A DNA stretch of 34,654 nt, taken from positions 1 through 34,654 of IMG/VR virus record IMGVR_UViG_3300036715_003756, one strand, 5' to 3'. The notes beneath the pieces are model-generated. The model searched no databases. It saw only the letters and a program-made list of their open reading frames with translations, and was not told the origin of the DNA. The translations under genes and the position numbers were made by a program. Origin of the DNA: a virus. Every line of letters starts with the position of its first letter. Within the stretch, counting starts at the first letter, position 1. Below are positions 1-34,654 of this stretch, piece by piece.

Positions 1-39
1 CGCCACGTGGCCTGCCCAATCTTGCTTCGTCTTCTTCAT
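1..39 (-). CDS. tnpA: IS66-type accessory protein TnpA, N-terminal fragment (copy 1)
   Basis: The minus-strand ATG at 39-37 opens a reading frame MKKTKQDWAGHVA that runs off the window. A GGAAAGG ribosome-binding site lies about 5 bases upstream of the ATG. A lysine-rich start followed by a Trp and a short amphipathic helix resembles the small IS66 TnpA (OrfA) proteins. Only 13 residues are visible, so the identity depends mainly on the IS66-like end next to it. Confidence 0.5.
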   Translation of the reverse strand, partial: MKKTKQDWAGHVA

Positions 40-124
40 GCTTGCCTTTCCATCTGAATTTAGATGGCCAAAGCATCGCGTCTTTGGATTCAGGTTACAA
101 GTCTGGGGTTCATGGAGCGCTTAC
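1..124 (-). mobile_element. Left end of an IS66-family-like insertion sequence, copy 1 (truncated by window end)
   Basis: Bases 1-124 are a perfect reverse complement of 34530-34653. Read outward, the repeat starts at its inner edge (position 124) with GTAAGCGCTCC. IS66-family elements characteristically have ends beginning GTAAGCG, and a short first ORF (tnpA) begins some 80 bp inside, exactly as here (ATG at 39-37 on the minus strand). The homology stops abruptly at 124/125, which marks the insertion junction. Only the left end is inside the window. The family assignment rests on the end sequence and the layout, not on a complete transposase. Confidence 0.75.
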
Positions 125-428
125 TGTGAAGCCGAGAAAACTCCTCGGCATTCGCACTGGTGCCGGTATCGAAAACCACCTTGGTGCGTTGATTCATCGC
201 GCAATGCGTGATGTGCTTCGGCCATTTCTTGAGACGTGGCAAGCCGATTATCGCTTCTGGTGGGAGAACACCAGCGACAAGACATTGCCCCCTTTCGAGC
301 GACAAAAGGCATATCCGAAACTAAACGACATGATTTCTCAGTGGAGTGACGTTCGAGCGATCATGCGCGCCATCCAAGATGAATTGGTGAGCATGTACAA
401 GCTGGTCGACGTAACCAAGTTGGCCTGA
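125..428 (+). pseudogene. C-terminal remnant of a gene cut by the IS, first gene of the TIR locus
   Basis: The frame ending with TGA at 426-428 is open back through the IS junction at 124/125. About 100 codons lie outside the IS, so the native 5' end was replaced by the insertion. An ATG- or TTG-started reading from within the IS would make a chimera and is unlikely to be native. Visible features are IHRAMRDVLRPFLETW and YRFWWEN, followed by a helical stretch ending in KLVDVTKLA. I do not recognise the family. The gap to the next gene is 44 bases on the same strand, so it was probably the first gene of a TIR operon, perhaps the partner or effector protein. It shows no membrane segment or catalytic motif in the part that remains. 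Confidence 0.6.
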
Positions 429-472
429 CTGCAGGCATCAACCATTCAGACGAACATAAAAAAGGAACAAGA

Positions 473-931
473 ATGCCCGTATTCATCTCACACAAAAGCG
501 TTGATAAGCCAGCTGCACTTGAGATAGCCAGCTACCTGCGTGCGCGCGGTGTTCAGTCGTATGTTGATGTCCTTGATCCGCAACTGCAGTCAACAGATGA
601 CATTACCTCCGTGATTGTGACGCGAGTCCGTCAATGTACCCACCTGATGGCGGTCACTTCTGCCAATACTGTTTCCTCCTGGTGGGTGCCCTTTGAAATC
701 GGAGTCGCGACTGACCAAGACAGGAGAATCAGCACTTACACGCTTGAGGCAACGAATTTGCCGGATTACCTGAAGAAGTGGCCTGTTTTGAAAAGCAAGG
801 CACATCTGGATCAATTCATCGATCTCTATCAGCGTGACAAGGTTGTAGCTTTCAGCGAGAGCACCGCAGCCCGAACCGTGACCTCTGCCGACAACTTCCA
901 CCAGAGCCTGAAAAGCAGGATCGGTCAGTGA
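473..931 (+). CDS. Short stand-alone TIR-domain protein
   Basis: This 152-residue protein is almost entirely one TIR domain. Box 1 is VFISHKSVD at residues 3-11, the second strand reads GVQSYVDVLD (26-35), and the signature SSWWVPFEIG lies at 68-77. The Glu at about 75, four residues after Trp71, aligns with the catalytic Glu of TIR NAD+-cleaving enzymes. Bacterial TIR proteins of this size act in Thoeris-like and related systems as sensors that make a cyclic-ADP-ribose-type signal, or as NADases. That role is family knowledge, not shown here. The RBS AAAGGA (461-466) sets the start. It sits between the truncated gene and a second TIR gene (35-base gap), so the three probably formed one operon. 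The base composition is visibly more AT-rich than in the phage genes. Confidence 0.85.
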   Translation: MPVFISHKSVDKPAALEIASYLRARGVQSYVDVLDPQLQSTDDITSVIVTRVRQCTHLMAVTSANTVSSWWVPFEIGVATDQDRRISTYTLEATNLPDYLKKWPVLKSKAHLDQFIDLYQRDKVVAFSESTAARTVTSADNFHQSLKSRIGQ

Positions 932-966
932 GCATTTACGCCAGTTTTTGACTTCTGATTTTTACA

Positions 967-1917
967 ATGACAGCACCAAAAGTATTTCTGAGTCATGCCA
1001 GCGAAGACAAAGACCGCTTCGTAGTGGATTTCGCACGACAACTACGTGAGAGTGGCGTTGACGTATGGCTTGACCAGTGGGAAATGAAGCCGGGCGATAG
1101 CCTGGTAGACAAGATTTTCGAGGAAGGGTTGAAGGATGCGCGCGCAGTAATCATTGTTCTGTCGACTATCAGCGTTCAAAAATCGTGGGTACGGGAGGAG
1201 CTAAACGCTTCGGTCGTAAATCGCATCAGTCGCGGTACAAAACTTATACCGGTCGTCATCGACGAATGTGACGTACCAGAAAGCCTTCGATCCACCGTAT
1301 GGCAGAAGGTGGACAGACTCGACGACTACAGCCAGAGTTTGCAGCGCATCTTGTCTGCAATCTTTGAGACCAACGACAAACCCGCCATCGGCAAGCCGCC
1401 TGCGCGATTTACCGGTACAGAGCCGCTGATTTCCGGATTAACACGCGTCGACGATTTGGTCTTGCGTGAAATTGCGCGCCTTCAAATTGAACAGAACAAC
1501 GGGCTTGTGACATTTGACCAAATCTGCGCAGAGCCAACATTGACAGAAATTCCTCAGCAGGAGTTGCTTGACTCACTTGAAATTTTGGGACAGAAATATC
1601 TGATTAAAATTTCCTACGTTTTGAGCGCTCCTATGTCTCACGTCGTACTTACGGATTTCGGTTTTCAGCAATTTGCAGACGCATATGTTTCTGACTACAA
1701 CGAAGTCGTTGCAAGGATTGCTGCGTTGCTTGTCAACGAGAACGTATGCGAGAACGAAGAATTGGCTTCTCGCATCCAAAGGCCCGTCGGCTTTGTCGAT
1801 TTCGTCCTTAGCCTGATGGAGAGCAACGACCACATCAAGGTGTCAAAATTTATTGGTGGGCAGTCGCATGTTTTTCAGATTTCGCCTTCTTTGAAAAGGG
1901 CATTGCAGCAAGCGTGA
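967..1917 (+). CDS. TIR-domain protein with C-terminal winged-helix-like region
   Basis: This is a 316-residue protein. Residues 4-120 form a TIR domain: VFLSHASEDK (6-15), GVDVWLDQWEMKPGDSL (30-46), IIVLSTISVQKSWVREEL (62-79) and LIPVVID (93-99). Glu78, four residues after Trp74, fits the catalytic Glu position of NADase TIRs, so the enzyme looks intact. Residues about 150-316 have no TIR features. They contain two helical segments resembling winged-helix units (DDLVLREIARLQ..., then VVARIAALLVNENVCENEEL...), which could bind a ligand or a partner. It lies 35 bases after the first TIR gene and ends 30 bases from the convergent endolysin gene. AT-rich stretches suggest separate acquisition. 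A defence role is inferred from the domain and the prophage-edge position. Confidence 0.85.
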   Translation: MTAPKVFLSHASEDKDRFVVDFARQLRESGVDVWLDQWEMKPGDSLVDKIFEEGLKDARAVIIVLSTISVQKSWVREELNASVVNRISRGTKLIPVVIDECDVPESLRSTVWQKVDRLDDYSQSLQRILSAIFETNDKPAIGKPPARFTGTEPLISGLTRVDDLVLREIARLQIEQNNGLVTFDQICAEPTLTEIPQQELLDSLEILGQKYLIKISYVLSAPMSHVVLTDFGFQQFADAYVSDYNEVVARIAALLVNENVCENEELASRIQRPVGFVDFVLSLMESNDHIKVSKFIGGQSHVFQISPSLKRALQQA

Positions 1918-1947
1918 TTCGCTCTTTGCTTCAAATGACAATGGTAT

Positions 1948-2406
1948 TCATGAAAGCAAGCGAATTTCACCATCGCGACGAACGACCAATCCTGGCAATA
2001 TTCGTCCGCCCCCGTAAACCCAACGACGCAGTTCAAGTCCTGCAGCGGCCCAATTACGCTGATTAATCCGTCGTCGGAGCGTTGATGTCTGCAACCGCCC
2101 TGCGCCAAGGTTAAACGTGAAATCGACGATAGCTGCCAGCCGTGGCTCTGGCTCGGTTGCCAGCACAGGGCAATACCGTAGTGTGGCGGTGAGCGCCGTC
2201 ATCAAGTCTTGGGCAAGAAACACCTCGGCTTCAGCCTCAGAGATCGGCGGGTGGTCTGGCTTGCAAAGATGCCCAAACCCCACAGTCCAAAAACCGGCAG
2301 GACAAATATAGGGATGGGCTCGGCGCAAATGGTCATTTTTCGGCACCCTGTGAAAGCCCTCAAACCGTTTTGCCAGATCCACAGCTGCTTTGGGTACCGC
2401 AATCAC
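1948..2406 (-). CDS. Phage endolysin, T4-lysozyme type (GH24 muramidase)
   Basis: This 152-residue soluble protein would cleave the glycan backbone of peptidoglycan to release phage. Residues 14-18 (RFEGF) carry the catalytic Glu16. The stretch from Cys35 to Thr41 (CPAGFWT), followed by VGFGH, gives an E-C-T triad of the kind known in P1 Lyz rather than the E-D-T triad of T4 lysozyme. The spacing Cys-5-Thr is normal, but the Glu-to-Cys gap is about ten residues longer than usual. FTFNLG and the C-terminal WVYGGGRILPGLVVRRDGE are typical of the family. No signal peptide or SAR segment is visible at the N-terminus, so export would need a holin. The start overlaps the upstream gene by ATGA (2403-2406), implying coupled translation. 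Confidence 0.93.
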   Translation of the reverse strand: MIAVPKAAVDLAKRFEGFHRVPKNDHLRRAHPYICPAGFWTVGFGHLCKPDHPPISEAEAEVFLAQDLMTALTATLRYCPVLATEPEPRLAAIVDFTFNLGAGRLQTSTLRRRINQRNWAAAGLELRRWVYGGGRILPGLVVRRDGEIRLLS

Positions 2407-2879
2407 GACCGACCCCGATCAAAAACCCGTCCTAAAAACCAGAAGTTCAGCACCCCAGCCCAAAGCGCTTGATCTGCCTCCGACCACGCAGCCAACACCG
2501 CAGCACCCCAGCCAGCCCCAGCGTTCAGCGCTGCAATGAACGCCACCGTCTTGGCCGCACAGTACAACGCCATCAGCCAGTACGTGATGATTGGCCGCAC
2601 GCTTGACGACAGCGCATCAGCCCACCAGACACCGGTTTTCTCGCCCTGGGTGCGCACCGCGTCACGCAGTGCCTCAATGGCACCGGTGTTCCAGGCCGCA
2701 TCGGCTTGTGAGCCGATTTCAGCCATGCGCTGCGCACCGCGAATCTTCTCAAACTCCAGGGCCTTGTCCTGCATCGCCAATTCGTGGCCACGTTCGCCCT
2801 TGCGATCCAGCCATTTCAGAAACTCTGGAGCCAGTCGAAACGCTCCACCCAACAATCCACCCAGCAATGTTTCGATCAT
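2403..2879 (-). CDS. Phage membrane protein, putative holin
   Basis: This is a 158-residue protein. The N-terminal part starts with a short hydrophobic GLLGGAF segment, then a charged helical region (LDRKGERGHELAMQDKALEF, then EKIRGAQRM). The C-terminal half has hydrophobic segments beginning at PIITYWLMALYCAAKTVAFI and AAVLAAWSEADQALWAGVLN. This composition matches a widespread phage family found in lysis cassettes and often labelled holin or 3TM holin. I have no direct evidence of pore formation. It overlaps both neighbours by ATGA (2876-2879 and 2403-2406), lying between a DUF6127-like membrane protein and the endolysin, which supports a lysis role. Confidence 0.65.
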   Translation of the reverse strand: MIETLLGGLLGGAFRLAPEFLKWLDRKGERGHELAMQDKALEFEKIRGAQRMAEIGSQADAAWNTGAIEALRDAVRTQGEKTGVWWADALSSSVRPIITYWLMALYCAAKTVAFIAALNAGAGWGAAVLAAWSEADQALWAGVLNFWFLGRVFDRGRS

Positions 2880-3169
2880 TGGGCACCACCGAACAATTTG
2901 AGTTTGATCAGGGTGCCGGTCAGGATCGCCATCACCAGCCCGGTGACTACCATCTTGATGATGGTCAGGCCAGCAGTCTTCTTGGCTTCATTGAAGGCGT
3001 CGAGGAGATTGCGCAGTTCACGTATGTCGTGAGCAGCGTCCTCTCCATCGAGGCCCACCCCATGCAGGGCGTGACGCGCACCCTTCTCAGCCGCGCGCTC
3101 GAGCATTTGCTCAAAGTCTGCCTGCGGCATCGTGACCGTTTTACGTCGTTCAATTGATGTGTCTTCCAT
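2876..3169 (-). CDS. DUF6127-like small phage membrane protein of the lysis cassette
   Basis: This is a 97-residue protein. Its cytoplasmic-looking N-terminal part contains TMPQADFEQMLERAAEKGAR and DAAHDIRELRNLLDAF. A single hydrophobic helix follows (about residues 67-88, IIKMVVTGLVMAILTGTLI), with a short basic tail. The pattern AAHDIRELR...LLDAF...A followed by one membrane segment is that of DUF6127 phage proteins, whose function is not established. The position just before the holin-like gene, with ATGA overlap at 2876-2879, suggests a role in lysis, for example as a holin partner or antiholin. That is inference. Confidence 0.7.
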   Translation of the reverse strand: MEDTSIERRKTVTMPQADFEQMLERAAEKGARHALHGVGLDGEDAAHDIRELRNLLDAFNEAKKTAGLTIIKMVVTGLVMAILTGTLIKLKLFGGAQ

Positions 3170-3267
3170 TTTTCATGCTCCAAAAATGCGAAACCCGCCA
3201 GATGCGCGTGATGCACACCGAAGCGGGTAACGGGTTAAAAAAGGTTAAAAATTGTTTTCAGTCGGGG

Positions 3268-3489
3268 TCAGATTTCAATGATTTCCAGACTCAGATTGGG
3301 TGCAACGGCTTCCAGAACGCCATCGCGCACAAAAACGCGCGCACCCATGCTTGCGCTGCCCCTTGCCCTGACCGTGCCACCACCGGGCAACTGAACCGTG
3401 ACAACGCCGTTACCAATCTCAGACACGGTACCGACCTGTAGCGGTGGATCAGACAGCAATTGCTTGAACTGCTCGTAGACGTTATGCAT
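3268..3489 (-). CDS. Small conserved phage tail-module protein (unknown function)
   Basis: This 73-residue protein begins MHNVYEQFKQLL. I start it at 3489 because a frame extending further upstream would run inside the larger tail gene and be proline- and tryptophan-rich without family character. It overlaps the end of the preceding gene by eight bases. The centre (VGTVSEIGNGVVTVQLPGGG, then TVRARG, then VFVRDGVLEAVAP) looks like a small beta-barrel. Similar short proteins follow the baseplate-hub gene in siphophages. No enzymatic motif is visible. A gap of 98 bases separates it from the lysis genes; it contains a GC-rich inverted repeat (ACCCGC/GCGGGT) but no clear terminator. Confidence 0.65.
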   Translation of the reverse strand: MHNVYEQFKQLLSDPPLQVGTVSEIGNGVVTVQLPGGGTVRARGSASMGARVFVRDGVLEAVAPNLSLEIIEI

Positions 3490-5461
3490 AGGTCTGCACC
3501 CCCAAGGTCTGCCAGACCTCCGGAAACCCGGCCTGGACTTGGGTGGATCGCACCAGCCCGATGCGGTCGATACCAGCGTCGCGGTACTGAACAAAGGCAC
3601 CGGGCTCGATGATTCCGGTTTCAACCAGCACCGGCAGATTCAAACTGATCTCGATCTGCCGACCGGTGTCACTTAAAACTGCCAGTCCACGCTGGCGGGC
3701 AACTACTGCCTCAGCTATCAGGGCATCCACCACCATCGGTGCCAACAGGTCGCCAGCGGTCCCAGACCGGGTGACCTGCGCCAGCACTCCTGCCTCCTGG
3801 CCAGAGACAAACACCCGGTTGTATGACGGCTTTTCCAACCAGCGTAGGGACTCTTTTTCCACTGCATCAACTGGCAGAACAAAGTTTGGGGTCACTGCCG
3901 CCCACTCCCAGGGTGCGACCGGATACCGGTGGCGCACGCGAATCGTTTGATCTCTGGGGTGTGGCAGCAGATAGCCCCCGGCTGCCCCGGCAATGACACT
4001 CAAAGCCTCAATCCATGTCCCCTGGTGCGAAAACACCCCGGCTGGCACGTTCCAGTCGGTCAAACCCCAGTCCAGATTCCAACCCATAGGCACACCGTTG
4101 ATGGTCAACACGTCATCCATCAACTGGCGTGCCGTTCGCGCCTGTGAGTTGGTAAACGTCATCACCGGCGCATAGGGTGCGGCCAACACAGCATTCCGGC
4201 CTCGGCCAGTCACTCGAATGCTGGTCTGCCCAAAGCTCCGCTCGCGGCTGATGTTTTCAGCAAGGACTGCAAAAGTGGTGCCGTTCACAGTGGCCAGCAG
4301 TTCCACCACGCCAGCGCCGTTTGGTTCGATCAGACTTTGCGCACTGTGCGGCAGCACGGCATCAAATCCCCAAGCCCAGGAGGATGCATCAAGAGACAGG
4401 GACAAACTGTTGACCGGGACATCCACCCAGTTGGATGCCCGGCGCAGACTGACATCATTGATCACAAAGTACACCTTTCTGACCGCAACGGTCACAACGC
4501 CGGTTGGCGGTTCTTCTGGAAAATCACACTGGCGAGCACCAAAGATCAGCATGGGTGCCGCCAGTGGCGGACAGGCAAACAGCAAGGCCGTGCCCCAGTA
4601 CGTCGGATCAATGGGTGGGGTCACCGGGATCAAATGCACACCGGGTCGCGGCACCCAAGCCTCTTGAAAGGCCGACGGCAGAAACCTTTTCAGCGGGATG
4701 GCGGCACCCGCATGGCCCGTGTATCCCTTGTTGCGAGGAATCGCGCCAGCCCAAGAGTTTTCGAGCCATGCGCGCCTGTCATGCAACCCATCCTGAAAAC
4801 GGCCCAAGGCTCGAACGGTTGGCCCACGGTGGCCTTCCTGGAAGGGACTGGTGCTGTTGACACGCCGATCAGCCAAACCGTCCGACCAATTGGCGTGCAG
4901 ACGTGACCGCGTCGCATATCCATCCTGAAACTGCGATCCAACCTCTCGGCTGGTTCGAATGGCCTCAACGTATCCGGGGCTGACACCAAAATGCTCGGAC
5001 GCAGCGTTTTGTGCGTGATCCTGAGCACCAGCATTGGTCGCTCGCGCGTGCTGCTGTGGTTGGGTCAAGCCAGACTCGGTAACAAGTGACACCTGCGACC
5101 AGGTCTGCACCTGTGCCACCGTCGGGCGTTGCGTCTGGCTCTGGTACTTCACAGCGACCGTGCCGACCAGATCAGGCAATACCGCTTGCCACGCCACCGG
5201 CACACCAATGACGAGGTGCAACCGTGCGACCAGTTCAGGCAGCACCCCGGACACTTCGAGCATCGAGTCCGGGTGGGTGCTGGTGTCACTGTCACCAAAC
5301 ACCAAGCGGGTCGGATGCACCCTGGGCGGCTGTGCAAACACCAGATCGGTGATTTTGGCGTTCGGGTCAGTAATGCCCTCTCCAAACACCATCACCAGCG
5401 GCTGTTCAATCAGCGGTGTACCAGCAAAGACTAAGTTTTCTGGCACGCCGTGATTCCTCAC
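3482..5461 (-). CDS. Phage tail-tip / baseplate hub-like protein
   Basis: This is a 659-residue protein late in the tail operon. Three regions can be seen. The N-terminal part (residues 1-60) carries repeated LVF(A/G) motifs (NLVFAGTP, LVMVFGEG, DLVFAQPP, RLVFGDSD). A middle part (about 170-260) has irregular repeats of the type FQDG...R...W.DG..DRR. The C-terminal half (about 340-659) has the mixed alpha/beta character of siphophage tail-hub proteins (NDVSLRRASNWVDVP, GWNLDWGLTDWNVP, NRVFVSGQEAGV). Position after the adhesin-like genes and before lysis fits a distal tail structural role. I cannot assign it to a named hub family with certainty. Confidence 0.6.
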   Translation of the reverse strand: MRNHGVPENLVFAGTPLIEQPLVMVFGEGITDPNAKITDLVFAQPPRVHPTRLVFGDSDTSTHPDSMLEVSGVLPELVARLHLVIGVPVAWQAVLPDLVGTVAVKYQSQTQRPTVAQVQTWSQVSLVTESGLTQPQQHARATNAGAQDHAQNAASEHFGVSPGYVEAIRTSREVGSQFQDGYATRSRLHANWSDGLADRRVNSTSPFQEGHRGPTVRALGRFQDGLHDRRAWLENSWAGAIPRNKGYTGHAGAAIPLKRFLPSAFQEAWVPRPGVHLIPVTPPIDPTYWGTALLFACPPLAAPMLIFGARQCDFPEEPPTGVVTVAVRKVYFVINDVSLRRASNWVDVPVNSLSLSLDASSWAWGFDAVLPHSAQSLIEPNGAGVVELLATVNGTTFAVLAENISRERSFGQTSIRVTGRGRNAVLAAPYAPVMTFTNSQARTARQLMDDVLTINGVPMGWNLDWGLTDWNVPAGVFSHQGTWIEALSVIAGAAGGYLLPHPRDQTIRVRHRYPVAPWEWAAVTPNFVLPVDAVEKESLRWLEKPSYNRVFVSGQEAGVLAQVTRSGTAGDLLAPMVVDALIAEAVVARQRGLAVLSDTGRQIEISLNLPVLVETGIIEPGAFVQYRDAGIDRIGLVRSTQVQAGFPEVWQTLGVQTYA

Positions 5462-5474
5462 AAATCAAAGTCAA

Positions 5475-5882
5475 TCAAGTCAAAGTGCATTGCCCCAATA
5501 GCGCACGCGCACCGGCGTAAAGCACCGTGCCGCTGGTGCCTGAGAGTTTGAAGTCGCCTGTGCCAGCAGCATCCGACACGGAACCGTCGGCCACCACTTC
5601 ATCACGGCCGTTGATCCAGCGAGCCCAAAGCGCAGTACCCGTCTCCAGAATCAGGTCTCCCGATGGCTCTGATTGGTTGAGGGTCAGCACGCTGGCGTTG
5701 ATCTCGCCGCACGGCTTGGCCAGCAGGATTTCCACCAGCAGTCCACCACCTGGATCGCCACCGGTTGATGGCTGCGTTGTTGCGTACAGTCGAATGCGAC
5801 TGTTTTGCGGGCCAGCATCCGCAAACGTCAGTGTTCCGGTCAGTCGCGCCAGCTTGTGCGCAGGAGAGATGGCCAGCGTCAT
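5475..5882 (-). CDS. Phage structural protein of unknown function (tail tip)
   Basis: This 135-residue protein is rich in beta-forming and small residues. The N-terminal half reads ARLTGTLTFADAGPQNSRIR then LYATTQP, and the C-terminal half contains ETGTALWARWINGRDE and DGSVSDAAGTGDFKLSGTSG. This looks like a small beta-sandwich. There is no signal peptide and no membrane helix. Its start overlaps the stop of the preceding gene by four bases (5879-5882), so the two are likely translated together. Similar small proteins accompany the LamG-type tail protein in related prophages. A chaperone or minor tail-tip component are both possible. Confidence 0.6.
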   Translation of the reverse strand: MTLAISPAHKLARLTGTLTFADAGPQNSRIRLYATTQPSTGGDPGGGLLVEILLAKPCGEINASVLTLNQSEPSGDLILETGTALWARWINGRDEVVADGSVSDAAGTGDFKLSGTSGTVLYAGARALLGQCTLT

Positions 5883-6952
5883 GGAGACTGCTCCGTCATC
5901 AACTCAGGCACCACTCGATCAGCCACCACAGCCCGAAAGGCTTGGGTGTGGTCGTAGCTCACGACGGTGTAGGTGGCGTTCATGGCGACACGGCCAAACG
6001 AATAGGCACCGGTAGCCGCTTCGCTCCATGTCTCACGAATAACGGCGCGAGTGGCTTCCTCGATCAGCAGAACACGCCGTCGCACTGGGGTGGCTGGTGT
6101 GTTTTTGACGGTACCCACCACCTGGCCAACACCACCGAAGTAGATGTCGTGTTTGCCCAAGATCGGCACCAGCGCTTTGTTGCGAACTCCCAGGCCATCG
6201 AGCGCCTGCGGCGGTGCGGTGTTGATGCGCCCAGTGTTGTCACCCAGACCTTGGGTTGCCAGATTGACCGTTGGGATGGTGTTGACCCGGCTAAGGTCAG
6301 TACCAAATCCATGGAAGGTGGCAGGAACGCCCGCCAAAGCCAAACGCACTGCCGCCTCAATGGCTCGAACATCGGTTTGAGTTGCCACGCCCGTCCAAAC
6401 GCCCAGGGCATGAAAATATTCATCGGTGTCGAGGTTGTATTCGTTGCCGTTCGCGCCATAACCGATCTGACCAATCTGGCTCATGGTGTAACTGCTGCTC
6501 ACAGGTATGCCCACCAAATTACCATCCACGTACAAAATCGAGTCTGACCCTCGTGTGACCATCGCCACAAAGTAACGCGTGCCAATGGATCCGTACAACC
6601 CATAGGGAGCAGAGGCATTGGCTTTTGCGGCATACCAGCCCTGTCCGTTGTCAGACAGGTGCAGCGCATAGCCGGAGGTGTCGTTGTATCCCGGCGTCAA
6701 CAGCACCGTACGCCGCTTCGGTGCCCAAAACCCTGCAACAACACCAGTCGCTGGCATGGGAATCGGTGTGCTCAAAGCCATCGGATTGCCGTTACCTGCC
6801 ACACTTTTGAGCTGGAAATCGTTCGGTAGCAGCGTGCTGGTGGCAGTGATGTGGTTCACACCCACGCCATCTAGCAGTTGTGCGTCACTGATTCTGCTTG
6901 CGTCAAATGCCGCGACAGGGGTCAGTCCCCCCACAGTAGTCCACCAAGTCAT
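5879..6952 (-). CDS. Phage tail protein with LamG-like domain and carboxypeptidase-regulatory-like C-terminus
   Basis: This is a 357-residue protein. Residues about 10-215 look like a concanavalin/LamG jelly-roll: AFDASRISDAQLLDG, GYALHLSDNGQGWYAA, RYFVAMVTRGSDSILYVDGN, then a typical EYFHALGVW...RAIEAAVRLALAG. A low-complexity linker follows. The C-terminal about 80 residues (RRRVLLIEEATRAVIRETWS, GAYSFGRVAMNATYTVVSYD) match the small Ig-like domains found at the end of many phage tail proteins. Such domains bind glycans or other surface polymers, so a role in host attachment is likely but inferred. It ends in a four-base overlap with the next gene. Confidence 0.65.
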   Translation of the reverse strand: MTWWTTVGGLTPVAAFDASRISDAQLLDGVGVNHITATSTLLPNDFQLKSVAGNGNPMALSTPIPMPATGVVAGFWAPKRRTVLLTPGYNDTSGYALHLSDNGQGWYAAKANASAPYGLYGSIGTRYFVAMVTRGSDSILYVDGNLVGIPVSSSYTMSQIGQIGYGANGNEYNLDTDEYFHALGVWTGVATQTDVRAIEAAVRLALAGVPATFHGFGTDLSRVNTIPTVNLATQGLGDNTGRINTAPPQALDGLGVRNKALVPILGKHDIYFGGVGQVVGTVKNTPATPVRRRVLLIEEATRAVIRETWSEAATGAYSFGRVAMNATYTVVSYDHTQAFRAVVADRVVPELMTEQSP

Positions 6953-6955
6953 GGT

Positions 6956-8242
6956 CTACCACCATGGCCCGGTGATGTCATAGGCCAGTGTGGCGGTGTA
7001 GTTACCACCACCCACCCCATGGGCAACCTTGAGAAGCAAAAAGGTGCGTCCTGGGTAGCCAGCCACGCCCGAGATGGTATCGAGATGGTTGAAGCTTGGG
7101 CTGTCGTTATGCACCCAGAACATGCCTGGCATCCTGCCGCGCAAGTGGGAGCTTTCTCGCAGCAAGGTCGGGTGCAGGATCATGCTGTAGTCCGGCCCAT
7201 TGGGCCAACTGATGCCCGTGCTGTAGCCCGAGGTGGTCTGGCCGTTGTTGGTGTTCAGGCTGGTAAACGAGGGATTAACGTTGTTGCCGATTTGCAGATA
7301 GCTGCGCATCAGAACCTTCCCAGTGCCGTCTAATGTTCGCGGGAAGCGTGCTCGCCAGTCGGCACTCTGATAACCCTCGCCGTCGTAATTGGAGGCAATC
7401 GTTGCTGCTGTGCTGTAGACCTCCTGACCGACAAGAAGTGTGTTGAATCCATCCGCACTGCGGTAACTCTCGAAGTCAGTAAAGCACTTGCCACCAAGAC
7501 CGGCACTATCTTGTCCCTCATTGAAAAGGTAAAAACCGCGATCATCACCAACTAACGCCCAAGGACGGCTGTACGCAGCAGGGACGTTGTAATCGTAGTT
7601 ATTTCCACCTGCTCTGGCGTAATACCACTTGTACCAACCATCGACGGCGTTGCCACCCGTGCCTGTGCCAACTTCGTTCCTGCTGGGCGCTGCACTGTCA
7701 AATGGAGCCCGGGCACCGACAAAAGTGTCAATGTCACTCATGCCTTGGGCCATAGTCACTTTGGCCTTTTTGGCGTAAGTTGTGGTGTAGGCTGGATCAC
7801 AACCGTCGTCCACCCGCAGATAGGGGCGATTGGACAGGACATTCTTGCTGCGGTAAGCGCGCTTGTTGGTGGCGGTAAAGGCGATCTCCCAGCCTAGCGG
7901 TGCAACTTTTGAGGTGATGCTCGCCCCGGTGGCCGGACTCACAGGTGTGCCGGTGATGGCATAGGTGAAGGTGCTGGTCGTCACAGCAATCACACGCACC
8001 TCGCCGTTGTACTCGTTTTGGTCTGCGCCAGAGATGGTCAAGACCTGACCCACCCAGTACAAATGTCCTGCTGGAATGCTTGCTGTGGCGACACCGGCGG
8101 CGCTGGTCAGATTGGCGATGGTTTTGAGGTTGAAACCAGTGACCAGCACCGCATCGAGCAACGCAGTCATGCAGCCCCAGTCGTTGGTCAGTTGAGGAGC
8201 ACCTTGCATGGTGTTGGCGTAATATTTGACGGGCAGTGTCAT
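6956..8242 (-). CDS. Phage virion protein of the tail-tip/adhesin module
   Basis: This is a 428-residue protein starting MTLPVKYYANTMQGAPQLTN and then DWGCMTALLDAVLVTGFN. The first about 120 residues include a segment with VGQVLTISGADQNEYNGEVR, then VIAVTTSTFTYAI, a short beta domain common in phage tail proteins. The remainder is aromatic- and Gly-rich (WYKWYYARAGGNNYDYNVPA) and ends with YNATLAYD-like strands (GNYTATLAYDITGPWW). These features suggest a surface-exposed beta-structured tail component. It lies between the large repeat protein and the LamG-type protein, separated from the latter by three bases. I do not recognise a named family. Confidence 0.6.
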   Translation of the reverse strand: MTLPVKYYANTMQGAPQLTNDWGCMTALLDAVLVTGFNLKTIANLTSAAGVATASIPAGHLYWVGQVLTISGADQNEYNGEVRVIAVTTSTFTYAITGTPVSPATGASITSKVAPLGWEIAFTATNKRAYRSKNVLSNRPYLRVDDGCDPAYTTTYAKKAKVTMAQGMSDIDTFVGARAPFDSAAPSRNEVGTGTGGNAVDGWYKWYYARAGGNNYDYNVPAAYSRPWALVGDDRGFYLFNEGQDSAGLGGKCFTDFESYRSADGFNTLLVGQEVYSTAATIASNYDGEGYQSADWRARFPRTLDGTGKVLMRSYLQIGNNVNPSFTSLNTNNGQTTSGYSTGISWPNGPDYSMILHPTLLRESSHLRGRMPGMFWVHNDSPSFNHLDTISGVAGYPGRTFLLLKVAHGVGGGNYTATLAYDITGPWW

Positions 8243-8280
8243 GAAAGTCAGTCCTTAAACGTTATTGAAAAAGTTCGGGT

Positions 8281-11200
8281 TCAGGGGCGATCCACATCGC
8301 CGCGAGACAGCAAGGTGAAGGAGTGCTGGATGCCGGTGTTGGGCCCTTGCTGGATGGTTCGCACCACCCACACCGGTGTCATCGCGCCCACGGTGTTAAA
8401 GCGCAGCATGTTTCCCGCCGCCCAGCCAATGCCCCATCCCAGTGCAGGAACCTTGAAATACGGCGTGTTGGTCGCAGGGTTGTTGGGGCTCAGATCGGTG
8501 TTGGTACTGCCAATGGCAATCACACCGACGTGCTCGCCGATGACGTTAAAACTGGTGGTGTTGGTGAACACCAGCGCCCAGCGTTCACTGACTGCACCCT
8601 TGTTTGTCACCACAATGGGTGCGAGCACGTCGTTGAACGTGCCCGTCGCAGCTGTCCCGCTGACACCATCAAGCCAGGTGGTACCGTTCCAGGTAGCCTG
8701 ATCGAACAGCACAGACACACGGGCTTTGAGGTCTCCGGCGATCAACGCGCTTGAAACGAAGCTGCTGGGTGGGCTGGTGATCGGATATTCATGCGTCAGT
8801 GGCCGGGTAAAGGTCAATTCACCGCTGATCTGCACATCACTGACCACCGCCATGTCTTCCACCCGGTGCTCAATTCGCACGGGCAGGCTGTAACCCGCCA
8901 CAGCGGTGAAGGTCACCGTCCCGGCTTCCAGGTCAACTGAGTAGCCTGAGTTGATGACATTGCCGTCGAATCCCACCACCCGTACCCGGCTCAAACGCAC
9001 TCGTGCGCAGTTGATAGTTTGACCGTTGGCGACAGTGGCGGTGATCGACTGTGTATTGCCCACCACCGCAAAGCCACCTGGGCGAAAGATCGGCACCCGC
9101 CCATCGCTGGGCAAGCGCACCGGGTCAATGCCGAGGATATTGGCATCCAGTGGCAGGTAGCTGTAGGCCACTGCCGCATACCGAATGGAGTCTGCCATGA
9201 CGGCGGAAGCCACAAAGATATGCCCGCCGATGATTTTGGACGCGTCATACCAGGGCTTGGTCTCGTTGCCTGCGGCTAACTCCCATTTGCCAAAGGCCAG
9301 CGACACAATGCCGGTCTCGTAATCCACCTTGCCGGTCACGTTGGCAGATTCAATTCGACCGTTGGCGTCTGAAGTGACGATGTGCGAAACCTGCGCATCA
9401 TCATCGGCCAGAACAAACTGGACAGTCAGGCTGGAAGGTCGAATGGGTGCCGTGCTAGTTCTGAACTGCACGTCTGTCACCGGCATCGGACTCTGGCTGG
9501 TCACCATGCTGGTGATCACGCCGGTATTGGTCGCCCCCACCGGCAGCACGGTCAGACTGGCCATGCCAGTTGAGTAGTTGAGGCTGCCCGAGGTCAGACC
9601 GGAACCGGTTGCCGGATCGATGTTGGTGATCAGTGAACCCTGGCGGTCCACAAATCGTGTGCCGCCCAGCGTGAAGCTGCACGACCCGCCCACAATGGGC
9701 TCGCTTGAGCTTTGCGTCAGATCGACTGACAACTTGACTGGAAAAACCTCTGTGTTGGTGTTGCCAGCGGCGCTGGTGCGATACGTGACCTTGACATACC
9801 CAGACATGTCGGTGGGCATGATGGCCCCGATGGTCTGGTAGATGAAGCCACCAAAGACCGTTTTCTCAGTAGCCAGGGTTCCGCTGAACCAGGCGTTATC
9901 GAAAACCTGCGTGCCGATGACCACCTTTGTCCAGTTGGGCTTCGGTAAAGCAATCACCGTATCTGGCTTGAAACTCAAAGTGCCAGCGGCGTAATTGATC
10001 ACGCCTGCGCACTCAGGACGCGTTTGAAACCCGCCAGCACCGTTGTCATGGACGATGACAATGGGGTCAACGCGGGGTTTGTAGGTCAGCGAGAGCCAAC
10101 GTGTCGAAATCTGGCCCTCAATGGTCAGGTCTTTCTCGTCATACACGGTGTTCCACTCAACCTTGACGGTGCGCGCCAGCACGTTGGGGTTGGCCAGCAC
10201 GATCTCGATGTGACCGTCAGGTGCAAAACGCTCGGGTGCCTGGAAATTCTCTTCAATCGGTGGACCCCACGAATATTCAATGCTGACCTGTGCGCCAGAG
10301 CTGGGCAGAATCAGTGGCTTGAAGGTGATCACGCCGTCCAGATAGTCCACTTTTCCAGTTGCATCGCCCGTGAGCAGACCCTGTCCGTTGTCCGTTGCGG
10401 TTTTATTCACGCCACCTGTCACCCAAGTGAGCGTGACTGTGCTGGGTGCCACGCCAGGGTGGGCCAGAGTGAAAACAGATTGGGCGGCAATAGCAACGCC
10501 ATAAACAGCCGTGTCGGCAGTGGCCAGCCCATAGGTGGCGAGCACCTGCGTACCGGCATCCGGCAATGCAGCGAGCGTGACCATCATTGAGCCCGTGTTG
10601 AAATTGAGCGTACCAGCGCCCACCGAGCCATAGGCGCTGCGCAACTGGCCGTTACCCGCATCACGCAGGGTGTACCAGCGACCCTGGGCGCGATAACTCA
10701 GTGCAAAACTGCCCGGTTTTGGCGCAGGATCAAAGATCGCCACCAGGGTGCTGGAGCGCGATTCCGGAGTGACTGCCCAACTGGCAGTGTGAAGTGAGCG
10801 CACCGGCGTTGCAGCTGGTGTGTAGGTGATCGTCTTGGCCCCGGCGTAGCTCACGGACGGATCAGTGATTGAAATCAGCCCATTGGCATAGTCCACCGCA
10901 CCCACAGCGCTGCCCGCAGCAGACAACAGGCCACCGTCATCGACCAGGGTCAAGCTACCGGTTGTCAGTTTGAGCGTATTGGGCATGATCGCCTGGCCCA
11001 CGCTGATGGTGTGGGAAGTGTTGAGTGCTACCGAGGTGGTGATCGACACAGGCCCACCCGCAGCGCTTAGCACCACTTGTTCACCATTGGGTTTCAGATC
11101 GACCAGTGGGGTTTCGGTCTGGGCACTGGGTACCAGTTGGGTGTAGACACTGCTGGCGCGAATGCTGAAAGTCCCAAGATTGGCCGCTGCGGCCAGTGGC

Positions 11201-11904
11201 ACCACGCCCACGTAGGAACCTGCATCTGCGACTGTGGTGTCTCTCACCTTGGTCGCACCCGCTGCCGGTGTAGCTTTAGCGCTGCCCTCAGTCCCCTGAA
11301 AATCGGTACGCAGGGCATCACTGATCGAACAGGTCACAACGTTCATGTCGACCATCTTGCCTTGGCTATCCTCGAACTTGCGCTTGACTGCGCTGACCTC
11401 AGTGGTTCGGATGTACTGGTTTCTCTCGTTGGTTGCCCCCTCGTTTTGCACCAGCACCATGGTCTGACCAATTCGAGGCAGTTCAGCATCCACCCCCTGC
11501 AAGATTTGAACGGCACGCTGGCCAGCGATATGGTTTTCCAGCAGCATGCCACCCCACATCGGCCCTTTGGTGAGGTAACTCTCGACCCTGGCCGATGCCG
11601 CGTCGCGCCGATCAAAGGTATCGCGGGTACTGAACAGCGTGACACTCACGTTGGGATCCGCTGGAGGCTCGGAGACGATGATGTTCGAGCCCATGTAGGT
11701 GTCGGTGTCCATCGTCTGCACCGAGACGTGGAGTTTGCGCAGATTCACCCGGCCACCAGCGCGGTCGAGTTCAGAGATGTCCGGAAAGATGGCATTGCTG
11801 GTGCCGTCCGTGATGACCGTGGCCGTAGGCGCACCTCCACCCTCGGGCACGTCGTCCATAACTTGAGATGCGACCAGTTTGATATCGCCAGTGAGAATTG
11901 GCAT
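8281..11904 (-). CDS. Large repeat-containing phage tail protein
   Basis: This is a 1207-residue protein, the second largest product here. Residues 1-200 form a distinct N-terminal region (MPILTGDIKLVASQVMDDVP, LLENHIAGQRAVQILQGVDA). From about residue 300 onward at least six diverged units of about 60-90 residues recur. Each has a line such as D(D/N)G.G.L, then G.VDY..G.I.F, then a Y-rich closing strand. Examples are VDYANGLISI (about 337), LNFNTGSMMV (433), VDYLDGVITF (519), then INYAAGTLSF, LNYSTGMASL and VDYETGIVSL. These look like tandem beta-sandwich modules that extend a tail-tip structure or side fibre. No catalytic motif is seen. It follows the tape measure and one small gene. Confidence 0.7.
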   Translation of the reverse strand: MPILTGDIKLVASQVMDDVPEGGGAPTATVITDGTSNAIFPDISELDRAGGRVNLRKLHVSVQTMDTDTYMGSNIIVSEPPADPNVSVTLFSTRDTFDRRDAASARVESYLTKGPMWGGMLLENHIAGQRAVQILQGVDAELPRIGQTMVLVQNEGATNERNQYIRTTEVSAVKRKFEDSQGKMVDMNVVTCSISDALRTDFQGTEGSAKATPAAGATKVRDTTVADAGSYVGVVPLAAAANLGTFSIRASSVYTQLVPSAQTETPLVDLKPNGEQVVLSAAGGPVSITTSVALNTSHTISVGQAIMPNTLKLTTGSLTLVDDGGLLSAAGSAVGAVDYANGLISITDPSVSYAGAKTITYTPAATPVRSLHTASWAVTPESRSSTLVAIFDPAPKPGSFALSYRAQGRWYTLRDAGNGQLRSAYGSVGAGTLNFNTGSMMVTLAALPDAGTQVLATYGLATADTAVYGVAIAAQSVFTLAHPGVAPSTVTLTWVTGGVNKTATDNGQGLLTGDATGKVDYLDGVITFKPLILPSSGAQVSIEYSWGPPIEENFQAPERFAPDGHIEIVLANPNVLARTVKVEWNTVYDEKDLTIEGQISTRWLSLTYKPRVDPIVIVHDNGAGGFQTRPECAGVINYAAGTLSFKPDTVIALPKPNWTKVVIGTQVFDNAWFSGTLATEKTVFGGFIYQTIGAIMPTDMSGYVKVTYRTSAAGNTNTEVFPVKLSVDLTQSSSEPIVGGSCSFTLGGTRFVDRQGSLITNIDPATGSGLTSGSLNYSTGMASLTVLPVGATNTGVITSMVTSQSPMPVTDVQFRTSTAPIRPSSLTVQFVLADDDAQVSHIVTSDANGRIESANVTGKVDYETGIVSLAFGKWELAAGNETKPWYDASKIIGGHIFVASAVMADSIRYAAVAYSYLPLDANILGIDPVRLPSDGRVPIFRPGGFAVVGNTQSITATVANGQTINCARVRLSRVRVVGFDGNVINSGYSVDLEAGTVTFTAVAGYSLPVRIEHRVEDMAVVSDVQISGELTFTRPLTHEYPITSPPSSFVSSALIAGDLKARVSVLFDQATWNGTTWLDGVSGTAATGTFNDVLAPIVVTNKGAVSERWALVFTNTTSFNVIGEHVGVIAIGSTNTDLSPNNPATNTPYFKVPALGWGIGWAAGNMLRFNTVGAMTPVWVVRTIQQGPNTGIQHSFTLLSRGDVDRP

Positions 11905-11918
11905 GAAGGCTCCAGAAT

Positions 11919-12326
11919 TTAGATTTGCATCAACTTCAAAGTGATGCGGTAGAAGTCAGCCTCTGACCGGGCCGGGAACCCTGTGACGGGCTCGGCTTCA
12001 AGGGCTCCGTCGGCATGGCGAAAGGCCACGGAGAACACCCGGGCATCCGTGAGCGTCAACTCGAAGCGGCCACTGACCACATCCAACGGCAGGGCTGCCC
12101 AGTCGCGCAGAACATTGACCACTGATCTCGCGACCCAGGCCATGTCGGCAGCACCCACCAAGGTGATGGCACGCCCAGCCTGGCGGGTTGCCGACTGCAC
12201 CAGCAACGACCCAGTAATCAGGTATGACACGCTGGAGACCACTGGACTCCAGCCGTGCTCATCGCTCCAAAGCAAATCGTCAGGCAGGGTCAACGTGACC
12301 CCACTGAAGAGGTTTTTAAGTTGCAT
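11919..12326 (-). CDS. Small phage tail protein following the tape measure
   Basis: This is a 135-residue protein (MQLKNLFSGVTLTLPDDLLW). It has a beta-rich pattern with a helix at MAWVARSVVNVLRDWAALPL, and ends DFYRITLKLMQI. Genes directly after the tape measure in siphophages usually encode distal tail or tail-tip proteins. The size and the beta-rich ends are compatible with a small tail-tip component, but I cannot link it to a specific family. It begins 12 bases after the tape measure gene and is followed at 14 bases by the large repeat protein, so it lies in the same transcript. Confidence 0.6.
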   Translation of the reverse strand: MQLKNLFSGVTLTLPDDLLWSDEHGWSPVVSSVSYLITGSLLVQSATRQAGRAITLVGAADMAWVARSVVNVLRDWAALPLDVVSGRFELTLTDARVFSVAFRHADGALEAEPVTGFPARSEADFYRITLKLMQI

Positions 12327-12338
12327 GAGGATTCGCCC

Positions 12339-15300
12339 TTAAAAAGCCCGTGCTTTGGCTTGTTTCAAGATGTCCAGCAGTCGGGTTTCATCCCTGGCAT
12401 CGACCGTGGCTGACACACTGCGGTTTCCCGCTGCAAGTTCCACCCGTACCGTGCGTACCGGCGCGCTGCTCGCTGCAAATGCGGGTCTTGGCACAGCCAT
12501 GGGTGAAACCAGTGATTGAACCAAACCACCTGTGGCAAAGCCCTGAACGTGTGAGGCCAGTGCCTGCGCTGGAAGTGAGAGGTTGTTGAGCATCTCAAAG
12601 AAGCCGCTTCCCAACCTGGCCACCGCCCCTTTGTTGACCACAAATTCACCCGGCGTGAGCATGGCTGGCACGGTATCGGACTTGGCCACGCCACCGCCCC
12701 TGTAAAACTCACCCTGGTGCAGTTCCATGTAGTCCATCAAGTCGCGTTCCAGGTCTTTGCCATAGAGCAGTGGCTGCGCCATGGCTTGCCGCCAGTTGGC
12801 CTTGATGGCATCGAGTTTTTGCTTCTCGTTGCTGGTGAGTTGCTTGCGGTTAAGCAGGGTCTCCAAGGTTCTGCGGTCGGTGTTTGCCAGTTGGCCGTAA
12901 CCCTGTAAGGTGTCGTACTCAAATCCGACGCTCAACGATGCACCGTACTGCATGCGCATCCACTGCACGTACTGGCGCAGGCCCGACATACCCAACTCGA
13001 TCATTTGCTGCGCTTCGGCCGCATCTTTGTTGCGTTTGATGACGTTCGAACCTGGGGTGACCACCGAACCGCCCGTGGCAAACCGGGCCACACCATTGGC
13101 AATTTTTGACAAGGCTGTGCTTCCATACTTGCGCACCGCCGCTTTGCGTAGCACAAATGCGCCAGCGTCCAGCGTGCGCGGTACCGTGTCCTGATCACCC
13201 GAGCCCGGCACGGAGCCGCCGGTCATGCGTGCAAATGCAGACTGCATCATGGGTGCGACTGATCCGCGAGAGCCGGAAGCGTCGGCATAGCCGCCGCGTG
13301 CAAAGTGCGGCACACCAGCGCCCACCAGGCCACCCGCTGCATTGGCTTCGACCTTGCGCACGTAAATGGTGTGCGTGCTCGACGTGTCCATACCGTTGAG
13401 GCTCGATATTTCAGACCTGGCTGAATCGACGTTGGTGTTCACACTGTGCTGGGACTCAGTGCGGATGCGGCCCAGCGCGTTGATCATGCCCTCGACGTTG
13501 GTAATGGAGGCTTGGGCTTTTTCTGAACTGACCTTGAGCTCAATCAGGGAGTTTTGCTTGGCATAAGTGGTCAGCTTGTCCAGCGCCGCTTTGGCCTGAG
13601 TGACATCTGCATCCACTGGCAGGGTTTTGCCTTCTTTGAGCAAGGCTTCATATTCCTGGAGCTTTTTCTGGGCCTGCTCCAAGTCGGCCTTGATGAGCAG
13701 CAGCATTTCTTTCTCGGCCATGGCCTTATCCAGATCAGCCATGGCTTTGTCAAACCGGCTGGTGTCCGCATCCAGCGTGACTTTCAAACCATCTTTGAGC
13801 TTGGCGGTGATCTGGTCGATCTGGGTTTCTGTGTCTGTCAGGGTTTGCTTGATCTGGTCACGTGCCGCCAGCGCAGATTTGGCCGCGTTTTGGTGGGCCA
13901 GCGCCTGTGCATCGAGCGTCTTGACAAGGATTTCTTCAGAGGTTCGGATATCACCGATGGCGGTGTTGATGCCCTGCTTGCCCTGGGTGATGGCTGCATC
14001 AGCCGTGGTCGTTTTCTGGGCCAGTTCTGCGCGCAAGGTATCCGCTTGGCGCATCAGATCCGTGGCTTTGTCGTATTCGCCCTGGCGTGAAGCCTGCCGG
14101 GCTTGCGCCTCCAGCGCCACCACTTGTGTGTGGGCCTGCTCAGATGCCTTCTTGGCTTCCTCGGCCTTTTTGGCTTCTGCTGTCTGGGCACTGCCCACTT
14201 GCACCGCCAAATCCATGGCCTTTTGTGCGAACTGTTTGGCTTGCTCAAATTCACCTGCGGCCAGCGCATCGCGTGCCTTGCTTTGCAACTCGACAACCTG
14301 GCGTTTGCGGTCTTCCGTCGCTTCAAACTCCGTCATGCCTTGACGGCGCAGTTCACGGATTTTTTCCTCCGTAGTCATCGTCAGCAGCCGCTTGGCTTCC
14401 TCAATGCGCTGTATCTCGGCCAAATGCCGGTTGGCCTCAGCGTTGAGCGCATCAATGTGGGCCCGGTATTCCGTGGCAGCGATGACCATAGACTGGCGCT
14501 TGGTCGCCAGAATCTCGTTTTCGACCCGGGTGACGTTGGCGCTGCGCTCGGCTTCTGTTGCGCCTTGCTTGGCCGCTGCGGCCACCCTGGCAATGGACTC
14601 GTCATCAATGAGTTTCAATGTGTCCGTGGTGGCCTTTTGCCGCAGGGTGGTCTGCTGAGTCAGTGCATCGGTGAGCAGCAAGGTTGACTTGGCAATCTGG
14701 GTTGCTTGCGAGGCTGAAGACAGATCGAGCGCCGTCTGCTCCTGCTGGTAGCGTGTTTTCACGGCATCGACCTGTTTTTGCAGGTTGGCTTCCACCATGG
14801 CAGTCAGGCCTTTGTACGCCTCAGCCATTTTGGCGGTGGCATCCGTGACCACACCATTGGCCTTGGTAACCGCTTGTTCGACCTCGCCCAGACGGGATTT
14901 CAGCTTTTCCACTGCGGAGTGAACAGCTTCAACGCCGCGACCGACCGCTTCCTGCGTACCCTGGCGCACAGCTTCCAGCTTTTTGGCAATCTCTTCTGCC
15001 GTGGTGGCCGCAGTGGTCATGGCCGCTTTGGCGGTGTCTGAGCCCTTGGTGGCATCGGCATACATCTGGGCGAAGATCACATTCATCTCGGCCAGCCGAG
15101 TCTCGTGGCGCTTGGTAGCTGCATCGATGGTGTCGCTGGTAAAGATCGCTGCAAACGCTTCCCAGCGGTATTGCAACTGCTCAACCGCTTTGACCAGGAT
15201 TTCGACCATGAAGATGCCCGCTTTGCGCACGATCTCAAACTTGTCAGACAGCCAAGTGCCAATTTCCCAGCCCACCGCGAACGCACCCAGCACGGCAAAA

Positions 15301-16382
15301 GCTGATTTGAGCAAGCCGACGCTGGCAATCGCTGCTGTGACCGACAAATTGGCGGTGGCCCAGGCGGCAGAAGTGGCCGTTGCCGCCGTGATGGCAGCAG
15401 CACCGGCAGTTTGCCAAGCAGTGACCAACGCTGGCAGCAGCCGGTAGATGAGCACCGCCAAGCCCACTTCGGCTATTTTTTTGAGCCATTGCATCACCGT
15501 GTCGAGATTGGTGGCCAGCCAGGTCAGGCCATCGGCGAGTTTTTTGGTGATGCCTGTGGCCGCATCCACCTGCGCTACCCACTGCCCGAAGGCGTTTTGC
15601 AGGCGCTGAAATGCCTGACTGACCGTCGCAGGCAATTGAGAATATTCAGCGGCAAGCTTGTCCTTTTGGCTCATCAAGGCGTTGACCACCACGTCAGCGG
15701 TGAGTCGACCCTCTTCAGCCAACTTGCGCAGCCGACCAATGGGCACGTTCAAGCCATCGGCCAGGGCTTGGGCCAGACGTGGTGAGTTTTCCACAACGGA
15801 GTTGAATTCTTCACCGCGCAGCACACCGGAAGCCAACGCCTGTCCGAACTGCAAGAGTGAGGACTGGGCTTCTGTGGCCGATGCACCCGAAAGACGCAAG
15901 GCCTGCGAGATGCTCTCCGTGATGGTCAAAGCATCCTTCTGTTCACCACCGAGCATGCGCACCGCTTGCTGCAACTTGCCATACAGGGTCGAGACTTCCT
16001 GAATCGGCACACCAATGCGCTGAGCAATATCAAAAAGTGCCTTTTGCGCGATGACAAATTCATTCTGACCGGCGGTTGCCAGTTTCAGGCGCGCGCCCAT
16101 CATGTTCCAGGCGTCTGCGACCTGGACAATCTCCTGAACTTTGCCCGCTGCCCAGTTGATCGAGAGGAATGCAAGCAGTTGCGTCTTGGCAGTCGCCACC
16201 TGGTCACCAAACGCAGACATGCCTGCTTTGACCTCGGCCATGCCGCGCGCAGCCTTGTCGCCAGCAGTCTTGGCCGTCGATGCCAACTCACCCAGGCTTT
16301 GCTGGGCAGAATTGAGGGCGCGTTTGAGCCCGTCATCGGCACCTTCAAGGGCGACTAAAACGGCGATACGGTTGTTGGCCAT
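12339..16382 (-). CDS. Tail tape measure protein
   Basis: This 1347-residue protein is the longest gene in the window. Residues about 70-260 match the tape-measure N-terminal domain: VQEIVQVADAWNMMGARLKL, LYGKLQQAVRMLG, ALRLSGASATEAQSSLLQFG, QALASGVLRGEEFNSVVENS, RLAQALADGLNVPIGRLRKL. One or two hydrophobic segments follow (about 300-380, LAVLIYRLLPALVTAW, ASVGLLKSAFAVLGAFAVGW). A long Ala/Gln/Lys-rich coiled-coil region spans about 450-1000. The C-terminal part has two GlyLeu-rich repeats typical of the family (GGLVGAGVPHFARGG..., YRGGGVAKSDTVPAMLTPGE) with the motif DTVP.(M/T)L..G(E/A)FV(V/L). It sets tail length and helps DNA entry. A non-contractile tail is implied since no sheath gene is seen. 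Confidence 0.95.
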   Translation of the reverse strand: MANNRIAVLVALEGADDGLKRALNSAQQSLGELASTAKTAGDKAARGMAEVKAGMSAFGDQVATAKTQLLAFLSINWAAGKVQEIVQVADAWNMMGARLKLATAGQNEFVIAQKALFDIAQRIGVPIQEVSTLYGKLQQAVRMLGGEQKDALTITESISQALRLSGASATEAQSSLLQFGQALASGVLRGEEFNSVVENSPRLAQALADGLNVPIGRLRKLAEEGRLTADVVVNALMSQKDKLAAEYSQLPATVSQAFQRLQNAFGQWVAQVDAATGITKKLADGLTWLATNLDTVMQWLKKIAEVGLAVLIYRLLPALVTAWQTAGAAAITAATATSAAWATANLSVTAAIASVGLLKSAFAVLGAFAVGWEIGTWLSDKFEIVRKAGIFMVEILVKAVEQLQYRWEAFAAIFTSDTIDAATKRHETRLAEMNVIFAQMYADATKGSDTAKAAMTTAATTAEEIAKKLEAVRQGTQEAVGRGVEAVHSAVEKLKSRLGEVEQAVTKANGVVTDATAKMAEAYKGLTAMVEANLQKQVDAVKTRYQQEQTALDLSSASQATQIAKSTLLLTDALTQQTTLRQKATTDTLKLIDDESIARVAAAAKQGATEAERSANVTRVENEILATKRQSMVIAATEYRAHIDALNAEANRHLAEIQRIEEAKRLLTMTTEEKIRELRRQGMTEFEATEDRKRQVVELQSKARDALAAGEFEQAKQFAQKAMDLAVQVGSAQTAEAKKAEEAKKASEQAHTQVVALEAQARQASRQGEYDKATDLMRQADTLRAELAQKTTTADAAITQGKQGINTAIGDIRTSEEILVKTLDAQALAHQNAAKSALAARDQIKQTLTDTETQIDQITAKLKDGLKVTLDADTSRFDKAMADLDKAMAEKEMLLLIKADLEQAQKKLQEYEALLKEGKTLPVDADVTQAKAALDKLTTYAKQNSLIELKVSSEKAQASITNVEGMINALGRIRTESQHSVNTNVDSARSEISSLNGMDTSSTHTIYVRKVEANAAGGLVGAGVPHFARGGYADASGSRGSVAPMMQSAFARMTGGSVPGSGDQDTVPRTLDAGAFVLRKAAVRKYGSTALSKIANGVARFATGGSVVTPGSNVIKRNKDAAEAQQMIELGMSGLRQYVQWMRMQYGASLSVGFEYDTLQGYGQLANTDRRTLETLLNRKQLTSNEKQKLDAIKANWRQAMAQPLLYGKDLERDLMDYMELHQGEFYRGGGVAKSDTVPAMLTPGEFVVNKGAVARLGSGFFEMLNNLSLPAQALASHVQGFATGGLVQSLVSPMAVPRPAFAASSAPVRTVRVELAAGNRSVSATVDARDETRLLDILKQAKARAF

Positions 16383-16404
16383 GGGTCAATTTCAAATTTG
16401 AGGG

Positions 16405-17049
16405 TCATCCGACCGTGCGGATTTGTTGTTCAATGCTTGCGGCCAGTCTTGGGATGCGCCGCACCACCAGTCGCTCAATGTCGAGTCGTTTTTTGAGCAT
16501 GACGCGGGGAACGAGTACGGCAATCGGAATATCAGCACCACGCTTCAAGCGTTTGATGCCTTGCGCTTTGCGGTACCGGCGTTTGAATCCAGCCAATGGG
16601 CGGTCGTGCTCTTTGATGTTCTCGGCCATCAGCACCACGTTGCCCTTGGCGTTTTTGATAAAGTAGGCATTGCCGCCTCGCATGAGTTCAGCGATCTGCG
16701 CCTTGAAGCGCTTGCGGCCGACCCGGCCATGCAAGGGAATCAACATCTTGGCCGAGATCACGCCACCGTTCTCATGCATTCCGACCCAGGGAATGCGCGA
16801 GCCCACGTACAGCGCAGGCAGGCGACTCTTGTCCTTGTCGATCACGTAGGCAGAAAAGCCTTTCAAAAAGTTCTTTTTGACCACGGTGAGTTGGCTGGCC
16901 ACTTGGGCGCGCACGTCTTGTTTGATCGCAGTAGCCTCTTTGGCCATAGCCTTGCCTACCGCCTTTTTGACCTTGTCACGAAACTCTCCACCCCAGCGGC
17001 GTAGCTGGGCTTGGGCGGCGGCGCTGTCGATTCGGATGGAGATTTTCAT
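16405..17049 (-). CDS. Basic phage tail-associated protein (tail completion/minor tail-like)
   Basis: This 214-residue protein is very rich in Lys/Arg (for example KKNFLKGFSAYVIDKDKSRL and FKRRYRKAQGIKRLKRGADI). The N-terminal helix KISIRIDSAAAQAQLRRWGG and the segment VGSRIPWVGMHENGGVIS resemble phage proteins of the gpZ or DUF6441 kind, which act in tail completion. The assignment is tentative because the position (between tail chaperone and tape measure) differs from lambda, where Z precedes the tail tube gene. Its ATG (17049) overlaps the stop of the frameshifted chaperone extension (ATGA, 17046-17049), which shows that the extension is read and coupled. Confidence 0.6.
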   Translation of the reverse strand: MKISIRIDSAAAQAQLRRWGGEFRDKVKKAVGKAMAKEATAIKQDVRAQVASQLTVVKKNFLKGFSAYVIDKDKSRLPALYVGSRIPWVGMHENGGVISAKMLIPLHGRVGRKRFKAQIAELMRGGNAYFIKNAKGNVVLMAENIKEHDRPLAGFKRRYRKAQGIKRLKRGADIPIAVLVPRVMLKKRLDIERLVVRRIPRLAASIEQQIRTVG

Positions 17050-17638
17050 AAAGGGTGTGCTGCTGAACTCAAGCGCTCAAGCGTTTGATCGAGGTTTTTG
17101 GAGTCGCCCCGGCTACCAATGGCGATCAGGGACAGGAGTTGGGCATCACGCGCGCTGTCCAAGCGAGCGCTGGCAGCAGCAAACCCTTTCAACTGCGCCA
17201 GCGTGTAGTCCAGGATGTCAGGTAGCCGGTGGCCGTGCCCGATCAGGCGCTGGGTGAGGTCGAACCAGTGCTGGCTGCCTGAATGCCCTGGCCCAGGTTG
17301 AACAGGCCGTCGAGCTTGGGCATCACCGTTCGGGTAAAAAAATCAGCGTTGACCTCCATTACCTTGGCTGCCAGCAGCAAGGCTTCGTCCGCAGCCAAAT
17401 CGTCCACCCACTCGCGCGGTTTTCTGACTGCGATGGCGATGGCGGTCAACAAATCGTCGCCGCGTTCGCCAAACAGCGCCAGCCAGTTGATTTGTGGGGC
17501 GCTCAATTGCGCCATCAATGGGGAGATCACCCGCAGGAATGCAGGCAGTTGGCCCACTTTGAGGGGAGAAATCGCAATGGTTTCGCCTGCGACTTGCACC
17601 AAGGTGTCATGGGGAATGAGTTTTTCAAGATCAGTCAT
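17046..17638 (-). CDS. Tail assembly chaperone, frameshifted long form (gpGT-like, -1 frameshift)
   Basis: A -1 slip on the T-run at 17342-17336 fuses the first 101 residues of the short chaperone to 96 residues of a second frame, ending at the TGA 17048-17046 (197 residues in total). The second frame is open from the slip to its stop and has no ATG start of its own. Its content (FDLTQRLIGHGHRLPDILDY, TLAQLKGFAAASARLDSARD) is the pattern expected of the T part in phages of this type. Lambda makes gpG and gpGT by the same device, the longer form being a minor product that contacts the tail tube. Expression by frameshift is inferred from sequence. A sequencing error or a decayed gene are less likely, because the slip site is correctly phased and the stop overlaps the next start. 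Confidence 0.82.
17243..17638 (-). CDS. Tail assembly chaperone, short form (gpG-like)
   Basis: This 131-residue protein lies between the tail tube and tape-measure genes, the position of lambda gene G. It begins MTDLEKLIPHDTLVQVAGET, then IAISPLKVGQLPAFLRVISP, the beta-start/helix pattern of siphophage tail assembly chaperones. It should bind the tape measure and recruit tube subunits in the cytoplasm without entering the virion. The zero-frame tail after codon 101 (TRTVMPKLDGLFNLGQGIQA) is the short version. A run of seven T at codons 99-101 allows a -1 shift into a second open frame (see the fusion entry). Confidence 0.85.
   Translation of the reverse strand: MTDLEKLIPHDTLVQVAGETIAISPLKVGQLPAFLRVISPLMAQLSAPQINWLALFGERGDDLLTAIAIAVRKPREWVDDLAADEALLLAAKVMEVNADFFTRTVMPKLDGLFNLGQGIQAASTGSTSPSA
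17336..17342 (-). promoter_or_regulatory. Slippery heptamer T_TTT_TTT for -1 ribosomal frameshifting
   Basis: On the minus strand the codons read GAT TTT TTT ACC, giving the X_XXY_YYZ arrangement T_TTT_TTT with the correct zero-frame phasing (codons 99-101). Both Phe tRNAs can re-pair with UUU after slipping back one base, and the next codon then becomes TAC in the open second frame. I did not find an obvious strong hairpin directly downstream by eye. Confidence 0.75.
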
Positions 17639-17648
17639 AGCTCACCCC

Positions 17649-18422
17649 TTAGATTTGGACAATACGGCCGAACTGACCCAGCGTTGCATCGAAAGGCTTG
17701 CTGGAATCAGCCAACAGGGACCCCTCCATCTCAAACTTGTTGTATTCGTTGGAGATGAACGAAATTTCCTTCAGTGGATCGAACGCCACCCGGTACAGCT
17801 CAACCAACACGCGGGCGTTGCCGTCGGCGGTGTTGATACCCTCGAGTCGAAGGAAACGCTCCGGCAGGGGTTGCGTGAAGATGCCGATCTCGGTGGTGAC
17901 ACCAAAGGCGTAGCCGGCCTTCAGTGGTGCGGTGTAGGGCACCGCAGGTGTGCCGCCATCATGGAGTCGCAGCAACTGGATCGCCCCAAAGTCTTTGTCG
18001 ACGGTGTAGTCCACCCCTTCGACCAGTGTGGCCGGTGTGGCGCTGCTGTCCTCGATCACCAGGCTGGCCACCTTGGGGTGTGCCAGGAAATAGCGCTCGC
18101 CGACCAAGGGTGTCGCGCCAGCGAGGGGCTCGTTGGTCACGGTGCCGGGCGTGCCGACCACATAGTTGCCGTACAGCGCCAGCGCCAGGTTCTCTTTGGT
18201 GAACTCTTCAATGGTCAGATTAACCGTGGCAGACTTTTGCTTGACCATGCGGTGATCGAGCGTGCGCTGGCCAGTCTGGCTTTCATAGTGCTCCAGCACG
18301 TCGGTTTTGAGCGAGAGTTTCAACTCAGCCACGTTGCCGGGTGAGCGCACCTCAATGGGGTTGCCTTCGGTATCACGCTTGCCGAGGTAAACACGGCCTT
18401 GGAACGATGCATAGGTACTCAT
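17649..18422 (-). CDS. Major tail tube protein
   Basis: This 257-residue protein (lambda gpV has 246) has a beta-rich make-up with YASFQGRVYLGKRDTEGNPI at the start, then VAELKLSLKTDVLEHYESQT, VNLTIEEFTKENLALALYGN, DYTVDKDFGAIQLLRL and RVLVELYRVAFDPLKEISFI. The pattern of LE.YESQTG...TLD followed by a strand-rich fold is that of phage tail tube proteins that stack as hexamers. The position between tail terminator and tail chaperone fits. It is separated by 10 bases from the chaperone gene. Confidence 0.85.
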   Translation of the reverse strand: MSTYASFQGRVYLGKRDTEGNPIEVRSPGNVAELKLSLKTDVLEHYESQTGQRTLDHRMVKQKSATVNLTIEEFTKENLALALYGNYVVGTPGTVTNEPLAGATPLVGERYFLAHPKVASLVIEDSSATPATLVEGVDYTVDKDFGAIQLLRLHDGGTPAVPYTAPLKAGYAFGVTTEIGIFTQPLPERFLRLEGINTADGNARVLVELYRVAFDPLKEISFISNEYNKFEMEGSLLADSSKPFDATLGQFGRIVQI

Positions 18423-18469
18423 GGTTTGGGATCCTTCAAAGTTGAAAAGTTAAAAAATGGAAAAGGGTT

Positions 18470-18913
18470 TCAGGCTTGAATGGAGATGTCCGCAATCAGT
18501 GTGCGAAAGGTGATCTGGTAGCGAGCAGATGTACTGGCAGCAACCCCGTCCGCGTCATCCACTTCCCATTCGGACTCGACTTCCCGCACACCCAGGGCCA
18601 AGCCACCCAGGTTCGTGTCAACCATCAGGGCTGCGTGCGCAGCGCACAACATCGCATCAGCCTGGGTTTCGGCAATGTCTGGCGGCACAGCACGCGCCAC
18701 TGCGGTGATGCGCACCGTCAACTCGCGGGTGACACGGTCGTTGGCGCGCTCTGCCAGTGACTCACTCTCGGGGAACACCACCAGAGCCGGGCACTGCTCC
18801 CGCGTGATGGCAACACTGGGTGTGCGCCAGACGGTAGCTGACTGATCGGTGGCCACTGGGGTCAGTAGCGCGACGATTGTTTGCAGGATTCGTTCTCGAA
18901 TGGACTGGGTCAT
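18470..18913 (-). CDS. Tail terminator / minor tail protein (gpU-like)
   Basis: This 147-residue protein begins SIRERILQTIVALLTPVATD and contains CPALVVFPESES, then a strand RELTVRITAVARAV and an Ala-rich helix. This helix-strand layout with length near lambda gpU (131) is typical of proteins that cap the growing tail and join it to the head. It lies directly upstream of the tail tube gene. A + strand gene (18977-19630) separates it from the rest of the head module, so either the upstream late transcript reads through that gene antisense or this gene has its own promoter. Confidence 0.7.
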   Translation of the reverse strand: MTQSIRERILQTIVALLTPVATDQSATVWRTPSVAITREQCPALVVFPESESLAERANDRVTRELTVRITAVARAVPPDIAETQADAMLCAAHAALMVDTNLGGLALGVREVESEWEVDDADGVAASTSARYQITFRTLIADISIQA

Positions 18914-18976
18914 AGGATGCGGGATGGTTATGGGTCATTCATAAAATGGACGATTCAGACAAATGAGGTTTCCGTC

Positions 18977-19630
18977 ATGGCGACATCCAAGCCCGTCAAA
19001 GGCACCAGTAACGACAGCAAAGCCTTCAAGTCCCAGTCACACCCAAGTGTCTTCGTCCTCAAGGTGGAATTGGTGGACTCGGAGCCCCTGATCTGGCGAC
19101 GCATTTACATCGATGGCCGCGCCCGCCTAAAGGCGTTCCACCATGTTCTGCAAGCGGCCATGGGTTGGACTGACTCGCACCTGCATGAATTCACGATTCG
19201 CGAAAAGCGCTACGCACCGCCCGACGAAGAAGACCAGTTCCTTGAAATCAAAACCTTTGATGAGTCCAAATTCCGACTCAATCAACTGCTAGAAACAGGT
19301 GAGGTTTTTGAATACCTGTACGACTTTGGCGACAGTTGGCAGCACCGGATCACAGTGGAGTCCATTCGGGGTTTGGACAAAGACGACAGCAACGCTGGCC
19401 GGGTATGGGTTGAGTCGGGTCAGAGAGCCTGCCCACCCGAAGACGCTGGTGGCATTTGGGGCTATCAGGAATCTCTGGCAATCCTTGAGGACAACCCTTA
19501 CAGCGAAGCAGCCAAAGAAATGCGCGAATGGGCTGGTCTGGACTTCGATCCCGAGCGCTTTGACCGCAAGGCAGCCAACGCCGCACTGGATCGCATGCTT
19601 TGGAACGGCTGGATCAAGATTGGCCTCTGA
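18977..19630 (+). CDS. Plasmid pRiA4b ORF-3-like protein (PF07929 family)
   Basis: This 217-residue protein is on the strand opposite to all surrounding late genes. Family motifs are visible in order: KVELVDSEPLIWRRIYIDG (29-47), LKAFHHVLQAAMGWTDSHLHEF (51-72), YDFGDSWQHRI (115-125) and ACPPEDAGGIWGY (151-163). Together they define the pRiA4b ORF-3 family, whose biochemical function is not established. I choose ATG 18977 because a TGAGG motif (18963-18967) lies about 10 bases upstream; an upstream extension would add residues encoded antisense to the tail terminator gene. It behaves like a moron gene, carried by the phage under its own control rather than used for the virion. Confidence 0.88.
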   Translation: MATSKPVKGTSNDSKAFKSQSHPSVFVLKVELVDSEPLIWRRIYIDGRARLKAFHHVLQAAMGWTDSHLHEFTIREKRYAPPDEEDQFLEIKTFDESKFRLNQLLETGEVFEYLYDFGDSWQHRITVESIRGLDKDDSNAGRVWVESGQRACPPEDAGGIWGYQESLAILEDNPYSEAAKEMREWAGLDFDPERFDRKAANAALDRMLWNGWIKIGL

Positions 19631-19646
19631 CTGCGCGGTTCGTTGA

Positions 19647-19952
19647 TCACACCCGCATCAGTTTGGCACGCACTTCAGACCCGTCGCCCACGGCCATGAC
19701 TTCTCGCACCTGATACGCGACACCTTCGATTTGCACCACCTCGCGGGATTTGAGCCCGTTAAGGCAGGAGTTCGGGTAGGTCATCTCATAGTCGGTGCTG
19801 AGCCCCAAGCCTGAGAGTACGTCCTTGTCAGGCGCGACAAACCCCACCGAGTGGGACTGGACAGCACCGCCATCGCCGGGTTGCCAGACGCAGGTCTTGA
19901 GAAACCCGACGTTGGCAGCGGCGCGGTAGAGCTTTTCTACCAAGGTGGTCAT
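19647..19952 (-). CDS. Head-tail connector / joining protein (gpFII-like)
   Basis: This 101-residue protein has the beta-rich pattern of head-tail joining proteins: FLKTCVWQPGDGGAVQSHSV, GFVAPDKDVLSGLGLSTDYE, then SREVVQIEGVAYQVREVMAV. The SIDGV-like element here (QIEGVAYQVREV) is typical of this class. The length and the position directly after the major capsid gene fit lambda gpFII (117 residues). It should attach the tail to the filled head. It ends 16 bases from the convergent + strand pRiA4b ORF-3-like gene. Confidence 0.75.
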   Translation of the reverse strand: MTTLVEKLYRAAANVGFLKTCVWQPGDGGAVQSHSVGFVAPDKDVLSGLGLSTDYEMTYPNSCLNGLKSREVVQIEGVAYQVREVMAVGDGSEVRAKLMRV

Positions 19953-19965
19953 GCGATTTTCCCGA

Positions 19966-20988
19966 TCACGCCGCAGTCAAGCGCACCAGTAGGGCTGGCC
20001 GCTGGCACAGGGGCAGCGGGTTGCTCTGGGTGTGCAAGTCGGTGCCACGCTCAAAATGGCGCGGTGCCTGCTTGGCATAGATCGGCTGGCCCAGCGTATT
20101 GACCGTCTCGTTGAAATCAGCCGGTGCAAAGTAGGTGGCAAAGGTGTCAATCGTGCCCAGCGGGAACGCATGCGCTTCGCCCGCTTCGATGTACGGTTTG
20201 TTCACCCAACCACCGGAGCCATCGGGAACACTGGCTTCACCGGCGTATTCCTCAAAGGTGACTCCTGCAAACGGGAAGCCTGAGCGCATATCGGAGCGCA
20301 GAATCTGGCTCTCGTTGAACAGCCGGTACGCATCGACCACGCTTGGGTGGGTCACCAGTTTGGTGAAGAACTCGGGCGAGACCAAACACTGCACGCTGCT
20401 CATGCGCTCACCCATCAGGCTTTTACCGAGGTAACGCTTGAGATCAAGACACTTTTCCAGCACGTTGGTGGTGTCGACGTTGAGTTTGAAGCTGATGGTT
20501 TTGGGCGTGATCTTGAATTCGTCATACAGATTCACCAAAACCCGGCCATCGGCGTCGAGCACGATGCCTTTCAGCGCGCCCATGCGCAAATACTCCAAAG
20601 TGGCCGCGTGCTTGGTGCGCATGTTGTCCAGGTGCTCGGCCAGCACCGCCGCAATCGAGGCAAATTCGTTCTCGGTACCAAACGAGCGCAGACCAGAGAC
20701 TTCTTCGGGCAGCACCACGTCATCATGCGGGATGTGCGGAATCACAAAGCTGCGCAGCGTGCGCTTGCCACGAATGCCGACCGTACCGGGCGAGCCCACA
20801 GGCAGACTGGGCAGCAAATTGAGCACACCAGCTTTTTCTTCGAGCACGATGGTGCGGGTGCGCACCGGTTTGGCTGCAAACAGACCCAACTGGTCGAGTC
20901 GGTCATAGCGGTTGGGCAGCAGGTTGATCGCGGCCGTCAGCGATGCCATAGAAAAAGCAGGATTGAGAAACGGGTTGTTGATGGCCAT
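19966..20988 (-). CDS. Major capsid protein (lambda gpE family)
   Basis: This 340-residue protein is almost identical in length to lambda gpE (341). Diagnostic stretches are RTRTIVLEEKAGVLNLLPSL, KRTLRSFVIPHIPHDDVVLP, the E-loop/spine-region helix EFASIAAVLAEHLDNMRTKH followed by ATLEYLRMGALKG, and LYDEFKI. The C-terminal part contains FNETVNTLGQPIYAKQ. This is the HK97-fold major capsid E family, which forms the icosahedral shell and is decorated by the gpD-type protein encoded upstream. It is preceded by a 62-base gap after the decoration gene. No defect is seen. Confidence 0.96.
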   Translation of the reverse strand: MAINNPFLNPAFSMASLTAAINLLPNRYDRLDQLGLFAAKPVRTRTIVLEEKAGVLNLLPSLPVGSPGTVGIRGKRTLRSFVIPHIPHDDVVLPEEVSGLRSFGTENEFASIAAVLAEHLDNMRTKHAATLEYLRMGALKGIVLDADGRVLVNLYDEFKITPKTISFKLNVDTTNVLEKCLDLKRYLGKSLMGERMSSVQCLVSPEFFTKLVTHPSVVDAYRLFNESQILRSDMRSGFPFAGVTFEEYAGEASVPDGSGGWVNKPYIEAGEAHAFPLGTIDTFATYFAPADFNETVNTLGQPIYAKQAPRHFERGTDLHTQSNPLPLCQRPALLVRLTAA

Positions 20989-21050
20989 GATGGCTTTCCT
21001 TCAAAAAGTGGGATGAGTGGGGCGAATTGGCTTGCAGGTCGAAGGGGATA

Positions 21051-21428
21051 TCAGGCGCTTTGGCGAACCAGAATGCCCAGTGCCTTGAGCTGGGCCACTG
21101 CTGCATCGCGCTCTGCCACGGTGATGGCCGCAGGCCAGGTAAGTGCGTGTTGGGCCACCGTGCCGTGACGCGCCAGCATCAAGGCATCGTCCCGGTCGAC
21201 CAGATAGGCATCGCAGTCTTGCAGCAACACGCCACAGGCGAGTTGGCTGCCATCGGTGGCACTTGGATCGAGTTGCTTGACCTTGCCGGTGGCGGTCACA
21301 AGCCCAAGGACAGTGCCCAGTACCAGGGTCTGTCCAGCAGTCAGGATGGCGCGGTCGCGCGAGTAAAAGCCTTCGTCTTCGTATTTGAGTAAGTCGCCCA
21401 GATTGAGGGTTTGTTTGATTTCAGCCAT
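21051..21428 (-). CDS. Head decoration protein (lambda gpD family)
   Basis: This 125-residue protein (lambda gpD has 110) sits between the protease/scaffold gene and the major capsid gene, exactly as in lambda. The segment RDRAILTAGQTLVLGTVLGL, then VTATGK, then ACGVLLQDCDAYLVDRDDALMLAR, is the typical gpD-like beta-tulip pattern. It should bind as trimers on the expanded capsid and stabilise it against packaged DNA pressure. A good ribosome-binding site (AGGAGA, just upstream of the ATG on the minus strand) sets the start. Confidence 0.92.
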   Translation of the reverse strand: MAEIKQTLNLGDLLKYEDEGFYSRDRAILTAGQTLVLGTVLGLVTATGKVKQLDPSATDGSQLACGVLLQDCDAYLVDRDDALMLARHGTVAQHALTWPAAITVAERDAAVAQLKALGILVRQSA

Positions 21429-21463
21429 GGAGTTCTCCTATTAGTGAGGGGGTCAGGTGGGAT

Positions 21464-21829
21464 TTAGCGAGCACCGATTCGGGCTTTGACGGCGGCAATC
21501 AGCGGGTTGTCAGGCGAAGCAGGGTTAGTTGTCGCCATTTCCTGGCGATGTGCAGCATTCGGGTCGATGCGGCTGACGATTTCCGTGGATTGCTGCGCCA
21601 TGGCCGTGAGCAACTGGCTGCGAACCTGACTTGGTGCCACTTTGGCCTCCAAAAAGCCAGCGATCAGGTCGGTGCGTCCAGCCAGCGTGCAGCTTTGCGC
21701 GACTTCAATCGCATCAGAAACCGCAAACGCAGAGTCAGCGGGCGAAGTGGTGGCCGACGTGGCGGCAGATGTGGTGGTATTGATACCAGTTTGGGCGAGC
21801 ACAGGAGTGGGTTGGACGGATTGCGTCAT
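21464..21829 (-). CDS. Nested scaffold protein (lambda Nu3-like) inside the protease gene
   Basis: An in-frame internal ATG at 21829-21827 is preceded on the minus strand by an AAGGAAA ribosome-binding site at good spacing, and would give a 121-residue protein identical to the C-terminus of the protease. It starts MTQSVQPTPVLAQTG, then is Ala/Thr/Ser-rich, and ends with a helical part (GRTDLIAGFLEAKVAPSQVR) and IAAVKARIG. Lambda encodes Nu3 in exactly this way inside gene C. Expression is inferred from the RBS and from the known arrangement. Confidence 0.75.
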   Translation of the reverse strand: MTQSVQPTPVLAQTGINTTTSAATSATTSPADSAFAVSDAIEVAQSCTLAGRTDLIAGFLEAKVAPSQVRSQLLTAMAQQSTEIVSRIDPNAAHRQEMATTNPASPDNPLIAAVKARIGAR

Positions 21830-22744
21830 GGGAATTTCCTTTACAGGTGAGGTTTCAGGGAGAGTTGGACTGACAAGCAGTCGGGAGAGCGAGGGAACCG
21901 GTGGGGTCAGCATGGAATTGATCTGCAGAATTGCGTCATCGAGCGTGCCCACGTCATCAGCCAGACCAGAAGCAACCGCGTCTGTGCCGAAGTACAGGGC
22001 CGCTTGGGTGTTTTTGACGGTGTTCACGCCCATGCCCCGGTGTTTGGCCACCGTCGTGGCGAACAGGTCATAGATGCGGTTGACCTCGCCCTGCAAGAAG
22101 CTGTGTGCTTCACCCGAAATGGGTGCGTGCGGGTTGAGATCGTTTTTGCGGTCACCGGCAAACACGGCGGTGTAGGCAATACCGTCTTGCTGGTCTTTGA
22201 CAGACTGGTCAACATGCATGGCAATCACGCCAATCGAGCCCACGCCACCGGTGCGCGAGACGATCAGGCGGCTGGCAGCACTGCCCAGCGCATAGGCAGC
22301 GGAGAACGCCATGTCGTTGGCAACCGCCCAGACCGGTTTGATGGCCGTGGCTGCGCGAATGCGGTCAGCCAGATCGAACACGCCAGAGGATTCGCCACCC
22401 GGTGAATCGATGTCGAGCAGGATGGCAGCGACATTCGGGTCGGCCAGCGCTGTATCCAGTGCCATGGCAATACCGGCGTAACTGGTCAAACCGGACTGGG
22501 CTTCAAGCCCCTGGGTGCGCCGCACCAGCGTGCCATAAATCGGGATCACAGCAATACCTGACTGACCAGCGCTGGTATCTGCCAGGGCAGCGTTTCGATC
22601 AGGCTGGACAAAGCCGGTCGGTGTCGACAAGTCGGGCAGTCCGACGCGCGAGCCGAGCACCGACAGGATGACATCGAGTTTTGGGCGATGGATGAGCAGC
22701 GGCGCACCAAACAGGCGTGCCGCCAAATGCGGTAACAGGTTCAT
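21464..22744 (-). CDS. Phage head maturation protease, S49 family (lambda gpC-like)
   Basis: This 426-residue protein is close to lambda gpC (439). The S49/SppA fold is clear: IAVIPIYGTLVRR (64-76), ILLDIDSPGGESSGV (108-122), the nucleophile Ser148 in AFSAAYALGSAASR, GGVGSIGVIAMHVDQ (166-180) and the general base Lys200 in AGDRKNDLNP. A C-terminal scaffold domain of about 120 residues follows (from residue 306) and can be made separately from an internal start. The protease degrades the scaffold during capsid maturation. The start is ATG 22744, ten bases after the portal gene. Confidence 0.94.
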   Translation of the reverse strand: MNLLPHLAARLFGAPLLIHRPKLDVILSVLGSRVGLPDLSTPTGFVQPDRNAALADTSAGQSGIAVIPIYGTLVRRTQGLEAQSGLTSYAGIAMALDTALADPNVAAILLDIDSPGGESSGVFDLADRIRAATAIKPVWAVANDMAFSAAYALGSAASRLIVSRTGGVGSIGVIAMHVDQSVKDQQDGIAYTAVFAGDRKNDLNPHAPISGEAHSFLQGEVNRIYDLFATTVAKHRGMGVNTVKNTQAALYFGTDAVASGLADDVGTLDDAILQINSMLTPPVPSLSRLLVSPTLPETSPVKEIPMTQSVQPTPVLAQTGINTTTSAATSATTSPADSAFAVSDAIEVAQSCTLAGRTDLIAGFLEAKVAPSQVRSQLLTAMAQQSTEIVSRIDPNAAHRQEMATTNPASPDNPLIAAVKARIGAR

Positions 22745-22753
22745 GAGAATCCT

Positions 22754-24286
22754 TTAAGCGTCAGCCGTGACCGGATCGCTGGTTGCGTTGTCAGCGGCTT
22801 GGGCCGCATGCTTGTTGGGCTCCGCACTGCCACCGTCTTTGGAGGTGCGTCTGGGGTCGGAGTCAAAAATCAGACCCAGGTCATCGGCGCGCTGGTTGTC
22901 AGCAGCGATTTCCCGATCAACGTCTTCTGCGTCATAGCCAAAAGCCGAAATCGCCTCAGACCGACTCATCAGCCCGGAGCGAATCGCAAGCAGCATGGCC
23001 TTGAACTCTTTCTCGGGGTCAACCCACTGCCAGCCCTGTGGAATCCACTTGGCTGCGAGGTATTGCCGCCGTTTTGCATTGCCGCCCCGGGCAAAGCCTG
23101 GAGCCTGCAATGCGCCGCTGAGCACGGCCTGCTTCATCCATGCAGCCCACACCGGGCGACACATCTGATGCACCAGCACGCCGTGCTGCACCATCTCGCA
23201 ACGTCGCCTGAATTCCAGCATTCCGGCGCGAATGCTGGAATAGTTCACGCCAGAGAGGTCGCCAGTCAGTTGCTCGTAGGTGATACCAATGGCCGCTGCC
23301 ACTGCCCGAAACTGGGCGCGCAGGAATTCGCCATAGGAGCCGCCCACATCGGCCGGGTCAGAGAATTTGATGTCTTCTCCGGGCTCCAGAATTTGCATGG
23401 TGCCGGGCTCCAAACCAGCCAGCGATACACCGTTGCCATCGGGCAGACCTTCGCCCAGCAGGTTGTCCTCCACGCTTTGGCGGGTGACAAACCCCGCGAA
23501 CATGGCAGCGGTCTTCTTGCGCACCAGTTCTGCGTCGTCGTACTGATCGAGTTCATTGAGTTTGACCAGTGCGCGTGAAAGCCACGGCTCACCGCGAATC
23601 TGCCCCGGGCGGAGCACCTTATATAGGTGGATGATTTCAGCCGCTTCAATGCGCACTGTCTCCAGACCACCTTGGCCGGACATGGGTGCCAGCCTGCCAT
23701 CCTCGGGGTGGGAACGGTACAAGTGGTACGCGACGCGCCTGCCAACGCCATCGAATTCGATGCCCGAACGAACCACATTGCCAGAATCGAGATCGATGTT
23801 GAGATTCAGCGGCAGGTGCTCTGGCTCAATCAGCTGGAGTTGCAGCGGCACACTCAGCCCATCTTCGGGTCGGCGCGGCCGCAGCCGGATCAGGCATTCA
23901 CCGCCCTCCAGCATGGCTCGACAGGCCAAGGCTTGCAAACCATAGAAGTCAGTTTGGCCTGCCGCATCGGCTTCCTCCACCCAGTCACGCCACAGCGTCT
24001 GCACTGCCGCCTTGAATGCGTCGTCACCGGCCAGACTTTGCGGCTTGATGCCGGTGCCGACCGCATTGGCCACAAAGGCTTCGATGCCGGACTGCGCCCA
24101 GGCGTTGCGACGCACCAGATCGCGGCTTTTGGTGCGCAGTTCGGAATTTGTGGCAAGCAGCGCCGACACAGCACCAGGGTTGCCGGGCATCCAGGCTTGT
24201 GCGCGTCTGCCACGGCCAGCGGCTTCATGGACGGGTCCCTGACCAATCTGGCCAAACAGGCTGCCAATTTTTGTGTACCAAGCCAT
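22754..24286 (-). CDS. Portal protein (lambda gpB family)
   Basis: I start this gene at ATG 24286-24284 (510 residues, MAWYTKIGSLFGQIGQ...), because it overlaps the stop of the gpW-like gene (TGATG). A longer start at 24337 would run through that gene. The protein matches lambda-type portals: RTKSRDLVRRNAWAQSGIEA, VANAVGTGIKPQS, CRAMLEGGECLIRLRPR, HLYKVLRPGQIRGEPWLSRA, the clip-like QYDDAELVRKKTAAMFAGFV, and ITYEQLTGDLSGVNYSSIRA. It should form the dodecameric ring at one capsid vertex through which DNA is packaged. An Asp-, Ala-rich tail closes the protein. A ten-base gap separates it from the protease gene. Confidence 0.95.
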   Translation of the reverse strand: MAWYTKIGSLFGQIGQGPVHEAAGRGRRAQAWMPGNPGAVSALLATNSELRTKSRDLVRRNAWAQSGIEAFVANAVGTGIKPQSLAGDDAFKAAVQTLWRDWVEEADAAGQTDFYGLQALACRAMLEGGECLIRLRPRRPEDGLSVPLQLQLIEPEHLPLNLNIDLDSGNVVRSGIEFDGVGRRVAYHLYRSHPEDGRLAPMSGQGGLETVRIEAAEIIHLYKVLRPGQIRGEPWLSRALVKLNELDQYDDAELVRKKTAAMFAGFVTRQSVEDNLLGEGLPDGNGVSLAGLEPGTMQILEPGEDIKFSDPADVGGSYGEFLRAQFRAVAAAIGITYEQLTGDLSGVNYSSIRAGMLEFRRRCEMVQHGVLVHQMCRPVWAAWMKQAVLSGALQAPGFARGGNAKRRQYLAAKWIPQGWQWVDPEKEFKAMLLAIRSGLMSRSEAISAFGYDAEDVDREIAADNQRADDLGLIFDSDPRRTSKDGGSAEPNKHAAQAADNATSDPVTADA

Positions 24287-24507
24287 CAGAAGCCTTTGGT
24301 GGTGGTCATGCGAATCTGACGCGGTGCGCCGGGCCACATGCCAGTTGATGCGGCTTGCTCAGACAGACCTCGCTTGACCTCGCGAATAGCGAGCCTGAGT
24401 TCGTCAACCGATCGGTATTCGACCGTCTTATCACCGAAGGAAACACGACGCTCCCCTTGGGTGAGTGCCGTCTGCAAGGCTTCGAGTTGGGTTTGTGAGA
24501 AGGACAT
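24286..24507 (-). CDS. Head-tail joining protein (lambda gpW family)
   Basis: This 73-residue protein (lambda gpW has 68) has the expected helix-beta hairpin-helix plan: QTQLEALQTALTQGERRVSF, then DKTVEYRSVDELRLAIREVK. Its stop (24288-24286) overlaps the portal start by one base, as expected for neighbours W and B. gpW plugs the portal after packaging and provides the tail-binding surface. Here it follows two tail-fibre-like genes rather than the large terminase gene directly. Confidence 0.88.
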   Translation of the reverse strand: MSFSQTQLEALQTALTQGERRVSFGDKTVEYRSVDELRLAIREVKRGLSEQAASTGMWPGAPRQIRMTTTKGF

Positions 24508-24530
24508 GGTGTTTGTTTTCTATTTGGGCA

Positions 24531-24935
24531 TCAGCGCCAGACGGTCAGGTTCATCTCGGTGGTGTCGGCGAGAGTCCCGTTTGAGGTGGTGCAGATGACC
24601 TCCACAAACTGGGTGGTCTTGACTTCTGCTGTGGCGCGTGCGCCAGCGTGTTTCATGGCCGATTGGTTGCCCGCATTGCGGGCGAACGCCTGCCAGCAGT
24701 AATTGGCATCTGGCATGGGGCTCAAAAACGCCACCCGGAATTTGCCAGTGGTTGTGCGGGTGACGCTATGAACATTGAACCCAGCCCGAACCACCACCGA
24801 GGCTTTGCTGCCAGTTCCAATCACGCCGAAGCACACCCAGGCTTTTGCAACCCCGGGATGATCTGCGGTGATGCGGGTCTTGAGTTCAAGAGCCAGGCGC
24901 TGCGCCAATTCGGTGATGTGTTGGGCCAGGTTCAT
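24531..24935 (-). CDS. Putative tail-fibre-like or receptor-binding protein
   Basis: This 134-residue protein (MNLAQHITELAQRLALELKT) has an N-terminal helix and then a beta-rich part with FNVHSVTRTTTGKFRVAFLS, PMPDANYCWQAFARN and KTTQFVEVICTTSNGTLADT. A tail-fibre tip-like pattern, (F/Y)NV.SVTR.G.G...F...MPD.NY, is often seen at the C-termini of phage fibre proteins. It lies between the fibre-like stalk gene and gpW, an unusual place for a fibre part. It is separated from its upstream partner by six bases. A receptor-binding role is inference. Confidence 0.6.
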   Translation of the reverse strand: MNLAQHITELAQRLALELKTRITADHPGVAKAWVCFGVIGTGSKASVVVRAGFNVHSVTRTTTGKFRVAFLSPMPDANYCWQAFARNAGNQSAMKHAGARATAEVKTTQFVEVICTTSNGTLADTTEMNLTVWR

Positions 24936-24941
24936 GAACGA

Positions 24942-25448
24942 TCAAGCCAGCAGCGCAGCTTCAAATGCCGCCACAAAATCGGTATCCGCATTCCCGATCT
25001 CCAGCACAGAGACCGCACCGATGTTCTGGCGGGCTTGTTCCTGCTCAGGTGCAGTCAGTGCCTGCACCGCATCAAAGCGCACTCGCTTGTCAACGGCTGC
25101 AAGCAAGGCAGCAATGCCGGTTTGGTCATTTAGCAGGGCATCCTGCAATTCTTTGAGCGTGTCAAACGCCGCATCGGCCCCACCGAGCAAGTCAGCCTTG
25201 AGGGCATCGAGCAAGGTGGTGATCTTGGAAGCCGAGAACGTGGTGGCCGTGCCAGCCGCGTTGGCATCATCAATGATGGTGACGCCAGCTAGAGTGGAAA
25301 TCTGGCTGCGCAGCTCATTGATGGAACTGACCAGGTTGGTTTTGTCCATGGTCGAGAGATTGGCCAGCGTGCCGACCTGACCGTAGATGGTTTTGAACTC
25401 GGCGGCAAGGCGTAGAACCAGGGATTCAAGGCGTGTTTGCAAACTCAT
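24942..25448 (-). CDS. Putative tail-fibre/stalk-like protein
   Basis: This 168-residue protein begins with a helix (SLQTRLESLVLRLAAEFKTI), then LSTMDKTNLVSSINELRSQI, and a stretch AAFDTLKELQDALLNDQTGI then AALLAAVDKRVRFD. The later part (QALTAPEQEQARQNIGA) is a common motif of phage tail-fibre proteins. Heptad-like spacing of Leu/Ile in the first half suggests a coiled-coil trimer. It follows a strong terminator after the large terminase gene, so its expression may depend on read-through or on a promoter I cannot identify. An accessory role in adsorption is likely but unproven. Confidence 0.6.
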   Translation of the reverse strand: MSLQTRLESLVLRLAAEFKTIYGQVGTLANLSTMDKTNLVSSINELRSQISTLAGVTIIDDANAAGTATTFSASKITTLLDALKADLLGGADAAFDTLKELQDALLNDQTGIAALLAAVDKRVRFDAVQALTAPEQEQARQNIGAVSVLEIGNADTDFVAAFEAALLA

Positions 25449-25472
25449 GGGGAAAACTCCAAAAAAGGCAAT

Positions 25473-25492
25473 AAAAAAGGCACCGAAGTGCC
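25473..25492 (-). terminator. Rho-independent terminator after the large terminase gene (minus strand)
   Basis: On the minus strand a GGCAC stem, a TTCG tetraloop and a GTGCC stem are followed by six T (complement of the A run at 25473-25478). This is a textbook intrinsic terminator, placed between the large terminase gene and the two tail-fibre-like genes. Confidence 0.8.
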
Positions 25493-25501
25493 GTCAGGGA
25501 T

Positions 25502-25519
25502 GGAGCGCCAAAACGCTCC
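25502..25519 (-). terminator. Second hairpin just downstream of the large terminase gene
   Basis: GGAGCG (25502-25507) and CGCTCC (25514-25519) form a six-base stem with the loop CCAAAA. No T run follows directly on the minus strand. It may assist the stronger terminator 10-30 bases further along, or protect the 3' end of the transcript. Confidence 0.45.
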
Positions 25520-25550
25520 GGTTAAACAGTCGGCCTATGCGCCACAGCCC

Positions 25551-27593
25551 CTAGCGTTTAAGCCAGGGACTGCGGATCACGCGGCGACTGAATTTGGGCT
25601 GTCCAGAAGCACTGATGCCAGCGCGACCTGCATCAGTCGGGCTGGCATCAATGGCATCTGTGGACAAATTTGATGAAGTGACATTCACCTCCGGGTCGGG
25701 TGGCCGCGCCAGCCCGAGTTGTTTTTCCAATTCGCGCCAGTGGCGCTCCTCAAAGCGGTCCAGACCGACACTCGATGCAGCAGCCCGGGCGTACACATAG
25801 CAGTCCAAGGCCTCGTTTCTCTCACGCATCTTTTGCCACTCACGGTGGGCAAAGCCGTTTCTGTCGTGCCGCGTGATCAAACTCTCGGCGCACAACTGCT
25901 GCACGTATTCCGCGTCCACCTTGGGCAGATGCACAAATCCAGCTGGGTAAAGTGGTGTGCTGCCGTCCGAGCCAACATCAGCCGCTTTGCGCAGGTTGTT
26001 GTAGAACTCCATCTTGGCCATGCCCACCGCAACTGAATACAGCTTGATGCCTCGGCGCAGCTTCTTGCCACCTTGGGTCACATCCACCGCAGTGGGCGTA
26101 CCAATCAACGCGGCACCGCCCATTGCGCCACTACGCACCCCTTTGACGGGCATGAGTCGTGGGTCATGGCAGCTGCGGGCGAACGCATAGGTTTCCTGGG
26201 TGGCAAAGCCGGTGTCCAGCGCCAGCCTGGTCAAAGGTATCAACACGCCACTGGCGTGCGTCCAGCGCTCGGCCAGCAACTCTGACAAACGTTTCCAGAC
26301 GGCATCGCGGGCGGTATCTCCCATCAGCACGCGGTGCTCGACCAGCCAGGACTCCTTACCGCGACCAAATGCCCAGATCGACACCTCGATCCGGTCTTTC
26401 TGTACGTCGGCACCGGCCACCAGCAGCAAGCCGCCCAGGGCAACGCTGCCGACTCGGTAATCTTCGCGGCGCTCAATCAGGCGCTGCCAGTCCGGTGCTT
26501 CGCCTTCTTCGAGCCAGGTCTCGCCCAGTTCGGTGTTTTTGAAGGTCTTGATCGCAGCAGCGGAACCGGACTCCTTGCTGACCGCGCTCTCCCAGGCGGC
26601 AGCCACATCGCGCCAGCTACGCCAGCCCACAGGGCTGTACAAGGATGACAAGTGAAACCCTGCGGTTTTTTTGCGACCTTTGCTGCTCTTTGCAGACTCT
26701 TGCGCGATCATGCTGCGCCATTGGCCCAACTCCAGCATTCGCGTCTTGTGGTGTTCGGCAATGGGCTGTTCACAGGACTCGCACACATAGGCTGCGGTCT
26801 CAGGTTTGGCTTTTTCCCAACGCAGGTTCTCAAAGCGCAGCCACTGGCGGTGGTCGCAGTGTGGACAGGGCACAAAGTAGCGCCGCTGGTCACTTGCCTC
26901 GTATTCACGCTCAATGGCCGACACACCTGAGATGGTCGGGGTCGACACAATGAAAATTTTGCGCCGGGTGAAGGTGCGCGTGCGGGCTTCTGCCAGCGAA
27001 ATCGCATCACCTTCGCCTTCCACATCCAGTGGATACCCGTCGACCTCGTCCAGGAACAAATAGCGCACCGGCATGGAACGCAAGCCCACCGCGCTGTTGG
27101 CACCGGTCATCACCAACACGCCACCCCTGAACTCCTTAGCCAGAATGGTGTTTCCGGAGTCGCGTGATCTGGCAGGTGATATCAATTCACGCAGCGCAGC
27201 GGACTCCTCAATCAACGGGTCAATGCGCTGCTTGGAGTTGCGCTTGGCCATGTCCACCGTCGGCCAGACCGCCATCATGGGCCCGGGCGCATGGTGAATC
27301 ACGTAGCCAATCCAGTTCGACCCCATTTCAGTCGCACCCAGTTGCGCAGCCTTCATAAACACCACCCGTTCCACGGGCGATGATGGTGACAGGCAATCCA
27401 TGATCTCTTTCAGGTATGGCGTGCGGCTAGTGCGCCAGCGCCCGGGCTCAGCAGAAGCTTTGCTGGAGAGCATGCGGTGCTGATCTGACCACTCGGACAC
27501 CGACAGCAGTGGGTCTGGGGTAAGGCCGTCGCGCCACGCACGTTCAATTTCTGTTGCACCGTCGTAATGATCGGTATCGATTTGAGTGCTCAT
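25551..27593 (-). CDS. Large terminase subunit, GpA family (ATPase-nuclease)
   Basis: This 680-residue protein is a lambda gpA-type packaging motor (lambda gpA has 641). The Walker-A-like KAAQLGATE lies at 81-89, Walker B YLFLDEVDGY at 178-187, a Cys cluster VPCPHCDHRQW...CESCEQPI sits in the middle, and the nuclease domain includes LLLVAGADVQKDRIEVSIWA. It translocates DNA into the procapsid and cuts at cos-type or similar sites. The gene overlaps the small terminase start region by one base. GpA-type terminases usually make cohesive ends, so a cos site is expected, but I could not identify one. Confidence 0.95.
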   Translation of the reverse strand: MSTQIDTDHYDGATEIERAWRDGLTPDPLLSVSEWSDQHRMLSSKASAEPGRWRTSRTPYLKEIMDCLSPSSPVERVVFMKAAQLGATEMGSNWIGYVIHHAPGPMMAVWPTVDMAKRNSKQRIDPLIEESAALRELISPARSRDSGNTILAKEFRGGVLVMTGANSAVGLRSMPVRYLFLDEVDGYPLDVEGEGDAISLAEARTRTFTRRKIFIVSTPTISGVSAIEREYEASDQRRYFVPCPHCDHRQWLRFENLRWEKAKPETAAYVCESCEQPIAEHHKTRMLELGQWRSMIAQESAKSSKGRKKTAGFHLSSLYSPVGWRSWRDVAAAWESAVSKESGSAAAIKTFKNTELGETWLEEGEAPDWQRLIERREDYRVGSVALGGLLLVAGADVQKDRIEVSIWAFGRGKESWLVEHRVLMGDTARDAVWKRLSELLAERWTHASGVLIPLTRLALDTGFATQETYAFARSCHDPRLMPVKGVRSGAMGGAALIGTPTAVDVTQGGKKLRRGIKLYSVAVGMAKMEFYNNLRKAADVGSDGSTPLYPAGFVHLPKVDAEYVQQLCAESLITRHDRNGFAHREWQKMRERNEALDCYVYARAAASSVGLDRFEERHWRELEKQLGLARPPDPEVNVTSSNLSTDAIDASPTDAGRAGISASGQPKFSRRVIRSPWLKR

Positions 27594-28165
27594 CAGTCAA
27601 CGCTTGCCTGTAAATTGCCCAGTTCTTGCAGGTGCTCGCGCACCGCGTTCTCCAGCGCCACATGCATGGTGTGTGCATCCAATTCCAATTTGGCTGCCAT
27701 CTGGGCAGAAACCCGTGCGGGCCAGTTCAGCCAGGCATCGCGTTCACTTCGGGCCAGCTTGAACACATGGGCAATGGCCTGCGGCCGATCAATGAGTTCT
27801 CCCTTGAGTCTGGCCAGTCGCACCTTGTTGGTCTGCGCCTTGACTACCTCGTTGACGGTTCGGGCTTGTAAGAGCGAGGTTCCACCAGCACCGCCTGCAC
27901 CGCCAGAGCCAGTGCTGGTTGCAGCGCCAGCACCACCTTTATCACCACCACCGTCGCCATCGACCTCCGGCACCTTGACTTTGACTGTTGGCCGTTGCGT
28001 GCCGGTCTTGGGCGCACTGGTGTTGCGCGCCCACTGGGCATCAGCCTGATCGGGATCAATAGTGCCGTCAGCCAGCGCATTGATGCGACCGCTACGGATG
28101 GCCTTGTGTACGGCGGTGTCGGTGACCCCGCGATGACGGGCGTAGGCGCGAATCGATAGTCCCAT
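27593..28165 (-). CDS. Small terminase subunit (Nu1-like)
   Basis: This 190-residue protein (lambda Nu1 has 181) begins with a helix-turn-helix, SIRAYARHRGVTDTAVHKAI, the DNA-recognition module. A low-complexity linker rich in Gly, Ala and Asp follows (about residues 65-95). The C-terminal half is helical and charged: VKAQTNKVRLARLKGELIDR, AQMAAKLELDAHTMHVALEN, resembling Nu1-type large-subunit-binding regions. It lies immediately upstream of the large terminase gene, overlapping by one base. It is the first gene of the late operon; its promoter should lie in 28166-28277. Confidence 0.88.
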   Translation of the reverse strand: MGLSIRAYARHRGVTDTAVHKAIRSGRINALADGTIDPDQADAQWARNTSAPKTGTQRPTVKVKVPEVDGDGGGDKGGAGAATSTGSGGAGGAGGTSLLQARTVNEVVKAQTNKVRLARLKGELIDRPQAIAHVFKLARSERDAWLNWPARVSAQMAAKLELDAHTMHVALENAVREHLQELGNLQASVD

Positions 28166-28221
28166 GGGTGTGTTTTGTTCTTTTCATCTCAAAAGTGATG
28201 TATCAGGTGCGTCCGGCAGAC

Positions 28222-28235
28222 ATGCAAATTTGCAT
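28222..28235. promoter_or_regulatory. Palindrome ATGCAAATTTGCAT in the divergent intergenic region
   Basis: A perfect 14-base palindrome lies between terS (minus) and the first small gene (plus). Its core GCAAATTTGC recurs in the palindrome at 29416-29439. It may be an operator for a dimeric regulator at the divergent promoters. No regulator gene is evident nearby. Confidence 0.4.
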
Positions 28236-28277
28236 CTCCGGCGGGGTGTTGGTTTGAAGCCAATCAAAGAAAAAAAT

Positions 28278-28346
28278 GATTCAAAAAAAGATGCAAATTG
28301 ACTTGGCTTCTCAAGCACACAGCGTCTTACTACAAGCATCGCAACC
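28278..28346 (+). repeat. Leader element copy 1
   Basis: This is one of six copies of a conserved leader. It contains GATTCAAAA, TTGACTTGGCTT (CTTGGCTT at 28302-28309), nine variable bases, ACAGCGTC, TTACTA and CATCGCAA. The CTTGGCTT lies 63 bases before the ATG of the DUF6900-like gene. I give it as a promoter or leader-RNA candidate; the bases do not match a sigma-70 -10 box at normal spacing. Confidence 0.75.
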
Positions 28347-28364
28347 AACCAAACGGAGTTAGAA

Positions 28365-28574
28365 ATGAAAAGCACCATCGACCAGATTTTTGCCCTGATT
28401 GCTGAGAAGCACCTCTTTATCGAGACCCTGGAAACACGCAACTCAGACCGCCTTGACTTTCATGACGTGTCAGTCTGGGGTGTGCGCAGCGCCCTGGAAG
28501 CAGCCTTTAAAGCAGGGGTTGAGTTGGGTGCATCCATGCCAAAACCGACTGAGTCGGAGATTGGCAACACATAA
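28365..28574 (+). CDS. DUF6900-like small protein
   Basis: This is a 69-residue protein starting MKSTIDQIFALIAEKHLFIE. The following TLETRNSDRLDFHDVSVW and LEAAFKAGVELG are the signature of DUF6900 proteins, found on plasmids, integrative elements and phages of proteobacteria. Function is unknown. It is small, acidic and has no membrane segment. A weak GGAG precedes the ATG. It is the first gene of the leader-linked array and has its own leader 63 bases upstream. Confidence 0.72.
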   Translation: MKSTIDQIFALIAEKHLFIETLETRNSDRLDFHDVSVWGVRSALEAAFKAGVELGASMPKPTESEIGNT

Positions 28575-28583
28575 ACAAATCAC

Positions 28584-28614
28584 GACAAGCCAAGCAGAAA
28601 AAGCTTGGCTTGTC
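28584..28614 (+). terminator. Perfect 12-base-pair hairpin overlapping leader copy 2
   Basis: GACAAGCCAAGC (28584-28595) and GCTTGGCTTGTC (28603-28614) pair perfectly around a seven-base loop AGAAAAA. It lies 9 bases after the DUF6900-like stop codon, so it may end that transcript. Its right arm contains the CTTGGCTT of the next leader. No U run follows, so it could also be a regulatory hairpin. Confidence 0.6.
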
Positions 28615-28652
28615 TTGCCAACAGCGCGTTCATCACATCGTCTTAACAACCA
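28603..28652 (+). repeat. Leader element copy 2 (most diverged)
   Basis: CTTGGCTT at 28604-28611, nine bases, ACAGCGCGTT, then CATCAC and a diverged end. The A-rich upstream part of the other copies is replaced here by the hairpin at 28584-28614. The CTTGGCTT lies 66 bases before the ATG of the DUF3489 gene. Confidence 0.65.
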
Positions 28653-28669
28653 CCACGAAGGAGCCTCAA

Positions 28670-29401
28670 ATGAGCACCATTTCATTGACCGCCACCCAGC
28701 AAAGCATGCTGGCCCATGCCATCCACCACACAGACGGCCGCATCGACTGGTTTCCAGAAAACATCAAAGGCGGCGCACGCCAGAAAGTGTTGCAAGGACT
28801 TTTCAATCGCGCCTTGATCACGCCACATGGGTCAGACTGGCTGGTCGCCGCCGAGGGCTACGACGCGCTGGGCTGCTCCAGACCCATTGCTTGCAGCATC
28901 GCACCAGACCCAGAACTTGACGCAGCCGTGGCGCAAGCTGAGGCAACGTGGGCGCAAGGTGTGGATACCAACGAGTCAGCATCAGCAGTTCAAACCGAAT
29001 CAGGCGAAACCCCAATCGAAACCGAAACACAAGTCGATCTGCACGACAACGCCAAAGGCTGCGACGAACGCCTGGCTGGCACTGATGCACCAGCAACTGA
29101 AATCGACGCGACACAGGGCCAGCCCTTGCCAGCGGCAGCGCCAGCCGAACAACCCATTACGAAGGCCATCCGCACCCGCGAACACAGCAAGCAGGCCACC
29201 ATCATCGGTATGCTTCAGCGCGCCGAGGGTGCCACCATTGCCCAGATCTGCGAGGCAACCGGCTGGCAAGCCCACACCGTGCGCGGCACCTTTGCCGGAG
29301 CATTTAAAAAGAAGCTGGGGCTTACCATTACATCGGCCAAGCCCCAGGGTGGCGAGCGCAGCTACCGCGTTGTGGCATCGACAGATGAATTGCTGACTTG
29401 A
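28670..29401 (+). CDS. DUF3489-domain protein
   Basis: This is a 243-residue protein with an RBS GAAGGAG (28656-28662) that fixes ATG 28670; a longer frame would start inside the leader. The N-terminal part (ISLTATQQSMLAHAIHHTDG, RQKVLQGLFNRALIT) is a small helical unit, followed by an acidic Gln/Glu/Thr-rich linker (about 80-165). The C-terminal unit TKQ-like HSKQATIIGMLQRAEGATIA then QICEATGWQAHTVRGTFAGA is the DUF3489 winged-helix pattern. It probably binds DNA. DUF3489 proteins are common on plasmids and integrative elements of proteobacteria. Confidence 0.85.
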   Translation: MSTISLTATQQSMLAHAIHHTDGRIDWFPENIKGGARQKVLQGLFNRALITPHGSDWLVAAEGYDALGCSRPIACSIAPDPELDAAVAQAEATWAQGVDTNESASAVQTESGETPIETETQVDLHDNAKGCDERLAGTDAPATEIDATQGQPLPAAAPAEQPITKAIRTREHSKQATIIGMLQRAEGATIAQICEATGWQAHTVRGTFAGAFKKKLGLTITSAKPQGGERSYRVVASTDELLT

Positions 29402-29415
29402 TCGGATGTATGGAC

Positions 29416-29439
29416 TGGGTGCGCAAATTTGCGCACCCA
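29416..29439 (+). terminator. 24-base perfect palindrome after the DUF3489 gene
   Basis: TGGGTGCGCAAA followed by TTTGCGCACCCA is a perfect palindrome 14 bases beyond the stop. As RNA it could form a strong GC-rich hairpin and end transcription, though no U run follows. As DNA it shares the GCAAATTTGC core with 28222-28235. Confidence 0.5.
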
Positions 29440-29443
29440 CATT

Positions 29444-29512
29444 GATTCAAAAAATGATGCGAATTGACTTGGCTTCTCAAGCGAACAGCGTCTTCATAGA
29501 GGTGTCGCGATT
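29444..29512 (+). repeat. Leader element copy 3
   Basis: GATTCAAAAAATGATGC, TTGACTTGGCTT (CTTGGCTT at 29468-29475), nine bases, ACAGCGTC, TTCATA and GTGTCGC. Compared with copy 1 it is nearly identical through ACAGCGTC. The CTTGGCTT lies 71 bases upstream of the next ATG. Confidence 0.75.
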
Positions 29513-29538
29513 GACGACGAACCTTTAGGAAAAACGCA

Positions 29539-29898
29539 ATGACCACCATGACCATCACCATCGAGCGCACACCACGCACCGTCCAACTGGGCACCGCCAC
29601 CCTCCAAACCGAGGAGTTGAGTGTCTCCTTGCCCTTTGCCCGCAAGCCTTGCGACCTGAGCGAACTCGGCGGCGGGACACCTTCCAAAGTTCTGGTCACC
29701 GAAACCCGCGAGATGACCACCACAGAATTTGACGAGTTCGCCGCCAACCTGCTGCGCTCACGCCCCTGGCTCAACGGACGGGGTGGCACCACACGCGAGG
29801 GCACCCTTTGCGTCGAGGTCTGCGCACCGGGTCGCCCCTACCTTTACATCAACCCCGAAGGCGGAGATTACGCCCGGTACGTGGCGCGTCTCGGATAA
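29539..29898 (+). CDS. Conserved hypothetical protein of the leader-linked array
   Basis: This is a 119-residue protein starting MTTMTITIERTPRTVQLGTA and then TLQTEELSVSLPFARKPCDL. The C-terminal part, FDEFAANLLRSRPWLNGRGG and LCVEVCAPGRPYLYINPEGG, then DYARYVARLG, looks like a compact alpha/beta fold. I do not recognise a family. The start is preceded by TTTAGGA about 10 bases upstream and by leader copy 3. No membrane segment or catalytic motif is visible. Confidence 0.7.
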   Translation: MTTMTITIERTPRTVQLGTATLQTEELSVSLPFARKPCDLSELGGGTPSKVLVTETREMTTTEFDEFAANLLRSRPWLNGRGGTTREGTLCVEVCAPGRPYLYINPEGGDYARYVARLG

Positions 29899-29905
29899 GA
29901 AAATT

Positions 29906-29976
29906 GATTGAAAAAGGAAGCCAAATTAACTTGGCTTCTCCATCAAACAGCGCGTTACTACGGGTGTCAGCAAAAC
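29906..29976 (+). repeat. Leader element copy 4
   Basis: GATTGAAAAAGGAAGCC, TTAACTTGGCTT (CTTGGCTT at 29930-29937), nine bases, ACAGCGCG, TTACTACGGGTGTC and AGCAA. The CTTGGCTT lies 64 bases upstream of the ATG at 29994. A hairpin GAAGCCAA/TTGGCTTC (29917-29938, loop ATTAAC) is embedded in the upstream half. Confidence 0.75.
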
Positions 29977-29993
29977 GAACACGCAGCAAACAC

Positions 29994-30200
29994 ATGAACA
30001 ACCTCAGCGCCAAAGAAGTCAAAAGCCTGATGCGCCAGCATCGCAAAACTATTCGGGGACTTGCCCAACAGTGGAATCTAACCCTCAAGCGCGTGCGCCA
30101 CGTTCGCACCAACGGGGTGTCGGGCGAAGCCTTTGTGCGCGACTGGCTTGAAATCCTCAGCGCCCCACAGCCCATCCAATCAGTCCAAAGGACTCAATGA
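29994..30200 (+). CDS. Small helix-turn-helix-like protein of the leader-linked array
   Basis: This is a 68-residue protein, MNNLSAKEVKSLMRQHRKTI then RGLAQQWNLTLKRVRHVRTN. The segment RGLAQQWNLTLKRVRHVR resembles a small HTH, followed by GVSGEAFVRDWLEIL. A DNA-binding role is plausible but I cannot assign a family. Upstream in-frame extension would run through the leader; ATG 29994 is chosen because the leader-to-ATG distance (64) then matches the other units. It overlaps the next gene by four bases. Confidence 0.65.
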   Translation: MNNLSAKEVKSLMRQHRKTIRGLAQQWNLTLKRVRHVRTNGVSGEAFVRDWLEILSAPQPIQSVQRTQ

Positions 30201-30388
30201 TGAACACAAGTCTGAATCAACCAGCCCAGCAAGGTGACACCGTCGCCTATTACCAGGCAGGTGGCGTTCGCCGAATCGGTGTTGTCCAGGAATTGCGCGA
30301 CGGCAAAGTGCTTGTTCAACTGGTTGCAGGCGAGAAAGTTTTGGTGGACGACATCCAACTGTATTTGATCGAAGAATCAAGAAAATGA
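30197..30388 (+). CDS. Small beta-barrel-like protein, coupled to the preceding gene
   Basis: This is a 63-residue protein (MMNTSLNQPAQQGDTVAYYQ). Alternating hydrophobic strands GDTVAYYQAGGVRRIGVVQE, then GKVLVQLVAGEKVLVDDIQL, suggest an SH3-like beta barrel. It begins in ATGA overlap with the preceding gene (30197-30200), and a GGA lies upstream, so it appears translationally coupled. It is the only gene of the array without its own leader copy. The function is unknown. Confidence 0.65.
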   Translation: MMNTSLNQPAQQGDTVAYYQAGGVRRIGVVQELRDGKVLVQLVAGEKVLVDDIQLYLIEESRK

Positions 30389-30448
30389 TGCACCTTTGAC
30401 TTGGCTTTCGCTGCAAACAGCGCGTTACTACGGGTGTCGCAACAACCA
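30374..30448 (+). repeat. Leader element copy 5
   Basis: GAATCAAGAAAATGATGC, TTTGACTTGGCTT (CTTGGCTT at 30400-30407), nine bases, ACAGCGCG, TTACTACGGGTGTCGC and AACAACC. The 5' end overlaps the last codons of the preceding gene. A small hairpin CGCTG-CAAA-CAGCG (30409-30422) spans the variable nine bases. The CTTGGCTT lies 68 bases upstream of the ATG at 30468. Confidence 0.75.
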
Positions 30449-30467
30449 CACTGAGAGGACAAGCATC

Positions 30468-30677
30468 ATGAGCCAAGTCACTGTCAAACGCATCTCCACC
30501 ACCGAAGAACTTGCCTCCCAACGCACTGTTGGCTACCAAATCTTTGTCAACGACGAGTATTTGCTGACCTGCACCGATGTTTGCGATGCGATGGACTTTA
30601 AGGAAAAGCTTGAAAAGCAGCCGCACGATTGGGTCCAAATTACATCTCACTCTGATTGGGACAAGGCAAAAACCTGA
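30468..30677 (+). CDS. Small hypothetical protein of the leader-linked array
   Basis: This is a 69-residue protein, MSQVTVKRISTTEELASQRT, then VGYQIFVNDEYLLTCTDVCD and KLEKQPHDWVQIT. It looks like a small alpha/beta unit. No family is recognised. An RBS GAGAGGA (about 30452-30459) precedes ATG 30468; an upstream in-frame extension would run through the leader and is unlikely to be translated. A terminator-like hairpin follows the stop. Confidence 0.65.
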   Translation: MSQVTVKRISTTEELASQRTVGYQIFVNDEYLLTCTDVCDAMDFKEKLEKQPHDWVQITSHSDWDKAKT

Positions 30678-30683
30678 CACCAG

Positions 30684-30703
30684 CGGGCCAGCAAACTGGC
30701 CCG
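30684..30703 (+). terminator. GC-rich hairpin after the 69-residue gene
   Basis: CGGGCCAG and CTGGCCCG pair around a CAAA loop seven bases beyond the stop codon. No U tract follows, so termination efficiency is uncertain. Leader copy 6 begins directly after it. Confidence 0.55.
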
Positions 30704-30710
30704 TCAAATA

Positions 30711-30776
30711 GATTCAAAAATGATCTGAATTGACTTGGCTTCTCAACAAAGAAGCGCGTTACTAGAGGCATCGCAA
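30711..30776 (+). repeat. Leader element copy 6
   Basis: GATTCAAAAATGATC, TTGACTTGGCTT (CTTGGCTT at 30734-30741), nine bases, GAAGCGCG, TTACTAGAGGCATCGC and AACA. It differs from the others mainly in ACAGCG being GAAGCG. The CTTGGCTT lies 64 bases upstream of the ATG at 30798. Confidence 0.75.
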
Positions 30777-30797
30777 CACACCAAACGGAAGAACGAC

Positions 30798-31163
30798 ATG
30801 ACCAACGCAACACAAACCCTCGCCACCCAAAACGAATCCTGGGGCTTTTGGGGAACCATGAACGAGCACGCTACCGCCGCCTGGCCCATCGCATCCACAG
30901 CGATTGCAGCTGCCACAGGTTGCGAACCTGAACAAGTCAGAGCCTTCCTGGACAGCCGCTACGGACGCCACTTTGCAGACGATGTTCAAAACGGACTTTT
31001 TGTGGGTTGCAACCTCAAGGACGCGATTGACAAGGCCACTGCCAAATGGATGGGCTGGACGATTGGGCGCATCACAGCCAAGGAAACGGGCATCCCTCGC
31101 GGCATGGCTTACTTGACTGGGTTTGTGGTGCAAGCAGCCATCGACGACGAGCTTTTTGCCTGA
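30798..31163 (+). CDS. Conserved plasmid/ICE-type hypothetical protein
   Basis: This is a 121-residue protein, ESWGFWGTMNEHATAAWPIA then STAIAAATGCEPEQVRAFLD, with SRYGRHFADDVQNGLFVG and the helical end ATAKWMGWTIGRITAKETGI, PRGMAYLTGFVVQAAID. The pattern SR.GRHFADDV.NGL...L..AID.A...WMGW.I.R.T...TGIPRG..YLTGFV is shared by small proteins on plasmids and integrative elements of proteobacteria. Function is unknown. The gene ends convergently and overlaps the 3' end of the following minus-strand gene by 55 bases. Confidence 0.75.
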   Translation: MTNATQTLATQNESWGFWGTMNEHATAAWPIASTAIAAATGCEPEQVRAFLDSRYGRHFADDVQNGLFVGCNLKDAIDKATAKWMGWTIGRITAKETGIPRGMAYLTGFVVQAAIDDELFA

Positions 31164-31375
31164 CGCACTCGCCGGGCCTCAAACGCCCGGCGCAGGAGGT
31201 AGCTTCGCACAAGCGACACACCCGTAAAGATTAATCCGATCATCAGGTTCTGCGACAAGGTCGCATGCAACCCAAACAGCGGAAACACCAAATACTGAGT
31301 GGCCACCGCCACGATATAGCCCACCAGCACGTTGGCCACCGACTCCACCAGAGACATCCAGCGTGACTGCATCAC
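31109..31375 (-). CDS. DUF7220-like small membrane protein
   Basis: This is an 88-residue protein, MQSRWMSLVESVANVLVGYI then VAVATQYLVFPLFG, with a second hydrophobic part QNLMIGLIFTGVSLVRSYLL followed by RRAFEARR. Two membrane helices and a basic end match the DUF7220 phage family (unknown function), in which the motif S..MSLVE...N...GY and SLVRSY.LRR is typical. It overlaps the methyltransferase stop/start by four bases (ATGA, 31372-31375), so it is the last gene of that transcript. Its last about 18 residues overlap the convergent gene on the + strand. Confidence 0.72.
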   Translation of the reverse strand: MMQSRWMSLVESVANVLVGYIVAVATQYLVFPLFGLHATLSQNLMIGLIFTGVSLVRSYLLRRAFEARRVRQAKSSSSMAACTTNPVK

Positions 31376-32667
31376 GATTGGCCCTGATCTTCCTGGCCAT
31401 CTTCGCCAGTGTCACCAATGACAACTCCGGCCAAATCATTGAAGCCAATGCCATCGCACTCGCGAGTGGCAAGTTTTCCGGTCCAGTCCTGCCAGCGCCG
31501 GACAATCACGTCGACATACTTCGGATCGAGTTCCATCAGGCGCGCCGTGCGTCCTGACTTTTCTGCGGCGACCAGGGTCGTGCCGGAGCCGCCAAAGGGG
31601 TCAAGCACGACGTCACCGGGTTTGCTGGAGTTGCGAATGGCGCGCTCCACCAGTTCGACTGGCTTCATGGTCGGGTGCAAATCATTCTTGTGGGGCTTTT
31701 TGATCTGCCAGACATCACTCTGGTCACGGTCGCCGCACCAGTGGTGCTTGCCACCCTCGGGCCAGCCGTACAGAATCGGTTCGTACTGGCGCTGGTAGTC
31801 TGAGCGACCCATGGTGAAGGTATTCTTCGCCCAGATGATGAAGGTCGACCACTTGCCACCGGCCTCGCGAAACGCCGCTTGCAGGACATCAAGTTCACTG
31901 GACGACATGGCCACGTACACCGCACCGGTGCAGTTGGCCATGATGGGTGTCAGTGCGGCCAACAGGAAGTCGTAAAAGCCGTCGCCCAGGTTGTCGTTGA
32001 GGATGGCCCGGTCTTTGCCACGCATCTTGTCCTTGGCGCTGTTGGCATAGTTGACGTTGTACGGCGGGTCGGTGACCGTCATGTCCACGTCCGTTCCTTG
32101 CAGCAACAGCTCGTAACTTTTGGCATCGGTGGCATCGCCACACAGCACACGGTGGTCACCGAGCAGCCAAACGTCGCCAGGGCGCGAGATAACTGCATCT
32201 TGCGACTCGAGTACCTCATCGTCGCCGGTTTGGCCTGTGTCGCCTTCGTCGCCCTCGAACAGGTCGGCCAGTGCGTCGACATCAAAGCCGGTGAGCGACA
32301 AGTCGAAGTCGTCATCGCGCAGGGCATCGAGTTCCACCCGCAGCATCGCATCGTCCCAGCCTGCGTTTTCAGCAATGCGGTTGTCCGCAATGATCAACGC
32401 GCGGCGCTGGGTGGGCGTCAGATGGTCAAGCACCACCACCGGTACGACTTCCAGACCGAGCTTTTGCGCCGCAGTCAATCTGCCGTGGCCCGCCACGATG
32501 ATGCCGTCACTGCCAGCCAAAATGGGGTTGGTAAAGCCAAACTCCACGATGGACGCAGCGATTTGCGCCACTTGTTCTTCCGAATGGGTGCGGGCATTTC
32601 TGGCGTAGGGCAGCAGTTTGCCGGTTGGCCACTGCTCGATTTTGTTGGCCAGCCAGGATGCGGTCAT
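31372..32667 (-). CDS. ParB-domain/DNA methyltransferase fusion, DPPY type (N6-adenine or N4-cytosine)
   Basis: This is a 431-residue protein. Residues about 15-95 form a ParB-like N-terminal domain (ARNARTHSEEQVAQIAASI, VAGHGRLTAAQKLG with GHGR at 60-63). A linker rich in Asp/Glu/Gly follows. The methyltransferase domain carries motif IV DPPY at 200-203 and the SAM-binding FGGSGTT at 358-364; motif IV before motif I is the beta-class order. LHPTMKPVELVERAIRNSSK is typical of phage enzymes. DPPY points to N6-adenine methylation, though N4-cytosine is possible. Such ParB-MTases are common in phages and modify DNA. There is no restriction enzyme nearby. The ATGA overlap links it to the upstream paralogue. 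Confidence 0.92.
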   Translation of the reverse strand: MTASWLANKIEQWPTGKLLPYARNARTHSEEQVAQIAASIVEFGFTNPILAGSDGIIVAGHGRLTAAQKLGLEVVPVVVLDHLTPTQRRALIIADNRIAENAGWDDAMLRVELDALRDDDFDLSLTGFDVDALADLFEGDEGDTGQTGDDEVLESQDAVISRPGDVWLLGDHRVLCGDATDAKSYELLLQGTDVDMTVTDPPYNVNYANSAKDKMRGKDRAILNDNLGDGFYDFLLAALTPIMANCTGAVYVAMSSSELDVLQAAFREAGGKWSTFIIWAKNTFTMGRSDYQRQYEPILYGWPEGGKHHWCGDRDQSDVWQIKKPHKNDLHPTMKPVELVERAIRNSSKPGDVVLDPFGGSGTTLVAAEKSGRTARLMELDPKYVDVIVRRWQDWTGKLATRECDGIGFNDLAGVVIGDTGEDGQEDQGQS

Positions 32668-34133
32668 GGATTTACCTCTGCGGATTCAATTGATGGGGTT
32701 GCTGGCGCGTGTCGCTCTGCGGCGACTGCCTTGAAGGTCTGGCCGGTCGCTGCGAGCGACACCGGCACATCGGGAAAGTTTTGCTGGAATCGAATGACGG
32801 CCACGTCCACGTACTGCGGCGCGATCTCCACCAGTCGGCACTGGCGACCACTGCGCTGTGCGGCCAGCATGGTTGTGCCGCTGCCGCAAAAGGGCTCGAA
32901 CACAATGTCACCGGCGTCTGAATACGCTTCCAGAACAAACTGGGGCAACGCCACTGGGAACACGGCCGGGTGGTCAATGTCCTGACCGATCTTGCCCTTG
33001 TGGCGCATGATGCGAATCACCGAGTCAGCGATTTTGGTGTCTTGTGTGAGCGTGCCGACATGGTTCCACGAGGTTTTGCTGCCATCTTTGTTGCGCATGC
33101 CACCGGCGCTGGTGCCGTCACCGCGCAGATGAGTGTCACGCCCAGCGTAGATGCAGGGCACGTTTTTGTTGGGTCTGCGCACCTCGGAGTCCTTGCGATT
33201 GAAATGAAACACGAACTCAAACGCTGGCGCAAAGCGACCGCTCCAGTCACCCGGTAGGCCCGGGCCCTGGTCCCAAACGTACCAGCCAAAGCGCCGCCAC
33301 CCCTGCTGGCGCATCCAGGACAGCCAGCCATCCCAGTACGGCATGACTTCCTGCTCGCGGTGGATCAGCCCCAGGTTGACCAGCACTTGACCGGTGGCAG
33401 CCATGGGCAGGTTCGCGAAGACCGAACGCATCAGCGCGTCCCAATCAACAATCGTGTCGGTGTAGTCGCGCTGGGTACCGTAGGGCGGCGAGGTGAAACA
33501 CATCGCAGCCCTTTCAGATTGCATCAGGGCGGCGACCACCGCTGAGTCACCGGCATCGCCACAGATCAGACGGTGCGCACCAAGCAGCCAGACATCACCG
33601 GTTCGGGATACCGGGTTGACCGGTGCGTCTGGTACCTCGTCACCAGCGTCTGGGGCATCGTCGGATTCGTCATCGCCTGCCGGGTTGTCGCCGGTCTCGC
33701 CATCAATGTGCTCGGACATCATGGCTTCGATCTCAGCATCCTCAAAGCCGGTCAGGGCCAGGTCGTAACCGGACTCACACAGCTCGGTCAGTTCAAGGGC
33801 CAGCATCTCTTCGTCCCACCCGGCATCAAGTGACAGGCGGTTGTCGGCGATCACGTAGGCGCGCTTCTGGGTGGGCGACAGGTGCCCCAGTTCAATGACC
33901 GGAACTTCTGTCAGCCCCAACTTGCGCGCAGCCGCCAGACGTCCGTGCCCGGCGATCACGCCGCTGACACCATCAACCAGCACCGGATTTGTCCAGCCAA
34001 ACTCGGCGATGCTGGCGGCAATCTTGGCCACCTGTTCTTCGCTGTGGGTGCGAGGGTTGCGGGCGAACGGGATCAGCGCGTCAACCTTGCGGTACTCGAC
34101 GTTGAGAGGATTCAAGGGTTTCGAGCTTTCCAA
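32664..34133 (-). CDS. ParB-domain/DNA methyltransferase fusion, SPPY type (probably N4-cytosine)
   Basis: This is a 489-residue protein and a diverged paralogue of the next gene. The ParB-like part (ARNPRTHSEEQVAKIAASI, IAGHGRLAAARKLGL with GHGR at 62-65) is followed by an acidic linker (about 145-172). The catalytic motif is TSPPYG (214-219), and the SAM-binding motif FCGSGTT is at 415-421. SPPY is typical of N4-cytosine methyltransferases, but the target base cannot be proved from sequence. HPAVFPVALPQFVLEAYSDA is a normal element of phage enzymes. The apparent start is TTG 34133; no ATG lies between it and an upstream in-frame stop, so the exact start is uncertain. Confidence 0.9.
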   Translation of the reverse strand: MESSKPLNPLNVEYRKVDALIPFARNPRTHSEEQVAKIAASIAEFGWTNPVLVDGVSGVIAGHGRLAAARKLGLTEVPVIELGHLSPTQKRAYVIADNRLSLDAGWDEEMLALELTELCESGYDLALTGFEDAEIEAMMSEHIDGETGDNPAGDDESDDAPDAGDEVPDAPVNPVSRTGDVWLLGAHRLICGDAGDSAVVAALMQSERAAMCFTSPPYGTQRDYTDTIVDWDALMRSVFANLPMAATGQVLVNLGLIHREQEVMPYWDGWLSWMRQQGWRRFGWYVWDQGPGLPGDWSGRFAPAFEFVFHFNRKDSEVRRPNKNVPCIYAGRDTHLRGDGTSAGGMRNKDGSKTSWNHVGTLTQDTKIADSVIRIMRHKGKIGQDIDHPAVFPVALPQFVLEAYSDAGDIVFEPFCGSGTTMLAAQRSGRQCRLVEIAPQYVDVAVIRFQQNFPDVPVSLAATGQTFKAVAAERHAPATPSIESAEVNP

Positions 34134-34139
34134 AAAAGT

Positions 34140-34177
34140 GCGGCCCGCACAGGTCTGTGAAACCTATGACGGGCCGC
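34140..34177. other. Hairpin GCGGCCCG/CGGGCCGC
   Basis: An eight-base GC stem (34140-34147 with 34170-34177) closes a 22-base loop. It lies just upstream of the methyltransferase start, so it could be part of the 5' untranslated RNA and affect translation. Confidence 0.45.
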
Positions 34178-34213
34178 GAGGTGCGCCATCTCAAGCGCTG
34201 GAGTTGAACGAAA

Positions 34214-34247
34214 GAACCCGCCGTCAGAAGTTGCTGAGGGCGGGTTC
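34214..34247. terminator. Terminator-like double-stem hairpin
   Basis: GAACCCGCC (34214-34222) pairs with GGCGGGTTC (34239-34247). An inner stem TCAG/CTGA closes a six-base loop. On the minus strand a partial T run (TTTCGTT) follows, so it may block transcription coming from the right. It lies upstream of the methyltransferase genes. Confidence 0.5.
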
Positions 34248-34324
34248 GGGAAAAGTCAGGATACGAAAACTTAGGTATCAGGTCGGCAAAGGGTGTGAAT
34301 TGAATTCCCCCCCTTGTGCGCCAA

Positions 34325-34372
34325 GGTGCAAACCTGCTGCTGGTGCAAACCCCTGCAAACTCTGGTTTGCAG
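34325..34372. repeat. Direct repeats GGTGCAAACC and a TGCAAAC hairpin
   Basis: GGTGCAAACC occurs at 34325-34334 and 34342-34351. A third TGCAAAC then forms a hairpin CTGCAAAC-TCTG-GTTTGCAG (34353-34372). Closely spaced repeats like these can be regulator binding sites or iterons. No replication gene is present to support an origin. Confidence 0.45.
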
Positions 34373-34529
34373 TCTGTCGGTGGGCGGGTCTTGCGCTGTT
34401 GCCCCCCGCATAGGATTTTCCGAAAGAAGGACCCCTTTTACCTGGGGCAGAGTGGCTATTTTCCAACTGATCGTCAGCGGTTTTCCCCATCCATAGCCGT
34501 AAATATACCGAAAAACAGGCTGGATGTTC

Positions 34530-34653
34530 GTAAGCGCTCCATGAACCCCAGACTTGTAACCTGAATCCAAAGACGCGATGCTTTGGCCATCTAAATTCAG
34601 ATGGAAAGGCAAGCATGAAGAAGACGAAGCAAGATTGGGCAGGCCACGTGGCG
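34530..34653 (+). mobile_element. Left end of an IS66-family-like insertion sequence, copy 2 (truncated by window end)
   Basis: This is the inverted copy of 1-124. It begins GTAAGCGCTCC at 34530, directly after the non-coding stretch (the eight bases before it, GGATGTTC, would be one half of a target duplication, since IS66 elements duplicate eight bases). The partner half would lie beyond the far end of the element, outside the window. A small hairpin CCATCT/AGATGG lies in the leader before tnpA. Confidence 0.75.
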
Positions 34654-34654
34654 G
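34615..34654 (+). CDS. tnpA: IS66-type accessory protein TnpA, N-terminal fragment (copy 2)
   Basis: ATG 34615 is preceded by GGAAAGG (34603-34609) and opens MKKTKQDWAGHVA before the window ends. It is identical to the fragment at the other end. It is transcribed outward, away from the phage genes. Confidence 0.5.
   Translation, partial: MKKTKQDWAGHVA

Follow-up and report, generated by a model that had tools for sequence, protein, structure and literature searches.

The window, by which we mean the whole 34,654-base stretch of viral DNA that was analysed, carries the minus-strand gene order terS, terL, P168, P134, gpW, portal, as assigned from sequence, open reading frames (ORFs), and family matches. 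A preliminary description had placed two fibre-type genes in the interval from terL to gpW, with a UUCG-loop terminator and its six U ahead of them. The sequence, ORFs, and PHROG matches confirmed this arrangement. The slot and its borders contain the following features:

28165-27593, minus strand: terS (ORF and family match)
25551..27593, minus strand: terL of the lambda gpA type, which bounds the slot upstream (Pfam GpA_ATPase/GpA_nuclease)
25502..25519, minus strand: second leader hairpin with a 7-bp stem and no U run (fold of the leader)
25479..25492, minus strand: terminator-like hairpin GGCAC-UUCG-GUGCC followed by UUUUUU, between terL and P168
24942..25448, minus strand: P168 (phrog_4757), putative fibre stalk protein of 168 aa (ORF, PHROG, alignment of 35 homologues)
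25386..25448, minus strand: N-terminal helix motif of P168, residues 1-21, MSLQTRLESLVLRLAAEFKTI (alignment of 35 homologues)
24951..24995, minus strand: C-terminal tag of P168, residues 152-166, GNADTDFVAAFEAAL (tag profile)
24936..24944, minus strand: P168/P134 junction, with the P168 stop TGA, 6 bases, and the P134 ATG in the same frame
24531..24935, minus strand: P134 (phrog_11355), putative fibre tip protein of 134 aa (PHROG, AlphaFold2)
24873..24935, minus strand: N-terminal helix motif of P134, residues 1-21 (profile score, AlphaFold2)
24699..24716, minus strand: MPDANY motif of the knob, P134 residues 74-79 (sequence)
24534..24845, minus strand: predicted beta-sandwich knob, P134 residues 31-134 (structure comparison)
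24286..24507, minus strand: gpW-like head-tail adaptor, which bounds the slot downstream (phrog_2545, head-tail adaptor Ad1, E 1e-23)
24337-22754, minus strand: portal (ORF and family match)

In phage lambda, W directly follows terL. The same succession was checked in three isolates (RcBaka, Wolbachia phage WO, and AcaML1), which are among the isolated phages nearest by terL in 803 matching records and lack the pair. In AcaML1, the small gene that separates terL from portal carries a 'hypothetical' label only. The GC3 values of P168 (0.64) and P134 (0.71) are similar to those of terL (0.69), portal (0.67), and capsid (0.72), so the two genes bear no mark of recent arrival.

P168 matched phrog_4757, a family whose function is not known, with an E value of 6e-59 (residues 1-166 of 168 on profile positions 9-184 of 359). 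Neither P168 nor P134 had a Pfam match above cut-off. Across 35 aligned homologues, the N-terminal residues M1, S2, L3, L10, R13, and E17 were conserved at 90% or more, and the resulting helix motif, MSLxxRLxxLxxRxxxExK, opens both P168 and P134. The C-terminal tag follows the pattern GNxxTDFVxxFExAL and was limited to P168 within the window (score 39.6, with the next best ORF end at -2.0). Stalk length differs among phages through inserted repeats, with both ends kept.

The coiled-coil stalk that had been proposed for P168 was borne out in part only. AlphaFold2 modelling of a read-through P168-P134 fusion predicted P168 to be helical, at low confidence (pLDDT mostly 50-70), as would be expected if the protein folds only as a trimer. 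Sequence searches of the PDB with P168 alone or P134 alone returned nothing up to an E value of 1. The P168 alignment gave six weak PDB matches, led by Phi92 gp145 (E 0.0015) and followed by two phage fibre chains and three viral glycoprotein constructs, while the P134 alignment gave a single, unrelated match. Comparison of the fusion model with predicted viral structures yielded 68 matches at E <= 0.001, several named tail fibre or tail spike and most uninformative. Foldseek searches of the PDB with the fusion model and with P134 gave no match at E < 0.001.

P134 matched phrog_11355, 'tail fiber protein', over residues 1-134 (E 4e-45). Using a profile built from P168-family N-termini only, the P134 helix had the second-best score in the window, 16.5, compared with 5.0 for the match ranking after it, which lies on the other strand. 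The AlphaFold2 model (mean pLDDT 84) comprises a helix at residues 3-21 (pLDDT 91-93 over residues 1-20) and a beta-sandwich with a weak loop at residues 90-103. The predicted knob resembled the C-terminal part of the phiAB6 tailspike (Z 8.2, 91 aligned residues, 3.0 A), the receptor-binding domain of the Pam1 tailspike (Z 7.3), AP22 gp53 (Z 5.8), the lectins known as Helix agglutinins (Z 4.6), and R-pyocin fibre tips (Z 4.4); a Z below about 8 indicates possibly a common arrangement, and the best Foldseek E value was 0.067. Identity to phiAB6, Pam1, the Helix lectins, and the R-type pyocin tips, whose modelled likeness spans Z 4.4-8.2, was 7-12%. The MPDANY motif noted earlier is present at residues 74-79. 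Its Y79 is invariant in 33 P134 homologues, and D76 is conserved at 90% or more. With a helix followed by a beta-sandwich akin to tailspike C-terminal and lectin domains, the modelled P134 looks like a fibre tip.

The distribution of the pair was assessed from both of its neighbours. An alignment search of genome contigs gave 190 P168 relatives, the best 80 of which were retained; they came from Rhodoferax (up to 94% identity), Undibacterium and other Betaproteobacteria, Pseudomonas, Lysobacterales, and others. Within these best 80 of 190, terL lies directly upstream of P168 in 79 loci (the remaining one is cut by a contig edge), W and portal matches lie downstream in all 80, P134 directly follows P168 in 78, and the pair occurs together in 80. 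The two other arrangements are found in L211 and L222 (names of this form denote individual loci). L211 (1009-2600), from a Pseudomonadota genome, has a 261-aa ORF between stalk and tip, and its tip helix is kept. In L222 (Thermomonas sp. S9), P168 and P134 are fused in one gene. This fusion was rejected as proof of contact because the join falls at a G-run that differs from the relative L218 and the name of the contig points to a long-read assembly; it may be an assembly error. Among the viral loci with matches (L008-L129), 112 of 121 hold both genes, several of these loci being pieces of the same contig.

The best 80 of 593 viral terL relatives provided the second view. P168 was present in 61 of these near-terL loci, with P134 in view in 57; two of the four exceptions were cut by the locus edge and two contained another cassette. 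The pair was absent from 19 of the 80, and W starts 11-30 nt past the terL match in 18 of these 19. Because the pair is kept at terL where present and missing in 19 of 80 near-terL loci, it is an accessory module, as had been proposed, yet one fixed in place in the head operon. Three loci carry a different fibre-like cassette in the terL-W slot, with no P168 match in L270 and partial matches in L278 and L302. It encodes a 101-120 aa protein with the helix and without the tag, then a 263-aa protein and a further protein:

L270 5963-7695: alternative slot cassette
L302 4054-5820: alternative slot cassette
L278 5177-6721: alternative slot cassette

Several lines of analysis addressed the hairpin upstream of P168. 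The 72-nt leader was more stable than dinucleotide shuffles (z -2.55), with 4 of 200 shuffles equally good. A scan of positions 22500-26500 found 5 terminator-like sites compared with 3.7 +/- 2.0 expected, and since this count falls within expectation, the scan alone does not single out the UUCG hairpin. Stem variants that still pair were found in near relatives (GGCAC/GTGCC, TGGCAC/GTGCCA, GAGCAC/GTGCTC, and GGGCACT/AGTGCCC) in a survey that took a 110-nt view and in which loci were not made unique. These compensated variants mark the hairpin as special, and it seems to be kept by selection in the nearest relatives. Among 56 distinct terL-P168 intergenic regions from viral contigs, a perfect stem with a T-run occurred in 16 and was lacking in 40. 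All 16 were among the 17 regions of at least 71 nt, and none was among the 39 regions of 52 nt or less. Outside this count, the 110-nt view also shows hairpin sites in L033, L151, L094, and L057.

The gene pair does not require the hairpin, as it occurs elsewhere without one. The preliminary description had argued from the terminator that the pair needs read-through, antitermination, or its own promoter. The hairpin itself stands, and the argument built on it is weak, because relatives with the same gene order mostly lack a hairpin in the gap (40 of 56). A promoter suggested near 25449-25470 was not borne out: hairpin and P168 ATG are separated by 30 nt in the window, and a consensus scan for promoters of the sigma-70 type found 0 sites in 22500-26500 compared with 1.1 expected. 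A promoter does not fit into this gap, so that either read-through or a promoter further upstream is needed.

The neighbours of P168 homologues in named phages revealed a recurrent pattern, in which the preceding gene ends like the stalk and the following gene begins like it. Profiles of the first 21 residues and of the 15-residue tag were built from the P168 family only. From 252 loci, we obtained 116 distinct stalks after dropping incomplete ORFs, low helix scores, and duplicates; 20 fall within the terL clade (two of them placed there by hand) and 96 outside it. As the stalk helix was a selection rule, its presence in the stalks is by selection. For the 96 stalks outside the terL clade, the upstream gene ended in a tag in 90 of 95 cases, compared with 2 of 78 for one gene further upstream and 80 of 2386 background ORF ends. 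The tag pattern is thus a loose one, matching 3% of the background, and one simple rule served to choose both the neighbours and their controls. The downstream gene started with a helix in 85 of 95 cases, compared with 0 of 85 for one gene further downstream. The pattern held when each 60% body-identity group contributed a single stalk, the upstream gene fitting in 37 of 40 cases and the downstream gene in 35 of 40. At least three of the 10 downstream misses and one of the 5 upstream misses look like wrong ORF picks, the others being weak or absent. The upstream miss at L143 is such a wrong pick, with an annotated neighbour that scores as tagged, and the upstream genes of L334 and L460 end in tag look-alikes.

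Within the terL clade, the upstream gene was tagged in 0 of 20 loci and the downstream gene began with the helix in 14 of 20; the downstream misses include five wrong-frame picks, four of them scoring 23-32, and L312 scores 3. The window itself shows the chain pattern, with a stalk bearing an N-terminal helix and a C-terminal tag followed by a tip with an N-terminal helix. No tag-bearing anchor was found among its 27 proteins, the upstream neighbour of P168 being terL. A natural control is provided by the cassettes in L270, L302, and L278, where the proteins after the tagless first protein have no helix. This coincidence of a missing tag with helix-less next proteins is what a joint would look like.

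Two side observations concern stalk neighbourhoods and labels. In Finch and Stormageddon, the stalk is preceded by two consecutive short genes that both end in a tag (L004 6714-6991, L143 3716-3996), as if two anchors shared or competed for one fibre. Stalk homologues in the Pseudomonas aeruginosa phage records OL622073, OL473897, OL343755, and OQ383211 are listed under 'terminase large subunit' genes, probably a misannotation.

Tags and helices fall into two dialects, which are largely matched within a chain. F-type tags (..F(E/N)xAL) pair with helices bearing R13 and E17, while Y-type tags (..DPLAYYILAKG in anchors, ..AYxxAK in stalks) pair with D17 and no R13. The upstream tag and the stalk tag shared a dialect in 86 of 88 chains, and the exceptions, L324 (YYLLERN) and L433 (YYILAST), look like pattern miscalls. 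Y stalks carried D17 in 71 of 71 cases and R13 in none, as did their tips (D17 66 of 66; R13 0). F stalks including the terL clade carried R13 and E17 in 37 of 41 cases each, and their tips in 29 of 32 each; without the terL clade, the values were 17 of 21 and 15 of 18. All of these counts are of sequences and not of independent events on a tree, as chains are co-inherited. By 60% groups, D17 was found in 19 of 19 Y stalks, and R13 together with E17 in 14 of 17 F stalks.

What these termini join is diverse. Beyond the helix, which stays, the tips (85 plus that of the window) formed 41 clusters among 86 at an E value of 1e-3 and ranged from 49 to 881 aa, and anchors minus the tag formed 28 clusters among 90. 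The window knob had one relative in the tip set, the L442 tip (33% identity over a 73-residue stretch; E 3e-9, from a small set). The L442 knob rides a Y-dialect helix in a Y-dialect chain and that of the window an F-dialect one; either knob or joint has apparently been exchanged, as though one knob had been fitted to a new helix. By eye only, the body of the L405 tip resembles a glycoside hydrolase, and other tips look repeat-rich. Ochrobactrum phage POA1180 and Rhizobium phage RHph_I36 matched inside the stalk only, with no helix or tag, and there the match lies among tail genes.

Our preferred reading, to which we assign a probability of roughly 0.7, is that P168 forms the stalk and P134 the receptor-binding tip of a single virion fibre made in two pieces, which docking of the tag onto the helix would hold together. 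It draws on features legible in the sequences themselves, namely gene order, helix and tag, adjacency, dialect matching, and the pattern of presence and absence. The fibre stalk and tip of the preliminary description thus gain support from PHROG, the predicted knob fold, and the chains in other phages. The C-terminal tag of P168 would dock onto the amphipathic N-terminal helix of P134, and the helix of P168 itself would clip the fibre to the virion. Many unrelated phages would use this code to build a three-part chain, from a short anchor that ends in the tag, a stalk that has both signals, and a tip that has the helix alone. As the anchor gene is missing in the lambda-type clade, the stalk helix there would have to hold another virion part. 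The assembled fibre may provide an initial, non-essential hold on the cell surface, probably via the lectin-like knob of the model. Physical docking, the trimer, the place on the virion, and the role in adsorption are what we infer from this. In the AlphaFold2 fusion model, tag and helix appear as helices with a pLDDT of only 52-68, and the model was set aside as docking evidence because this confidence is too low.

In our judgement, the head or neck is a fairly probable site for the window fibre, given the position of the pair, with terL on one side and gpW/portal on the other. The 'tail' in the tail fibre proposed earlier did not hold up as well as the 'fibre': the pair lies at terL, and not in a tail cluster, in the window and across the 80 clade genome loci (terL immediately precedes it in 79, and the remaining locus is cut by a contig edge). 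A known head function within a conserved head module had also been named as evidence against the proposal; the module is there, and no known head function comes with it. A true tail fibre that sits in the head operon by chance and is held by an adaptor is possible, though doubtful. PHROG places P134 in the category 'tail', in Stormageddon the gene that follows the stalk has a tail-protein annotation and phage tail repeats, and the partial stalk relatives in POA1180 and RHph_I36 are among tail genes. In Gordonia phage Tanis, a gene for an LtfC-like protein (Pfam, E 3e-20) lies upstream of the anchor, two genes before the stalk. It is a hint that points to the collar. In T5-like phages, LtfC fixes lateral tail fibres (PMC10713586), which in Tanis at least speaks against placement on the head. 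No Pfam match to an LtfC-like domain was found in the 15 window proteins scanned. Against a tail position stand not only the clade loci but also the CcrSC stalk, which follows capsid genes, and the stalks of CcrPW and Touem01, which lie directly and shortly before portal, respectively. The chain lies elsewhere in PMBT3, SM1, Gordonia phages, RHph_I42, and Pumpernickel.

Because P168 bears helix and tag of one dialect, it could conceivably dock onto itself. This would create an extendable head-to-tail filament, started at the virion and capped by P134, with separate dialects that let unrelated phages swap tips and stalks while the joint stays as it is; we consider it an outside chance. An improbable alternative to tag-helix docking is that helix and tag share a chaperone or another assembly factor as their binding partner and do not bind each other. 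Both signals are short and terminal, and one chaperone per phage could set the dialects of both, but a chaperone has no need for the usual pattern of a tag on all but the last gene and a helix on all but the first, nor does it explain the joint loss of tag and helix in L270, L302, and L278. It is very unlikely that P168 and P134 are packaging or head-assembly factors (decoration or scaffold) whose fibre look reflects a shared fold, for although their position in the head module is fixed and the phiM7 and phiN3 homologues are annotated as capsid-related, the phiM12 homologue is tied to the capsid only by a conserved-domain match (COG5511), the slot can hold other fibre-like genes, and W and portal occur without the pair in close relatives whose terL is about 80% identical (19 of 80).

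The proposed two-piece fibre has partial counterparts among described systems. The lateral tail fibre of T5/DT57C is attached via a separate small beta-sheet adaptor, the LtfC collar, which recalls the LtfC-like gene before the Tanis anchor; unlike the chains described here, no terminal tag/helix code appears in the accessible portion of that work (PMC10713586). The RcGTA head spikes, made of two proteins, the base Rcc01079 and the fibre Rcc01080, resemble what is proposed here in providing a head-borne fibre for first contact. In RcGTA, an N-terminal Ile/Leu-Gly peptide of the fibre sits in a pentameric jellyroll and keeps it in place (PMC7296036), whereas P168 starts with a helix motif. Head filaments of phiCbK and 7-7-1 likewise embody the idea of a capsid fibre for first adsorption (PMC3556154, PMC12796354). 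In the phiCbK-like phage CcrSC, a P168 relative lies between capsid genes and a region that matches the phiCbK filament candidate by gene order. phiCbK was rejected as a direct example, since positions 30000-70000 held no chain by profiles and no P168 by eye. The plus strand of 7-7-1 also gave no chain by profiles, its N-profile match of 10.9 lying inside the gp4 frame and not at a start.

The closest named counterpart is gene 8 of Gordonia phage Burley, a direct P168 homologue with helix and tag that, together with others, carries the record annotation 'head fiber protein'. It is preceded by a tagged gene and followed by a helix gene, and has a longer stalk and another tip than those of the window. 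Searches of open-licence papers found neither this phrase nor a tag-helix docking code in phage fibres, and no phiM12 proteomics. Proteomics of phage Lana, which lists five virion proteins (PMC7368026), was set aside, as Lana is not among the 40 of 125 stalk records listed. Fibres with adaptors and head fibres are thus already known, and the tag-helix code would be new as judged from the open-licence literature. If docking is real, one helix and one tag would explain interchangeable fibre parts across phages as distant as those of Rhodoferax, Pseudomonas, Caulobacter, Sinorhizobium, Gordonia, and Microbacterium. The same signals would provide a rule to spot fibre parts now labelled hypothetical protein, terminase, or capsid protein.

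Two further gene pairs were observed in the window. On the plus strand, positions 473-931 and 967-1917 are adjacent TIR-domain genes that match PADLOC ThsB-like and bSEFIR/TIR models, possible defence genes at the record edge. On the minus strand, the genes at positions 31372-32667 and 32664-34133 overlap, and each matches the Type II methyltransferase model PDLC03229; the gene at 32664-34133 has an additional weak ParB_N match below the Pfam cut-off.
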